Positions 1 to 64,000 of a DNA stretch of 64,000 bases are shown here, in pieces (position 1 is the stretch's first letter; the number at the start of each line of letters is the position of its first letter). The position numbers were made by a program, and so were the translations under genes. The stretch comes from Qipengyuania seohaensis (GTDB lineage Bacteria; Pseudomonadota; Alphaproteobacteria; Sphingomonadales; Sphingomonadaceae), in contig NZ_CP024920.1 in the NCBI RefSeq assembly GCF_002795865.1, positions 620,001 through 684,000 on the forward strand. Direction: 5' to 3'. The notes under the pieces were generated by a model. The model was not told where the DNA came from. It worked only from the letters and a program-made list of their open reading frames with translations, and did no database searches.

Positions 1-2
1 AT

Positions 3-1652
3 TGCGACCGCCCCTTCGACGAAGCGCGGCCCGATTTCACGCATGTGGATCTCAGCGAAAACCAGCAGCAGGCGGCCGATACCTTGAGCGAGGCCGTACG
101 CCAGGAGAAATTCGCACCTTACCTGCTCGACGGCGTAACCGGATCGGGCAAGACCGAAACCTATTTCGAACCGGTTGCCGAAGCGCTGCGGATGGGCCGG
201 CAGGTGCTGGTCCTGTTGCCGGAAATCGCGCTGACCGAAAACTTCCTTCACCGCTTCGAAGAGCGGTTCGGCGTCACCCCCGTCCTCTGGCACTCCTCGC
301 TGAAGTCCACCCAGCGCCGCCGTGCATGGCGAAACGTGGCGAGCGGCGATGCGCAGGTCGTGGTGGGCGCTCGTTCGGCCTTGTTTCTGCCGTTTCGCAA
401 TCTCGGCTTCATCGTCGTCGACGAAGCGCACGAGACCAGCTTCAAGCAGGAAGACGGCGTGCGCTACAATGCCCGCGACGTTGCCGTCATGCGCGCGCAC
501 TTCGAAGGCATTCCCGTTGTCCTCGCCAGCGCCACCCCGGCTCTGGAAAGCCTGCAGATGGCCGAGAGCGGCGTTTATGCGAAACTCGACCTGCCCAGCC
601 GGTTCGGCGGGGCGGAATTGCCGGCCATCGACACGATCGACCTGACGGAAGAAAAGCCGCCGCAAGGAATGTGGCTAGCACAGCGGCTGATCGACGGCAT
701 CGCCGAGCGGCTGGAGCGCAAGGAACAATCGCTCCTCTTCCTGAACCGCCGCGGCTATGCGCCGTTGACCCTGTGCCGCAATTGCGGGTTCCGCTTCCAG
801 TGCCCCAATTGCAGCGCGTGGCTGGTCGAACACCGTTTCACCCGACGGCTTGCCTGCCACCACTGCGGACATGAGACGCCAAGTCCCGCCTCATGCCCCG
901 AATGCGGCGAGCCCGATTGCCTCGTCGCCTGCGGTCCCGGCGTCGAGCGCATCGCCGACGAGGTGGCGGAGCGGCTGCCCGATGCGCGCGTCTTCGTCGC
1001 CACGTCGGACACACTCAATTCGCCGGGTCGCGCCGCGGAATTCATCGCGCAGGTCGAAACAGGGGCGATCGACGTTATCGTCGGCACCCAGCTGGTGACC
1101 AAGGGCTTTCACTTCCCGGAGCTTACGCTGGTAGGCGTAGTCGATGCCGATCTCGGCCTCGAGGGAGGCGACTTGCGCGCGGGCGAGCGGACCTATCAGC
1201 AAGTCGCGCAGGTTGCGGGGCGTGCCGGTCGAGGATCGAAGCCCGGCGAAGTGCTGATCCAGACCCGCCATCCCGAAGCCAGCGTGATTGCTGCCCTTGC
1301 CGCCGGAGATCGCGACGCCTTCTACGAAGCCGAAACCGAAATGCGGCGCGAGGCCGGCGCCCCGCCCTTCGGCCGCTGGGCGTCGATCATCATCTCTTCC
1401 GAAGACGAGGCGGAGGCGCGCGAGGCAGCCCGGCGGATCGGCGATGCGCGTCCCGACGTGCCCGATCTCATGATACTTGGCCCCGCGCCCGCACCCATGG
1501 CGCTTCTGCGTGGACGGTATCGCTATCGCCTGCTCATGAACGCGCGCCGCAGCGTGCAGTTGCAGGATGTCATCCGTCGCTGGCTTTCCAGCCTCGATCA
1601 TCCCCCGGGCGTCCGCGTCGGGGTGGATGTCGATCCCTACAGTTTCGTGTAG
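3..1652 (+). CDS. priA: Primosomal protein N' (PriA helicase), 5' truncated by window edge
   Basis: The reading frame is open to the left edge, so the N-terminal 3' DNA-binding domain is missing and about 550 C-terminal residues remain of a family that usually has around 730. Seen in the sequence: a Walker A motif (GVTGSGKT, near base 135), a DEAH box (VVDEAHETS, near 415), eight zinc-ribbon cysteines in CxxC pairs (about 774-930), and helicase motifs V-VI (QVAQVAGRAGRG, near 1205). PriA is the 3'-5' helicase that reloads DnaB at stalled forks. A GTG at 45 could be mistaken for a start, but the in-frame codons before it continue the protein. The SRAP gene follows after 11 bases, so the two may be cotranscribed. 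Identity is near certain. Confidence 0.97.
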   Translation, partial: CDRPFDEARPDFTHVDLSENQQQAADTLSEAVRQEKFAPYLLDGVTGSGKTETYFEPVAEALRMGRQVLVLLPEIALTENFLHRFEERFGVTPVLWHSSLKSTQRRRAWRNVASGDAQVVVGARSALFLPFRNLGFIVVDEAHETSFKQEDGVRYNARDVAVMRAHFEGIPVVLASATPALESLQMAESGVYAKLDLPSRFGGAELPAIDTIDLTEEKPPQGMWLAQRLIDGIAERLERKEQSLLFLNRRGYAPLTLCRNCGFRFQCPNCSAWLVEHRFTRRLACHHCGHETPSPASCPECGEPDCLVACGPGVERIADEVAERLPDARVFVATSDTLNSPGRAAEFIAQVETGAIDVIVGTQLVTKGFHFPELTLVGVVDADLGLEGGDLRAGERTYQQVAQVAGRAGRGSKPGEVLIQTRHPEASVIAALAAGDRDAFYEAETEMRREAGAPPFGRWASIIISSEDEAEAREAARRIGDARPDVPDLMILGPAPAPMALLRGRYRYRLLMNARRSVQLQDVIRRWLSSLDHPPGVRVGVDVDPYSFV

Positions 1653-1663
1653 GTAGCGCTGCC

Positions 1664-2284
1664 ATGTGCAATCTCTATCGCATGACCAAGAACGCCACCG
1701 AAGTCGCGCAATTGTTCGACGCAGTGGCGGAGATCGGCAGTAATGCGGGCGGCGAAATCTATCCCGGCTATTCCGGCATCGTGATCGCAGGCGGCAAGGT
1801 CGAGACCATGACCTGGGGCTTTCCCCTCCAGCGCAAGGGCGCAAAGGGCCAGCCGCTCAAGCCCAAGCCGGTGAACAATGCACGTACCGACAAGCTCTCC
1901 GGTCCTTTCTGGAAAAGCAGCTTTACAGAGCGGCGTTGCTTGATCCCTCTGGAAAGCTTTGCCGAAGCGCAGGGCAAGAAAGGCGCGATGACACGCACCT
2001 GGATGACCATGCCCGATGCCGAGGTCTTTACGGTTGCGGGCATCTGGCGCGGCAGCGCGGAATGGGGCGATTGCTATTCGATGGTGATGACCGATGCCTC
2101 GCCCCAGATGAGCGAAGTCCATAATCGAATGCCCGTCATCCTTACGGCGGATCAACGCGCAACCTGGCTGGACGGATCGCCTGACGATGCCTTCGAATTG
2201 TGTCGCCCGTTCGAGGGCTCGCTCGCGATCGACCGGACCGACGTACCGTGGGCAGGTCGTCCGGCGCAGTCCTCCATGCTTTAG
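1664..2284 (+). CDS. SOS response-associated peptidase (SRAP / YedK-HMCES family)
   Basis: The protein has 206 residues and starts MCNLYRM. In this family the initiator methionine is removed and Cys2 forms a thiazolidine crosslink to abasic sites in single-stranded DNA, protecting the genome. The other expected residues are visible: Asn71/72 in PVNNAR, Glu97 in PLESFAE, and His153 in EVHNRMP. The start is fixed because Cys must be residue 2. It lies 11 bases after priA and 32 bases before a photolyase gene, which fits a DNA-repair neighbourhood. The HMCES-type activity is known for the family and inferred here. Confidence 0.93.
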   Translation: MCNLYRMTKNATEVAQLFDAVAEIGSNAGGEIYPGYSGIVIAGGKVETMTWGFPLQRKGAKGQPLKPKPVNNARTDKLSGPFWKSSFTERRCLIPLESFAEAQGKKGAMTRTWMTMPDAEVFTVAGIWRGSAEWGDCYSMVMTDASPQMSEVHNRMPVILTADQRATWLDGSPDDAFELCRPFEGSLAIDRTDVPWAGRPAQSSML

Positions 2285-2316
2285 GCACCTGTCGCACGCT
2301 CGCGCATTGAGAGCGC

Positions 2317-3885
2317 ATGGCAGACACTACCGACGGCCCGATCCTCGTCCCGATCCTGGGCGACCAGCTAACCCGCGACCTCGCCAGCCTTCGCGGGCGG
2401 AGAAAGGACGATACCGTCATCCTGATGATGGAAGTCTGGGACGAGGCGACTTACGTCAAACATCACAAGCAAAAGATCGTCCTGATCTTTTCCGCCATGC
2501 GTCACTTTGCCGAAGACCTGCGCGATGCAGGATGGACCGTCGACTACGTAAAGCTCGATGCGACAGACAATGCCGGAAGCTTCGCCGGCGAGGTCGCCCG
2601 CGCCGTCGAAGAGCACTCCCCGCGCGCTATCCATGTGGTTGAACCGGGCGAATGGCGGCTCAGGCACGATTTCGACCAATGGGCCGACAAGTTTCCCTGC
2701 GAAGTCGAGATCCTTGCGGACGACCGTTTCATCTCGACCCAGGCCGAATTCGACGAGTGGGCGGAAGACCGCAAGGAAATGCGGATGGAGTATTTCTACC
2801 GAGAGATGCGCCGCAAGACGGGCCTGCTGATGGATGGCAACAAGCCGGAAGGCGGGGAGTGGAATTACGATAGCGAGAACCGCAAACCGCCCAAGGAAGG
2901 TCTCGACGCACCCGAGCGCCCCCTGTTCGAACCCGATGCGATCACATGCGAGGTGATCGGACTGGTCGAAAATCGCTTCGGCGATCACTTCGGGTCTGTG
3001 GAGAACTTCGGATGGCCGGTGACCCGCGAAGAAGCGGAAGAGGCGGCGGACGCCTTCTTCGCCGAACGCATCGAATGTTTTGGCCCCTACCAGGACGCGA
3101 TGGTTCACGGACAGGACGACCTGTTCCATTCGATGCTGTCGACCAGCATCAATCTCGGCCTGCTCGACCCGCTTGAACTCTGCCAGAGGGCGGAGAAGGC
3201 CTACAAGGACGACCGCGCGCCGATCAATTCGGTCGAAGGGTTCATTCGCCAGATCATCGGCTGGCGCGAATATGTGCGGCGCTTCTACTGGCACCAGATG
3301 CCACACCTGCAGAAAGCGAATGCCCTGAATGCGCAGCGCGGCCTGCCCGAGTTCTACTGGACCGGCGAAACCGACATGCGGTGCCTTGCCGACAGCATTC
3401 GCTCCACCCGCGACAACGCCCATGCCCACCACATCCAGCGGCTGATGGTGCTCGGCAATTTCGCCCTGCTTGCCGGGATAACCCCCCGCGAGGTGCAGGA
3501 CTGGTATCTTGTGGTCTACGCCGATGCCTACGAATGGGTGGAACTACCCAATGTAGCGGCGATGATCCTCTATGCCGACGGCGGAAAGCTGGCGAGCAAG
3601 CCCTATGCTGCCAGCGGCAACTACATCAACAAGATGAGCGATTATTGCGCTGAGTGCCGCTATTCGGTGAGCAAGAAGACCGGTGAAGGCGCGTGTCCCT
3701 TCAATCCGCTCTACTGGCATTTCATGGACCGCCATCGCGACAGGCTGGAAAAGAACGCCCGCATCGGTCGCATCTATTCGACGTGGGACAGGATGGACGA
3801 CGCCAAGAGGCAGGACTATCTCGACAGCGCGGAGGCGTTTCTCGACAGCCTCACGCCTGCCGGCAAGGACTGGGCGCGCAATTAG
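2317..3885 (+). CDS. Fe-S cluster cryptochrome/photolyase (FeS-BCP, PhrB/CryB type)
   Basis: The protein has 522 residues, usual for the bacterial 6-4 photolyase and cryptochrome group that carries a 4Fe-4S cluster. The N-terminal Rossmann-like region begins PILVPILGDQLTRDLASL. Four cysteines are at residues about 356, 444, 447 and 460; the spacing (88, 3, 13) is the same as the cluster ligands described for Agrobacterium PhrB. The segment NAHAHHIQRLMVLGNFALL is the conserved FAD/DNA-binding helix. Likely role: light-dependent repair of (6-4) photoproducts, or blue-light sensing; the sequence does not separate these. The stop overlaps the end of the convergent J-domain gene by 4 bases. Confidence 0.93.
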   Translation: MADTTDGPILVPILGDQLTRDLASLRGRRKDDTVILMMEVWDEATYVKHHKQKIVLIFSAMRHFAEDLRDAGWTVDYVKLDATDNAGSFAGEVARAVEEHSPRAIHVVEPGEWRLRHDFDQWADKFPCEVEILADDRFISTQAEFDEWAEDRKEMRMEYFYREMRRKTGLLMDGNKPEGGEWNYDSENRKPPKEGLDAPERPLFEPDAITCEVIGLVENRFGDHFGSVENFGWPVTREEAEEAADAFFAERIECFGPYQDAMVHGQDDLFHSMLSTSINLGLLDPLELCQRAEKAYKDDRAPINSVEGFIRQIIGWREYVRRFYWHQMPHLQKANALNAQRGLPEFYWTGETDMRCLADSIRSTRDNAHAHHIQRLMVLGNFALLAGITPREVQDWYLVVYADAYEWVELPNVAAMILYADGGKLASKPYAASGNYINKMSDYCAECRYSVSKKTGEGACPFNPLYWHFMDRHRDRLEKNARIGRIYSTWDRMDDAKRQDYLDSAEAFLDSLTPAGKDWARN

Positions 3886-4463
3886 GCCTCGCGTGCGCGG
3901 TCTTTCATCTCGGCAATCAGCTTCGTTTCCTCTGCCTTGCGGCTCATCGAGATAACGTGATCGACACCCTCGATGGTAATCGCCAGCTTCCCCTCCTGGG
4001 TGATTTCGATGAAGCCCTTGGACTTCAGATACCAGGTGTGGAATTCGAAATTCTCGTCGGAGCAATCCAGGGTCTTCTGGATGTAATATCCCATGATACC
4101 CGGATCCGTCGCATGCTCGCGGCGGCGCTTGTAGAGGTGATATAACACCTTCTCATGCGCCTCGGCATCGTCGAGCGCGGACTTCTCGTCGATCAGCAGG
4201 TCTTCGCTACCGGGAAACTGGTAAAGGTTGTCCTTTTTCATTTCCTTGTAGCGCTGGTCGTATTTGGCGCGCTTTTCCGGATCGCGAAGCAATTGGTACG
4301 CGGAGGTCACTTCCTGGAACTTGTCGATGTCGGCCGTATCGGTGTGATCGGGATGATACATCTGCGCTGCGTGCCGGTAAGCTTTTTCCAGCATCTTGCG
4401 GTCGCAGGTCGGACTGACCTGCAACAGGGCATAGAAGTCGACGAAATCCTGTCCGCTATCCAT
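3882..4463 (-). CDS. J-domain (DnaJ-like) protein with winged-helix-like C-terminus
   Basis: The chosen ATG at 4463 gives 193 residues and has AGCAGG 8-9 bases upstream; a TTG 36 bases further up would add 12 residues with no domain. Residues about 8-66 are a J-domain: FYALLQVSPTCD, then YHPDHTD with the HPD tripeptide that stimulates Hsp70 ATPase, then FQEVTSAYQLLRDPEKRAKYD. There is no Gly/Phe region and no zinc finger, so this is a type III J-protein. The C-terminal 100 residues (about EKVLYHLYKRRR to the end) look like a winged helix (inference). It probably delivers a specific client to DnaK. Convergent with the photolyase gene, overlapping by 4 bases. Confidence 0.85.
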   Translation of the reverse strand: MDSGQDFVDFYALLQVSPTCDRKMLEKAYRHAAQMYHPDHTDTADIDKFQEVTSAYQLLRDPEKRAKYDQRYKEMKKDNLYQFPGSEDLLIDEKSALDDAEAHEKVLYHLYKRRREHATDPGIMGYYIQKTLDCSDENFEFHTWYLKSKGFIEITQEGKLAITIEGVDHVISMSRKAEETKLIAEMKDRAREA

Positions 4464-4649
4464 CGCTATCAACCTGCTAAAACTCTGCGCGATCGCCAAG
4501 ACCGCACTGGATTGATCCTGAAGCCGGTTATTATCTCCCCGCGCGAATGTTTCGGCGGGTGGCGACGTTAGTGTGTAGTGTTCCTACCACAGGCGACATT
4601 GTCAAAGAAAACTTGCCATCGTCAGCAATTTTCTGGTCTTCCCAGTGGC

Positions 4650-5684
4650 TTATTCGGACTTTTCCCGCTCCAGCAATTCGGCTTTGATCCGGGTGCCATA
4701 GGCATATCCGCCAAGCGAACCGTCCGCTGCGATGACCCTGTGGCAGGGGATGAGCACTGCAACATTGTTCGCGCCGTTCGCTCCGCCGACCGCACGCGAG
4801 GCCTTGGGATTTCCCAGCGCGGCTGCAAGCTCTCCGTAGCTGCGCGTTTGCCCCGCCGGGATTTCGCGCAAGGCCTGCCATACGCGTTGCTGGAACGCTG
4901 TGCCTTTCACATCGAGCGGGATGGACGCGAGCGTCGCCTGTGTGGGGTTTTCGACCACTGCCGTCACCCGGCGGAACAGGTCGCGGAATTCCTCGCCGGC
5001 CTCGACCAGCTGCGCCTCGGGAAACCGCCGCATGAGGTCGCTTTCGTCTTCGTTGAACGACAAGCAACAAACGCCCCGCTCCGTTGCAGCGACAAGCATC
5101 GCGCCAAGGCTCGTGTCGATCACGCTCCAGTGGATCGTGCGCCCCTTGCCCCCGCCCTGCCAGTCGCTTGCCGCCATGCCGAGCCTTCCTTTCGTATCAT
5201 CGTAGAATCGCGAGGGCGAACCGTAGCCTGCCTCGTAGATAGCGCCGGTGACGCTGTCGCCTTCAGTGAGAGCGTCCCGAGCCCGTTCTTCACGCAAGGC
5301 GCGCGCGTATGCGGCGGGGGAGAGTCCTGTCGCCCGCTTGAACACCTTCTGGAAATGCGTCGGCGAATAGCCGGTGATCCCGGCCAGGACGGACAGGGTC
5401 GGCGCGTCTTCGGACCGGCGTATCTCGTCGATTGCCGCCATGACGGCAGCTTCGTCACGGGCGACATCGTCGGGCAGGCAGCGCTTGCAAGGCCGCAAGC
5501 CCGCTTGGCGCGCGCTCTCGCCATCGGCGAAAAACCGCACATTCTCGCGCAGGGGGTGACGTGCTGCGCAGGATGGTCGGCAATATATGCCGGTACTCAT
5601 CACGCCGGTCACGAAGCGCCCGTCGAAAGCGCGGTCGCGCCGCTTTACCGCCTGCCATGCTTGCCCTTGATCGACCATCACCAT
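4650..5684 (-). CDS. ada: Bifunctional Ada: DNA methyl-phosphotriester/O6-methylguanine methyltransferase and transcription activator
   Basis: All three Ada parts are present in 344 residues. The N-terminal zinc domain has Cys35, Cys39, Cys66 and Cys69 (YCRPSC and PCKRC); the first takes methyl groups from phosphotriesters and switches Ada into an activator. The middle AraC-type helix-turn-helix includes SVLAGITGYSPTHFQKVFKR. The C-terminal MGMT domain has the acceptor Cys314 in IPCHRVI. The start is either ATG 5684 or ATG 5678; the second has GGAG seven bases upstream and is equally good. The frame is open further up, but no better start is seen. Divergent from the protease gene, about 98 bases apart; Ada-type autoregulation is expected but no Ada box was identified. 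Confidence 0.95.
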   Translation of the reverse strand: MVMVDQGQAWQAVKRRDRAFDGRFVTGVMSTGIYCRPSCAARHPLRENVRFFADGESARQAGLRPCKRCLPDDVARDEAAVMAAIDEIRRSEDAPTLSVLAGITGYSPTHFQKVFKRATGLSPAAYARALREERARDALTEGDSVTGAIYEAGYGSPSRFYDDTKGRLGMAASDWQGGGKGRTIHWSVIDTSLGAMLVAATERGVCCLSFNEDESDLMRRFPEAQLVEAGEEFRDLFRRVTAVVENPTQATLASIPLDVKGTAFQQRVWQALREIPAGQTRSYGELAAALGNPKASRAVGGANGANNVAVLIPCHRVIAADGSLGGYAYGTRIKAELLEREKSE

Positions 5685-5782
5685 GCTCCATAGCTCATCT
5701 TCGCCTTCTTTGCGGAGGATTTGCACAGCGCGCATCCCGTAGCTTGCGATCAAAGCAATTGGGCGGCACAAGCAGCGGCACG

Positions 5783-7351
5783 ATGGGACGCATTTTCGTA
5801 TTCCTTGCCGCCATGTGCGCGCTGCTGCTGCCGCAACTGGCAATGGCCGATCCGGCCGATATCGATGCGGCTTCGCGCGGCGTCGTGCGCGTCGTAATCA
5901 TCGGAAACGATGGTGACGAGCTCTATCCCGTCAGCCACGGCACCGGCTTTGCCGTCACGCAGAACGCTATCGTAACGAACGCCCACGTCGTTCGCGATGC
6001 GATGCGGGACGAGGATCTACGAATCGGGATCGTACCCAATGGCGGCGGCGAAGCTGTTTACGGGCGATTGGTAACCGCCAGTTCGCGCAACGACCTTGCG
6101 CTGGTTCGTCTCACGGGGAACCTGCGCCTTCCCCCGCTCGCCATCGCGGCGCAGCCTGTTTCCGGGGCGGGAGAGGTCACCAGCGTCGGTTACCCGATGA
6201 ATGTCGACCGCGCGCAGGGGCTCGACCTCACCGATCTCTTCCGCAGCCAGCCCCCGGTAAAGAGCCGCGGCTTCATTTCCGGCGAACGGCCGAGCCGCCA
6301 GTTCGACACCATCCTACACACCGCCCCGATTGCGCGCGGCAATTCAGGCGGGCCCCTGCTCGACCCTTGCGGCAGGGTCGTCGGTGTGAACAGCTTCGGG
6401 GCGGACAACGAGGGCGGAGATGCGGAATTCTTCTTCGCGGTGTCGAACCGCGAACTCGTGCCTTTCCTCCGGGCAAACGACATCACTCCGCGCCTCTCCG
6501 ACCAGCCTTGTCGCAGCCTTGCCGACCTCGACGAGGCCGAGCGTGAGCGGATCGAACGCGAGCAGGCGGAAGCGCGGCAAAATCTCGCACAGCGCACCGA
6601 GGAAACTCGCGCCAAGCGCGAGCGGGCCCTGCTTCGCGCACAGCTGTCGGTTTCCGAAGATCGCGAAGACCGCATGGCGCTGGCCTTCGTTCTCATGCTC
6701 GTCGCCTTCGGCCTGTTCCTGTGGGCCTGGAGCCAGCGCGAACGGATTGGCGCGGATGACGACGAGGACGCGCTGCGGATCAGGAAAACCAATATCGCCT
6801 TCGCGATAGCCGGCTTCCTCGTCGTGGTGGCCTTTATCGCCTTCGTGACACGGCCCGGCCTGGACGAGGTCGATCGCAGGGTCGCTGCCCTTATGGCAGA
6901 AGGAGAAGGTCCCGACGACAACGCGCCTCTGGCCGGACAGGAAAGCGGCGACCTCTCGCTCGTCTGCCGCGTAGTCGAGGAGCGCAGCCGGATCACGACT
7001 TCCGAGGCACCCGAGATCGAGTTCGAATGGACGGCGGACGGATGCGTCAACGAGCGCACGCAATACGGATATGCCTCCGGAAACTGGTCGCGGGTCTTCG
7101 TGCCTAATGAAGAAGACGCGGTGTCGGTGAACAGTTTCGATCCCGACCGCCGGATCTTCCGTTCAGAGCGCTATCTCCTTCAGCGCGGGGCGATGCGGGA
7201 GGCGCGCAGCGCACGTGCTAAATATTCCGCACCGAAATGCGGCGAGGATGGAGCAGCCACTTCTTTAGGCGACCTTCAGGGCGAAGTTCTGAGCCAACTG
7301 CCGCAGCAGCCGAACGAGCGTCTGGTCTACCAGTGCGAGATGCGAGAGTAG
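5783..7351 (+). CDS. Trypsin-like (S1C/HtrA-type) serine protease with C-terminal membrane segments
   Basis: From ATG 5783 the protein has 522 residues. It starts with a signal peptide (MGRIFVFLAAMCALLLP, cut near AMA-DP). A chymotrypsin-fold protease follows with His in TNAHVV, Asp in SSRNDLALVRL and Ser in ARGNSGGPLL, so the catalytic triad is complete. There is no PDZ domain, unlike DegP/DegS. After about residue 245 comes a charged coiled-coil stretch (EAERERIEREQAEARQN), then two hydrophobic spans (MALAFVLMLVAFGLFLWAW and IAFAIAGFLVVVAFIAFV), then a soluble C-terminal region of about 160 residues that I do not recognise. Likely an inner-membrane-anchored periplasmic quality-control protease (inference). 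Confidence 0.85.
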   Translation: MGRIFVFLAAMCALLLPQLAMADPADIDAASRGVVRVVIIGNDGDELYPVSHGTGFAVTQNAIVTNAHVVRDAMRDEDLRIGIVPNGGGEAVYGRLVTASSRNDLALVRLTGNLRLPPLAIAAQPVSGAGEVTSVGYPMNVDRAQGLDLTDLFRSQPPVKSRGFISGERPSRQFDTILHTAPIARGNSGGPLLDPCGRVVGVNSFGADNEGGDAEFFFAVSNRELVPFLRANDITPRLSDQPCRSLADLDEAERERIEREQAEARQNLAQRTEETRAKRERALLRAQLSVSEDREDRMALAFVLMLVAFGLFLWAWSQRERIGADDDEDALRIRKTNIAFAIAGFLVVVAFIAFVTRPGLDEVDRRVAALMAEGEGPDDNAPLAGQESGDLSLVCRVVEERSRITTSEAPEIEFEWTADGCVNERTQYGYASGNWSRVFVPNEEDAVSVNSFDPDRRIFRSERYLLQRGAMREARSARAKYSAPKCGEDGAATSLGDLQGEVLSQLPQQPNERLVYQCEMRE

Positions 7352-7352
7352 G

Positions 7353-8180
7353 TCAGGCGGCGAGGGCTTCGCCCGACAGCGTGATGCGGTGCATCTCGCG
7401 CGCGTAACCCTGATAGTCGTTCATGGCGTAATGCCAGGTCGTCCGGTTGTCCCAGATCGCGACCGTGCCCGGTTCCCATTGCAGCCTGCACTGGAGGCTG
7501 GGCGACATGGCGTGCGCGAACAGCTCCTGCAGCAACGGGAGGCTTTCCTCGCGGGTCTGGCCGACGAAATTGATCGTGAAGCCGGGGTTCACATATAGGA
7601 GCTTCTGGCCCGTATGCGGGTGGCGGATCACGACCGGATGCATTGCTCCGGTTTTCAGGTCCTGTCCGCGAAGGTCGCCGCCCTGGTCAGTCTGGGCGTA
7701 GGCACCTTCAGGCGAATAGATGTGGTCGGCCGTATGGAACGCGCTCAGGCCGTCGATCTTCTTTTTCGTTTCCTCTGGCAGCGTGTCATAGGCGGCACCC
7801 ATGTGCGCCCACAGCGTATCGCCCCCGGACGGCGGCAATTCGCGCGCCACGAGAATCGATCCCATTGCCGGAATCTGGTCGTAGGAATGATCGGTATGCC
7901 AGCCACCGCCGATATTGGTGGTCTGGTCCTTGCGTTTACGCACCACGGCGATCTCGGGATGCTCGTCGGTCAGCGGGAAATAGTTGTTGATGTCGATCCC
8001 GCCCCAGCGCTTGGCAAAGGCGATGTGGTCTGCCGGGCTGAAAACCTGATCGCGGAACACGGCCACGCCGTGCCTATATATAAGGTCACGAACGGCATCG
8101 AGTTCTTCGCCCTCGGCCTTGGCAAGGGAAATGTCCTTCACCTCGACACCGCAATGCTCCGACAATGCTGCTGTTTCCAT
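7353..8180 (-). CDS. TauD/TfdA family Fe(II)/2-oxoglutarate-dependent dioxygenase
   Basis: The protein has 275 residues, the normal length for the family. The iron ligands are visible as His95 and Asp97 in WHTDHSYD and a distal His250 in NRTTWHYAMND; an Arg near 265 (MHRITL) is the expected 2-oxoglutarate contact. The family hydroxylates substrates such as taurine, alkyl sulfates or 2,4-D, releasing the leaving group. The substrate cannot be told from the sequence, and there are no sulfonate transport genes beside it. A good ribosome binding site (GGGAGAG) precedes ATG 8180. Its 3' end lies one base from the convergent protease stop. Confidence 0.9.
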   Translation of the reverse strand: METAALSEHCGVEVKDISLAKAEGEELDAVRDLIYRHGVAVFRDQVFSPADHIAFAKRWGGIDINNYFPLTDEHPEIAVVRKRKDQTTNIGGGWHTDHSYDQIPAMGSILVARELPPSGGDTLWAHMGAAYDTLPEETKKKIDGLSAFHTADHIYSPEGAYAQTDQGGDLRGQDLKTGAMHPVVIRHPHTGQKLLYVNPGFTINFVGQTREESLPLLQELFAHAMSPSLQCRLQWEPGTVAIWDNRTTWHYAMNDYQGYAREMHRITLSGEALAA

Positions 8181-8386
8181 TCCGTCTCTCCCGCTCGATC
8201 CGTTTTAATTGAGGACGAATTTACGCCTCCCGGTCCAAAAGTCGAATCTTTCACAGGCGGACTCGGGTTGCCTTCGCGGGGACCCTTTGCTAGGCGCGCG
8301 CCAACCTTGCCGGAGCGACTCATTTTCGCTCACCCCCGGCTTGGAACGACAGACTTTTTTTCCGACCCTTAGAGGACGAGAGACGC
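8181..8386. promoter_or_regulatory. Divergent intergenic region upstream of the F1 ATP synthase operon
   Basis: These 206 bases separate the divergent dioxygenase and atpH genes and must hold both promoters. A T-rich run (bases about 8354-8361) and the ribosome binding site AGAGGACGAG (8371-8380) precede the GTG start of atpH. I saw no RNA gene and could not assign a convincing -35/-10 pair. Confidence 0.5.
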
Positions 8387-10487
<2,101 letters not shown>

Positions 10488-10520
10488 GCCACCCGAGAGC
10501 ACACGAGATAGGGAGCCGAA

Positions 10521-11393
10521 ATGGCTAGCCTCAAGGAACTCAAGGATCGGATCGGGTCGGTTAAATCGACCCAGAAGATCACCAAGGCCAAGCAGATGGT
10601 CGCCGCGGCCAAATTGCGCCGTGCGCAGGCTGCTGCCGAAGCTGCACGTCCCTACGCAGAACGGCTGTCGGGCGTTATGGCGTCGCTTGCCAGCAAGGTA
10701 AGCGGCGACAGCGCGCCCCTGCTGCTCCGCGGCACCGGATCGGACAAGCGTCACCTCCTGGTGGTCGTGAACACCGACAAGGGTCTGTGCGGCGGTCTCA
10801 ACGCCAATATCGTCAAGGCCGCCAAGGCCAAGGCGCGTGCGTTGATCGCCGAAGGCAAGGACGTGACCTTCTATCTCGTCGGCAAGAAGGGCCGCGCACC
10901 GATCAAGCGCGACTTTGCCGACAAGATCGAAAAGCACTTCGACACTTCCGACGTCCGCCAGCCGGGCTTCGAAGAGGCTGACGCCATTGCCGAAGACCTG
11001 CTCGAACGCTTCGAAAAGGGCGAATTCGACATCGCGCACCTCGTCTACCCGATCTTCCAGTCGGCGCTGGCGCAGGAACCGACTGTCGATCAGCTGATTC
11101 CCGTTCCCTCACCCGAAGGCGAAGGCAGCGGCGGCGATGCGGTCGTGGAATACGAGCCGGGCGAAGAGGAAATCCTCGAAGACCTGCTCCCGCGCTACGT
11201 GAAGACGCAGCTGTTCGGCGCCCTGCTCGAACGCGAAGCTTCGGAACAGGGCGCGTCGATGACCGCCATGGACAACGCAACGCGCAATGCGGGCGACCTC
11301 ATCAACAAGCTGACGATCCAGTACAACCGCAGCCGCCAGGCCGCGATTACTACCGAACTCGTCGAAATTATCGCAGGCGCGGAAGCGCTCTGA
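10521..11393 (+). CDS. atpG: ATP synthase F1 subunit gamma
   Basis: The 290-residue central-stalk subunit starts [20 protein letters not shown] and has the C-terminal signature with [18 protein letters not shown] followed by [19 protein letters not shown]. The two end helices form the rotating shaft in the alpha3-beta3 head. An acidic stretch in the middle (about residues 195-225, including [14 protein letters not shown]) is longer than in E. coli, which is common in alphaproteobacteria. A GATAGGGAGCC ribosome binding site precedes the ATG. The lipoprotein gene follows only 14 bases later. Confidence 0.98.
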
Positions 11394-11407
11394 CAAGGAC
11401 CGGATAC

Positions 11408-13247
<1,840 letters not shown>

Positions 13248-13250
13248 GCC

Positions 13251-13508
13251 ATGGCTTTGCACTTCGAACTCGTCACGCCGGCCAAGCTGGTCCGTAGCGA
13301 GGACGTCCACATGGTGGTCGTCCCCGGCGCGGAAGGCGAATTCGGCGTGCTCGAAGGCCACGCGCCTTTCATGTCGACGATTCGTGACGGCGCCGTTCAG
13401 GTTTATAAGACCGAAGGCGCAGCACCCGAGACCATCGAAGTCCGCGGCGGTTTCGCCGAAGTGGGCGAAAACGGTCTCACGGTCCTCGCGGAACACGTCG
13501 AGGGCTGA
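13251..13508 (+). CDS. atpC: ATP synthase F1 subunit epsilon, single-domain form
   Basis: The protein has only 85 residues and begins [19 protein letters not shown]. It has the complete N-terminal beta-sandwich ([20 protein letters not shown], then a Gly-rich strand before HVEG) that couples gamma to the c-ring. It stops before the C-terminal helical hairpin, which in E. coli epsilon (about 139 residues) inhibits ATP hydrolysis. The stop is followed at once by an intrinsic terminator, so this is not a frameshift artefact. Short epsilon subunits are known in related alphaproteobacteria, where the zeta protein can supply inhibition; no zeta gene is in the window. Confidence 0.96.
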
Positions 13509-13536
13509 GCCATTCGGGACAATCGCAAGAATGAAG

Positions 13537-13565
13537 AGGGCGGCTCCTAAGGGCCGCCCTTTTTC
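13537..13565 (+). terminator. Intrinsic terminator of the F1 ATP synthase operon
   Basis: A perfect 8-bp stem (AGGGCGGC 13537-13544 with GCCGCCCT 13553-13560), an 8-base loop and a run of five T begin 28 bases after the atpC stop. Confidence 0.93.
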
Positions 13566-13660
13566 GTTCGACCAACCGTCACGCCTGACCGGCGAACGAC
13601 ATTGCGCGGGCCCGATCTACCGGCAAGACTGAACCGTTAGAACAATAGGGACGCACAATC

Positions 13661-15796
13661 ATGAAACGCGTATCGACACTCGCCATTGGTGCCGCCATGG
13701 CTCTTGGCATGAACACTCAAGCTCTGGCCAATGACGGCGTGCCCGGCCCCGACGAAGATCCTCACATCTGGCTCGAGGAAGCCCGTAGCGACAAGGCTCT
13801 CGACTGGGTGCGCGCGGAAAACAACCGCACCATGGCGCACATGGCGCAGGACCCTCGCTTCGACGAGCTTACCGCCGAAGCACTGGCTATCCTCGATGCG
13901 GAAGATCGCATTCCCTACGTCTCGATCCGCAAAGACGGCCTGTATAATTTCTGGCAGGACAAGGAAAATCCCAAGGGCCTCCTGCGCCGCACGACGCTTG
14001 AGAGCTACAAGACCGACGATCCGGATTGGGAAACGGTTCTCGATGTCGATGCCCTGGCTGCCGCAGAAGGCAAGGAATGGGTCTACAAGGGCAGCACCTG
14101 CCTGCCGCCCGACCAGCGTCTCTGCATGATTGCCCTGTCCGACGGCGGTGAAGACGCCACGATCCTGCGCGAATTCGACATGACGACCGGACAGTTCGTC
14201 GAAGGCGGCTTCGTTATCGAGGAGAAGAGCCAGGGCGGCGTCCAGTGGCTTGACGAAGACACCCTGCTGGTCGGTCGCGATTTCGGCGGCGGCACCGTCA
14301 CCGAGAGCGAATATCCCTTCACGACGCGCCTGTGGAAGCGCGGAACGCCGCTTAGCGATGCCGAAGAGATTTTCCGCGGTGATCCGAGCGACGTCTGGGC
14401 CGGCTCCGGCCTTATCCGCGACAACAAAGGCGTGGTGCACGGTCGAACGGCTTTCCGGGCGATCAGCTTTCATGAAAGCATCAACTACATCTGGCATGAG
14501 GGCGAGTGGCTCGAACTCGACATGCCGAAGAAAGCCAATATCGGCGGTATCATCGACGGCCAGCTGACCTTCTCGACCGATGTCGACTGGGAAACTCAAG
14601 GTCAGGTCTTCCCTGCCGACGCGCTGATCGCGGTCGATCTGGAAGAGTTCAAGCGCGACCCTAACGGGGCGAAGAAGACGCTCGTCTGGGCCCCCGCAGA
14701 GCGTCAGACCAAGCAAGGCGGCGGCGTCACCGCCAACAGTGCCTACATGGCGATCCTCGATAACGTTGTGGGCAAGGTGCTGAAGATAGATTTCGAGGGG
14801 GGCGAGTGGGTCACCACCGAAGTCAATCTTCCCGACAATGCGACCCTGGGTGTCCAGGCCACCTCGTCCGAAACCGACGAGATCATGTTCACCTCGACCG
14901 ACTTCCTGTCGCCAAGCACGCTGTGGTACTCGGACGGCAGTGGCGACCCGCAGGTGCTCAAGACCTCGCCGGAATATTTCGATGCCAGCGGAATGGAAGT
15001 CGAACAACTCGAGGCCACCAGCAAGGATGGCGCGAAGGTCCCGTATTTCCTCGTGAAGCCGAAGGGCATGAAGATGGACGGCAAGAATCCCGCCCTGCTC
15101 TATGGTTATGGCGGGTTCCAGATCTCCCAATTGCCAAGCTACCGTGCGCTGACCGGCAAGATGTGGCTCGAAAAAGGCGGCGCCTTCATTCTTGCCAACC
15201 TCCGCGGTGGGGGCGAGTTCGGTCCCGGGTGGCACCAGATGGCGATCCGCGAGAACAAGCAGCGCACCTGGGACGATTTCATCGCCGTGGGTGAGGATGC
15301 CGTTAAGCGCGGGATCACCAATCCCGGCCAGCTCGGTATCCAGGGCGGTTCGCAGGGCGGCCTGCTGGTCGGCACCGCGTTCACGCAGCGTCCCGACCTC
15401 TTCGATGCGGCAATCGTGGCGATCCCGCTGTTCGACATGCTGCGCTATCACCTCATCGGTCGCGGCGCATCGTGGATCGGCGAATATGGCGATCCGCGCA
15501 TCCCTGAACAGCGCAAATGGATCGAGGGCTACTCACCCTACCAGAAGATCGTCGACGGCGTGGATTACCCCGCCCCATTCCTCTGGGCATCGACCGCGGA
15601 CGACCGCACCCACCCCGCCCACGCCCGCAAGGGGGCAGCGAAGCTCAAGGCTCTGGGCCAGGACTACTGGTACTATGAGGACATGACTGGCGGTCACTCG
15701 GGCGGCGTCGACAACGAACAGCGCGCAAAACTGCAGGCATTGCAGATGGTCTACCTCATGCAGCGCCTGATGGACGACAACGAAGCAGGCGAATAG
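13661..15796 (+). CDS. Secreted prolyl oligopeptidase family serine peptidase (S9)
   Basis: The 711-residue protein has a signal peptide (MKRVSTLAIGAAMALGMN, cut after QALA). The N-terminal two thirds is the seven-blade propeller region (starting PGPDEDPHIWLEEARSDKAL, the classic prolyl oligopeptidase opening). The C-terminal alpha/beta-hydrolase domain has the nucleophile in GSQGGLLVG (near base 15352), the Asp region STADDRTHPAHARK and the His in GGHSGGVD. The family cuts short proline-containing peptides; here it should act in the periplasm on imported or released peptides. It stands alone between two terminators. Confidence 0.93.
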   Translation: MKRVSTLAIGAAMALGMNTQALANDGVPGPDEDPHIWLEEARSDKALDWVRAENNRTMAHMAQDPRFDELTAEALAILDAEDRIPYVSIRKDGLYNFWQDKENPKGLLRRTTLESYKTDDPDWETVLDVDALAAAEGKEWVYKGSTCLPPDQRLCMIALSDGGEDATILREFDMTTGQFVEGGFVIEEKSQGGVQWLDEDTLLVGRDFGGGTVTESEYPFTTRLWKRGTPLSDAEEIFRGDPSDVWAGSGLIRDNKGVVHGRTAFRAISFHESINYIWHEGEWLELDMPKKANIGGIIDGQLTFSTDVDWETQGQVFPADALIAVDLEEFKRDPNGAKKTLVWAPAERQTKQGGGVTANSAYMAILDNVVGKVLKIDFEGGEWVTTEVNLPDNATLGVQATSSETDEIMFTSTDFLSPSTLWYSDGSGDPQVLKTSPEYFDASGMEVEQLEATSKDGAKVPYFLVKPKGMKMDGKNPALLYGYGGFQISQLPSYRALTGKMWLEKGGAFILANLRGGGEFGPGWHQMAIRENKQRTWDDFIAVGEDAVKRGITNPGQLGIQGGSQGGLLVGTAFTQRPDLFDAAIVAIPLFDMLRYHLIGRGASWIGEYGDPRIPEQRKWIEGYSPYQKIVDGVDYPAPFLWASTADDRTHPAHARKGAAKLKALGQDYWYYEDMTGGHSGGVDNEQRAKLQALQMVYLMQRLMDDNEAGE

Positions 15797-15818
15797 GCAG
15801 CGGCTTCGATAAATAAGA

Positions 15819-15845
15819 AGGGGCGGCCTCGCGGTCGCCCCTTTT
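15819..15845 (+). terminator. Terminator after the prolyl oligopeptidase gene
   Basis: AGGGGCG (15819-15825) pairs with CGCCCCT (15836-15842), extended by two inner pairs, followed by TTTT. It starts 22 bases after the stop and separates this gene from the convergent SOUL gene. Confidence 0.88.
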
Positions 15846-15856
15846 CGTTTACGCGC

Positions 15857-16489
15857 CTATTCGACGGGAATGATCACTTCGTTGCGTCTTAGCGGCGGTG
15901 GGACCATCGGCGCGTCGTAGAAGGCGAACTCGGGAGGGCCGGCGATCGTCAGGTCGCGATCCGCGATCCATGCGCGCAATTCTTCCTCGCGCGCAGCCAA
16001 GTCCTCGCTCGATCCTCGACCGGAGAAGCGGATTGCTGCCACCCTTCGCGGCGGCATTTCGACAAGAGTAACGTCTTCGGGCGGAGTGGGCAGCGTCTCC
16101 ATCGTATACTCGGCCGGCATGACGAAGCGCGTCCGCCAGCTTCCGCTGGTGTCACCGCCATCCTGCAATACAGGCGAGGTCATGGCGATCTTTTCGCCCT
16201 GGTCCTGCATTACCGGACTGGTCATCGCGATTTCCTTGCCCGGACGATCTTGCGCGAAGATATAGGCAGCAAGACGCCGAAAGCCTGCGTTGAGCGCGCG
16301 CCTGCGATCTCCGGTATGCGTCACCTCTGCCACGATCATCGGCGCATATTCCCGAAGCTGAATATCGCCGTCCTCGGATACGAGCGAATAATCCGGCTCG
16401 TCGACCGAGTTGCGATATTGCGCGTAGGCACCAGCCGCACCGATGGACAGGACTGCTGCGCCCGCAGCGGCGTATTTCCAGAATTTCAT
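15857..16489 (-). CDS. SOUL/HBP family heme-binding-like protein, exported or anchored
   Basis: The 210-residue protein has an N-terminal hydrophobic segment (KYAAAGAAVLSIGAAGAYA) that is a signal peptide or anchor. The SOUL fold follows: DEPDYSLVSEDGDIQLREY at the start, RRALNAGFRRLAAYIFAQ, and two near-identical copies of IAMTSPV (EIAMTSPVMQDQG and KIAMTSPVLQDGG). The SOUL family binds heme or related tetrapyrroles in eukaryotes; the bacterial role is not established. It is the last gene of a minus-strand run glmU-HNH-SOUL, with a 65-base gap after the HNH gene. Confidence 0.88.
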   Translation of the reverse strand: MKFWKYAAAGAAVLSIGAAGAYAQYRNSVDEPDYSLVSEDGDIQLREYAPMIVAEVTHTGDRRRALNAGFRRLAAYIFAQDRPGKEIAMTSPVMQDQGEKIAMTSPVLQDGGDTSGSWRTRFVMPAEYTMETLPTPPEDVTLVEMPPRRVAAIRFSGRGSSEDLAAREEELRAWIADRDLTIAGPPEFAFYDAPMVPPPLRRNEVIIPVE

Positions 16490-16554
16490 GAAGCCTGGCT
16501 CCCTTACGTTTTATTATCAACGCCGGGGCACGGACGGACGTTCCGCAGGTCGGT

Positions 16555-16824
16555 TTACTTCGGCCTTCGGGTCGGGGCGTGGAAGTCCGGTGGCTTGTCC
16601 GCGACCCAGTCGACGAACTTCGCCAAGGCCTCATCCTCGAGCAAGGCAGCGCGATCCTCTCCGATCCGTGACAGCCGGGCATTCGTGAAGTTGGCATGGA
16701 TCGCGCGGTGACAGATGGGATGCACTGCAACGGTCGCGCGGCCCTTCTTCGCCTTCGGCACAGTGTGGTGCTGCTGGACCTTGCATCCCAGCGGGCGCTC
16801 ACAGAGCCAGCAAAGGTCCGCCAA
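16555..16824 (-). CDS. Small HNH-type zinc protein (HNH endonuclease fold)
   Basis: The 89-residue protein begins MADLCWLCERPLG. It has CxxC (Cys5, Cys8), then QQHHTVPKAKKG with the general-base His pair, then VHPICHRAIHANFT with the second zinc half (Cys and His). This is the beta-beta-alpha-metal core of HNH nucleases in a minimal form. Most such small chromosomal proteins have unknown targets; nicking activity is inferred from the motif only. It starts five bases after the glmU stop, so it is cotranscribed with glmU. Confidence 0.82.
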   Translation of the reverse strand: MADLCWLCERPLGCKVQQHHTVPKAKKGRATVAVHPICHRAIHANFTNARLSRIGEDRAALLEDEALAKFVDWVADKPPDFHAPTRRPK

Positions 16825-16829
16825 GACGC

Positions 16830-18197
16830 TCAGTCCTTCTTCGCCGCCGCCTTCTTCTTTTTCATCGTGTCGTGGAAACGATCGGCCCAGCCGGGCTTTA
16901 CCATCTGTTCCGCGCGAACCATGCGCAGTTCGCCGGGCGCCACGTCGCGGCTGACAGCGCTACCGGCAGCGACGATAGCGTCCGCCCCGATGGTGACGGG
17001 TGCGATCAGCGCGCTGTTCGAGCCGATAAAGGCACGCTCGCCAATCGTGGTCTTGTGCTTGAAATAGCCATCGTAATTGCAGGTGATCGTACCAGCACCG
17101 ATGTTTGCCCCTGCCCCCACCGTGGCATCGCCGAGGTAGGTAAGATGATTGGCTTTCGCGCCTTCCCCCAGAACCGCCTTCTTCATCTCGACGAAATTGC
17201 CGACCTTGCTGCCCTGCTCCATCACCGCGCCCGGGCGCAGGCGGGCATAGGGACCGACTTCGCACCCTTCACCCACGTTTGCGCCTTCCAGATGGCTGAA
17301 CGCACGAATGGTAGCTCCGCTCGCGACTTTCACCCCGGGCCCGAACACGACATTGGGTTCGATCGTCACGTCGGGTGCCAGTTCGGTGTCGTAACTGAAA
17401 AATACGGTTTCCGGAGCGCGCAGGGTCGCGCCTTCGGCCATCCAGTGTTCGCGCTGTTCGCGCTGCCATTGCGCTTCTGCCGCGGCGAGCTCGCTCCGCG
17501 AATTGATACCCGCGACTTCATTCGGATCGTCAGTCGTGACAGCGGCGCAAACGCGCCCGTCATCGATGGCGATATTGACGATATCGGGGAGGTAGTATTC
17601 GCCCTGTGCATTGTCGTTGCCGACCCTGTCGAGCAGGGCCCAGAGGTCGTCCGCCTTTGCAGCCATCAGGCCCGAATTGCACAGGTGACAGGCCCGCTCG
17701 CTCTCGTCGGCGTCCTTGAATTCGACCATCTTGGAAATGCGACCCTCGTCATCGGTAATGACACGGCCATAGGCGAGCGGTTCTTCCGGCTCGAACGCGA
17801 GCACGACCGCTGCCGGGGCATCGCCCGCATTGAGGCGATCCAGCATCGCTCTCATTGTTGCAGCGCGCACGAACGGCACATCGCCATACATGATGAGCAC
17901 ATCGCCCGAGTATCCGGCAAGCTGCTCCTGCGCCTGCTGGACGGCATGGCCGGTCCCGAGCTGCGGTTCCTGAAGGCAGGTGCGCGCATCGTCTCCCAGC
18001 GCCTCTTCGAGCTGCTCCCTCCCTGCTCCGACGACCACGACCTTGTGATCGGGCGAGAGGCTGTCGACGCTGGCCATGAGATGGTGCAGCATCGAACGCC
18101 CGGCAATGGGATGGAGAACCTTGTGAAGTTCACTCTTCATGCGGGTGCCCTTGCCTGCTGCAAGGATGACGGCGGCGAAGTGTCTGGTCTGGCTCAT
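16830..18197 (-). CDS. glmU: Bifunctional GlmU: N-acetylglucosamine-1-phosphate uridyltransferase / glucosamine-1-phosphate acetyltransferase
   Basis: From ATG 18197 the protein has 455 residues, the family length; the open frame extends 14 codons further without conserved sequence. The N-terminal nucleotidyltransferase has AAVILAAGKGTRMKSELHK and later MYGDVPF. The C-terminal half is a left-handed beta-helix of hexapeptide repeats (for example GPYARLRPGAVM and IGAGTITCNYDG). It makes UDP-GlcNAc for peptidoglycan and lipopolysaccharide. The C-terminus ends in a Lys/Ala-rich tail (MKKKKAAAKKD). Divergent from gph, 60 bases apart. Confidence 0.97.
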   Translation of the reverse strand: MSQTRHFAAVILAAGKGTRMKSELHKVLHPIAGRSMLHHLMASVDSLSPDHKVVVVGAGREQLEEALGDDARTCLQEPQLGTGHAVQQAQEQLAGYSGDVLIMYGDVPFVRAATMRAMLDRLNAGDAPAAVVLAFEPEEPLAYGRVITDDEGRISKMVEFKDADESERACHLCNSGLMAAKADDLWALLDRVGNDNAQGEYYLPDIVNIAIDDGRVCAAVTTDDPNEVAGINSRSELAAAEAQWQREQREHWMAEGATLRAPETVFFSYDTELAPDVTIEPNVVFGPGVKVASGATIRAFSHLEGANVGEGCEVGPYARLRPGAVMEQGSKVGNFVEMKKAVLGEGAKANHLTYLGDATVGAGANIGAGTITCNYDGYFKHKTTIGERAFIGSNSALIAPVTIGADAIVAAGSAVSRDVAPGELRMVRAEQMVKPGWADRFHDTMKKKKAAAKKD

Positions 18198-18257
18198 GAC
18201 GCGGCCATGCCACCAAATGCTTGCGGATTGAAGAACCATCCTTCAACGCCTGACGCC

Positions 18258-18926
18258 ATGACGGCATTTCCCTTCCAGTCGGTCGGCTTCGACCTCGATG
18301 GCACACTCCTGGAGACCCACCGCGATCTCGGCGCTGCGGTGAACCATGCGCTGGCACTGGGCGGGTTCGACCCCGTCCCGGCGGACCATGCCAGCGACCT
18401 CATCGGCGGCGGGGCCAAGATCATGCTGGCTCGCGCGGTGGACCAGCAGGGCGGCCTTCCCGAGGACGAGTTCCGGCAGCTCTACAAACAGATGCTGGGC
18501 TATTACGCGGAAAACAACGCGGTGCATTCGCGGCCCTACCCCCATGCTGTCGAGACGCTCGACGCACTGGCCGAGCGCGGTGTGAAGATGGCCGTGGTCA
18601 CCAACAAGTTCGAAGGGTTCGCGCGCGACATCCTCACCACCCTGGGCCTTGCAGACCGGTTCGAGACGATCATCGGAGGCGATACCATGGGCAAGGGCCG
18701 CGCCAAGCCCGAGCCGGATGCGGTGATCGAGGCCCGCAAGCGGTGTGGCGGCGGGCCGATGGCCTTCGTGGGCGACAGCTCCTACGATGTGCGGGCAGCG
18801 CGCGCGGCAGACGCACCGGTGATCGCGGCGGCCTATGGCTATTGCGACAAGCCCCCGCACGAGCTGGGCGCAGATGCCGTCATCGAATCGCTCGATCGCC
18901 TCATTTCCGCCCTCGAAACGCTGTAG
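18258..18926 (+). CDS. gph: Phosphoglycolate phosphatase (HAD superfamily)
   Basis: The 222-residue protein begins MTAFPFQSVGFDLDGTLLET; the two Asp of the DxDG motif are the nucleophile and acid/base. Motif II is VVTNK, motif III is the Lys in GRAKPEPD, and motif IV is FVGDSSYDVRAARAAD. These fit HAD subfamily IA and Gph, which removes 2-phosphoglycolate formed during DNA 3'-end repair or by oxygenase reactions. Other small-molecule phosphatases of the same subfamily cannot be excluded. It is a single gene, divergent from glmU. Confidence 0.88.
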   Translation: MTAFPFQSVGFDLDGTLLETHRDLGAAVNHALALGGFDPVPADHASDLIGGGAKIMLARAVDQQGGLPEDEFRQLYKQMLGYYAENNAVHSRPYPHAVETLDALAERGVKMAVVTNKFEGFARDILTTLGLADRFETIIGGDTMGKGRAKPEPDAVIEARKRCGGGPMAFVGDSSYDVRAARAADAPVIAAAYGYCDKPPHELGADAVIESLDRLISALETL

Positions 18927-19028
18927 GCGCTCGCTTCGTCTTCGTCCTGACCCTACGGCATGGCGGATCGCCGCGCATACGGTTGCAAGAAGCACGCAAA
19001 AATGCCACGCCGCAGCGCACAATTGACC

Positions 19029-19038
19029 TTTACGTAAA
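19029..19038. promoter_or_regulatory. Palindromic operator candidate upstream of the SDR gene
   Basis: TTTACGTAAA is a perfect 10-bp palindrome 24 bases before the SDR start, inside TTGACCTTTACGTAAACG. From memory it resembles the MerR-type operators proposed for LiuR regulators of branched-chain and fatty-acid catabolism; no regulator is nearby and the assignment is a guess. Confidence 0.4.
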
Positions 19039-19061
19039 CGACAAAGCAGGAGCCCCCACCC

Positions 19062-19991
19062 ATGAGCATCGATTTCAAGGACAAGGTAGCCATCGTAACC
19101 GGCGCAGGCGGCGGACTGGGCCGCGAATATGCGCTTGAGCTGGCGCGCCGCGGCGCGAAGGTCGTCGTCAACGATCTCGGCGGCTCGCGCGACGGCACTG
19201 GCCACTCCGACATGGCCCTCCAGGTCGTCGAGGAAATCGAGAAGATGGGCGGCGAGGCGATGTCGAACGGCGGCAGCGTCACTGAATACGACCAGATGGA
19301 AAAGATGGTCGCCGACGCCAAGCAGAAGTGGGGCGGCGTGCACATCCTGCTCAACAACGCAGGCGTCCTGCGCGACAAGACCTTCGCCAAGATGAGCCCC
19401 GAAGATTTCGAGTTCGTCCTCAAGGTCCACCTGACCGGTTCGGCATTCGTCACCAAGGCGTGCTGGGAACTCATGCGTGAGCAGGCTTACGGCCGCATCA
19501 TGATGACCGCGTCCTCGACCGGCCTGTTCGGCAACTTCGGCCAGGCCAACTACGGCGCGGCGAAGCTCGGCTTAGCCGGTCTGACAAAGACGCTGGCTCT
19601 CGAAGGTGCGAAGTACAACATCAAGGTCAACACGCTGTCGCCGGTCGCGGGCACGCGCATGACCGAAGACCTCTTCCCCGAAGAAGCCTTCAAGCTGTTC
19701 GATCCGGTGAACGTGGTCCCGGCCGCGCTCTTCCTCGTCAGCGAAGATGCGCCGAGCAACGCCATCGTCGGCGCAGGCGCCGGTGGTTATCACTCGGCTT
19801 GGACCGTCATGAACGACGCCGTCTGGCTGCCCGATGGCGAGCGTACGGTCGAAGGCTTTGCCGCCAACTGGGACAAGATCAGCGAATTCTCGAACCTCAA
19901 GGCCCCGCAATCGGGCAGCGAGCAGTCGGGTGCGATCCTGACCGCCATGCAGAAGGTCACCGGTACCGGCCCGAGCAGCGCTCGCGGCTAA
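19062..19991 (+). CDS. Short-chain dehydrogenase of the multifunctional-enzyme-2 (3-hydroxyacyl-CoA dehydrogenase) type
   Basis: The 309-residue protein has the Rossmann motif [13 protein letters not shown] and then [14 protein letters not shown], which is characteristic of the peroxisomal MFE-2 dehydrogenase branch of SDRs. The catalytic Ser is in [10 protein letters not shown] and the YxxxK motif is YGAAK. In MFE-2 this domain oxidises (3R)-hydroxyacyl-CoA; stand-alone bacterial versions are often with acyl-CoA or steroid side-chain degradation genes. Here it stands alone between a palindromic operator candidate and a strong terminator, so the substrate is open. Confidence 0.88.
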
Positions 19992-20011
19992 GCCCTACCC
20001 TCGAATACTGG

Positions 20012-20048
20012 AAAACCCCGCCACATCGCAGGATGCGGCGGGGTTTTT
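20012..20048 (+). terminator. Strong intrinsic terminator after the SDR gene
   Basis: AAAACCCCGCC (20012-20022) pairs with GGCGGGGTTTT (20037-20047), with a loop of about 14 bases, ending in five T. Confidence 0.94.
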
Positions 20049-20080
20049 CGTGCCTGGAGAGTGAGTTACTCTAAGCCGTA

Positions 20081-20109
20081 TTGACGTGTTAATACACTAA
20101 GCGTATCAC
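20081..20109 (+). promoter_or_regulatory. Probable sigma-70-type promoter of the polytopic membrane protein gene
   Basis: TTGACG (20081-20086) and TATCAC (20104-20109) are 17 bases apart and lie 27 bases before the ATG. GTGTTAATACAC between them has inverted GTGT/ACAC arms that could bind a repressor. Confidence 0.45.
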
Positions 20110-20135
20110 CTCTGGCCACTCAATGGGGAGAGACC

Positions 20136-21278
20136 ATGTACAGTCAGGAAGACCTGAATTCTGCAGTGGCTTCGGGCGCCATCAGCCAGGAGGCCGTCGA
20201 CGCTCTACGCGCGCACGTCGCCTCGACGCGCGATGCGTTGCCCGCCGATGCAGAACATTTCCGCCTCATCACCGGGTTCAACGATATCTTCGTGACGATC
20301 GGTGTGATCATCATGCTGGTTGCCATGGGCGCCATCGGGCAAGCGATTGCCGGCGCGATCTGGCCTGTCCCGGCTTGGCCCGAGATGGGAAGCGATCCCG
20401 ATTGGTGGGAAAACAACCGCAGCGCCATGGCGATTGCGCGCGGGATGGGGCTCAGCTTCGCCGCGCTGGGCGTTGCCGTCACCGCTTGGCTGCTCGCCGA
20501 ATTCTTCACCCTCAAGCGCCGCATGGCCCTTCCCAGCATCATCCTGCTGCTGGCCTTCGTCGGCGGCGTGTTCCTCGCCCAGCTCGGCGGGATCATGGCC
20601 TATATGGAAAGCGGGACGGAGCGCAGCGAAACCATCGGTTTCCTGTGGGCCAGCCTCGCCCTGCTCATCACCGCAGGCTTCGCCTGGATGCACTGGAAGC
20701 GCTTCATGGTGCCGATTACCATCGCGGCGGGCACAGCGGCGATCGCCGGTACCGCCATTGCACTGATCATCGCGATTATCGGCCCCGATACGGCCAACAT
20801 CGAGAACGTATTGCTCTCGCTTGTGTTCGTAGCAGGCCTGGTGGTCTTCGGTTTCGCCATGCGCTGGGATATCAGTGATCCACGCCGTGAGACCCGCCGC
20901 AGCGATGTCGCCTTCTGGCTGCACTTGCTCGCCGCGCCAATGATCGCCCACCCGGTATTCGCCCTGATCGGTGTGACCGATGGCGACAACATCGGCGCGC
21001 TGGCAGCGGTGCTGGTCCTGGCGGTCTATATCGTCTTCGGCATCGTGGCGCTTGCCATCGACCGGCGTGCGCTGCTCGTCTCGGCGCTGGCCTATGTGCT
21101 GATCGCGCTGACTTACCTGTTCCGCGAATTCGGAGCGGTGGAGCTGAATTTCGCGCTGACCGCACTGGTCATCGGTTCCGCCCTGCTGACGCTCAGCGCA
21201 TTGTGGACGCCGATCCGCCGCGCCGTGGTCCAGGGCCTGCCGACCGACCTCAAAACCAAGCTTCCCGCTACGGCCTGA
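20136..21278 (+). CDS. Polytopic membrane protein, DUF2157-like, function unknown
   Basis: The 380-residue protein has a soluble N-terminus of about 45 residues (MYSQEDLNSAVASGAISQEA) that resembles the DUF2157 lead segment, then about ten hydrophobic spans: examples are FVTIGVIIMLVAMGAIG, LPSIILLLAFVGGVFLAQ, LLSLVFVAGLVVFGFAM and ALLVSALAYVLIALTYLF. There is no transporter motif, ATPase or enzyme signature. It is a single gene with its own promoter and terminator. The DUF2157 assignment is tentative; no function is claimed. Confidence 0.78.
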   Translation: MYSQEDLNSAVASGAISQEAVDALRAHVASTRDALPADAEHFRLITGFNDIFVTIGVIIMLVAMGAIGQAIAGAIWPVPAWPEMGSDPDWWENNRSAMAIARGMGLSFAALGVAVTAWLLAEFFTLKRRMALPSIILLLAFVGGVFLAQLGGIMAYMESGTERSETIGFLWASLALLITAGFAWMHWKRFMVPITIAAGTAAIAGTAIALIIAIIGPDTANIENVLLSLVFVAGLVVFGFAMRWDISDPRRETRRSDVAFWLHLLAAPMIAHPVFALIGVTDGDNIGALAAVLVLAVYIVFGIVALAIDRRALLVSALAYVLIALTYLFREFGAVELNFALTALVIGSALLTLSALWTPIRRAVVQGLPTDLKTKLPATA

Positions 21279-21301
21279 GGTCCACACCTGCTCACAAGGG
21301 G

Positions 21302-21331
21302 AAAGGTCCGCACCTAGGTGCGGGCCTTTTT
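21302..21331 (+). terminator. Intrinsic terminator between convergent genes
   Basis: AAAGGTCCGCACC (21302-21314) pairs with GGTGCGGGCCTTT (21317-21329; one mismatch or wobble), with a TA apex, followed by T residues. It separates the membrane protein gene from the convergent DUF2794 gene. Confidence 0.9.
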
Positions 21332-21338
21332 CGTATGC

Positions 21339-21689
21339 TTAGTCGTCGATTGCCTTGAGAAGGCGACGTTCGACCGGGGCCATGACGCCGGGCAATTCGT
21401 GCCCGCGTTTAAGCACCTGCCCATGCTCGCCATATAGCGTCCACATGCCCTGTTTGCCGCGCAGCGAGGGGCGCTTCTCGATCCGCGCCTGCGGCCTTTC
21501 GGCAGCGCGGCGAAAGGCCGCGAACACCGCGACATCGCGCGTGAAGTCCATCGCGTAATCGCGCCATTTCCCGGCAGCGACCATGCGTCCGTAGAGATCG
21601 AGGATGCGGGTCAGTTCTTCACGTGAGAACCCGACCTGAAGCGGTTTGCGACCGGGAAAGGCGACGACCTTGTCACCGAGGAAATTCAT
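21339..21689 (-). CDS. DUF2794 family protein
   Basis: The 116-residue protein contains VGFSREELTRILDLYGRM and WRDYAMDFTRDVAVFAAFRR, the pattern of the alphaproteobacterial DUF2794 family, whose function is unknown. The start ATG 21689 overlaps the cysE stop as TGATG; a TTG three bases earlier is possible. It is translationally coupled to cysE. Basic residues near EKRPSLRGKQGMWTLYGE suggest a nucleic-acid or anionic ligand, but this is a guess. Confidence 0.88.
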   Translation of the reverse strand: MNFLGDKVVAFPGRKPLQVGFSREELTRILDLYGRMVAAGKWRDYAMDFTRDVAVFAAFRRAAERPQARIEKRPSLRGKQGMWTLYGEHGQVLKRGHELPGVMAPVERRLLKAIDD

Positions 21690-22378
21690 CAATCGCCGGT
21701 CCCGCTACGCTGCTCGGGTGCCCGCTCCGCCCTGAGGTCCGCAATTTCCTGCTTCAACGCTTTGAGCTCGGCCTCGAGCTTTTCGATGCAGTCGCGGCTC
21801 GGCTCGCAAGGATCGTCGCAGGGCGTGCCGTAGGGGATGAATTCCTTGATCCATTCCTCTGCCGGCACAAGCGTACTGCGCGCTTTGAGGCCAACCATCG
21901 TCGCCCCTTCGGGCACATCGTCGGTGACTACCGCGTTCGCGCCGATCCGCGCGCGATTACCGACCGTAATCGGCCCGATCACCTGCGCGCCGGACCCGAT
22001 AATGACATTATCCGCAATGGTGGGGTGCCGCTTGCCGCCCTTGCCGTTGGTCGGATTGGTGCCGCCTAGCGTCACGCATTGGTACATCGTGACGTCGTCG
22101 CCGATCTCCACCGTTTCCCCGATCACAGAAAACCCGTGATCAATGAAGAAATTGCGCCCGATCTTGGCGCCGGGATGGATATCGATGCCGGTGACCATCC
22201 GGCTCCAGTGGTTGACCAAGCGCGCCAGGAAGAAGAGTTGCGCTTCGAACAGCCAATGCGCGATCCGGTGATAGGCCATGGCCCAGACGCCCGGATACAG
22301 CAGCACTTCCCACCGGCTGCGCGGTGCAGGGTCGCGTGCTTTCACGCTGTCGAGGTAGGCTATCAGCCGTTCCAGCAT
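21689..22378 (-). CDS. cysE: Serine O-acetyltransferase
   Basis: The 229-residue protein makes O-acetylserine from serine and acetyl-CoA, the committed step of cysteine synthesis. The C-terminal half is a left-handed beta-helix with hexapeptide repeats (IDIHPGAKIGRNFFIDHG and VTLGGTNPTNGKGGKRHPTI), and the N-terminal helical domain starts SVKARDPAPRSRWEVLLYPG. The last 30 residues are a charged coil (LEAELKALKQEIADLRAE) not found in E. coli CysE. It lies 27 bases downstream of hda and is coupled to DUF2794. Confidence 0.95.
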   Translation of the reverse strand: MLERLIAYLDSVKARDPAPRSRWEVLLYPGVWAMAYHRIAHWLFEAQLFFLARLVNHWSRMVTGIDIHPGAKIGRNFFIDHGFSVIGETVEIGDDVTMYQCVTLGGTNPTNGKGGKRHPTIADNVIIGSGAQVIGPITVGNRARIGANAVVTDDVPEGATMVGLKARSTLVPAEEWIKEFIPYGTPCDDPCEPSRDCIEKLEAELKALKQEIADLRAERAPEQRSGTGD

Positions 22379-22405
22379 CGGGGTAATTCTCCCACCAAGG
22401 GCAAT

Positions 22406-23023
22406 TTAAAGCAAGCGGCCCTGTTCGGGGCCTTCGACAGCCTCGAGCGCGTCGCGCCATATCGACATGGTGGCTGGAGCCATCCGTTCAAGACTGAGAC
22501 GGTCGATCTCGGCAACGATCCGCTCGATCGCGGTATAGGAACGCTCCATCCGCGGGATTAGATATGCTGGCGCTCCTTCGCCTAGCGCCAGCCCCCTTTG
22601 CGCCGCGTGGCTAAGCATGAGTTCTGCAGCCATATCATCGTCCGGAGGGCCGATCTCCAGTTGCAAGGCCGCGCCCATGCGGCTGCGCAGGTCGGGCAAT
22701 GCGATTTCCCAACCGCCTTCGCTCACGGTCATCAGCAACGGGTAGCCGTCTTCCTGCGCACGATTCCAGGCGTGGAATATCTCGGTCTCGTCGCGCGTAT
22801 CGGCATCGTCGATTGCCCCGCCGCCCGTGTGCGAGGCGAACCATTTCGCAATGAGCGATTTGCCGGAGCGCGGCGGCCCGGCGAGAATTGCAGTGCGGAA
22901 GGGCCAGGTGTCGGCTGCGGCGAGCGCATCGGCAACCGCCCGGTTGCTCGAACCGATCACTATCCGCTCGGGCTCGCCCGATGCAGCTTGCGTGAGCGGG
23001 AGGGCGATCTGCGATTGCGACAT
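22406..23023 (-). CDS. hda: DnaA-related regulatory ATPase (Hda/HdaA)
   Basis: The 205-residue protein aligns with the AAA+ domain of DnaA only. Walker A is AGPPRSGKSLIA; sensor-like segments include LPDLRSRMGAAL (arginine region) and YLIPRMERSYTAIERIV. The DNA-binding domain IV of DnaA is absent, and the N-terminus has the clamp-binding motif candidate QIALPL (residues 5-10), typical of Hda. Hda with the beta clamp stimulates ATP hydrolysis by DnaA and prevents over-initiation. It sits 15 bases downstream of the DUF2066-like gene and upstream of cysE. Confidence 0.9.
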   Translation of the reverse strand: MSQSQIALPLTQAASGEPERIVIGSSNRAVADALAAADTWPFRTAILAGPPRSGKSLIAKWFASHTGGGAIDDADTRDETEIFHAWNRAQEDGYPLLMTVSEGGWEIALPDLRSRMGAALQLEIGPPDDDMAAELMLSHAAQRGLALGEGAPAYLIPRMERSYTAIERIVAEIDRLSLERMAPATMSIWRDALEAVEGPEQGRLL

Positions 23024-23038
23024 GGCCGAACCCGGTCC

Positions 23039-24310
23039 TCAACGGCTGATAAGCAGCGCGTTGTCCCCCCGACGTACGGTGAAGCCGCGCTCGCGAAGGG
23101 CATCGGCCAGTTGAGAAATCGATCCAGCATAGCTGACCGTAAGTACCGTGGTTCCGCCGATCGCTGTGCTGCGGACGCCGATGGCGCGTACACCCTGACC
23201 TCCGCGGATACCGGCCATCGCTTCGTCGAACGAGGGTGCGCTCGGCGTCTCTACCTGCACCGTGTACAGCGCGACCGATCCTTCTGGCGGTGGGCGGTCG
23301 ATCGGCGCCGAGGTAATCGTGCCATCACTTTCCGCTGTCGGCGCAACTGTGCGTTCTGCCTCAGCCGCGTCCTGCGCTTTCAGCCTGCGCCCAAGCTCCA
23401 CCAATCGGGCGATTGCCGGATCCAGATCGCCCATGCGCACGTTCAGCGTCGGATCGGGACGCAGTGTGCCGTCGGACAGAGCTTCGGTGAAGATGGCGTC
23501 GAACCGCTGGACCGCCTGGCCAAGCATCTGCGGAAGCTGTTCGGGGCTTTGCGCGGTAAGCGTGAACGACCGCAGGTATTCGCTGTCGGGGCCATGGCGC
23601 GCGGTAAAGCGCCCTTCCACCGGCCCGCCCGGGAAAGTGTAATGCAGTTCTGCAATCGGGATCAGCACATCCGCCGCGCCGAAATCATCGAGGATATCGC
23701 GCCACCAGACGCGGCTGCGCCTGCCGGTCTGGCCATAGGTCAGCATCAGCGAATCGCCGCCCGCTCCGCTTGGCCTGACGTAATTGATCCGGCTGGCCCC
23801 GGCCTGATAGCTCGCCCAGGCACGCTGCCAGGGGTTGCGCTGTTCGTAGACCATGGCGGTACCGCCCGACACAGTGACAGGAAGCAGCAGCATCGGCGCG
23901 CTACGCTTTGCCTGACCTTCTGATCCGAGATAGCGCGACGTGCGCGCACGGTCGAACACCACGCCGAGCGTCGCGATATACCGTTTGGGCCCAAGCCGCT
24001 CCCGCTCGACCACGATAGCGGAAACCATGCTTTCGATCTGCGAATCGGGCAGGCTCGGTCCGTCGATCTTTTCCCATGCTTTTACCTGCGCTTCGCGCCA
24101 TGCCTCGTCGCGCGCTTCGAGGCCGGAATCGGCGCTCACGTCCACTTCGATGCCTGAAACCTCGATGTCCGTGGACGAGGCGATCGGCGCAATCCCGCGC
24201 TCCCCACCCACCTGCGCATAGGCAAGCCACCCGGCACCGCCAGTCATGGCAATTCCGGCTGCGATCATCGCAAGGCGCTTCGAGCGGGGAAGGGAAAAAT
24301 GATGCCGCAT
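23039..24310 (-). CDS. Exported DUF2066-like protein upstream of hda
   Basis: From ATG 24310 the protein has 423 residues; the frame is open much further upstream but that part lies over purM and is not coding. It begins with basic residues and a signal anchor ([21 protein letters not shown]). Residues about 45-110 ([20 protein letters not shown]) resemble DUF2066. The last 90 residues (about [20 protein letters not shown] onwards) look like a small beta-alpha-beta domain similar to heavy-metal-associated folds but without CxxC. It is the first gene of the hda operon and divergent from purM. Function unknown; probably periplasmic. Confidence 0.78.
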
Positions 24311-24379
24311 GGGGAAAACAGCGGGCCTTTTGCCCAATCGCTTCTGGAAATCCAAGCGCGAATGCGCGAGGGGCAACAT

Positions 24380-25477
24380 ATGAGCAGCGACAACCAGTCC
24401 TACACCTACGAACAGGCGGGCGTTTCGATCGATGCGGGCAACGCCCTCGTCAAGGCGATTGGCCCCCTGGTGAAAGCCACCATGCGCCCCGGTGCGGACG
24501 GAGAGATCGGCGGCTTCGGCGGCTTCTTCGATCCCAAGGCGGCCGGCTACAAGGATCCCCTGCTGGTAGCGGGCAATGACGGCGTCGGGACCAAGCTCAA
24601 GTTGGCGATCGACACCGACCGGCATGACACCGTCGGGATCGACCTGGTGGCGATGTGCGTGAACGACCTCATCGTGCAGGGTGCGGAACCGCTTTTCTTC
24701 TTGGACTATTTTGCGACCGGCAAGCTGGAAAACGGCGTCGCCGAACGCGTTATCGCGGGGATAGCCGACGGCTGCAAACAGGCAGGCTGCGCGCTTATCG
24801 GGGGCGAGACTGCCGAAATGCCCGGCATGTACGCCAGCGGCGATTACGACCTTGCCGGTTTTTGTGTTGGCGCGGTGGAGCGCGGCGAGCAGCTGACGGG
24901 CGAGCGGGTGGCCCCGGGTCACGTCCTGCTGGGCCTCGCCAGTTCGGGCGTCCATTCCAACGGCTTTTCCCTCGTGCGCCGACTGGCCGAGGACAAGGGC
25001 TGGAAGCTCGATCGTCCTGCCTTGTTCGACCAGGATCGGCTGCTGATCGAGACATTGCTCGAACCGACGCGGATTTACGTCAAATCGCTCCTGCCCGTCG
25101 TGCGCGATGGACTGGTGGATGCGCTGGCCCACATCACCGGCGGCGGCCTGCTGGAAAACCTTCCCCGCGTCCTGCCTGAGGGTGCCCATGGGGAAGTTGA
25201 AGCCGACGGCTGGGACCAGCCGGGCCTGATGGCCTTCCTGCAGGCGCAGGGGAATATCGAACCGGGCGAGATGGCGCGCACCTTCAATTGCGGCGTGGGC
25301 ATGGTCCTCGCCGTCGATCCGGCCAATGCCGAGATCGTGCGTACGCGGTTGGAAGATGCGGGCGAGACGGTGCTTGCAGTCGGCCGTATCGTGGAAGGCG
25401 AGAAGGGCTGCACGGTTCGCGGCTCTGCCGGAACATGGTCTGCCAAGGCAGACTGGGAGGCGGTCCACCTTGGCTGA
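24380..25477 (+). CDS. purM: Phosphoribosylformylglycinamidine cyclo-ligase (AIR synthetase)
   Basis: From ATG 24380 the protein has 365 residues; GAGGGG is nine bases upstream. An ATG at 24299 would add 27 unconserved residues and overlap the divergent gene. Family motifs: [18 protein letters not shown] at the start, [11 protein letters not shown] for ATP binding, [31 protein letters not shown], and [13 protein letters not shown]. It makes aminoimidazole ribotide in purine synthesis. The 3' end overlaps purN by 8 bases. Confidence 0.97.
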
Positions 25478-26435
25478 GAAGGCGAAGGTTGCGATCTTCA
25501 TATCCGGGCGCGGCAGCAACATGGCCGCGCTGCTCTATGCCAGCCTGATCGATGATTGCCCCTACGAGGTGTGCCTCGTCGCCGCGAACGATCCCGAGGC
25601 GGAAGGGCTGTCCATCGCAGCTGCAGAAGGCATTCCTACCTTCGCTCTCTCCCACAAGGGCATGACCCGCACGGAGCATGACGCGGCGATGGAGAAAGCC
25701 GCCCGCGAGGCAGGCGCGCAATATATCGTGCTGGCCGGATACATGCGTATCCTGACCGAAGGCTTCGTCGCGAATTGGCGGGGAAGGATGTTGAACATCC
25801 ACCCGTCGCTGCTGCCGAAATATCCCGGGCTGGACACCCATGCGCGCGCGATCGAGGCGGGTGACAGCCATGGCGGAGTGTCGGTCCATCTGGTCACCGA
25901 AGAACTGGATGCGGGCGAGGTGCTGGGTCAGGTGGCGGTCGCCATCCGTAAAGGCGAGAATGCCGATACCCTTTCAGAGCGTGTGCGCTTTGCCGAACAC
26001 CAGCTCTACCCGCAGGTGTTGGCCCGATACGTGGCGCGTGAAAGCGATCCCGAGTTCCTGCTCCGGCGCGTACGCGACCTCGCGCTTGCCCTGCCCCAGG
26101 CGCACGAGCGCGAAAGCCACGGCTCACCGGGCTGGCGCGCTGGCAGCGAGAAGTCGGGCAAGTATTTCGCCTATTTCAACGACCAGCATCACGGCTCAGA
26201 GCACGTCGCCCTGCTGGTGAAGACCGGCGGCCAGGACGAATTGCTCAATCTCGTGGAAGTGCAGCCCGAGGTCTATTTCAAACCAGCCTATTACGGGGCG
26301 AGCGGCTGGGTCGGACTGATCCTCAACCGTCCCGACTGCGATTGGGACCATGTCGCCGAATGGCTGAAGCGCAGCTGGCGCGCCGTTGCGCCGAAATCGG
26401 TGACGAAACTGCTCGATGCGGCGGACGAATTCTGA
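25470..26435 (+). CDS. purN: Phosphoribosylglycinamide formyltransferase fused to a C-terminal MmcQ/YjbR-like domain
   Basis: The start is TTG 25470, overlapping the purM stop by 8 bases, giving 321 residues against about 212 for E. coli PurN. Residues 1-190 are the transformylase: [12 protein letters not shown] phosphate loop, catalytic Asn109 and His111 in LNIHPSLLP, and Asp147 in EELDAGEVL. Residues about 195-315 are a second domain ([18 protein letters not shown], then [20 protein letters not shown], then [20 protein letters not shown]) that matches the YjbR double-wing DNA-binding-like fold. It transfers a formyl group from 10-formyl-THF to GAR; the role of the added domain is unknown. 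No frame change or internal stop separates the two parts. Confidence 0.93.
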
Positions 26436-26635
26436 TGCAGCGCCTTACACCCTACCTGTTCTTCACGCTCGCCGCAGCAGGGCTCGCCTGGGTGGCGATC
26501 AGGGGCGATACCGGATTCGACGAAGAGGTTGACCCGCTGACCGCGGTGATCGTGGTTGCGGGGGTATTCCTGGCAGCCCACGCGCTGCGCCATCTGGCGA
26601 CACGGCTTTTCCGGAACATGACAGGCGGCGATTAA
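26435..26635 (+). CDS. Small two-span membrane protein, unknown
   Basis: This 66-residue protein starts at ATG 26435, overlapping the purN stop as TGATG, so it is translationally coupled. It has two hydrophobic segments (LTPYLFFTLAAAGLAWVAI and LTAVIVVAGVFLAAHALRHL) joined by an acidic loop (RGDTGFDEEVD). No family is recognised. Its end overlaps the convergent NTF2-like gene by 4 bases. Confidence 0.7.
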   Translation: MQRLTPYLFFTLAAAGLAWVAIRGDTGFDEEVDPLTAVIVVAGVFLAAHALRHLATRLFRNMTGGD

Positions 26636-27054
26636 TCCGCCACCACGCGGCGCGCTTTCGCGAAGCGCGGTAGTGTCATCTCGTTATTGGCCCGAGTGAC
26701 TTCGATGCGGCTGATGAGCGGGCCGTCGAACAGGAACCTCCACATCGTGGGCGAACGCACTTCGGACGAAGTGTTTTCGATATGCCCGCGCACGAGCACT
26801 TCGTCTCGGTTGGGATCGATCGAATCGAAGACGAGCTTTGGATCGCCCGCGGCTTCGCAGAAATCCAGGAACGATCTAAGGAACTCATCCGCCCCGACGA
26901 CCTCGTTCCCGAACTGATCGGCAATTGAGAAATCGGCAGCAATCAGGCTTCTCGCGCCGTTCCAGTCGCGATGGTTGAGGGCGTCGCAGATCGCCGTCAC
27001 CGCCCGCATGTGGCGGCGGCGCTCTCGTGTAGAAGGGAGAATCGCCGAAAACAT
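26632..27054 (-). CDS. NTF2-like (SnoaL-fold) domain protein
   Basis: The protein of 140 residues (ATG 27054) or 125 (ATG 27009) has the helix-beta pattern of the NTF2-like superfamily: VTAICDALNHRDWNGARSLI, then FSIADQFGNEVVGADEFLRS, then VRGHIENTSSEVRSPTMWRF. These folds serve as small-molecule enzymes or binding pockets; nothing here tells which. ATG 27054 lies in the T-rich tail of the ndk terminator, which makes the inner start at 27009 more attractive if the gene has its own promoter. Convergent with the small membrane protein gene. Confidence 0.72.
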   Translation of the reverse strand: MFSAILPSTRERRRHMRAVTAICDALNHRDWNGARSLIAADFSIADQFGNEVVGADEFLRSFLDFCEAAGDPKLVFDSIDPNRDEVLVRGHIENTSSEVRSPTMWRFLFDGPLISRIEVTRANNEMTLPRFAKARRVVAD

Positions 27055-27086
27055 AACGGGCGCGATCCTAACAGAGATCGCGCCCG
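27052..27086 (-). terminator. Intrinsic terminator downstream of ndk
   Basis: On the minus strand CGGGCGCGATC and GATCGCGCCCG (27076-27086 and 27057-27067) form a perfect 11-bp stem with an 8-base loop, followed by TTATGTTTT. It lies 60 bases after the ndk stop. Confidence 0.85.
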
Positions 27087-27100
27087 TCACCTAATTCATT

Positions 27101-27127
27101 AGAAAATCGAGCTTTTCCCGATTTTCT
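27101..27127 (-). repeat. AT-rich hairpin in the ndk 3' untranslated region
   Basis: AGAAAATCG (27101-27109) and CGATTTTCT (27119-27127) form a perfect 9-bp stem with a 9-base loop. It lies 19 bases after the ndk stop and before the main GC-rich terminator. It could stabilise the ndk 3' end or end plus-strand transcription (T-rich on that side too). Confidence 0.7.
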
Positions 27128-27146
27128 TTAACAAATGATATATTTT

Positions 27147-27569
27147 TTAGCCAACGATCTCGTCATCGTTGAAGAAGAACGCGATTTCCTTGGCAGCGTT
27201 TTCGTCGCTGTCCGAACCGTGAACCGAGTTCGCTTCGATCGATTCCGCATAGGTCTTGCGGATGGTGCCTTCGTCGGCATCGGCCGGGTTGGTCGCGCCC
27301 ATCACGTCGCGGTTACGCTTCACTGCGTCTTCGCCTTCGAGCACCTGCACGACGACCGGGCCGGAGATCATGAATTCGACCAGTTCGCCGAAGAAAGGAC
27401 GCTCGCGGTGAACGTCGTAGAAGCCTTCGGCCTGTTCGCGGGTCATGTGAATGCGCTTGGAAGCGACGACGCGCAGGCCGGCTTCTTCAAGCATCTTGGT
27501 GACCGCGCCGGTCAGGTTGCGGCGCGTGGCATCGGGCTTGATGATCGAAAAGGTGCGGGTAGCCGCCAT
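27147..27569 (-). CDS. ndk: Nucleoside diphosphate kinase
   Basis: The 140-residue protein has [18 protein letters not shown] at the N-terminus and the phospho-acceptor His in NSVHGSDS near the C-terminus, the family signature. It moves the gamma phosphate from ATP to NDPs through phosphohistidine. Length is exactly typical. It has two hairpins downstream and a gap of 85 bases to the lipoprotein gene upstream. Confidence 0.98.
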
Positions 27570-27654
27570 GATATGTGTTCCTTGCGAAGTGTCTTTTATG
27601 GGGGAGAATGTTCTCGCGCGCGCCCCTAGCGCCGCGCGCGCCTGCGGGCAAGCT

Positions 27655-28173
27655 TTAGCCGATTCCCGCCCTCACGGTCAGCTCGGCTTCGCTATCGCCA
27701 TCAGCCGCGCGGATCGTAGCCGCGAATGTAGTGTTAACGGCGGCGTTCTCGCCCGCCAGCACCAGCGCGTTTTCTCCCGGAATGTCGGCGGTCACTACGA
27801 AGCCGGCTTCCTTCGCAAGATCGCGATAGAACCCGGCAAGCGCATCCCGGTCGAGGTCGGTAGCGAAGTAGATGGTCACCAGCCTCCCCTCGCCCTGCTC
27901 GACGCGGGTCACGCTTTCGATCCTTGCCCCTTTAGGAAGGATAAAGGGCGCAGGAAGCACGGGGTCGACCGTCCGGCCCGTTTCCAGGGTGGTTCGGGTT
28001 CCGCCCGCATCGGTGTGCACCGCGCGCACCTCGCCCGTTTCCGGATCGACGGTGTAGCTGCCAATGGGCTCCACCTCCGCCGCCGCGATCTCTTCGTCGG
28101 GAGTGTCCTGTGCGTCGCCGCACCCGGCCAGAGCCAGGCAGCATGCCATGATGATTGGATATGTGCGCCCCAT
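27655..28173 (-). CDS. Predicted lipoprotein, unknown function
   Basis: From ATG 28173 the protein has 172 residues; the frame is open upstream across holC but that is not coding. The N-terminus [20 protein letters not shown] has a lipobox LAGC. After an acidic linker ([14 protein letters not shown]) there is a domain with [20 protein letters not shown] and [18 protein letters not shown], a pattern seen in small periplasmic proteins that accompany lipid or stress functions, but I cannot name a family. It lies 40 bases downstream of holC. Confidence 0.78.
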
Positions 28174-28213
28174 GCCCAACCGACGGGCGAAATGGCGAAG
28201 GGTTCCAGCCCGT

Positions 28214-28651
28214 CTAGCGGCCTTCGCGCCAGCCGCCTTCGGGGGTTTGCTTGAAGATGCGGTTGTCGATGTCTTCGCGCGGAGCAAGTTCGCGCCAAAG
28301 ATTGCGCGCGGCTTCGGTCGCTTCCTCGCCGAAAAGCAACATGACCCGGTCGAGTGCAGTCGCCTCTTCACGCCAAGCGCCATCTGCCAGGATGAATATC
28401 TGCGCCTCGTTGACCGAGGTGCAGTTGTCCGAAATCGTGATCGGCTGGCGTGCTGCGTGAGGACCGTCTGCCGGGCCGTTGGCAAGGAAACCGCCCGCCG
28501 CCCAAAGCGCTTCGCCAAGGCGTTCGCGCAGTTCCGCATCGGCGGCGACGACGGCAAGCCGCATCCCGGCCTGCATCGCCTTGCCTGCGAGCTTGACCAC
28601 GGTCACATCGACCGGGTCGCGGCTGAGCTGGTAGAAATCAACGCGCGTCAT
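28214..28651 (-). CDS. holC: DNA polymerase III subunit chi
   Basis: The 145-residue protein starts [19 protein letters not shown] and has [20 protein letters not shown] and a DRVMLLFGE segment, as in alphaproteobacterial HolC. Chi joins the clamp loader to SSB. It follows pepA through the tiny DUF2256 gene, preserving the widespread pepA-holC order. Its ATG overlaps the DUF2256 stop as ATGA. Confidence 0.9.
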
Positions 28652-28794
28652 GCGGTCCCGCTACCCTTGTTGCGCCTGCACTTTTCGGAACAGTAGCGCA
28701 CATTTTCCCAGTCCCGTTCCCATTTCTTGCGCCAGGAAAAGGGCAGCCCGCAGGTCTCGCAGACCTTGCTGGGCAAATCCCCTTTCCTGCGCAT
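28648..28794 (-). CDS. DUF2256 small zinc-ribbon protein
   Basis: This 48-residue protein is easily missed. It begins [20 protein letters not shown] and continues [19 protein letters not shown], so two CxxC-type pairs (Cys12/Cys15 and Cys35/Cys39) can bind one zinc. The Trp-rich middle and basic ends are typical of DUF2256, whose function is unknown. The stop overlaps holC by ATGA, and it starts 24 bases after the pepA stop, so it is inside the pepA-holC unit. In many genomes DUF2256 lies beside photolyase-type genes; here the photolyase is about 25 kb away. Confidence 0.88.
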
Positions 28795-28818
28795 CTTGGG
28801 AATGACGAAAGCTCCCGC

Positions 28819-30279
28819 TTAGCCTTCGGCGGTGTCGGAGACGATGCGGTCGATCAGGCGCACGCCGTAACCGGTTGCGCCCTTGCCCCAAGTCCTCCCG
28901 GGCTTGTCCGACCAGGCCTTGCCCGCGATGTCGATATGAGCCCAGGCGACATCGTCAGCGATGAAACGCTGAAGGAACTGGGCCGCCGTGATGGAGCCTG
29001 CTCCCTTGCCGCCGATATTCTTCATGTCCGCGATCGGGCTGTCGATCAGCTTGTCGTAAGCCTTGCCCAGCGGCATGCGCCACACGGTGTCACCCGTGGC
29101 TTCGCCAGCGGCATCGATATCCTTGGCCAGCTGGTCGTCGTTCGCAAACATGCCGGCGTGCTCGTTACCCAGCGCAATGATGATCGCGCCGGTGAGCGTG
29201 GCAAAGTCGATAATGCGGGTTGGTTCGAACTCCTGCTGCGTCCAGTGCAGCGCGTCGGCAAGGACGAGGCGTCCTTCGGCGTCGGTATTGAGGATCTCGA
29301 TGGTCTGGCCGCTCATCGACGTGACCACGTCGCCCGGGCGCTGCGCATTCCCGTCGGGCATATTCTCGACAAGACCCATGACGCCGACGATATTGGCCGG
29401 GGCCTTGCGCTTGACCAGCGCCAGCATTCCGCCGGCAACCGCGCCTGCGCCGCCCATGTCCCACTTCATGTCTTCCATGCCGGGTCCCGGCTTGATCGAG
29501 ATGCCGCCGGTATCGAAAGTCACGCCCTTGCCGACAAACGCGATCGGACGCTCGCCCTCGGCGCCGCCGTTCCAGCGGATCGCGAGGATACGCGAATCGC
29601 GGACAGATCCCTGGCCGACGCCGAGCAGCGATCCCATGCCGAGCTTTTCCATTTCGGCTTCGTCTAAGACGATCAGTTCCGCGCCCGTGCCCTCGAAACG
29701 CTCCTGGCAGCGTTCGACGAAGCTTACGGGATAAATGATGTTGGCCGGTTCGGTGACCAGTTCACGCGTGAATTCGACGCCCTCGGCGAGTGCCGTCAGC
29801 TCGTTCCAGGCGGTGTCCGCATCATCGGGCGCACCGACCACGGTGACCTTCTTGAGCGTGATCTTCTGCTCGTCCTTCATCTTCGTGCGATAGACGTCGA
29901 AGCGCCAGTTGCGCAGACGCAGGCCAAGCAGGACATGACCGACTTCTTCTGCGGACAGGCGGTTTTCGGTCACGTCGAGGACGAGTTCCTCGTTGCCGGT
30001 GGACTGGTACTTCGCAGCGAGCGCAGCACCTGCCTTTTCGAGGTTTGCAAGGCGCGCATCGTCGGATGCGTCACCCGCCCCCGCCACGGCTACGCGGGCT
30101 GCGCCGTCACCGCTTGATACGAAGCCTTCGAAGGTCTGGCCGACACCACCCTTGAAGCGGGCTGCCTCTGCGCCTGCCTTCATGGCGGCATCGAAGGATT
30201 GAGGAAGCTTGCCCTTGTCGGCGACATGCGCAATGAGGCGCGCCGCCTGCGGTTGGGTCTTGCTGAATTGGATGTGCAT
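28819..30279 (-). CDS. pepA: Leucyl aminopeptidase (M17)
   Basis: From ATG 30279 the protein has 486 residues; the longer open frame upstream runs over lptD and has no family sequence. Metal-binding and catalytic residues are in VGKGVTFDTGGISIKPG and the signature NTDAEGRLVLADAL; a Lys and Arg of the active site lie in these. It is a two-metal hexameric aminopeptidase, and in E. coli also acts as a DNA-binding protein. It heads the minus-strand run pepA-DUF2256-holC and is divergent from lptD (100 bases). Confidence 0.96.
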   Translation of the reverse strand: MHIQFSKTQPQAARLIAHVADKGKLPQSFDAAMKAGAEAARFKGGVGQTFEGFVSSGDGAARVAVAGAGDASDDARLANLEKAGAALAAKYQSTGNEELVLDVTENRLSAEEVGHVLLGLRLRNWRFDVYRTKMKDEQKITLKKVTVVGAPDDADTAWNELTALAEGVEFTRELVTEPANIIYPVSFVERCQERFEGTGAELIVLDEAEMEKLGMGSLLGVGQGSVRDSRILAIRWNGGAEGERPIAFVGKGVTFDTGGISIKPGPGMEDMKWDMGGAGAVAGGMLALVKRKAPANIVGVMGLVENMPDGNAQRPGDVVTSMSGQTIEILNTDAEGRLVLADALHWTQQEFEPTRIIDFATLTGAIIIALGNEHAGMFANDDQLAKDIDAAGEATGDTVWRMPLGKAYDKLIDSPIADMKNIGGKGAGSITAAQFLQRFIADDVAWAHIDIAGKAWSDKPGRTWGKGATGYGVRLIDRIVSDTAEG

Positions 30280-30379
30280 GGAAACTCCCGGAAAACTGTC
30301 TGACGCAGCCCGATCGCTGGATGCGGGGCCGCCGAGGATGGCGATTGCGATTAGGCGTGGGCGATGCGATAGGCAAGCC

Positions 30380-32725
30380 ATGCTCCTGTGGCCCCAGCCT
30401 TCGCGCAATAGCTTTTTGCACGCCCTCGGGGCCGGGGCGGGTGTGCTTGCCCTGGCTGCCGCTGCTCCGCTGGCCGCGCAGGACGGGGCGGCGACGGGTG
30501 CGGGCACTGTCGAGGAACCGACGGGGGAAAGCCCCACGGACCTGCCTTCGCCGCCGGACGCGGTCATCGCCGGGCAGAGCGCACTCGATCCACCGCCCAC
30601 TGCCGAATTCAACGCAGCAGGCGAACGCCAGATCGCATTTGCTTCCGATATCCTCAGCTACGATTCCGACGCCGATATCGTCACTGCGGAAGGCAACGTC
30701 GTGCTTCGTTCGGGCGAACGCTCGGTACGGGCCGACAGCGTCAGCTGGAGTAGGCGGACCGGCGTCATTCTTGCCAGCGGCAACGTCCGCTTCGTCGACG
30801 ACAACGGGAACCAGCTTTTCTCCGACCAGGTCGAACTGACCGACGAATTCGAAGCGGGTGCGCTGGAGAACCTCTTGCTCGCGCTACGCCAAGGCGGTCG
30901 TCTTGCCGCGCGGCGGGGTCTGCGCGAATCCGACGGGACCATTGCGCTGCAAGAGGCCGCCTATAGCGCTTGCGCAGTCGTCACGCCAGAAGGCTGCGAC
31001 AAGGACCCTAGCTGGCGCATCACCGCCGACCGCGTGATCTACGACCCCGAGGATTCGCAAGTGCGGTTCCAGGGAGCTTACCTCGAGCTGTTCGGGGCGC
31101 GCATCCTGCCCCTGCCCGGCCTCGCAATCCGCACCGATGGCGGCGCGGTGAGCGGATTTCTCGTGCCCGACCTGCGCTTTTCGGAAAGCAACGGGGTCGA
31201 GGTTTCGGGGAGCTATTACATCCGCTTCGACGACAACAAGGACCTGACGGTTTCGGCCTACGCCTTCACCGAAGCGCCGCCAATGATTTCGGCTCAGTGG
31301 CGCCACCTCACGGACAAGGGCGCCTACCAGATCACCGGCTACGCAACGAACAGCCGGCGTTTCACCGACGCATCGCGTACCGACACGTTCGAAAGCGAGC
31401 CGCGCGGCTACCTGTTCGCCAACGGCAAATTCCAGTTCACCCCGGAGTGGAGCCTGACGAGCTCGATCAGGCTGGCAAGCGACCGCACTTTCCTGCGCCG
31501 TTATGACATCAGCCGCGACGACCGACTGCGTTCGATGGTGGATCTGGAGCGGATCGACCGCAATTCCTACTTCTCGCTGGCAGGCTGGGCCACGCAGACG
31601 CTGCGGCTGAACCAGGACCAGGGACAGGTGCCGATCGCCCTGCCCGCCATGGATTACCGCCTGCGCCTCGACGAGCCGGTGCTTGGCGGCAAGATCGAAT
31701 TGCAGGCCAATACCCTCGCGATCATGCGCGACGAAGGGCAGGATACGCAGCGCGCATTTGCTCGCGCGAAATGGGACCTGCGCAGGATCACGGGTCTCGG
31801 CCAGGTCGTGACCCTGACCGGCCTCGTCCGCGGCGACGTCTACCATTCCAACGACAATTTCCTCACGCAGACGGTATCCTATCGCGGCGACAGCGGCTGG
31901 CAGGCCCGCGGCGTTGCGCTGGGCGCGCTGGATATCGAATGGCCTTTCGCTGGCGAGCTACTCGGCGGTACGCAGGTCTTCACCCCGCGTGTCCAGCTGG
32001 TGGTAACCCCGCCAATAAAAAACCTTGCCATCCCGAACGAGGATGCGCGGGCAATCGACCTCGAAGATTCCAACCTTTTCGCGCTCAACCGTTTTCCGGG
32101 CTACGACCGGATCGAGGATGGCGCGCGGATCACCTACGGCTTCGACTGGGAGCTTCGCCGTCCGGGTTGGGAAGTAAAGACGACGCTCGGCCAGTCCTAC
32201 CGGCTCGATGCCGACCGCGACATCTTTCCTGATGGCACCGGCTTGTCCGAAAAGGTAAGTGATATCGTGGGACGGACCCAGTTGCGGTTCCGCGACTTCG
32301 TGAAACTCACGCACCGATACCGCCTGGACAAGGACAATCTGGCCGTAAGGCGCAACGAATTCGATGCGACCGTGGGCACCAGCGCCACTTATGTCGAGGT
32401 CGGTTACCTGCGCCTCGATCGCAACATCACCTCGGTAGAGGATTTGCAGGACCGTGAGGAATTGCGCGCTGCTGCACGCCTGTCGTTTGCCAATTACTGG
32501 TCGGTCTTCGGATCGGGTGTATTCAACCTCACCAATCGCGACGAGGATCTCAGTCTCTCGAGCGACGGCTTCCAGCCGATCAGGACGCGCCTTGGCCTTG
32601 CCTACCAGGACGATTGCCTGGAACTCGGCCTGACCTGGCGGCGCGATTACGTGTCAGCAGGCGATGCCGAACGCGGCGATACGTTCCAGCTCTATTTCAG
32701 CTTGAAAAACCTCGGCTTCAGATAG
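30380..32725 (+). CDS. lptD: LPS-assembly outer-membrane protein LptD
   Basis: From ATG 30380 the protein has 781 residues. It has a signal peptide (FLHALGAGAGVLALAAAAP, cut after LAAQ), a beta-taco OstA domain (about 75-190: IAFASDILSYDSDADIVTAE and NVVLRSGERSVRADSVSW) and a C-terminal beta-barrel of about 550 residues ending in LYFSLKNLGFR. It places lipopolysaccharide in the outer leaflet together with LptE. Cys pairs (YSACAVVTPEGCDKD) can form the required disulfides. It leads the operon lptD-surA-pdxA-rsmA. Confidence 0.95.
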   Translation: MLLWPQPSRNSFLHALGAGAGVLALAAAAPLAAQDGAATGAGTVEEPTGESPTDLPSPPDAVIAGQSALDPPPTAEFNAAGERQIAFASDILSYDSDADIVTAEGNVVLRSGERSVRADSVSWSRRTGVILASGNVRFVDDNGNQLFSDQVELTDEFEAGALENLLLALRQGGRLAARRGLRESDGTIALQEAAYSACAVVTPEGCDKDPSWRITADRVIYDPEDSQVRFQGAYLELFGARILPLPGLAIRTDGGAVSGFLVPDLRFSESNGVEVSGSYYIRFDDNKDLTVSAYAFTEAPPMISAQWRHLTDKGAYQITGYATNSRRFTDASRTDTFESEPRGYLFANGKFQFTPEWSLTSSIRLASDRTFLRRYDISRDDRLRSMVDLERIDRNSYFSLAGWATQTLRLNQDQGQVPIALPAMDYRLRLDEPVLGGKIELQANTLAIMRDEGQDTQRAFARAKWDLRRITGLGQVVTLTGLVRGDVYHSNDNFLTQTVSYRGDSGWQARGVALGALDIEWPFAGELLGGTQVFTPRVQLVVTPPIKNLAIPNEDARAIDLEDSNLFALNRFPGYDRIEDGARITYGFDWELRRPGWEVKTTLGQSYRLDADRDIFPDGTGLSEKVSDIVGRTQLRFRDFVKLTHRYRLDKDNLAVRRNEFDATVGTSATYVEVGYLRLDRNITSVEDLQDREELRAAARLSFANYWSVFGSGVFNLTNRDEDLSLSSDGFQPIRTRLGLAYQDDCLELGLTWRRDYVSAGDAERGDTFQLYFSLKNLGFR

Positions 32726-32793
32726 GCGTTGAACAGGCCGTGCCATGTAGTTGGCAGGGGGAAATAAACGCGCTATCCGCCCACGCCATCAGC

Positions 32794-32824
32794 AACGGTT
32801 AAGCCACGCTTTGGCAAAGCCGTT
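32794..32824. repeat. Inverted repeat in the lptD-surA gap
   Basis: AACGG (32794-32798) with CCGTT (32820-32824) and an inner GCCA/TGGC pair form an imperfect hairpin 45 bases before surA. It has no T run, so it is more likely a processing or attenuation structure than a terminator. Confidence 0.35.
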
Positions 32825-32868
32825 ACCTATCCGGGTGCGCTGTGCGCGCCGCAAATGGAATTTTACGC

Positions 32869-34221
32869 GTGAACGCAACCAAGCTTGCCAAAATGTGCGG
32901 TTCTGCCGCTGCTCTCGTCGCTACGCTCGCCCTTGCCGCTACGCCGGCAAGCGTCGGTGCGCAGGCGTCGGTAACGGCCAACACCCTCGACCTTCCGGAT
33001 GAGCTGACCATGCTCACCAATCCGGACCCGAACGTGCGCCGCGCAACTGCTGTCGTGAATGGCCACGTCATTACCGGAACTGACCTCGACCAGCGTGTCG
33101 CCCTTCTCGTAGAAGCGAACCAGTCGGACCTCGCCTCGGACGAAATGCGCCGGGTGCGTGAACAGGTCCTGCGCAACCTGATCGACGAAACGCTGCAGAT
33201 CCAGGCAGCCGAAGCCGAAGACATCCAGATTTCTAACGCAGAAGTCGATCAGACCTATGCGCGCATCGCCGCACAGAACAACCGCCGCCTCGAAGACATG
33301 CAGACGTACCTGCTCTCGATCGGTTCTTCGCCCGCATCGCTCAAGCGACAGATCCATGGCGAACTCGCGTGGCAGCGCCTGCTGCGCCAGAAGGTCGCTT
33401 TCTTCGTCAACGTGTCCGCCGAAGAAGTGAACGAGCTGATGGAACGGCTCGAAGCATCGAAGGGTACGGAAGAATATCGTCTCGGCGAAATCTACCTGTC
33501 CGCGACGCCTGAAAACGCCGCCGCTGTCGAAGCCAATGCGCTGAAGATCGTCGAACAGCTGCGTCAGGGCGGAAGCTTCGTGGCCTATGCGCGCCAGTTC
33601 TCCGAAGCATCGACCGCCGCAGTGGGTGGCGACCTCGGCTGGATTCGCCTGCCACAGCTCAAGAATGCACAGCTCGAAGCGGTCGCTCAGGAAATGCAGC
33701 CCGGGCAGCTGGTCGGTCCGATCGAAATTCCGGGCGGTTTCTCGATCCTCTACCTGATCGAAAAGCGCCAGGTACTCACGGCCGACCCGCGCGACGCGAT
33801 CCTGAGCCTGAAGCAGATCCAGATTTCCTTCGACCAGAACGCCGCGCAGGCAGCCAATGAAGCGCGCCTCCAGGAATTCCTTGCAGGCGTTCAGACCATG
33901 CGCGGCTGCGGAAGCGCCAACGAAATCGCCGATCGGATCGGTGCTTCCGTGGTCGACAACGACCAGCTTCGCGCACGTGCACTGCCGGAACAGCTGCAGC
34001 AGATCGTCCTCGGCCTCGGCATCGGTGAAGCCACCCCGCCGTTCGGCGACCTGCAGGACGGCGTCCGTGTCCTGATGCTGTGCGGTCGTGACGATCCGGA
34101 AGTCCAGTCGGGCCCGAACTTCGACCAGCTCATGCAGCAGATCGAAGACGAGCGGATCAACCGCGCGGCGCAGCGTTACCTGCGTGACCTGCGTAACGAC
34201 GCCTATATCGAATATAATTGA
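32869..34221 (+). CDS. surA: Periplasmic peptidyl-prolyl isomerase/chaperone SurA
   Basis: The start is GTG 32869 (450 residues) or GTG 32842 (9 residues more); both give a signal peptide that ends VGAQ (MCGSAAALVATLALAATPAS). The N-terminal chaperone part has TDLDQRVALLVEANQSDL and later VLRNLIDETLQIQAAEAED. One parvulin domain follows at about 200-300 (EYRLGEIYLSATPEN, FVAYARQFSEASTAAVGGD, GFSILYLIEKRQ). SurA escorts outer-membrane proteins such as LptD, the upstream gene. It overlaps pdxA by 4 bases. Confidence 0.93.
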   Translation: MNATKLAKMCGSAAALVATLALAATPASVGAQASVTANTLDLPDELTMLTNPDPNVRRATAVVNGHVITGTDLDQRVALLVEANQSDLASDEMRRVREQVLRNLIDETLQIQAAEAEDIQISNAEVDQTYARIAAQNNRRLEDMQTYLLSIGSSPASLKRQIHGELAWQRLLRQKVAFFVNVSAEEVNELMERLEASKGTEEYRLGEIYLSATPENAAAVEANALKIVEQLRQGGSFVAYARQFSEASTAAVGGDLGWIRLPQLKNAQLEAVAQEMQPGQLVGPIEIPGGFSILYLIEKRQVLTADPRDAILSLKQIQISFDQNAAQAANEARLQEFLAGVQTMRGCGSANEIADRIGASVVDNDQLRARALPEQLQQIVLGLGIGEATPPFGDLQDGVRVLMLCGRDDPEVQSGPNFDQLMQQIEDERINRAAQRYLRDLRNDAYIEYN

Positions 34222-35231
34222 CGCCCGCCGCGCTCCCCCTCGCCGTATCCTTGGGCGACCCTGCGGGGATCGGGCCGGAAATCATCGCCGCCGCCTGGGC
34301 GCGCCGGGATGCGGAAACACTCGCCCCCTTCTTTGTGGTGGGCGGCGCAGGCGTCGTTGCCGCAGCGGCGCAATCGTTAGGCACCTCGCTTCCGGTGGAG
34401 CGCATTACCAATCCCTCGCAAGCAGCGCAGGTTTTCGGGCGAGCGCTTCCGGTGCTCGGGCTGGAAGACGAACCGTACAGGCCGGGTGAACCGACCGAAA
34501 ATGGCGCGAGGCTGGCCCTGCACTCCCTTGAACGCGCGACTCAACTCGCGCTCGAGGGGGAAGCTGGAGCGCTCGTCACGGCCCCCATCGCGAAGTCCGA
34601 ACTCGCAAAGGTCGGCTTCGACCATCCTGGCCAGACCGAATTCTTCGCATCTGCCTGCTCGCTCGACCAGCAAGATGCTGTGATGATGCTTGCCGGTCCC
34701 AGCCTGCGCGCCGTGCCGCTGACCGTTCATTGCGCCCTCGCCGAAGTGCCCGGCCGGTTGAGCGTGGACTTGATCTGCCACCGTGCGCGCATCGTCGCAC
34801 AGGCCCTGCAACGCGATTTCGGCCTCGAACGCCCGCGCCTCGCAGTTTGCGGCCTCAACCCGCATGCCGGCGAAGACGGCCGCTTCGGCGATGAGGAGCA
34901 GCGCATCATCGGCCCCGCGATCGAGGCATTGCGCGAAAAAGGTTACGACGTGAGCGGCCCTCACCCCGGAGACGCTCTGTTCACGCCGCGCGCGCGCGCC
35001 ACCTTCGACGTAGCGCTGGCGATGTATCACGACCAGGCGCTGATACCCTTGAAAGCGCTCGATTTCGACGAGGGCGTCAATATGACGCTTGGCCTGCCTA
35101 TCGTGCGGACCAGCCCCGATCACGGGACTGCCTTCGATATCGCGGGCAAGGCCATCGCCGATCCCGGTGCGATGATCGCCGCCCTGCGCATGGCAGGCGA
35201 AATGGCGCAGCGGCGCGCGCGCCATGACTGA
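34218..35231 (+). CDS. pdxA: 4-hydroxythreonine-4-phosphate dehydrogenase
   Basis: The 337-residue protein uses a TTG start overlapping the surA stop. It shows GDPAGIGPEI at the N-terminus, metal-binding His residues in VGFDHPGQTEF and AMYHDQALIPLKAL, and GLPIVRTSPDHGTAFDIAGK at the end. It makes the pyridoxal phosphate precursor with PdxJ. It is coupled by overlap to both surA and rsmA, as in many proteobacteria. Confidence 0.96.
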   Translation: MTPAALPLAVSLGDPAGIGPEIIAAAWARRDAETLAPFFVVGGAGVVAAAAQSLGTSLPVERITNPSQAAQVFGRALPVLGLEDEPYRPGEPTENGARLALHSLERATQLALEGEAGALVTAPIAKSELAKVGFDHPGQTEFFASACSLDQQDAVMMLAGPSLRAVPLTVHCALAEVPGRLSVDLICHRARIVAQALQRDFGLERPRLAVCGLNPHAGEDGRFGDEEQRIIGPAIEALREKGYDVSGPHPGDALFTPRARATFDVALAMYHDQALIPLKALDFDEGVNMTLGLPIVRTSPDHGTAFDIAGKAIADPGAMIAALRMAGEMAQRRARHD

Positions 35232-36048
35232 TCTGCCGCCCCTGCGCGAGGTTATCGCCCGCCACGGACTCAGCGCCAGCAAGGCGCTCGGCCAGAATTT
35301 CCTGTTCGACGAACAATTGCTGGACCGGATAGCCGCTATTCCGGGCGATCTCGCCGGCAGGAAAGTACTCGAAGTCGGGCCCGGACCGGGCGGCCTCACT
35401 CGCGCCCTGTTGCGCGCGGGTGCCGACGTCACGGCGGTAGAAATGGACAGCCGCTGCCTGCCCGCACTTGCCGAACTGGGCGAGGCGTTTCCCGGCAAAC
35501 TCAAGGTCATCCAAGGCGACGCGTTGAAGCTCGATCATGCGGAAATCATGGGCGGCGAGCCTTTCGCCGTCCTGTCCAACCTGCCCTACAATGTCGGAAC
35601 CGCGCTGTTCGTGCGCTGGCTTGGAGGGGAAAGCTGGCCGCCGCTATGGACCAGCCTTACACTGATGTTCCAGCAGGAGGTCGCCCAGCGCATCGCGGCC
35701 ACCCCCGACAATTCCGCTTACGGCCGCCTTGCCGTGCTGGCCCAATGGCGCAGCGCGGCGAAGATGGCGATGAAGGTCCATCGCAGCGCCTTCACCCCTC
35801 CGCCCAAGGTCATGAGCGCTATCGTTCACGTCGAACCGCGCGAAATGCCCGAGGGCGTCAGCGCGCGGGTGCTGGAGCGGCTCACCGAAGCCGCGTTCGG
35901 TCAACGCCGCAAGATGTTGCGCCAGAGCCTGAAAGGCGTGCCCGGTGCGGTGGAAGCGCTGGAACAGGTCGGGATCGACTCCCAGCGCCGCGCGGAAACG
36001 CTTTTCGTCGACGATTTCGTGAATCTTGCGCGGATCCTTTCCGCCTAA
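35224..36048 (+). CDS. rsmA: 16S rRNA (A1518/A1519-N6,N6)-dimethyltransferase
   Basis: The 274-residue protein has KALGQNFLFDEQLLDRIA, the SAM site EVGPGPGGLTRALL, and the catalytic NLPYNVGT motif (N6-adenine methyltransferase motif IV). It dimethylates two adjacent adenosines near the 3' end of 16S rRNA and serves as a late 30S assembly check. It overlaps pdxA by 8 bases and the convergent DUF2189 gene by 4. Confidence 0.97.
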   Translation: MTDLPPLREVIARHGLSASKALGQNFLFDEQLLDRIAAIPGDLAGRKVLEVGPGPGGLTRALLRAGADVTAVEMDSRCLPALAELGEAFPGKLKVIQGDALKLDHAEIMGGEPFAVLSNLPYNVGTALFVRWLGGESWPPLWTSLTLMFQQEVAQRIAATPDNSAYGRLAVLAQWRSAAKMAMKVHRSAFTPPPKVMSAIVHVEPREMPEGVSARVLERLTEAAFGQRRKMLRQSLKGVPGAVEALEQVGIDSQRRAETLFVDDFVNLARILSA

Positions 36049-36824
36049 GCCACTTCGCGCACGATCCTGCGATAGAGGTGCCAGGTCGCATGGCCGAAAA
36101 TCGGTAGTGCTACCAGCAGACCCAGAAACGCCGGGACCAGGGCGAACAGCAACGACAAGGCGATAATCGCCGCCCACAGGGTGAGCATGAACTTGTTGGA
36201 CCGGAATGCAGCGAGACTGGTGATGATCGCCGTCAGGAAATCCACCTCGCGATCGACCAGCATCGGCAGGCTGACGACAGTCACCGCGTAGAACGCCAGC
36301 GCCATGATCGCGCCCACCGCCGTGCCAACGGCCAGCATCGCCAACCCCGCAGGGGTCAGGAACGCCTCTACCGACTCAGCGCCGACGCCCGATTCTGCCA
36401 TGAAGATCGCGAAAATGCCGTGAGCGATGATCATCCAGAAACTGAAGGCGACGAAGACGATGCCGCCCATCATGATGAGCTGCTCGTCGCCCTTTCCCCT
36501 CACAGCCCCGAGGACTGCGCCCCATTTGACCGGAAGGGCAGCCTCGCGCCGACGGCTTACTTCATAAAGGCCCACTGCAGTAAATGGTGCGACAAGCGGG
36601 AAGCCCGCGACGGCGGGAACGAACCACATCGTCTCGCCCCATTCGACCGCCGCGACATAGAGGAACAGCCCTGCCGCGACATAGATCGCGGCGAAGAACA
36701 AGCCGTATATTGGGCAAGCGAGGAAATCGGCGAGGCCCGCTTTCAAGGCCTTGCCGAGATCGGCCAGCGACAGATTGGTCGCCACCCTCACCGGCGCGAT
36801 TTGTGCTTCGCCTGCCGCGTCCAT
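36045..36824 (-). CDS. DUF2189 family integral membrane protein
   Basis: The 259-residue protein has an N-terminal cytosolic lead (VATNLSLADLGKALKAGLAD) and about six hydrophobic spans (for example YGLFFAAIYVAAGLFLYVAA, GGIVFVAFSFWMIIAHGIFA, LTLWAAIIALSLLFALVPAF). The lead motif LADLGKALKAGLADF is typical of DUF2189. Function unknown; the family is common in alphaproteobacteria and sometimes lies near cytochrome oxidase genes. A strong ribosome binding site (GGAGGCGGG) precedes ATG 36824. It lies 60 bases downstream of glcB on the same strand. Confidence 0.9.
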   Translation of the reverse strand: MDAAGEAQIAPVRVATNLSLADLGKALKAGLADFLACPIYGLFFAAIYVAAGLFLYVAAVEWGETMWFVPAVAGFPLVAPFTAVGLYEVSRRREAALPVKWGAVLGAVRGKGDEQLIMMGGIVFVAFSFWMIIAHGIFAIFMAESGVGAESVEAFLTPAGLAMLAVGTAVGAIMALAFYAVTVVSLPMLVDREVDFLTAIITSLAAFRSNKFMLTLWAAIIALSLLFALVPAFLGLLVALPIFGHATWHLYRRIVREVA

Positions 36825-36884
36825 CGTCCCGCCTCCTCTCGATCAGTCCGGTAGGAGGCAGTCTGCTACAGCTTCAGCCGGGCA

Positions 36885-38990
36885 TCAAGCGTCCGCCTTT
36901 TTCCTCAAGCGCCAGGCATGGAGCAGCGGTTCGGTATAGCCACTCGGCTGGTCGACACCCTTGAAGATCAAGTCCTTGGCGGCGCTGAAAGCAGCACCGT
37001 CCTGGTTTTCCAGAAGGGGTTCGTAGAACGGGTCGCCTGCATTCTGCTCGTCGACCTTGGCGGCCATGCGGTGCAGGCTGTCCATCACCTGGTCTTCGGA
37101 AATGACGCCGTGAAGCAGCCAGTTTGCGATATGCTGGCTGGAAATGCGCAGCGTCGCGCGGTCTTCCATCAGGCCGACATCGTTGATGTCCGGCACCTTG
37201 GAACAGCCCACGCCTGCATCGATCCAGCGCACCACGTATCCGAGCAGGCCCTGGCAATTGTTGTCTAGTTCTTCGCGGATTTCCTCTTCGGACCAGTTCG
37301 TGCCGTCTGCCAGCGGAATGGTCAGCAGTTCTTCCAGCTTGGCCGCATCGCCGAGACCCTTCTGGATCTCGAACACGTCCTCGCGGTGGTAATGGATCGC
37401 GTGGAGCGTTGCCGCCGTCGGGCTCGGCACCCAGGCCGTGTTGGCACCGGCACGCAAGTGACCGATCTTCTCGATCATCATCTGGCCCATTAGGTCGGGG
37501 GCAGCCCACATGCCCTTGCCGATCTGCGCGCGGCCAGAAAGCCCGTGCGCAAGACCGATGCCGACATTGCGTGCTTCGTACGCCTTGAGCCAGGCGGACG
37601 ACTTCATCTCGCCCTTGCGCATCATCGGTCCTGCACGCATCGAGGTGTGGATTTCGTCGCCCGTGCGATCGAGGAAGCCGGTGTTGATGAAGACGATCCG
37701 GTCCCGCACCGCGTGAATGCAGGCGGCGAGGTTGGCCGAAGTGCGGCGTTCCTCGTCCATCACACCCACTTTGACCGTGTGGCGCGGCAGGCCGAGCAGG
37801 TCTTCCACCGCATCGAACAGGTCGTTGGTGAAAGCGCACTCTTCGGGCCCGTGCATCTTGGGCTTCACGATATAGATGCTGCCCTTGCGCGAATTGCCGT
37901 ATTTGCCGAGGCCGGCGACGTCGTGCGCGCCGATGGCCGAGGTGACGACCGCATCCATAATGCCTTCGGGTATATCCCCGCCGTCCCAGCGCATGGCTGG
38001 ATTTGTCATCAGGTGACCGACATTGCGGACGAACATCAGGCTGCGACCAGGGAGGGAAAATTCGCTGCCGTCCTGCGCGGTGTAGGTGCGGTCGCCTTCC
38101 AGCGCGCGCGTGACGGTCTTTCCGCCCTTCTCGAAACTTTCGGACAGATCGCCCCGGATCACGCCGAGCCAGTTGCGATAGGCGAGTAGCTTATCTTCCG
38201 CATCGACGGCGGCGACCGAATCTTCGCAATCGGCAATCGTGGTCAGCGCCGCTTCGAGATTGATTTCGGCAATGTTGGCCGGATCGCTGCGACCGATCGG
38301 GTGGTCGGCGTCGAAAACAACCTCGATATGGAGGCCATTGTGCTTGAACAGGCAGGCCTTGTCGTTCCAACCGAGGCACTGCGCCGGATCGGCTAGGGGA
38401 ATGCCGTTGTTCTTGACGTCCGCCAGTTCGGACCACTTCTTGCCGCCCGCCAGCGGTACGGCCTCGTCCATGAAAGCCTTGGCCTTCGCGATCACCGCCG
38501 CGCCGCGATCCTCGTCATACCCGCCGGGCCGCGCCGCAGGGGCGTCGAGCGCATCGGTGCCGTAAAACGCGTCGTAAAGGCTGCCCCAGCGCGCATTCGC
38601 GGCATTAAGAAGGAAGCGCGCATTGAGGATCGGCACCACGAGCTGCGGCCCTGCCATCGTCGCGATCTCGGGATCGACATTCTCGGTCCCGATGGTGAAG
38701 TCGCCCGGCTCGGGCACGAGATAGCCGATCTCTTCGAGAAATGCGCGATAGGCCTTCGCATCATGCGGCTGGCCCGCACGCTCCGTGTGCCACGCATCGA
38801 TTTTCGCCTGAAGATCTTCGCGCTTCTGCAGCAGGGCGCGGTTGCGGGGCGCGAACGTGCCGAGCAGATCGGCGAAACCCGCCCAGAAATCATCCGTATC
38901 GCGTCCGAGCGGTGCGATCACTTCGGTTTCGATAAAGGCGGCCAGAGCCGGATCGACTTCGATCCCTGCGCGCGTCACGTAATCTGTCAT
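36885..38990 (-). CDS. glcB: Malate synthase G
   Basis: From ATG 38990 the protein has 701 residues, the G-isoform length. It condenses glyoxylate and acetyl-CoA to malate. Motifs include [60 protein letters not shown] and [15 protein letters not shown], which carry the acid/base and metal ligands. No isocitrate lyase gene is in the window. It is divergent from the M20 hydrolase gene (129 bases apart). Confidence 0.97.
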
Positions 38991-39119
38991 GGAACTCCCT
39001 TGGGGTATTCGAATGGCGATGTGTACCCGGGGAGGAGCGATCCGACGTATGCCGCCAGCGGTTGACGATTGCAAGCGGCGGGGTGGACACTTGGCGCATC
39101 CCGACTAAGGAAGTTGCCG

Positions 39120-40328
39120 ATGAAACCGGACAGTGCCACGCAAGCCCTTCTCGACGCAATCGATGCAGACACCATGCTGCGCGAAGTCCAGGACTGGGCG
39201 GCCATCAATACCGGCACCGCGAACATCGAAGGCCTTGGGAAAATGGCCGGCGTCCTTGGCGATGCCTTCAGCGCCCTACCCGGCGAGGTCGAGCTGGTCG
39301 AACCCGCCACCGTAACCGCCATCAGCGCGGACGGACGCGAGTATGAAAAGCCCCATGGCAGGCACATGCTCCTGCGGGTGCGCCCCGAGGCCGAGCGGCG
39401 TTTCGTCCTGACCGGCCACATGGACACCGTCTTCCCAGTCGACCATCCGTTTCAGGAAACCGTGTGGCTGGACGACGAGACGATCAACGGCCCCGGCACC
39501 GCCGACATGAAGGGCGGCCTCAACGTCATCCTCCACACGCTCAAGCTGTTCGAGACGATCGAAGGCTCCAAGCGCGTCGGCTATGACGTGATGATCAATT
39601 CGGACGAGGAAACCGGTAGTCTCGCCAGCCGCAGCCTCATTGAGGATCTGGCGCGCGGGAAGTATGCCGCACTGACCTACGAGCCGAGCGCCCTGCCCGA
39701 TGGAACGCTGGCCCATGCGCGCGGTGGGACGGGCAATTACTCGATCACGATCACTGGCAAGTCCGCCCATGCCGGACGCAATCCGCACGATGGCCGCAAT
39801 GCCATCGTCGCTGCCAGCGACCTGGTGCTGCGGATCAAGGCGCTCGAGGCGGACGACATCACCGTAAACCCGGCGAAGATCGAAGGCGGTGCGGCCAACA
39901 ATGTCGTGCCGGACCTTGCCATCCTGCGCTTCAACATCCGTCCAAAATCGACCGATGCGATGAACCGCTTCGACGGCGAACTCGACGCGATCCTGCGCAT
40001 GATCGAGGCCGATCACGAAGTCGGCATCCACCGGCACGGAGGCGTCACCCGTCCGCCCAAGCCGGTCGACGAGAAAGCCCAACGTCTGTTCGATCTCGTA
40101 AGATCCTGCGGTGCCGAGCTCGGCCAGGAGATCGGCTGGAAGAGCACCGGCGGGGTTTGCGATGGTAACAACATCGCTGCCACCGGCGTCCCCGTGGTCG
40201 ACACCATGGGCGTGCGCGGCGGGGCAATCCATTCACCGGACGAATTCATGATCGTCCCATCCTTGCGGGAACGCGCGGCATTGTCCGCGCTGGTCCTGAC
40301 CAAGCTTTCCACCGGAGACCATTTGTGA
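39120..40328 (+). CDS. M20 family metallo-hydrolase in the ast cluster
   Basis: From ATG 39120 the protein has 402 residues. The two-zinc M20 core is visible: RFVLTGHMDTVFPVDHPF (His and catalytic Asp), GPGTADMKGGLNVI (bridging Asp) and NSDEETGSLASRS (Glu general base and ligand). The dimerisation lid has GKSAHAGRNPHDGRNAI. M20 members remove acyl or carboxyl groups from amino acids (ArgE, DapE, CPG2 type). The stop overlaps astA by 4 bases (GTGA), so it belongs to arginine succinyl catabolism. A succinylglutamate or succinylornithine desuccinylase role is possible but unproven. Confidence 0.88.
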   Translation: MKPDSATQALLDAIDADTMLREVQDWAAINTGTANIEGLGKMAGVLGDAFSALPGEVELVEPATVTAISADGREYEKPHGRHMLLRVRPEAERRFVLTGHMDTVFPVDHPFQETVWLDDETINGPGTADMKGGLNVILHTLKLFETIEGSKRVGYDVMINSDEETGSLASRSLIEDLARGKYAALTYEPSALPDGTLAHARGGTGNYSITITGKSAHAGRNPHDGRNAIVAASDLVLRIKALEADDITVNPAKIEGGAANNVVPDLAILRFNIRPKSTDAMNRFDGELDAILRMIEADHEVGIHRHGGVTRPPKPVDEKAQRLFDLVRSCGAELGQEIGWKSTGGVCDGNNIAATGVPVVDTMGVRGGAIHSPDEFMIVPSLRERAALSALVLTKLSTGDHL

Positions 40329-41341
40329 CTTTCCGCCTGCGCGCTGCCCATATCAGCGACCTTGAACACCTTTACGAGATGGCCAAGCTGACGGGCGGCG
40401 GCTTTACCAACCTGCCGGCAGACAGGGCGGCGCTGACCCGCAAGCTGGAGCGCGCCGAGGCTGCGTTCTCGCGCACCGACGACGAGCTTGGCGACGACCA
40501 GTTCACCCTCGTGCTGGAAAACACCGAGACCGGGCAGGTGCGCGGCACTTGCCAGCTCTTCACCCAAGTCGGCCAGCAATGGCCGTTCTACAGCTATCGC
40601 ATGACCACGCTGACGCAGCACAGCCAGGAACTGGACCGCACCGTGCGCGCGGAAATGCTCAGCCTCACGACCGATCTCGAAGGGTCGAGCGAAGTCGGTG
40701 GCCTGTTCCTGCACCCGGGCGAACGGGCTGGCGGTCTCGGCCTCCTGCTGGCGCGCAGCCGCTATCTCTTCGTGGCGATGCACCGCGCGCGTTTTGCCGA
40801 CCGTGTCCTCGCCGAATTGCGCGGCGTGATCGACGATCGCGGCGGATCGCCCTTCTGGGACGGAGTTGCAGGGCGTTTTTTCGGCATGACCTTCCAGGAA
40901 GCGGACTATTTCAACGCCATCAACGGCAACCAGTTCATTGCTGATCTCATGCCCAAGCACCCGGTTTATATCGCAATGCTGGATGAGGAGGCGAAGAAGG
41001 TCATCGGCGTGCCGCACCCCAGCGGCCGTGCAGCCATGCGGATGCTCGAGAACGAAGGCTTCGCGGCGGAAGGCTATGTCGACATATTCGACGGCGGCCC
41101 CACAATGACGGCACGCACCGACAATGTGAAAAGCATCGCGAACGCCAAGGCCGCCACCGTTTCCGCGACCAATCTTGAGGAAGGCGAACGTGCCCTCCTT
41201 GCCACCGGCAAGTTCGACGATTTCCGCAGCTGCTATGGCCTGCGCGCATTCGGAGATGACGGCAGCGTTGCGATCGACAAGACTGCCGCCGAGACGCTCG
41301 GCGTCGGCAAGGGTGACGAAGTATGGAGCGTCGCCCGATGA
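40325..41341 (+). CDS. astA: Arginine N-succinyltransferase
   Basis: The 338-residue protein starts at GTG 40325 overlapping the M20 stop. It begins FRLRAAHISDLEHLYEMAK and has EVGGLFLHPGERAGGLGLLL and then GMTFQEADYFNAINGNQFIA, hallmarks of the AstA/AruG family, a GNAT-related fold. It moves succinyl from succinyl-CoA to arginine, the first step of the AST pathway. The stop overlaps astB as ATGA. Confidence 0.96.
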   Translation: MTFRLRAAHISDLEHLYEMAKLTGGGFTNLPADRAALTRKLERAEAAFSRTDDELGDDQFTLVLENTETGQVRGTCQLFTQVGQQWPFYSYRMTTLTQHSQELDRTVRAEMLSLTTDLEGSSEVGGLFLHPGERAGGLGLLLARSRYLFVAMHRARFADRVLAELRGVIDDRGGSPFWDGVAGRFFGMTFQEADYFNAINGNQFIADLMPKHPVYIAMLDEEAKKVIGVPHPSGRAAMRMLENEGFAAEGYVDIFDGGPTMTARTDNVKSIANAKAATVSATNLEEGERALLATGKFDDFRSCYGLRAFGDDGSVAIDKTAAETLGVGKGDEVWSVAR

Positions 41342-42588
41342 GCCTCGTCGAGATCAATTTCGACGGCATCGTCGGGCCAAGCCACAATTACGCCGGCCTT
41401 AGCCTCGGGAATATCGCCAGTTCCAGCCATGGCGGGGATACCAGCTATCCGCGCGCGGCGGCCCTTCAGGGCCTTGGCAAGATGCGCTCCAATATGGAGC
41501 TCGGCCTTGCGCAGGGTTTCCTCTTGCCCTTGCCGCGACCCAACCTCGGGTTGATCCGCGATTTGGCATTAGGAGCAGAAGCCCCGCGCCAGCTGATCGC
41601 AGCAGCCTGGTCGGCCAGTTCGATGTGGACCGCCAACGCCGCCACCGTCAGCCCCGCTCCCGATACCTCAGACGGGCGGTGTCACCTGACGCCTGCCAAT
41701 CTCGTGACGATGGCCCACCGCGCGCAGGAATGGCGCGACACCAAGGCGCAGCTCGACATCGCGTTCGGCGACACCAAGCATTTCGCTGTCCATGACGCCA
41801 TCCTTTCAACCTTCGGCGATGAAGGTGCAGCCAACCATATGCGCTTTTGCGAAGGACACGGCGCCGAGGGCGTGGAAGTGTTCGTCTACGGCACGCAGGG
41901 CGGAAAATTTCCCGCGCGCCAGCACGAACAGGCCAGCCGCGCGGTCGCTCGCCTGCACGGGCTGGACCCGGCAAGATGCGTGTTTATCGAACAGAACCCG
42001 GAAGCGATTGCAGCAGGCGCGTTCCACAATGATGTGGTCTCCGTTGCCAATGAGCGCGTATTGTTCACTCACGAACGCGCGTTTGCCGACAAGCAGGGCG
42101 CGTACGACGCGATTGCAGCGGCTTTCCCCGCCCTGCAGGTGGTCGAGGTGCCTGAAAGCGCCGTCAGTCTCGAAGAAGCGATCCGGACCTACCTGTTCAA
42201 TGCGCAGCTGCTGACCCTGCCCACCGGCGAGATGGCTCTCGTCGTGCCGACGGAGTGCCAGGAAAGCGCTGCAGTCTGGTCGTGGTGCGAACATATGCTC
42301 GCGACGAATGGCCCCATCCGCAAGGTCATCCCGGTGGTTGTGAAGCAATCGATGGCCAATGGCGGCGGCCCCGCCTGCCTGCGCCTGCGGGTTGTAGCCG
42401 ATCCGGCAACAGTCGATCCACGCTTCATGCTGGATGAGGCCAAGCTGGAGCGCGTAGAGGCGGTCGTGGCGGAAAACTGGCCGGAACAGATCGATCCGGT
42501 CGATATCGGCAGCGATGCCCTGGCAAAGACAGTGATCGAAGCGCGCGAGGCGCTGCTATCTGTCCTGTCCTTGGACACTCTCGCTTAA
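41338..42588 (+). CDS. astB: N-succinylarginine dihydrolase
   Basis: From ATG 41338 the protein has 416 residues. It begins VEINFDGIVGPSHNYAGLS, the family signature. The catalytic Cys347 is in ANGGGPACLRLRV and a His is in GAFHNDVVSVAN. It cleaves succinylarginine to succinylornithine, ammonia and CO2. No astC, astD or astE follows; the downstream gene is unrelated, so the remaining steps must be encoded elsewhere. Confidence 0.97.
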   Translation: MSLVEINFDGIVGPSHNYAGLSLGNIASSSHGGDTSYPRAAALQGLGKMRSNMELGLAQGFLLPLPRPNLGLIRDLALGAEAPRQLIAAAWSASSMWTANAATVSPAPDTSDGRCHLTPANLVTMAHRAQEWRDTKAQLDIAFGDTKHFAVHDAILSTFGDEGAANHMRFCEGHGAEGVEVFVYGTQGGKFPARQHEQASRAVARLHGLDPARCVFIEQNPEAIAAGAFHNDVVSVANERVLFTHERAFADKQGAYDAIAAAFPALQVVEVPESAVSLEEAIRTYLFNAQLLTLPTGEMALVVPTECQESAAVWSWCEHMLATNGPIRKVIPVVVKQSMANGGGPACLRLRVVADPATVDPRFMLDEAKLERVEAVVAENWPEQIDPVDIGSDALAKTVIEAREALLSVLSLDTLA

Positions 42589-42737
42589 AGCATCCGAACA
42601 CGGTTAACGCGCTGGACTCGGCTTCCGCGCCGCGCCTACACTCCTTGTTGCATTAACCACCGGAAGCCGCAGGCTGGCGTCGAAACCCGCCCGAACAAGC
42701 AACCGGAAGTTAACAAATCGAGGAAGCGCACACACCC

Positions 42738-42992
42738 ATGTGGACCAAGATCAAGCGGCTTTTCGTGATCAAGACACGCTTCGAAGCGTTCCTGATCATC
42801 TACGCCCTTGCGCTTGGCGCCATGACGCGCGGCGCGCATTACACGGTCGAATACCCCGGCGTCGGCGGTTGGCTGCTCATGGCAGCCACCGCGGGCGCTG
42901 TGTTCCTGGGCGGTGCGAAAATCCTCGATGCGATCCGCTACGAGACCGAAGCGCGCAAGGCCGAAGAGGCTGAGGGTCCAGCCTCGGAATAG
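42738..42992 (+). CDS. Small membrane protein with two hydrophobic segments, unknown
   Basis: The 84-residue protein starts MWTKIKRLFVIKTRFEAFLI. It has a basic N-terminus, two hydrophobic segments (FEAFLIIYALALGAMTRGA and GGWLLMAATAGAVFLGGAK) and a charged tail (YETEARKAEEAEGPASE). GAGGAAG lies about 11 bases before the ATG. I do not recognise a family. It lies between astB and the minus-strand tmRNA gene. Confidence 0.75.
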   Translation: MWTKIKRLFVIKTRFEAFLIIYALALGAMTRGAHYTVEYPGVGGWLLMAATAGAVFLGGAKILDAIRYETEARKAEEAEGPASE

Positions 42993-43010
42993 TTTCGAAC
43001 TCTACAATGA

Positions 43011-43361
43011 AGGTGGGGGTTTCTGTTGCTAGCTACCCCCGGAGCCCCGGATTCCGCTTCTGTTGCCCGGTGGGTCCAACCGCGCTTTAGCTTTGTAAGA
43101 TCAGGCCGTTAGGCCGTCAGGTTACGCAGCGATTGCGAGTGCTTCGTTATCGTTGGCACTTGTGTGTTGTGAACAGTTTTACGGGGTTTTCAGCCCGGGC
43201 AAAAACACTGTCTTTCAGCACACGTCGATCCTAGTTCGGCCCCGTCAAAAACCGCGCATTTACCGCGGGTTATGGTGGAGCCGCCGGGTACTGCCCCCGG
43301 GTCCGTTGTACCTATTGCACAGCGCAGTTTATCGCCATAGCCGGCCGAAACCGACAGGACC
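43011..43361 (-). ncRNA. ssrA: Two-piece (circularly permuted) alphaproteobacterial tmRNA
   Basis: Reading the minus strand, the acceptor piece comes first (about 43361 to 43273). It has a T-arm CCGGG-GGCAGTA-CCCGG and ends CGGCTCC-ACCA (43283-43273). A 29-base spacer (43272-43244) follows, then the coding piece beginning GGGGCCGAACTAGGATCGAC (from 43243). GGGGCCG pairs with CGGCTCC over 7 bp with one wobble, rebuilding the tRNA-like acceptor stem across the two pieces. The tag frame at 43157-43122 encodes ANDNEALAIAA then TAA, a typical alphaproteobacterial degradation tag. The 3' end is not sharp; a GGGGG/CCCCC hairpin at 43015-43040 is the likely end. tmRNA rescues stalled ribosomes with SmpB. 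Confidence 0.95.
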
Positions 43362-43389
43362 CATATAGCGATCAAAGCCTTAATGTGAA
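43362..43389 (-). promoter_or_regulatory. Probable promoter of ssrA
   Basis: On the minus strand TTCACA (43389-43384) and TATATG (43367-43362) are 16 bases apart and lie directly before the start of the acceptor piece. Confidence 0.55.
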
Positions 43390-43441
43390 GTGAGCGGGCG
43401 CATGCGGTGCACAAAGCGCCAGCTTCATGCACCGGAATCGC

Positions 43442-43906
43442 TTATCCCATCGGCCCGTTTTTGGGAGCACCGGGAGCGCCGCCTTTCAGCGCATCACGGA
43501 TTTCCTTGAGCAGGTCGATCTCGCTCGGGCCTGCGGGTGCCTCTTCTTCCTTCTCCTCGAATTCGGCCATCACCTTCTTGGCGTAGCGAACAAGCAGGAA
43601 GATGATGAAAGCAAGGATGAGGAAATTGATGATTGCCGTGATGAAACTGCCGTAACCGATCATCGCCGCGCCCGCTTCCTGCAGGGCGGCGTAATCGTCC
43701 ATCGCACCCTCATAGCCTTCAGGCGTGCTGAGCAGAATGAAATAGCGGCTGAAATCGGCACCGCCGAAAATTGCGCCAACTATCGGCATGATGATCTCGT
43801 CGGTCAGCGATTTTACGATCGTGGCGAATGCCCCGCCGATAATCACTGCGACGGCGAGTTCCATGACATTGCCCTTGGCAATGAATTCCTTGAAATCCTT
43901 GAGCAT
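43442..43906 (-). CDS. mscL: Large-conductance mechanosensitive channel
   Basis: The 154-residue protein starts MLKDFKEFIAKGNVMELAVA, with the pore-lining helix VIIGGAFATIVKSLTDEIIM. The second span is INFLILAFIIFLLVRYAKKV, and the C-terminal helix is SEIDLLKEIRDAL. It opens on membrane tension to release solutes. The periplasmic loop (RYFILLSTPEGYEGAMDDY) is longer than in E. coli. A further single gene on the minus strand just upstream of ssrA. Confidence 0.97.
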   Translation of the reverse strand: MLKDFKEFIAKGNVMELAVAVIIGGAFATIVKSLTDEIIMPIVGAIFGGADFSRYFILLSTPEGYEGAMDDYAALQEAGAAMIGYGSFITAIINFLILAFIIFLLVRYAKKVMAEFEEKEEEAPAGPSEIDLLKEIRDALKGGAPGAPKNGPMG

Positions 43907-44042
43907 AATTAGTGTCCCTCCGCTGCGACCCGGATGAACAATTCCTGCCAAAATTGATCCAGGTCTACAAGCGCTGGAATCCTTGAACGGGGCTGCAACC
44001 GTGCTATCTAGGTAAAACAGTATTCGAAAAAGGGGTTTCTCG

Positions 44043-44645
44043 ATGACACGTTTCGCCAGCTTCCGCGTCGCTATTGTTGCGGCGGCCGCAATGGCTCTCT
44101 CGGCCTGCGGCATCAACTCGGTTCCGGCAGCAGAAGAAAACGCCAAGGCGAAGTGGGCCGATGTGGAGGCGCAGTTCCAGCGCCGTGCCAATTTGATCCC
44201 TAATCTCGTCGAAGTGGCGCAAGGCGCTGCCGAGAACGAGCGCACGATCCTCACTGAGGTTACCGATGCGCGTGCCCGCGCCACCAGCGTGAATATCGAC
44301 GCTGCCGATCTTGGCGATGCCGTAAAGATGGCCGAATTCCAGGCCGCGCAGAACCAGCTTGGACAGGGCCTTGGCCGCCTGCTCGCAAGCTTCGAAGCCT
44401 ATCCGCAGATTCAGTCGAACCAGAACTTCCTCGCGCTGCAGAGCCAGCTGGAAGGCACGGAAAACCGCATCGCAGTCGCCATTCGCGATTACAACGAAGC
44501 CGTGCGCGAATATAACACGACGATCCGCACCTTCCCCGACACCATCGGCGCGAACATCATCCACGGCGCAGAACCGCTGGTTCCTTACGAGGCTGCGACG
44601 GAAGGCGCCGAAGTTGCTCCGACCATCGACATGACCTCGAACTGA
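44043..44645 (+). CDS. LemA family lipoprotein
   Basis: The 200-residue protein has a lipoprotein signal (FRVAIVAAAAMALSACGIN, lipobox LSAC). The LemA domain follows: WADVEAQFQRRANLIPNLVE, then FQAAQNQLGQGLGRLLASFE and YPQIQSNQNFLALQSQL, with the final REYNTTIRTFPD. LemA proteins are helical bundles of unclear function usually encoded with TPM-domain proteins, as here (8 bases to the next gene). Confidence 0.94.
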   Translation: MTRFASFRVAIVAAAAMALSACGINSVPAAEENAKAKWADVEAQFQRRANLIPNLVEVAQGAAENERTILTEVTDARARATSVNIDAADLGDAVKMAEFQAAQNQLGQGLGRLLASFEAYPQIQSNQNFLALQSQLEGTENRIAVAIRDYNEAVREYNTTIRTFPDTIGANIIHGAEPLVPYEAATEGAEVAPTIDMTSN

Positions 44646-44653
44646 GCGCGTTG

Positions 44654-45478
44654 ATGCGGCACCTGCATGCCTTGCTCGCCTTGGCGGGGGCGCTGCTTGC
44701 GTCCCCTGCCCTGGCGCAGGATTTTCCCGAGTTGACTGGTCGGGTGGTAGACCAGGCGGACTTGCTTAGTCCGGCTGAAGAGGCAGAGCTGACGCAGAAG
44801 CTGGCCGCGCTGGAGGACCAGTCGCAGCGCCAGCTCGTCGTGGCGACCATCCCCGACCTGCAAGGGTACGACATTGCCGACTACGGCTACCAGTTGGGCC
44901 GCGAGTGGGCGCTTGGTGACACCGACCGAGACGACGGCGCATTGCTGCTGGTCGCTCCGAACGAACGCAAGGTGCGCATCGAGGTCGGCTATGGCCTTGA
45001 AGGCATCCTCACGGACGCCCTCTCCTCGGTGATCATCCAGAACGCCATTCTTCCCGAGTTCCGGAACGACAATTATCCCGCCGGTATCAATGCCGGCGCC
45101 GATGCGATCATCAGCCAGCTGGTCCTGCCCGAGGACGAAGCACGCCGGATCGCTGCAGAGGCGAGCCAGACTCGCGAAGCCGATAGCGGCTTCCCCTATG
45201 GCGGGTTGATCTGGTTCGGTTTCATCTTCTTCTTTTTCATCCTGCCCATGCTGACCGGTCGAGGCCGCAGGCGGCGCTACAAGCGCGGTCCGTGGGGCAA
45301 CACCGCACGCGACATCATTCTTTGGGAAGTCGGCTCGGCCATCGCGCGCGGCGCGCTGTCGGGCGGCGATGACTGGGGTGGCGGCTCTGGCGGCGGGTTT
45401 GGCGGAGGCTTCGGCGGCGGCGGATTTTCCGGCGGCGGTGGCAGCTTCGGCGGCGGCGGCGCATCGGGGGGTTGGTAA
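44654..45478 (+). CDS. TPM domain protein with Gly-rich tail (YgcG-like)
   Basis: From ATG 44654 the 274-residue protein has a signal peptide (LHALLALAGALLASPALAQ), a TPM domain (GRVVDQADLLSPAEEAELTQ; QSQRQLVVATIPDLQGYDIA; IEVGYGLEGILTDALS), a membrane span (LIWFGFIFFFFILPML), a basic patch, and a Gly/Ser/Phe-rich tail of about 40 residues (GGGFGGGFGGGGFSGGGG). This layout is the usual partner of LemA. The stop overlaps the next gene by TAATG. Confidence 0.93.
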   Translation: MRHLHALLALAGALLASPALAQDFPELTGRVVDQADLLSPAEEAELTQKLAALEDQSQRQLVVATIPDLQGYDIADYGYQLGREWALGDTDRDDGALLLVAPNERKVRIEVGYGLEGILTDALSSVIIQNAILPEFRNDNYPAGINAGADAIISQLVLPEDEARRIAAEASQTREADSGFPYGGLIWFGFIFFFFILPMLTGRGRRRRYKRGPWGNTARDIILWEVGSAIARGALSGGDDWGGGSGGGFGGGFGGGGFSGGGGSFGGGGASGGW

Positions 45479-46155
45479 TGGCAAGCTATCTGAACGCAGA
45501 GCAGCACAAGATCGTATCGGATGCGGTCGCTTCGGCAGAAGAGACGACTGCGGGTGAGATCGTTACCGTCCTCGCCGACCGCAGCGACGGGTACACCGAC
45601 GTCTCGCTGGTCTGGGCGATTGCGCTTGCCTTTACGGCCATGAGCCTGTTCGCACTCTTTCCAGTGCCCTTCCAGGACTTGTGGGATTCGCTCTTCGGCG
45701 GGTGGCGTCACGAATGGACCACGGGCGAGATTGCCAGCCTGACCATCGCGTTGGGCCTCATCACCTTCGTCGCCGCATGGGCCATCCAGCTGTGGGATGC
45801 ACTCCGCTTTGCGTTGATCCCCGGACCGGTGAAATTTGCGCGGGTCCACGCGCAAGCGGTCAAGCACTTCAAGGTCGGCGCGGAGCGTCGCACCCATGGT
45901 CGTACCGGTGTCCTGCTGTATCTCTCGATGCGTGAGCACCGCGCAGAGATCGTCGCTGACGAACCGATCGCAGCGAAAGTGGATGCGGAAGTCTGGGGCA
46001 ATGCGATGGCTGACATGCTTGCGGAAATCAAAGAGGGCCGGATTGCCGAAGGCCTCGCGGCAGGCGTGCGCGATGTCGGCGCAGTCCTCTCGCAGCACTT
46101 CCCCCGCGCAGACGACGACGTGAACGAGTTGCCCGACCGCCTCATCGAAGTCTAG
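45478..46155 (+). CDS. TPM domain membrane protein (second copy)
   Basis: The 225-residue protein begins MASYLNAEQHKIVSDAVASA and has TAGEIVTVLADRSDGYTDVS. Two hydrophobic segments (LVWAIALAFTAMSLFALF and LTIALGLITFVAAWAIQLW) split the TPM domain, whose second half is TGVLLYLSMREHRAEIVADE and ending DVGAVLSQHFPRADDDVNEL. It lacks a signal peptide, so the domain may face the cytoplasm, unlike the upstream partner. It shares a 1-base overlap with the upstream gene. Confidence 0.88.
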   Translation: MASYLNAEQHKIVSDAVASAEETTAGEIVTVLADRSDGYTDVSLVWAIALAFTAMSLFALFPVPFQDLWDSLFGGWRHEWTTGEIASLTIALGLITFVAAWAIQLWDALRFALIPGPVKFARVHAQAVKHFKVGAERRTHGRTGVLLYLSMREHRAEIVADEPIAAKVDAEVWGNAMADMLAEIKEGRIAEGLAAGVRDVGAVLSQHFPRADDDVNELPDRLIEV

Positions 46156-46164
46156 GGAGGCCGC

Positions 46165-46737
46165 ATGGCCGAACCTATCGAAGTGCCGGGCCGCGATGCG
46201 GATGCCGACAAGCCTGAAGAAACGATGTGGCAGGGACATTTCGTCACCGCCAAGCGCCGTGGCCGCTGGGAATACGCCAGCCGCTCGCGCGGGATCAGGG
46301 CCGCTGCCATCATCGCCATCGACGAGGAGGATCATGTGATCCTCGTTTCCCAATACCGCGTGCCGCTGGGGCGGATTTGCCTGGAAATTCCCGCCGGTCT
46401 CATCGGCGATGATGAAGGCAAATCCGGCGAGAGCGCCGAAGACGCCGCGGCGCGCGAGCTGGAGGAAGAAACCGGCTACCGCGCCGCTCGCATGGAAAAC
46501 CTCGGCGAATTCTATTCCTCCCCCGGAATGGTGAGTGAAAGCTTCACGCTCATGCGCGCCTATGGCCTGGAGAAGGTCGGCGACGGCGGCGGTACGGATA
46601 GCGAGGACATCGTCGTCCACCGCGTCCCGCGAACCGAACTCGCGGAATTCGTTGCCCGCTGGCGCGCGATGGGTCACGGTGTGGATGTAAGGATCGCGAT
46701 GCTGATGGCATCGCACGCAATGTTATCGGGAGAGTAG
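46165..46737 (+). CDS. Nudix hydrolase, ADP-ribose pyrophosphatase-like
   Basis: The 190-residue protein has the Nudix box core [17 protein letters not shown] (REL-EE-TGY) preceded by [16 protein letters not shown], where the PAG is typical of ADP-ribose and NDP-sugar pyrophosphatases. Compared with the ADPR consensus, a few residues are inserted between the Gly and Glu. It probably cleaves ADP-ribose or similar nucleotide sugars. It lies 9 bases after the TPM gene and 2 before an SDR. Confidence 0.88.
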
Positions 46738-46739
46738 GA

Positions 46740-47522
46740 ATGGCGAAACGGTGTGCAGGCAAGCTGGCGCTGGTGACCGGCGCGGCGCAAGGCCTCGGGC
46801 GTGCCCATGCAAGACGGCTGGCCGAAGAAGGCGCGCGGGTGCTGTGCACCGATATCAATGGTGAAGGCGCCGAAGCGACCGCCGCCGAAATCGTCGAAGA
46901 GATGGGTGCAGGCCATGCCTATGGTGTCCAGCACGACGTAACCAACCCCGAAGACTGGGAGCGTGTGGTCGAAACCGCCGATGCGGAACTCGGCGGCCTG
47001 AATGTGCTGGTGAACAACGCGGGTATCGGCGTCGCCGGTAATATCGAGACCTGCGATTTCGACGACTGGAAGCGGTGTTTTTCGGTCAATGTCGATTCGA
47101 TCTTCCACGGCTGCCAGAAGGCCCTGCCGCTGATGCGCGAGCACGCGCCCGGTTCGATCATCAACATTTCCTCGATCGCCGGCCTCATCGCCAGCGACAC
47201 GATGCCTGCGTACAATGCGTCGAAAGCTGCAGTCTGGATGCTGTCGAAGTCGATTGCGCTGCATTGCGCCAAGAAGCAGATGCAGATCCGCTGCAATTCC
47301 ATCCACCCGACATTCGTCGATACGCCGATCCTCGACGGGACGGCACGACATTCGGGACTGGATAAGGATGTGCTGCTGGAAAAACTCGCCCGGCAGATCC
47401 CGCTCAGGTTCGTTGGCGAGCCGAACGATATCGCCAATGCGGTGGTTTATCTCGCCAGTGACGAGAGCCGTTTCATGACCGGTGCGGAGCTCAAGCTCGA
47501 CGGCGGTATCTCGGCCATGTGA
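46740..47522 (+). CDS. SDR family oxidoreductase
   Basis: The 260-residue classical SDR has TGAAQGLGRAHARRLAEEG (NAD(P) loop), an Asp at the end of strand 2 (VLCTDIN, favouring NAD), NNAGIG, catalytic Ser in INISSIAGLIAS and YNASK for YxxxK. It ends with FMTGAELKLDGGISAM, the usual C-terminal motif. The substrate is unknown. It forms a run with LemA, TPM and Nudix genes and ends at a shared terminator. Confidence 0.9.
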   Translation: MAKRCAGKLALVTGAAQGLGRAHARRLAEEGARVLCTDINGEGAEATAAEIVEEMGAGHAYGVQHDVTNPEDWERVVETADAELGGLNVLVNNAGIGVAGNIETCDFDDWKRCFSVNVDSIFHGCQKALPLMREHAPGSIINISSIAGLIASDTMPAYNASKAAVWMLSKSIALHCAKKQMQIRCNSIHPTFVDTPILDGTARHSGLDKDVLLEKLARQIPLRFVGEPNDIANAVVYLASDESRFMTGAELKLDGGISAM

Positions 47523-47528
47523 CGGATT

Positions 47529-47558
47529 AGAGGACGCGGTATTGCCCCCGCGTCCTCT
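47529..47558. terminator. Bidirectional hairpin between convergent SDR and pspC genes
   Basis: AGAGGACGCGG (47529-47539) and CCGCGTCCTCT (47548-47558) form a perfect 11-bp stem with an 8-base loop. Neither side has a long T run, so termination may depend on the stem or Rho. Confidence 0.8.
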
Positions 47559-47559
47559 G

Positions 47560-47778
47560 TCAGTCTGCGATCAATCCGATCGCCAGGTAGATCAGGATGA
47601 AGCTGCCGAAGCCGAGCAGCGTTCCCAGGACGAAACCGACGCGAACCAGCGTGGTGTCGATCCCGAAGTAGCGGCCGATACCGGCGCATACACCCATCAT
47701 CTTTGCATTTGTGCGGTCCAGTTTGAAACTGCGGCTGGGGCGCACTGCATTGTCGTCGCGGAATTTAAGCTCGCTCAT
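47560..47778 (-). CDS. pspC: PspC domain protein
   Basis: The 72-residue protein has a PspC domain: FKLDRTNAKMMGVCAGIGRY, then FGIDTTLVRVGFVLGTLLGF and a membrane span GSFILIYLAIGLIAD. PspC is a small inner-membrane sensor of envelope damage in the phage-shock response. Its ATG overlaps the stop of a 39-residue peptide gene as ATGA, so it is translationally coupled and is the last gene of a sigma-54-type unit. PspA and PspB genes are not nearby. Confidence 0.93.
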   Translation of the reverse strand: MSELKFRDDNAVRPSRSFKLDRTNAKMMGVCAGIGRYFGIDTTLVRVGFVLGTLLGFGSFILIYLAIGLIAD

Positions 47779-47894
47779 GCGATCATTCCGGTCGGGGTGG
47801 CATAGGCAATGGCGGTGGCGAAGAAGCCGGCCGAGATCATTACCGAAACGGCAGCGGCCATGACGCGGCTACCGATGTTTTCATTGTCGAACAT
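47775..47894 (-). CDS. 39-residue single-span peptide (second of a tandem pair) upstream of pspC
   Basis: ATG 47894 to TGA 47775 encodes a 39-residue peptide: MFDNENIGSRVMAAAVSVMI, then about 15 further hydrophobic residues, ending ATPTGMIA. AAGGAA lies about 8 bases upstream of the ATG. It has an acidic N-terminus and one hydrophobic span. Its stop overlaps pspC. It is the same length as the next upstream peptide and shares the ATP-x-G-(M/L)-(I/V)-A ending. The pair looks like a duplication. Function unknown; membrane location inferred. Confidence 0.8.
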   Translation of the reverse strand: MFDNENIGSRVMAAAVSVMISAGFFATAIAYATPTGMIA

Positions 47895-47927
47895 AAGATT
47901 GTTTCCTTCCAATGGGTTGGGTGGCGA

Positions 47928-48047
47928 TCAGGCGACGAGGCCAGCGGGTGTGGCGGGGATGATTGCGAAAGCCATGCTGAGTGCCGAGAGGCCGAGTGCG
48001 AAGACAGCTGCGAAAGCCTTGTTGGTGTCGAATGCGAAAGCGGACAT
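47928..48047 (-). CDS. 39-residue single-span peptide (first of a tandem pair), first gene of the sigma-54 unit
   Basis: ATG 48047 to TGA 47928 encodes 39 residues: MSAFAFDTNKAFAAVFALG, then LSALSMAFAIIPATPAGLVA. GGGAG lies 8 bases before the ATG. One hydrophobic span fills most of the peptide, and the ending ATPAGLVA matches ATPTGMIA in the second peptide. It is about 52 bases downstream of the predicted sigma-54 start site. The context with pspC suggests a membrane-stress role, by inference only. Confidence 0.82.
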   Translation of the reverse strand: MSAFAFDTNKAFAAVFALGLSALSMAFAIIPATPAGLVA

Positions 48048-48107
48048 GAGTGATACTCCCTTTTTGATTTCTGCGTCCCGCCGGACCTTCCGGGGGACAC
48101 CAGAATG

Positions 48108-48126
48108 ATTGCAACAGGCGTGCCAA
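48108..48126 (-). promoter_or_regulatory. Sigma-54 (-24/-12) promoter of the small peptide-pspC unit
   Basis: The minus strand reads TTGGCACGCCTGTTGCAAT, a full match to the published consensus YTGGCACG-N4-TTGCW, with GG and GC exactly 12 bases apart. Predicted transcription start is near 48099. Confidence 0.88.
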
Positions 48127-48198
48127 ACTCGAAGAACGGCAGATTTCTGCGGATGTCCGCTTAATCTGCCAGACAGGTTTCGTTCATCAATCCGAAAG

Positions 48199-48235
48199 GT
48201 TGGGAAATTTCGCCAACATTTGGATTTCGCCAAAT
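48199..48235. promoter_or_regulatory. Tandem inverted repeats, candidate upstream activating sites for an enhancer-binding protein
   Basis: Two side-by-side sites share ATTTCGCCAA (48207-48216 and 48224-48233). The first is GTTGG-N9-CCAAC (48199-48217), the second ATTTGG-N6-CCAAAT (48218-48235). They lie about 100-136 bases upstream of the predicted sigma-54 start, the usual range for PspF-type activators. They also fall 43 bases before recF. Confidence 0.72.
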
Positions 48236-48277
48236 TGCTGGCGGTAGGAGGCACCCCGCGCTAACGCTTTCGGGCCC

Positions 48278-49354
48278 ATGCTCGAGCGCATTTCCCTCAC
48301 CCAGTTTCGCAACCATGCCACTACCGACCTGGTGGATACGGCGCGTTTCAACCTGCTGGTTGGCGAGAACGGTGCGGGCAAAACCAATGTCCTGGAGGCG
48401 CTGTCCCTGCTCGCGCCCGGAAGGGGACTGAGGCGCGCGGCACTGGTCGACATGGTGGCCCACGGCGCTGCGACGGGCTTCGCAATCGGTGCAGATCTCT
48501 CGCAGGAAGGTGAAAGCGTTCGCCTCGGCACCTATACGGAAAGCGACAATCCCGGTCGCCGGAAGGTCCGGATCAACGGTGCCGAAGCCACCGCCTCTGC
48601 GCTCGGGGAGTGGCTCGCGCTAACGTGGCTCACACCCGCAATGGATGGCTTGTTCACCGGCCCCGCCGCCGATCGCAGGCGATTCATGGACCGCATGGCC
48701 CTCGCCCTCGACCCGGCGCACGCCAGCCATGCATCGCGCTACGAAGCGGCGCTGCGCGAACGCAACCGGCTGCTGGCAGACGACCGCGCACCGGACAGTT
48801 CATGGCTCGAAGCGATCGAGGCGCAGATGGTCGAACACGGCGGACGCCTTATCGCCGGACGCGCTGCACTGGTCGATACCTTGGTGGCCAGCATCGCGCA
48901 TATGCCTGCCGAGCCCTTTGCCCGCCCTGCCCTCACCTATGCTCCGGGCGGAGCCGACAATGCAGACGCCCTGTCGCAATCCCTGTTCGAGAACCGCACA
49001 CGCGACCGCGCGGCGCAGCGCACGCTCACCGGCCCACATCGTGACGAGCTGGAAGTGATCCACGCAGCAAAACGCGTACCTGCCGCGCAGAGTTCGACCG
49101 GAGAACAGAAGGCCATGCTCGTCGCGATAACGCTCGCGCATGCCGCACTGGCCGCCAAAGGTCGCAGCGGTGTCCTGTTGCTGGACGAAGTCGCCGCGCA
49201 CCTCGACCCGATCCGGCGCGCAGCCTTGTTCGATCAACTTTCCGCCAGCGGTGCGCAGGTCTGGATGACAGGCACCGAACTCGCGCCCTTCGAAACCATC
49301 GCGCCGCAAGCCGCAACCTGGCGGGTCGAGGGCGGCGAGGTCACGCGTATCTAA
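48278..49354 (+). CDS. recF: DNA replication/repair protein RecF
   Basis: The 358-residue protein has MLERISLTQFRNHATTDL, Walker A VGENGAGKTNVLEAL, the ABC signature STGEQKAML and Walker B LLLDEVAAHLDP, a RecF/SMC-like layout. It helps RecOR load RecA on gaps at stalled forks. It is not in the usual dnaA-dnaN neighbourhood here. The stop overlaps the convergent tesA-like gene by 4 bases. Confidence 0.96.
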   Translation: MLERISLTQFRNHATTDLVDTARFNLLVGENGAGKTNVLEALSLLAPGRGLRRAALVDMVAHGAATGFAIGADLSQEGESVRLGTYTESDNPGRRKVRINGAEATASALGEWLALTWLTPAMDGLFTGPAADRRRFMDRMALALDPAHASHASRYEAALRERNRLLADDRAPDSSWLEAIEAQMVEHGGRLIAGRAALVDTLVASIAHMPAEPFARPALTYAPGGADNADALSQSLFENRTRDRAAQRTLTGPHRDELEVIHAAKRVPAAQSSTGEQKAMLVAITLAHAALAAKGRSGVLLLDEVAAHLDPIRRAALFDQLSASGAQVWMTGTELAPFETIAPQAATWRVEGGEVTRI

Positions 49355-50052
49355 TCCTTGGCAGGAATAGCCGCTTCGATCCGCTCTACAGTCGCCTCCA
49401 CCAGACGATCGATCCCTTCGTTCGTGGGGTGGATGCGGTCATCCTGGAAAAGCGAGGGATCCTGGTAGATGCTCTCAAGCCAGAACGGGACCAGCGTCGC
49501 GCCGTATTCCTCCGCCAGTTCGGGATAGAGCTCGTCGAAGTCCTGCTGGTATTCCGGCCCGTAATTCGGCGGAGCACGCATGCCCATCAATACGACGGGA
49601 ATGTCACGCTGGCGCAATTCGCCAAGCATGCTCTCGAAATTCTTGCGGGTCTGTTCGGGCGAAAGCCCGCGCAGCATGTCATTGCCGCCAAGCTCCAGCA
49701 GGACGAGGTCCGGCTTCACTTCCTGCGCATCAAGGGCGAAGGATAGGCGCTTTGCGCCTGCACCGCTGGTTTCGCCCGATACGGCGGCGTTCACCATCTG
49801 CGCATTGATGCCGCGTTGGCGCAGCGCTCTCTCCAGTTCGGTCGGATAGCTGTTCTCCAGACCCACCCCATACCCCGCGAACAGGCTGTCACCGAAGGCG
49901 AGGATATGCCGTTCCGGCCCCGCCACCTCGATTGCCTCGGCATTCGGTGCGGCAGCGCTCGTATCACCCGTCCGATCGACGGTTTCGGCCTCGCTGCCAC
50001 AGGCGGCAAGGGACAGGGCGGCGGCAAGCATCGACAAACTACGCAGAACCAT
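49351..50052 (-). CDS. SGNH hydrolase lipoprotein (TesA/arylesterase-like)
   Basis: The 233-residue protein has a lipoprotein signal (MVLRSLSMLAAALSLAACGS, lipobox LAAC). SGNH blocks: Ser in ILAFGDSLFAGYG, Gly in NAAVSGETSGAG, Asn in LELGGNDMLRGL, and Asp/His in DDRIHPTNEG. TesA is a periplasmic lysophospholipase/thioesterase; here a lipid anchor replaces the simple signal. It is divergent from ybbA-ybbP, the same arrangement as tesA-ybbAP in E. coli. Confidence 0.92.
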   Translation of the reverse strand: MVLRSLSMLAAALSLAACGSEAETVDRTGDTSAAAPNAEAIEVAGPERHILAFGDSLFAGYGVGLENSYPTELERALRQRGINAQMVNAAVSGETSGAGAKRLSFALDAQEVKPDLVLLELGGNDMLRGLSPEQTRKNFESMLGELRQRDIPVVLMGMRAPPNYGPEYQQDFDELYPELAEEYGATLVPFWLESIYQDPSLFQDDRIHPTNEGIDRLVEATVERIEAAIPAKD

Positions 50053-50099
50053 CGGCGGACTTCCTTGAGAGTTGCTGTGCCATCTGCCATCGCAGCCGC

Positions 50100-50789
50100 G
50101 TGACCACTTCTCAAGATGCGATTTGCGCTCGCGACCTGCGCCTCACCCTCGGCTCCACCCAGGCCCCCGTTGAAATCCTCAAGGGGCTGGACCTCACTAT
50201 CAAGCATGGGGAGACCGTCGCCCTGCTCGGCCCGTCGGGTTCGGGAAAGAGCTCGCTGATGGCGGTGCTGTCGGGGCTGGAACGCGCGACAAGCGGCACG
50301 CTGAGCGTTGCCGGCCAGGATTTTGCCGCGATGGACGAAGACGACCTTGCCCGTGCGCGCCGCGGCCGCATCGGCATTGTGCTTCAGGCATTTCACCTCC
50401 TGCCGACGATGACTGCGCTTGAAAACGTGGCGACACCGATGGAACTGGCCGGCGAAAGCGATGCGCAGGAGCGCGCCAAGGCGGAACTCGAAGCAGTCGG
50501 TCTGGGCCACCGCCTCGACCACTACCCGCAACAACTTTCCGGCGGAGAGCAGCAACGCGTGGCGATCGCCCGCGCCATCGCATCGCGTCCCGATCTCATT
50601 TTTGCGGACGAACCGACCGGAAATCTCGACGCGGCAACGGGCCACGAGATCGTGGAACTCCTGTTCGCCCGCCGGGCCGGAACCGGCGCGACACTGCTGG
50701 TTATCACCCATGATCCGGACCTTGCCGACCATTGCGAGCGCGTCCTGACGCTGGGTGACGGTCGCATCGCGAGCGATACCGCCGCATGA
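50100..50789 (+). CDS. ABC transporter ATP-binding protein (YbbA-like, LolD/MacB family)
   Basis: The 229-residue protein starts at GTG 50100; no ATG with conserved sequence is upstream. Walker A is LLGPSGSGKSSLMAV, the signature QLSGGEQQRVAIARAI and Walker B LIFADEPTGNLD. This is the LolD/MacB/FtsE type ATPase that drives mechanotransmission rather than substrate transport. It overlaps the permease gene by 4 bases. Confidence 0.94.
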   Translation: MTTSQDAICARDLRLTLGSTQAPVEILKGLDLTIKHGETVALLGPSGSGKSSLMAVLSGLERATSGTLSVAGQDFAAMDEDDLARARRGRIGIVLQAFHLLPTMTALENVATPMELAGESDAQERAKAELEAVGLGHRLDHYPQQLSGGEQQRVAIARAIASRPDLIFADEPTGNLDAATGHEIVELLFARRAGTGATLLVITHDPDLADHCERVLTLGDGRIASDTAA

Positions 50790-53293
50790 GCTGGTCGACC
50801 GCCTGGCGGATCGCACGACGCGATCTCAATACCCGCTTCAAGGGCCTGCGCCTGCTGCTGGTATGCATCTTCCTCGGTACGGCAGCCCTCGCCGCGATCG
50901 GCACGCTGACCGCTGCAATCGAGCGTGAACTGGCGGCCAATGGCCAGCAATTCCTCGGCGGCGACCTACAGGTCGAACTGTGGCAGCGTTCCCTCAACGA
51001 GGATGAACGCGCGGCCCTGGAAGAACTAGGCACGGTATCGGCGGGCACACGCCTGCAAGCCATGGCGCGCAAGGACGACAATGCCGCGCCGATCGAACTG
51101 AAGGCCGTTGACGAGCTTTACCCGCTATATGGCGAACTGGTTTTGGAAGGCGGGCGCAAAGTCGGCGCTCCTACGGGTAACGATGCCTATATTGCGCCCG
51201 GTGCCGCCGACCGCCTTGGCCTGGAGACGGGCGACACCTTCCTGATCGGTACCGAGACACTGCAGGTGGCCGGAATCATCGAAGATGAGCCGGACAGGCT
51301 AGGCGAAGGCTTCCAGCTGGGCCCGACCATCATCGTGCCCGAATCCCTACCGGAGCGGGCCGGATTGCTCGCCCCCGGTGCCATGTACCAGAGCAAGACG
51401 CGGGTCGCCTTCGACGCATCCCGCGACCTGGAAGCGACGGAAGAAGACCTCGAGGCGCGTTTCCCCGAGGCCGGTTTCGATATCGACACTGCCGACCGCG
51501 CGGCCCCTGGCACCGACCGCTTCGTCAGCCGGATGAGCGAGTTCCTGACCCTCGTTGGCCTTGCGGCCTTGGTGATTGCAGGGATCGGCATCGGCGGAGG
51601 CGTATCATCCTATCTCGACGCGCGGCGCCAGTCGGTGGCCACCCTCAAGATACTCGGAGCGACGAGCCGCGACATCGCGCGCATTTATTCGTTGCAGATA
51701 TTCGCAGCCGCCGCAGTTGGCAGCATCGCCGGGCTTGCTGTCGGCGTCGCCGTCGTACCGCTGCTCGCACCGGCGCTGGAAGGGTTGCTGCCGGTCGATA
51801 CGGGCTTCGTCTTCGATCCGGGCGCCCTGCTCCTCGCCACGGCCTATGGACTCCTTGTCGCGCTTGTCTTCGCGGCCCCTCCGCTGATGCGGGCACGGCA
51901 TTTCCCTGCGATGGCATTGATGCGATCGAACATCGCCCCGCTGGCGCGCGACCGCTCTGCCTTGTTGGTGGTGATCGCGGGTCTTGCTGCTATCGTCGGA
52001 CTTGCGCTCGTAACGGCCAGCCAGCCCCTACTTTCCGGCGGTTTTCTCCTCGGTGCGGCTGTGGTCCTGGCACTTCTGGCGCTGCTGGGATGGGCCATTC
52101 GCAAGATCGCCGCTGCCCTGCCGCGTCCAACCAGCCCCATCGCCCGCACGGCATTGGCCAATATCCATCGCCCCGGTTCGAGCACCGGTGCTCTGGTCAC
52201 CGCGCTGGGGTTCGGCCTTGCGTCTTTCGTACTCCTGGCGGCGGTGCAAAGCGCCATCGATGGCAATATCGAAAAGCGCGTACCTGCGCAGGCTCCCGAC
52301 TATTTCGTGCTCGACGTCCCGCGCGAACAGGAAGAGCGCTTCAGCGAACTGATCCTGCAGACGGACCCGGACGCCGAGATACGGACCGTTCCCGCGCTGC
52401 GCGGTTCGGTGCTCGCCTTCGGATCCGAAGGCGACATGACGCGGACTTCCGAGCTTGAGGAAATCCCCGATGGTGCGTGGGCTCTTCGCGGCGAACGCGG
52501 CCTTACCTATGCCAACGCCGTTCCCCCGGGAAACAGCCTGACCGAAGGGCAATGGTGGGACGCGACATATGACGGGCCGCCGCTGGTTTCGATCGACGAG
52601 GAATTCGCGCAGGCGGCTGGCCTTGGAATCGGCGACCGGCTGACGTTCGGCGTGCTAGGCGTGGAAGTGGAAACCCAGATCGCGAGCCTCCGCCAGGTCG
52701 ACTGGGAAAGCATGGGTTTCAATTACGTCTTCGTGCTGAGCCCGAATGCCTTGCGCGATACGCCGCACAACCTCGCGGCGACGGTTGAGTTGGCCGAAGG
52801 CACGCCGAAAGGCCCGCTTCTGCAGGCGCTGGTGCGCGAATTGCCGTCGACCTCGGTAATCGAGGTGGGTGGTGTCCTCCAGCAGGTGCGCACAATCCTC
52901 GAACAGGTCGGACTGGCGACGCTTGCCGCGGCGAGCGTGGCGGTTCTGGCAGGTCTTGCAGTGCTGCTTGGCGCGATTGCTGCGGCGCGGGCCTCGCGCA
53001 CCTATGACACGGTCGTCCTGCGCGTATTGGGCGCGGACCGGCGCCAGGTGCTGGTCATGCAGCTGATCGAATATGCTCTTCTTGCAGGAGCGCTCGCACT
53101 CGTGGCGCTGGGGCTTGGCAGCCTTACCGCATGGCTCGTGGTAACCCAGCTATTCGAGTTCGACTGGCTGCCCGATTGGGGCGAGGTGCTGGCAGTGCTC
53201 GGGCTCGGGCTTGTAACCGTGCTGGTCTTCGCCGTGGGCGGATCGCTTCCCTTGCTGAAGGCTAAGCCCGCACAAGCCCTGAGGGCGCTGTAA
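50786..53293 (+). CDS. FtsX-like ABC permease (YbbP-type)
   Basis: The 835-residue protein has the YbbP layout: a first span (LLLVCIFLGTAALAAIGTL), a periplasmic region, three spans near 270-390 (FLTLVGLAALVIAGIGIGGG, IFAAAAVGSIAGLAVGVAVV, LLLATAYGLLVALVFAA), further central spans, a second periplasmic region and three C-terminal FtsX spans (LAAASVAVLAGLAVLLGAIA to LAVLGLGLVTVLVFAVGGS). With YbbA it forms a type VII-like exporter whose substrate is not established; neighbour TesA suggests lipids (inference). Confidence 0.93.
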   Translation: MSWSTAWRIARRDLNTRFKGLRLLLVCIFLGTAALAAIGTLTAAIERELAANGQQFLGGDLQVELWQRSLNEDERAALEELGTVSAGTRLQAMARKDDNAAPIELKAVDELYPLYGELVLEGGRKVGAPTGNDAYIAPGAADRLGLETGDTFLIGTETLQVAGIIEDEPDRLGEGFQLGPTIIVPESLPERAGLLAPGAMYQSKTRVAFDASRDLEATEEDLEARFPEAGFDIDTADRAAPGTDRFVSRMSEFLTLVGLAALVIAGIGIGGGVSSYLDARRQSVATLKILGATSRDIARIYSLQIFAAAAVGSIAGLAVGVAVVPLLAPALEGLLPVDTGFVFDPGALLLATAYGLLVALVFAAPPLMRARHFPAMALMRSNIAPLARDRSALLVVIAGLAAIVGLALVTASQPLLSGGFLLGAAVVLALLALLGWAIRKIAAALPRPTSPIARTALANIHRPGSSTGALVTALGFGLASFVLLAAVQSAIDGNIEKRVPAQAPDYFVLDVPREQEERFSELILQTDPDAEIRTVPALRGSVLAFGSEGDMTRTSELEEIPDGAWALRGERGLTYANAVPPGNSLTEGQWWDATYDGPPLVSIDEEFAQAAGLGIGDRLTFGVLGVEVETQIASLRQVDWESMGFNYVFVLSPNALRDTPHNLAATVELAEGTPKGPLLQALVRELPSTSVIEVGGVLQQVRTILEQVGLATLAAASVAVLAGLAVLLGAIAAARASRTYDTVVLRVLGADRRQVLVMQLIEYALLAGALALVALGLGSLTAWLVVTQLFEFDWLPDWGEVLAVLGLGLVTVLVFAVGGSLPLLKAKPAQALRAL

Positions 53294-53300
53294 AAGAAAA

Positions 53301-53322
53301 TCCCCCGCTCTGAGGCGGGGGA
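53301..53322. terminator. Hairpin after the permease gene
   Basis: TCCCCCGC (53301-53308) and GCGGGGGA (53315-53322) form a perfect 8-bp stem 7 bases after the ybbP stop. The T-rich flank (TTTTCTTTTAC) is on the minus-strand side, so as an intrinsic terminator it would act on minus-strand transcripts. The 53323-53453 stretch beyond it holds no recognised gene. Confidence 0.7.
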
Positions 53323-53453
53323 TCAAGGCTAGGTTCGTCAGGGGACAAACCCTCGGGTCGCATTTCCCCTATAACCTACCTGCTGTGACGATTCCGGGAC
53401 ATCGATCCACGCGTCCCGCAATGGGACCGGCAGCACCTGAATTATGAATGGCA

Positions 53454-53480
53454 TGAAAAAGGGGGCTCGAAAGCCCCCTT
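53454..53480 (-). terminator. Intrinsic terminator of the TonB-dependent receptor gene
   Basis: AAGGGGGCT (53459-53467) pairs with AGCCCCCTT (53472-53480), loop CGAA, and on the minus strand it is followed by TTTTTC. It is 26 bases after the receptor stop. Confidence 0.92.
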
Positions 53481-53506
53481 CTCCTTGTTTCAGGGGTGCT
53501 CGCCGC

Positions 53507-56158
53507 TTAGAAGCGGAAGCGTACCACGCCGCCGTAGGTGCGCGGTGCGCTCGGGTAACCCGAGATCGAACCTTCCTGAGCAACGCTCGGGAACAGGGTG
53601 CCGATGTACTGGTCGTTCAGCAGGTTACGTGCCCACAGGCCGAATTCCAGACCGTTCTCCATCGCAAACGTCGTGGACGCGTTCACGAGGTTGATCTCGC
53701 GGCGATAGTCGCGGGCAACCGCACGCGCAGCCTCGTCGGAGCCGAAGCCGCCGATTGCGTTGAGGATCTGCGTATTGCTGGTGTGGTTGTAGTCGAGACG
53801 GGTGACCAGGCGGTTGCCCGACAGGCCGAATTCATGCGTGTAGGTCGCCGAGGTGGCGATGTTCCACGCAGGAATACCTGCAGGACGCTGACCGGAAAGA
53901 TCACCAGCCGGACCGTCGACGAAGCTGTCGAACAGCGGATCGAGGTGCGTCACTGCGAAGGTCAGGACCAGCGGATCGACCGGGTTGATCGTCGTGTCGA
54001 ATTCGAAACCGCGAACCGACTGTTCACCCGCATTCGTCAGCTGGAAGCCGGTGCCGGTGAAAAGGAAGTCCTGGAAGCCTTCGAGCGACTGGTCGAACAC
54101 AGCCAGGTTGAAGCCCATGCGGTCGAACTGTGCCTTGAGGCCAACTTCCCAGACCTTTGCCTGCTCCGGACCAGCGAAGCGCGAACCCGTCGTCAGGTTG
54201 GGAACAGCGAGTCCAGCGTTCAGGATCGGCGAGGACGGCGCCAGGATCTGGCTACCGAACGGACCCGGGATGTAGTCACCGAATGCCGGGCGTGAATCGC
54301 GCGACAGGTTGACCGAGCTGGCTTTGAAGCCAGTCGCGTAGCTGATGTAGGCGTTCAGGTCTTGCGTGACGTCGTAGGCGAGACGCAGAGTGTACGAGAA
54401 ATCGTCGTCACGCGTGCGGCCGTCTTCGATCGAGTTCGGCAGGTCGACGAACGGCGGCTGGAACTGGAATGCCTGAAGGCCCAGCAGCGGGTTGACCGTG
54501 GGGTCGGTCGCAGCAGCGGCGATTGCACCGAAGATAGGCGCAGTTGCCGGATTGCTTGCGAAGCCCTGGATCACGGCCGGCGTCACATCCGCCGGCGAAA
54601 TGCCGAGGGCACCGGCGATCTGGCCGACGATGACCGCATCGACGAGATTGACGTTTGCGAGCGGGTCATAGGAGACCTGGCTGAGTGCAAAGTCCTTCTT
54701 GTCGTCCGTGTAGTTGAACCCGCCGGTGAGGACGAGACCTTCAAGAACCTCGAAGTCCACCTGGCCGAAGATCGACCACGCCTTGTTGTCCATCGAATAT
54801 GCTTCGCTGGTCAGGAGCGGCGTGTTGAAGATGCTGTCCTGCGGCAGGCCGAGCGCACCTTCGATGGTGTTGAACGAGAAGGTCGGGTCCTGGGCGATAA
54901 ATGCACCGAGGAATTCACCATAGCCACGGAAATCGGAACCGGTCTGCAGTTCGCTTTCCTGGTTGATGCTTTCGTCGAAGTAGTAGCCGCCGAGCAGGAA
55001 ATTCAACGGACCGTCGAAGTCAGACGACACGCGCAGTTCCTGGGTGAAGGTCTGGACGTCCTGAGCGCGAACTTCGCTGGCGAGGTCGGCGCTGGTGAAG
55101 TCGATGTCCTGGTCGAAGAAGTTGTCCAGTTCGCGATAGGCCGTGATCGACGTCACGGTCAGCGCGCCGACGTTCCAGTCGGCCTGCAGCGAAACGCCGT
55201 AGTTGTCCACTTCGTTGACCGGCTCACGGTTGAGGTAGGTATCGTAGCTGAACAGGTTTTCACGATCGATCGCACCACCGAGCGCAAAGATCGCTGCGCC
55301 GGTCGGACCGTTGCGGACGTTGCCGACAGTACAGCAGACTTCGTCGATACGGCTGTAGTCGCCGATAAGGCGGAACTTGAGGTCTGCGGTCGGTTCGAAC
55401 AACAACTGGCCGCGGGCGGACCAGCGGTTGCGATCGTTCAGGTCAGCATCGAGGTTGACGATCCGCCCGTAACCATCGCGCTTATTGTAGGAACCGTCGA
55501 CCGAGAACGCGAGATTTTCGCCGATCGGGCCAGTGAGGTCACCCTTGATGATGATCTGGTTGAGATTGCCGTATACCGCCTCGACGCTGCCGCCGAGTTC
55601 GTACTGCGGTTCGCGTGTGACGACCGAGATGACACCGGCCGATGCGTTTTTGCCGAACAGGGTCGACTGGGGACCGCGGAGGACTTCGATACGCTGGACG
55701 TTGGCGAGGTCGGAAAGAGCGCCTGCGGTACGCGAACGGAAGACGCCGTCGATGAAGACGCCGACCGACGGTTCGAGACCGAAGTTGTTGGCGCCGTTAC
55801 CGAAGCCGCGGATGAAGAAGGTGGTGTTCGACGAGCTCTGGAGCTGGCTGACGCGCAGCGAAGGCGCAACGGTCTGGAGATCGAGAACGTCGCGGATCTG
55901 CGCCTGCTCGATGACTTCGCCCGAAGTAACCGAAACCGAAACCGGGACTTCCTGCAGCGTCTGTTCGCGCTTGGTCGCAGTCACAACGATGACGTTGCCC
56001 ATATCCTGCTCTTCGGTCTCGAGCGCCATTTCATCGGCGTCGGGCTCTGCGACTTGCTGGTCCTGCGCGACGGCGGCGCTCGGCAGCGTAATAGCTGCGG
56101 CACCGGCCAACAGGACTGTACGAACGGCCGCTTTCCGGCCGAAACGATTGAAATTCAT
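53507..56158 (-). CDS. TonB-dependent outer-membrane receptor
   Basis: From ATG 56158 the protein has 883 residues. It has a signal peptide (VRTVLLAGAAAITLPSAAVA), an acidic lead, a TonB box region NVIVVTATKREQTLQEVPVS, and a plug domain (VSQLQSSSNTTFFIRGFGNG, GVFIDGVFRSRTAG, VQRIEVLRGPQSTLFGKNAS). The 22-strand barrel follows and ends in YGGVVRFRF, with the terminal Phe needed for Bam insertion. This type is common in sphingomonads; substrate not indicated. The gene stands alone with a strong terminator. Confidence 0.95.
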   Translation of the reverse strand: MNFNRFGRKAAVRTVLLAGAAAITLPSAAVAQDQQVAEPDADEMALETEEQDMGNVIVVTATKREQTLQEVPVSVSVTSGEVIEQAQIRDVLDLQTVAPSLRVSQLQSSSNTTFFIRGFGNGANNFGLEPSVGVFIDGVFRSRTAGALSDLANVQRIEVLRGPQSTLFGKNASAGVISVVTREPQYELGGSVEAVYGNLNQIIIKGDLTGPIGENLAFSVDGSYNKRDGYGRIVNLDADLNDRNRWSARGQLLFEPTADLKFRLIGDYSRIDEVCCTVGNVRNGPTGAAIFALGGAIDRENLFSYDTYLNREPVNEVDNYGVSLQADWNVGALTVTSITAYRELDNFFDQDIDFTSADLASEVRAQDVQTFTQELRVSSDFDGPLNFLLGGYYFDESINQESELQTGSDFRGYGEFLGAFIAQDPTFSFNTIEGALGLPQDSIFNTPLLTSEAYSMDNKAWSIFGQVDFEVLEGLVLTGGFNYTDDKKDFALSQVSYDPLANVNLVDAVIVGQIAGALGISPADVTPAVIQGFASNPATAPIFGAIAAAATDPTVNPLLGLQAFQFQPPFVDLPNSIEDGRTRDDDFSYTLRLAYDVTQDLNAYISYATGFKASSVNLSRDSRPAFGDYIPGPFGSQILAPSSPILNAGLAVPNLTTGSRFAGPEQAKVWEVGLKAQFDRMGFNLAVFDQSLEGFQDFLFTGTGFQLTNAGEQSVRGFEFDTTINPVDPLVLTFAVTHLDPLFDSFVDGPAGDLSGQRPAGIPAWNIATSATYTHEFGLSGNRLVTRLDYNHTSNTQILNAIGGFGSDEAARAVARDYRREINLVNASTTFAMENGLEFGLWARNLLNDQYIGTLFPSVAQEGSISGYPSAPRTYGGVVRFRF

Positions 56159-56413
56159 GAATAATCCTCTCTCAAAACCATAACTTGGTCGGCTGCGTAG
56201 TCCCCACAATCACGCAAGCTGGTGTCGAATTATTGCGCTGGTCGTTTCCATACAAGCATTTAGCGCGGCAGATCGGTTGCGTTCGGACAGGTGTGCTGTT
56301 TGAGTCACACTCTCAAAAGCTTGCCGCATTGCAGCATCTAAGCTAGGGGCGCGCTCGAATTGGCAGAGCCGAATCCGTGCCCGCCGCTCCGATACCCTTA
56401 CGAAAGCAAAATC
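56159..56413. other. Divergent intergenic region between the TonB receptor and typA
   Basis: These 255 bases must carry both promoters. GAGAGAGGATT (minus strand) is the likely ribosome binding site for the receptor. No RNA gene, repeat or clear operator was seen. Confidence 0.5.
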
Positions 56414-58234
<1,821 letters not shown>

Positions 58235-58270
58235 CGAAAAGCACGACTGCGGGACACGCAGCGCAAGCAT

Positions 58271-58306
58271 GGCGGTGACAATGCGGTCTTGGAACCGGTC
58301 ACCGCC
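58271..58306 (+). repeat. Long imperfect hairpin after typA
   Basis: GGCGGTGAC (58271-58279) pairs with GTCACCGCC (58298-58306), and CGGT (58284-58287) with ACCG (58294-58297), leaving a 4-base bulge on one side. There is no T run. It may protect the typA 3' end or act with Rho. Confidence 0.6.
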
Positions 58307-58353
58307 TTCGCTACTCCTGCAGTCAATGATGGGAATGCAGGGGAGCATGCGCT

Positions 58354-59340
58354 GTGGCGAGCGACGATGAAGCAGCAATCGACCGGATTATCGCGTCCCA
58401 GCCGGCCAATGTCGGCGCGCTTATCCGCAAGGCTGATTTTCGTGTCGCTGCGGGCGATGACAAGACTGCCAATGCCTTTTACCAGGCTGCACTAAAGGCA
58501 TCGGCGGCGAACCCCGGCGCGGTCTCCGCCGCCGAGTTGGGCCGGGCCCAGGAGGCGGTCCAGCGGCTGGCACTTCGCTTTCAGGACTATCTGGAAAGCT
58601 CGCTTGCGAAAGCTGGCTTCGGTCCCGGGAGCCGTCCGCCCCGCTTCGCCAAGGCAGTCGATATCCTGATGGGCCGCCGCGCGGCCCAATCTGAATTGCA
58701 GAACCCGCGCAGCTTCTTTTACCCCGACTTGCCCCAGCGGCGATATTACGAGAACAGCGAATTCGGTTGGGCGAGCGAGCTCGAGAGCCGATCGGCAGAA
58801 ATCCGGGATGAGCTGCTGCCCTTGATGGAGCGGGCAGACGGATTCAGACCCTACCTCTACAGCGATCCCACACGGCCGCCCAAACATGGGCTGCTGGATA
58901 ATCCCGACTGGAGCAGTCTCACATTATGGGAAAGCGGGAAGGAAATTCCCGAGAACGCACAACAGTGCCCCCTGACCATGAAGGCGCTTGAGAAGGTCGA
59001 CCTGCTCAAGCTCGACAAGCGCGCTCCGCAAATCATGTTTTCCAAGCTGGCCGCCGGCGCAGCGATAGAACCGCACCTGGGCCTGCTCAACATCCGGCTG
59101 GTGTGCCACTTGCCGTTAATCGTGCCCGAAGGATGCATGTTCCGCGTGGGCGGTGAAGACCGGCAATGGCATGAAGGTACACTTCTGACCTTCGACGATT
59201 CCATCCTTCACGAAGCGGTGAACCGCGGAACAAGGGACCGTGTCGTCCTCATCTTCGAGATATGGCGCCCGGAACTGTCGGTGGAAGAGCGGTCTGCAGT
59301 TACGGCCCTGTTCGACGCTGTGGATTCCTACGGATCATGA
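58354..59340 (+). CDS. Aspartyl/asparaginyl beta-hydroxylase-like protein with helical N-terminus
   Basis: The 328-residue protein starts at GTG 58354, with GGGAG upstream. Residues about 1-75 look like a TPR-type repeat (AIDRIIASQPANVGALIRKA and AAGDDKTANAFYQAAL). The hydroxylase domain has MFSKLAAGAAIEPHLGLLNI (first iron His), RLVCHLPLIVPEGCMFRVGG (2-oxoglutarate Arg region) and TFDDSILHEAVNRGTRDRVV (second His and Arg). Members hydroxylate lipid A or Asp/Asn in proteins; the bacterial substrate is unknown here. It is not clearly linked to typA or putP. Confidence 0.88.
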   Translation: MASDDEAAIDRIIASQPANVGALIRKADFRVAAGDDKTANAFYQAALKASAANPGAVSAAELGRAQEAVQRLALRFQDYLESSLAKAGFGPGSRPPRFAKAVDILMGRRAAQSELQNPRSFFYPDLPQRRYYENSEFGWASELESRSAEIRDELLPLMERADGFRPYLYSDPTRPPKHGLLDNPDWSSLTLWESGKEIPENAQQCPLTMKALEKVDLLKLDKRAPQIMFSKLAAGAAIEPHLGLLNIRLVCHLPLIVPEGCMFRVGGEDRQWHEGTLLTFDDSILHEAVNRGTRDRVVLIFEIWRPELSVEERSAVTALFDAVDSYGS

Positions 59341-59346
59341 TCTAGC

Positions 59347-59361
59347 CGCGGTCAAACCGCG
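59347..59361 (+). repeat. Small hairpin after the hydroxylase gene
   Basis: CGCGGT (59347-59352) and ACCGCG (59356-59361) form a 6-bp stem six bases after the stop. No T run follows, so it is only a weak terminator candidate. The rest of the gap to putP (59362-59482) shows no gene. Confidence 0.4.
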
Positions 59362-59482
59362 CGGCCGGCCCCTGAGCCAAGTCCTCGAATGCCCTGCAGA
59401 GTTGACCGACCCCGGTCCGCTCCAGCGGGGCCTTCCCGGGCTACGGTAGCCAGCACCGGTTGCATTTGTTACCAGCACGCCC

Positions 59483-60961
59483 ATGCAAACCGGAACACTC
59501 ATCTCGCTTACCCTGTATTTCGTCCTCATGATCGGCATCGGCCTGTGGGCCTGGCGCCGTTCCACCGACACCAGCGAGGGCTATCTCCTCGCCGGTCGCA
59601 ACCTGTCGCCATCGGTTGCCGCGCTATCCGCGGGGGCTAGCGACATGAGCGGCTGGTTGCTGCTCGGGCTTCCGGGCGCGCTTTATGCGGCGGGTCTCGT
59701 GGAGGCCTGGATCGGCATCGGACTTTTCGTGGGTGCGCTGTTCAACTGGATCATCGTTGCCCCGCGCCTCCGCAAACAGACCGAAGAACTGGGCAATGCG
59801 CTGACGATCCCCGAATTCCTCGCCAATCGTTTCCCCGACAAGGCAGTGGCCCTGCGGGTAATTTCCGCCCTGATCGTCGTGGTATTCTTCGCGGTCTATA
59901 CCGCTGCTGGCCTCGTCGGGGGTGGTAAGCTGTTCGAGACGAGCTTCGCCGGATTGCTGCCGGACGCAGGGATGAGCGACTACATGCTCGGCATCTGGAT
60001 CACCGCGCTGGTCGTGCTGGGCTACACGATGGTCGGCGGTTTCCTCGCCGTAAGCCTCACCGATTTCGTGCAGGGCCTGATCATGGTCACCGCACTCGTC
60101 ATCATGCCCTTGGTCGTGATGTTCGGCGAAGGCGGCAGCGCAGGCGGATCGCTTACCGAAGTCGACGTTCCCGGTTTCCTGAGCCTGACGCAGGGCCTGA
60201 CCCTGCTCGGCTTCATCAGCGCCGTGACCTGGGGCCTCGGCTATTTCGGCCAGCCGCACATTATCGTGCGTTTCATGGCCATCGACACGGTCGCCAAGGT
60301 GAAGAATGCGCGCAACATCGGCATGACGTGGATGGGGGTGGCCCTGCTCGGCTCCATCGGTATCGGCATTGCCGGACGTGCCTTCGCAGAGCGTAACGGC
60401 ATCGTTGTGGACGACCCCGAAACGATCTTCATCGTCCTTGCGAACCTTCTGTTCCATCCACTGATTACCGGTTTCCTGCTGGCAGCCCTGCTGGCCGCGA
60501 TCATGTCGACGATCAGTTCGCAATTGCTGGTGGCCTCGTCTTCTCTGACGGAAGACTTCTACAAGCTGTTCTTCCGCAAGCAGGCGAGCGAACGCGAGAG
60601 CGTGAACGTCGGCCGGATCTGCGTGGCGCTGGTGGCGCTGGCCGCCATCTGGATCGCCAGCGATCCCGAAAGCCAGGTCCTGGGCCTCGTCTCGAATGCA
60701 TGGGCCGGCTTTGGCGCAGCATTCGGCCCGCTGATCATCCTGTCGCTCACCTGGGACCGGATGACGGGCGCAGGCGCGGTGGCCGGGCTGGTGACCGGTG
60801 CGGCGGTCGTAATGGGCTGGATCGCGCTGGGCTGGAACTCCGCCCTGCCCGGGTTTGACGGCGGCCTTTACGAGATCGTCCCCGGCTTCATCGCGGCATG
60901 GGTTGCGATCTGGCTGGTCAGCAAGGCGACCGCGAAATCCGCAGCCCCCTTGCAAGCCTGA
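59483..60961 (+). CDS. putP: Sodium/proline symporter
   Basis: The 492-residue protein has about 13 hydrophobic spans of the solute:sodium symporter family. Typical PutP segments are GASDMSGWLLLGLPGALYAA, AYTAAGLVGGGKLFE-like VYTAAGLVGGGKLFETSFA, and LAAIMSTISSQLLVASSSLT with the sodium-binding Ser/Thr. It should import proline with sodium, for carbon or osmotic use. ggt follows after 43 bases. Confidence 0.93.
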   Translation: MQTGTLISLTLYFVLMIGIGLWAWRRSTDTSEGYLLAGRNLSPSVAALSAGASDMSGWLLLGLPGALYAAGLVEAWIGIGLFVGALFNWIIVAPRLRKQTEELGNALTIPEFLANRFPDKAVALRVISALIVVVFFAVYTAAGLVGGGKLFETSFAGLLPDAGMSDYMLGIWITALVVLGYTMVGGFLAVSLTDFVQGLIMVTALVIMPLVVMFGEGGSAGGSLTEVDVPGFLSLTQGLTLLGFISAVTWGLGYFGQPHIIVRFMAIDTVAKVKNARNIGMTWMGVALLGSIGIGIAGRAFAERNGIVVDDPETIFIVLANLLFHPLITGFLLAALLAAIMSTISSQLLVASSSLTEDFYKLFFRKQASERESVNVGRICVALVALAAIWIASDPESQVLGLVSNAWAGFGAAFGPLIILSLTWDRMTGAGAVAGLVTGAAVVMGWIALGWNSALPGFDGGLYEIVPGFIAAWVAIWLVSKATAKSAAPLQA

Positions 60962-60979
60962 GAAAGGCGTTCCACACCG

Positions 60980-61000
60980 CTCTCCAAACGAATTGGAGAG
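60980..61000 (+). promoter_or_regulatory. Hairpin sequestering the ggt ribosome binding site
   Basis: CTCTCCAA (60980-60987) and TTGGAGAG (60993-61000) form a perfect 8-bp stem with a 5-base loop. The second arm contains GGAGAG, the only ribosome binding site for the ATG at 61005. The fold would hide it. Confidence 0.75.
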
Positions 61001-61004
61001 TGAG

Positions 61005-62795
61005 ATGCGAGCGATACTGGCAGGAGCCACGGCACTGGCGTTGGTCGCGGTTCCGTCGACCGCGCAGGATCAGACCGAAGAACGCCCAGTAGAAGAGCAG
61101 ATCGGTGCGGGTGGCAGGCCGGTCGGCGCAAACTGGTCGCGCAGCCCCGTGATTGCACAAAACGGCATGGCCGCAACGGCTCATCCGCTGGCGACGCAAA
61201 TCGCGCTCGATATCCTGAAGGCGGGCGGCAGCGCAGTCGATGCGGCTATTGCTGCCAATGCCGCGCTCGGCCTGATGGAGCCTACCGGAAACGGCATCGG
61301 CGGCGACCTGTTTGCCATCGTCTACGATCCGGCAAGCGGGAAGCTGTACGGTATCAACGGGTCGGGCCGCTCACCTAAGGGACAGACGCTCGACCAATTG
61401 CTCGAGAAGCTGGATGGCGCGGACAGCCTGCCGCCGGTCGGCCCCCTGCCTGTCACCATCCCCGGCACGGTGGATGCGTGGTTCGCCATGCACGAACGTT
61501 TCGGCAAGCTGGCGATGAGCGACGTGCTTGCTCCCACCGTCTCCTACGCCCGCGAAGGCCACCCGATCGCACCGGTCATCGCCATGTATCTCGACCGCTC
61601 GCTGCGAGCCTACACGGCCCGGCAAGAGGCCTATCCCTTCGAGTTCGACAACGCCCGCAAAGTCTGGTTCTCCGACGGGACCGCACCCGAGGCAGGAGAG
61701 ATGTTCCGTAATCCCGACCTTGCGAACACTCTGGAGGCCATCGGCCGCGATGGGCGCGACGCCTTCTACGACGGCGAGCTGACCGATGTGATGGTCGCCT
61801 ACCTGCAAGCGCAGGGCAGCGCCTTTACGCGCGAGGATTTCGCCGACCACGAAAGCGATTGGGTGGAGCCCGCCTGCGCGCTCTACAAGAACGGATACGA
61901 GCTGTGCGAATTGCCGCCCAATAGCCAGGGTCTCGCCGCTCTCCAGATGGTCAACATCCTGAAGAACGTCGACCTCTCGCAATGGGAACGCGGAAGCCCC
62001 GAAGTCCTGCACTACATCACCGAAGCCAAGCGGCTGGCTTATGCCGATGTCGCCCGCTTCTATGCCGACCCCGACTTCGCGCGGTTCCCCGAGGAATTGC
62101 TGAGTGAAGAGTATGGTCGCGAACGTTTCGACCTAATCGATCCGGCGCGTGCGGTGCCGGAATTTGGGCCCGGCGAGCCGAAACTGGAGGGTGAAGGCGA
62201 CACCACATATCTCACCGTTGTCGATGGCAGTGGGATGATGGTCAGCCTGATCCAGTCGAACTATCGCGGCATGGGCGGCGGGCTTGTGGCGCCCGGTACA
62301 GGCTTCATGTTCCAGGATCGAGGAGAACTATTCAGCCTCGATCCGGCCCATCCCAATGCCTACGAGCCGGGCAAGCGCCCCTTCCACACCATCATCCCCG
62401 CCTTTGTTAAGAAGGATGGGAAGCCGTTCATGACGCTTGGCCTGATGGGCGGCGGAATGCAGCCGCAGGGGCATGTGCAGGTGCTGGTCAACATCGTCGA
62501 TTATGGCATGAACCTGCAGGAGGCAGGCGATGCCGCACGGCTCAATCACGACGGCGGAAGACAGCCGACAGAAGCGCTGGAGGGACCCTCCGCCGACCCG
62601 CTAGGCACGCTGCATGTCGAACCGGGTATTCCGGCCGCAACCGTCGAAGCTTTGCGTGCGATGGGACACAAGGTCGAGGTCGTCTCGAACGGCATCATGT
62701 TCGGCGGGTACCAGGCGATCGCGCGTGACCCCGAAACCGGCGTGCTGACCGGGGCTACCGAGATGCGCAAGGACGGACAGGCAAGCGGTTATTGA
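61005..62795 (+). CDS. ggt: Gamma-glutamyltransferase
   Basis: From ATG 61005 the protein has 596 residues, with a signal peptide (ILAGATALALVAVPSTAQD). The large subunit has GNGIGGDLFAIVYD. The autoprocessing Thr, new N-terminus of the small subunit, is in GEGDTTYLTVVDGSG, near base 62205. The small subunit has GMGGGLVAPGTGFMFQDRG and GLMGGGMQPQGHVQVLVNI. It cleaves glutathione and gamma-glutamyl compounds in the periplasm. Translation may be regulated by a hairpin over its ribosome binding site. Confidence 0.95.
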   Translation: MRAILAGATALALVAVPSTAQDQTEERPVEEQIGAGGRPVGANWSRSPVIAQNGMAATAHPLATQIALDILKAGGSAVDAAIAANAALGLMEPTGNGIGGDLFAIVYDPASGKLYGINGSGRSPKGQTLDQLLEKLDGADSLPPVGPLPVTIPGTVDAWFAMHERFGKLAMSDVLAPTVSYAREGHPIAPVIAMYLDRSLRAYTARQEAYPFEFDNARKVWFSDGTAPEAGEMFRNPDLANTLEAIGRDGRDAFYDGELTDVMVAYLQAQGSAFTREDFADHESDWVEPACALYKNGYELCELPPNSQGLAALQMVNILKNVDLSQWERGSPEVLHYITEAKRLAYADVARFYADPDFARFPEELLSEEYGRERFDLIDPARAVPEFGPGEPKLEGEGDTTYLTVVDGSGMMVSLIQSNYRGMGGGLVAPGTGFMFQDRGELFSLDPAHPNAYEPGKRPFHTIIPAFVKKDGKPFMTLGLMGGGMQPQGHVQVLVNIVDYGMNLQEAGDAARLNHDGGRQPTEALEGPSADPLGTLHVEPGIPAATVEALRAMGHKVEVVSNGIMFGGYQAIARDPETGVLTGATEMRKDGQASGY

Positions 62796-62807
62796 AAGGA
62801 GGCCCAG

Positions 62808-63179
62808 ATGGCCAAGGTTACAGGATTGGGCGGCGTCTTCTACGTGGTGAAAGACCCGGAAGCGACCCGCGCCTGGTATCGCGAAACGCTGGGCATCGAC
62901 GGTAATTACGGACCGCAGCTCAACTGGAGCGAGGAGACCGGCGAAAAGCCCTATTCGCTGATCAGCCATTTCAAGGACGACCAGTATCTCAAGCCGGGGC
63001 GCGGCGGATTCATGATCAATCTGCGGGTCGACGATCTCGACACTTTCGTCGCGCAGCTGAAGGGCAAGGGTGTCGATGTCCTGGACAGCGTCGATGAAGG
63101 CTATGGCAAATTTGCCTGGCTGCTCGATCCTGACGGGGTGAAAATCGAACTCTGGGAACAGGTGCTCGCGCCTGAATAA
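62808..63179 (+). CDS. VOC (glyoxalase/bleomycin resistance) family protein
   Basis: The 123-residue protein has the two beta-alpha-beta-beta-beta units of the VOC fold: GLGGVFYVVKDPEATRAWYR and GFMINLRVDDLDTFVAQLKG, ending FAWLLDPDGVKIELWEQVLA with the metal-binding Glu. Its substrate is unknown. A near-perfect ribosome binding site (AAAGGAGG) precedes it, 12 bases after ggt, so it is probably cotranscribed with ggt. Confidence 0.9.
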   Translation: MAKVTGLGGVFYVVKDPEATRAWYRETLGIDGNYGPQLNWSEETGEKPYSLISHFKDDQYLKPGRGGFMINLRVDDLDTFVAQLKGKGVDVLDSVDEGYGKFAWLLDPDGVKIELWEQVLAPE

Positions 63180-63225
63180 TCCGCGCCCTTGCTCCGCTGT
63201 CAGAGCCGATGTAGCCTTCTGTAGC

Positions 63226-63894
63226 ATGAGGATCGCAGCCTTATCAGCATCGCTGGCAGCCCTGGCACTGGCCGCGTGCGGCGCCGTTCCGGAGCGCGGC
63301 GGCGCGGCGCCTTCACGTCCCACCAGCTCCGCTCAAACTCTGCCTCAACCGACCGGAGAAGCGCTGCAATGCCTTGCCGAGCTCGGCAGCACGCGCGCGC
63401 AATTCTCGCCCCTGCCCGACAAGCTTCAGGCCGGTAGCTGCTCCACGGAAAATACGGTGCGTCTCAGCGCCCTGCACGGTGACACTGGTCGCTTCGATGT
63501 CACCAATCTCACGACGGTCGCCTGCCCTGTCGCCAAGGACTTCGCCGCCTGGGCGCGGTTCGGCGTCGATCGCGCAGCTCGCCAGATCCTTGGCAGCGGT
63601 CTTGAGCGGATCGAGACGATGGGCAGCTATTCCTGCCGCAATGTCGCGGGCACGAACCGACTTTCCGCCCATTCGCGCGCGCAGGCGGTCGATGTGTCCG
63701 CCTTCGTATTGAACGATGGCCGAAGAATTACCGTCCAGAGCGGGTGGAACGCCTCACCGGCGGAGCGGCAGTTCCTGCGAACAATCCACTCCAGCGCGTG
63801 CAAGCGGTTCGGGACCGTTCTGGGACCCGATTACAACGCGGCCCATCGCGATCACCTCCACCTGGAATTCGGCCGCGGTTCCTTTTGCCGCTGA
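63226..63894 (+). CDS. Extensin-like family lipoprotein
   Basis: The 222-residue protein has a lipoprotein signal (IAALSASLAALALAACGAV, lipobox LAAC). The extensin-like C domain has VACPVAKDFAAWARF, GSYSCRNVAGTNRLSAHSRA and the metal-like ending HRDHLHLEFGRGSFCR. The His/Asp positions (SAHSRAQAVDVSAF; DHLHLE) resemble M15-type peptidases, so a peptidoglycan role is likely but unproven. Conserved Cys pairs could form disulfides. Confidence 0.9.
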   Translation: MRIAALSASLAALALAACGAVPERGGAAPSRPTSSAQTLPQPTGEALQCLAELGSTRAQFSPLPDKLQAGSCSTENTVRLSALHGDTGRFDVTNLTTVACPVAKDFAAWARFGVDRAARQILGSGLERIETMGSYSCRNVAGTNRLSAHSRAQAVDVSAFVLNDGRRITVQSGWNASPAERQFLRTIHSSACKRFGTVLGPDYNAAHRDHLHLEFGRGSFCR

Positions 63895-63936
63895 CCCGCC
63901 TGTCGGTGCGACCCGCAGGCTCGAAACGTAATCCGC

Positions 63937-64000
63937 TCAGGCTGCGTAAGTCTGTGCGCCGTCAAGATGCGCCTCGATCCGCAGCCGAACGGCTTCGGCA
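63937..64000 (-). CDS. C-terminal fragment of an unidentified gene, cut by window edge
   Basis: A minus-strand frame enters from the right edge and stops at TGA (63939-63937). The last residues are AEAVRLRIEAHLDGAQTYAA. The placement, convergent to the extensin-like gene, makes it plausible, but too little is visible to name it. Confidence 0.4.
   Translation of the reverse strand, partial: AEAVRLRIEAHLDGAQTYAA

Follow-up and report, generated by a model that had tools for sequence, protein, structure and literature searches.

Gene content and organisation of the locus

The window analysed here is a stretch of 64,000 nucleotides, corresponding to positions 620001-684000 of a single-contig genome of 2.94 Mb. 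On its minus strand lies a compact unit that comprises, in order, a -24/-12 promoter site, a leader, two 39-codon open reading frames (ORFs) and a 72-codon gene for a PspC-domain protein, here pspC2 (Table 1). Two peptides of 39 residues followed by pspC had been predicted originally, and the ORF list bears this out. A RecF/SMC-type gene and a convergent oxidoreductase-like gene lie on either side, and the ORF list and profile searches of the region agree with the prediction that neither pspA, pspB nor an activator gene adjoins the unit. The stop codon of the second peptide ORF overlaps the start codon of pspC2 as ATGA, which suggests that the two are translationally coupled. No Rfam family matched between 47500 and 48300 at E values up to 1. 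Judged by the PspC protein, the closest named relatives (97-99% identity) are Qipengyuania aquimaris, Q. nanhaisediminis and Q. intermedia.

Table 1. Features of the pspC2 unit and its neighbours, in window coordinates.
Feature	Position	Strand	Remarks
Distal inverted repeat of the original prediction	48219-48234	minus	Mainly one half kept in relatives
Candidate PspF-type upstream activating site, TTGGCGAAATTTCCCAA	48200-48216	minus	17-bp palindrome; -90 from first base of -24 element
Conserved block, CCTTTCGGATTGATGAACG	48181-48199	minus	-73 to -55
Conserved palindrome and T-run	48127-48156	minus	-30 to -1
Sigma-54 -24/-12 promoter, TTGGCACGCCTGTTGCA	48110-48126	minus	Pattern match
5'-terminal leader stem-loop	48073-48100	minus	Predicted by folding; begins at about +1 (predicted start)
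Micropeptide gene 1	47928-48047	minus	39 aa; one hydrophobic stretch (by eye); ends GLVA
Micropeptide gene 2	47775-47894	minus	39 aa; one hydrophobic stretch (by eye); ends GMIA
pspC2	47560-47778	minus	72 aa, PspC domain only; PF04024, 59.7 bits (cut-off 25)
RecF/SMC-type gene	48278-49354	plus	Profile match; presumed recF; flanks the unit
Oxidoreductase-like gene	46740-47522	plus	Named by eye; convergent with the unit

A conserved predicted sigma-54 promoter

The promoter sequence, which we take to be the core sigma-54 consensus, had been described as matching that consensus at every position; the match is exact for the core positions, to which the scoring extends. Within the window, the pattern TTGGCACGN4TTGCW has a single exact match, and allowing up to two mismatches gives five matches against 3.0 expected. 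Across the 2.94 Mb of the genome, YTGGCACN5TTGCW is found three times, once at the pspA promoter, compared with one match for a reversed-pattern control, and a relaxed search returns ten -24/-12-like sites against six in the control. Taken alone, without an upstream site, the -24/-12 consensus is not significant. The predicted transcription start near 48099 is consistent with counting from the GC of the -12 element.

Of 76 loci collected for comparison, we excluded ten with weak matches that by title lie outside the Sphingomonadales (L113-L122); one further locus lacks the promoter region (L086). The first peptide of each locus was picked by hand from the ORF lists. In all 65 Sphingomonadales loci with upstream DNA, the best -24/-12 match lies 67-93 nt before the ATG of this peptide and reaches 0.87-1.00 of the maximum score, with second-best matches (over up to 330 nt) at 0.85 or below.

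The upstream site and its counterpart at pspA

The two adjacent inverted repeats with a common core that the original prediction described upstream of the promoter are present: on the plus strand, GTTGGGAAATTTCGCCAAC (48199-48217) and TTTGGATTTCGCCAAA (48219-48234) share ATTTCGCCAA at 48207 and 48224. The first of these, a 19-bp palindrome, encloses the 17-bp palindrome that we regard as the candidate upstream activating site. In 63 of the 65 loci there is a 17-bp palindrome with the consensus TTGGTGAAATTTCCCAA whose start lies at -89 to -91, counted from the first base of the -24 element; the exceptions are L094 and the truncated locus L073.

From 64 loci (L073 being too short), we derived a site matrix with the register fixed between -92 and -88, against which one of the 64 sites scores below 0. 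The matrix was scanned over the 140 nt that precede the promoter in each of 30 pspF/pspA regions from the genus, none of which had been used in building it. Its best match fell at -89 to -91 in 29 of these regions, with scores of 12.7-23.2, and at -71 in the other (L145). These best matches were equalled by only 0-2 of 200 dinucleotide shuffles per region in the 30 regions.

A second test used 40 hand-picked stretches from other genera of the family, drawn from 62 genomes with a separate PspC match; two of the 40 are identical to loci in the matrix. The -24/-12 match reached at least 0.85 in 39 of them, so that conservation of the promoter in relatives, a point named beforehand as one on which the prediction might fail, extends from 65/65 loci to 39/40 further ones. 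The upstream site lay at -89 to -91 in 34/40, scoring 7.4-30.9 (34 loci, without a shuffle control) and only 7-11 in L174, L188 and L196, while the best site was elsewhere in six stretches (L178, L183, L198, L199, L202 and L206). Across the family, the promoter, the upstream site and the spacing between them are kept, while the sequence in between is unconserved. Within the genome itself, a search for the same repeat before other -24/-12 sites recovered it at pspA only: of the ten -24/-12-like sites, the unit scores 27.4, pspA scores 21.1 and the others score 4.4 or less.

In the pspA promoters, the upstream site runs into the opening codons of pspF when its longest ORF is taken. In families of the order other than this one, PspF matches begin only at query residues 4-17, mostly 12-17, so the true start of pspF is probably Met13, which would make the upstream site at pspA non-coding.

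Other conserved elements of the promoter region

The notion of paired repeats stood in part: the repeat at -90 is conserved as a strong site, but conservation of the distal one is partial. In 27 non-redundant erythrobacter-group loci, the distal repeat region (-108 to -92) has a mean of 0.88 bits, compared with 1.43 for the upstream site and 0.29 for the flanks. Most of its conservation comes from the promoter-proximal CCAA half at -97 to -94, and in the sister species (L047-L049) the distal repeat has lost its identity with the proximal one.

A block at -73 to -55 has a mean of 1.34 bits in the same 27 loci, against 0.29 for the flanks, and over all 64 loci it has 0.61 bits compared with 1.07 for the palindrome. 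The mean matrix-score profile of the unit promoters peaks only at -90 (and -89), whereas that of the pspA promoters also peaks at -70, a register that the block shares. In our proposal the block, whose matrix score is low, acts as a weak second site; -90 and -70, rather than -90 and the distal repeat, probably make up the pair. An integration host factor (IHF) site was considered for the -70 block, and comparison by eye with the consensus gave no fit. Directly upstream of the -24 element there is also a conserved palindrome (GGCGGAATTCCGCC-like) together with a T-run, which may serve as a binding site for another regulator or as an element of DNA shape.

PspF and RpoN in the genome

The original prediction had no activator gene next to the unit. 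None lies beside it; however, the genome does contain a PspF gene, about 1.57 Mb away and divergent from pspA, found by the search for an NtrC/PspF-like activator that had been suggested. Eight proteins of the genome match Sigma54_activat over the cut-off, five of them strongly. PspF is a 353-codon ORF that scores 474.6 bits against TIGR02974 (cut-off 443.55), and it diverges from an ORF for a 50-aa peptide, pspA (TIGR02977, 277.8 bits; cut-off 242.95), a PspB-like frame (identified by eye) and pspC. RpoN is encoded as well, at 434.8 bits (cut-off 277.35).

Distribution across relatives

Among 61 genomes surveyed, a PspC2-like match is present in all 37 genomes of the genus (weak in G004 and G022), and PspF is found at an E value of 1e-80 in 36 of the 37. 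The exception, G001 (99% complete), has no PspF match at 1e-80 or over the family cut-off, which would reflect either loss or an assembly gap. This genome keeps the unit and its promoter (L035; by coordinates also L063, with promoter and upstream site). In the 24 genomes from other families of the order, PspC matches occur in 19, of which 17 have the match within about 3 kb of pspF (by eye) and two have it in a 601-aa frame; a separate unit was not seen in these 24 genomes with a single query.

Within its own family, PspF is found in 94 of 99 genomes and the PspC domain also in 94, the same five having neither among the matches listed. In at least 62 of the 94 PspF-positive genomes, there is a PspC match with no pspF on its contig within 6 kb, although some of these could be assembly splits. 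The unit does not appear to be needed for the Psp system, since 32 of the 94 have no separate PspC among the matches listed.

The leader is predicted to form a stem-loop

The 40-nt stretch from the predicted start (about +1) folds at -21.5 kcal/mol. Over 65 unit leaders the mean folding z-score is -1.45 (43 below -1), and over 37 further leaders, from which L167, L168 and L206 were left out, it is -1.95 (32 below -1); because the loci are related to one another, these counts cannot be treated as independent. The pspA leaders show no stem-loop trend (mean z -0.37 over 30, with 7 below -1). The sequence of the stem varies between genera and its position is constant. An alignment of 21 leaders gave a weak covariation signal, with only four consensus pairs, three of which have two-sided changes, and breaks in up to five sequences. 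The simplest reading of the predicted stem-loop is that it acts as a 5' stabiliser.

The micropeptides and PspC2

PspC2 falls short of the PspC equivalog model TIGR02978 (53.5 bits compared with 104 required), aligning with profile positions 3-59 of 121. By these profile matches, PspC2 is a protein that keeps the PspC domain and not the remainder of PspC.

Over 66 loci, the number of peptide copies is one in 28, two in 35, three in two and four in one. One of the loci counted with three (L110) really has two, the third being an internal PspC start, and the 108 rows therefore represent 107 peptides. In L112 (Sphingomonas deserti), four micropeptide copies stand in tandem before pspC2. The last residue of the 107 peptides is Ala in 96 and Ile or Val in 11, while the penultimate residue is Val, Ile or Leu in 92. 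In all nine comparisons dN is lower than dS (4/4 for peptide 1 and 5/5 for peptide 2), which places the predicted micropeptides under purifying selection.

Neither peptide matches Pfam at E values up to 1, and in NCBIfam peptide 1 has a single match, to PtrA, below threshold (13.6 bits; cut-off 31). No PspG model was matched by the peptides or PspC2 in Pfam (E up to 1) or NCBIfam (E up to 0.1). A profile of the peptides matches only the two copies of the unit in its own genome, and in 38 of the 40 further family loci the second unit likewise has one or more small ORFs for a short hydrophobic peptide with a nonpolar C-terminus.

The pspA operon of the genus opens with an uncharacterised hydrophobic peptide of 50 aa, MYDRKFF-like, in 30/30 cases (L012:4216-4368, minus strand; L123-L152), and all 30 of these peptides end in Ala. 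Homology with the peptides of the unit was considered; comparison of the two profiles gave no alignment, and we therefore do not claim that the two peptide families are homologous.

Discussion

We propose, with a probability of about 0.85, that the unit forms part of the phage-shock response, as a second PspF/sigma-54 transcription unit on which the PspF from the gene next to pspA acts in trans. PspF would bind the palindrome at -90, and probably the weak second site at -70, and would contact sigma-54 RNA polymerase at -24/-12. Membrane stress would relieve the inhibition of PspF by PspA and so switch the unit on, giving a transcript whose leader carries the predicted 5' stem-loop and which encodes a minimal PspC together with one to four micropeptides. 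At the level of sequence, comparison establishes the promoter, the upstream site, their spacing and the presence of PspF and RpoN. The PspF-type regulation originally predicted gains support from the pspA-like site and spacing, from the 34/40 further relatives and from the presence of both proteins, and we infer that PspF is the protein that binds the site. Induction would be expected to follow loss of membrane integrity or of the proton-motive force, and the products may serve as inner-membrane effectors beside PspA, PspB and PspC, by analogy with PspG in enterobacteria.

A reading compatible with PspF control, and in our judgement an unlikely one, is that the micropeptides resemble type I toxins or lower the proton-motive force (cf. 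TisB and YohP), with PspC2 as a safeguard, and bring about a low-energy state under membrane stress. The peptides are indeed short, hydrophobic and tandemly duplicated (one to four copies), and passages of PMC12719787 report that E. coli YohP lowers the membrane potential and induces PspA and PspC. The dN/dS comparisons, all nine in the direction of constraint, and the coupling of the peptides to pspC2 in the loci examined speak against such a function. Toxins of the TisB type usually carry charges near the helix ends, whereas only 14 of the 108 peptide rows have any charged residue within the last 14 positions.

It is very unlikely that the unit, while dependent on sigma-54, is driven by another enhancer-binding protein of the genome: five proteins with strong Sigma54_activat matches are encoded, but the site and its -90 spacing are also found at the pspA promoter, with pspF in divergent orientation beside it, and a -24/-12-like site before a P-II-like gene (by eye) has no upstream site. 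That the promoter-like and palindromic sequences arose by chance, without sigma-54 control, is hardly credible. In its favour, relaxed consensus matches exceed the control only modestly (10 compared with 6); against it, the promoter, upstream site and spacing are conserved over the family around unconserved intervening sequence.

In the genus, both PspF-type units open with a short hydrophobic peptide that has a nonpolar C-terminus (mostly Val, Ile or Leu, then Ala). Nonpolar C-terminal ends can serve as signals for ClpXP- or Tsp/Prc-like proteases. It is conceivable, if doubtful, that Psp systems have in the micropeptides a new class of component, with a nonpolar C-terminus that may be a protease signal; the peptides would then be short-lived and tune PspC and PspA as sensors or timers, instead of being structural effectors.

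The nearest parallels lie in known Psp systems. The pspFABC operon shares its upstream site and spacing with the unit and would share its activator and sigma factor, and in this genus it likewise opens with a short hydrophobic peptide (50 aa, 30/30 loci). The unit differs in having no pspA or pspB, a PspC reduced to its domain, and peptides that cannot be aligned with the pspA leader peptide. PspF of E. coli drives both pspABCDE and a separate pspG (PMC3068692 and PMC9239133). The pspG gene of E. coli and Yersinia is likewise a gene for a small membrane protein, situated outside the psp operon with a PspF-dependent promoter of its own (PMC9239133, in part). The control logic is comparable, whereas the content is unrelated, the products of the unit being micropeptides and a PspC domain. 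Stand-alone PspC-domain proteins, with PspC encoded without PspA beside membrane-protein genes, occur in many phyla and are linked to transporters, DNA-binding proteins or kinases, according to sections of PMC9239133. Unlike these, the unit has a PspF-type site in front of it, and the genome that carries it also encodes a full psp operon.

Zymomonas mobilis is a relative in the same order. According to passages of PMC3495753, its psp genes are upregulated by ethanol stress, and ZMO1061, the hypothetical protein ZMO1062 and ZMO1063-1065 have been placed together in a possible psp regulon. No description of the unit was found among open-access titles and the openings of abstracts, and the sections consulted of two Psp surveys (PMC9239133 and PMC11237479) make no mention of it.

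From its sequence features, the unit looks like an unstudied second arm of the membrane-stress (phage-shock) response. To our knowledge, PspF is known for very few targets. The PspF regulon of a large alphaproteobacterial family would gain a second conserved unit, and its tandem micropeptide family, which has no significant match in Pfam or NCBIfam, is paired with a minimal PspC. Researchers working on small proteins and on envelope stress gain a defined, testable gene set, and the definition of the site at -90 can be used for mapping PspF regulons in these bacteria.
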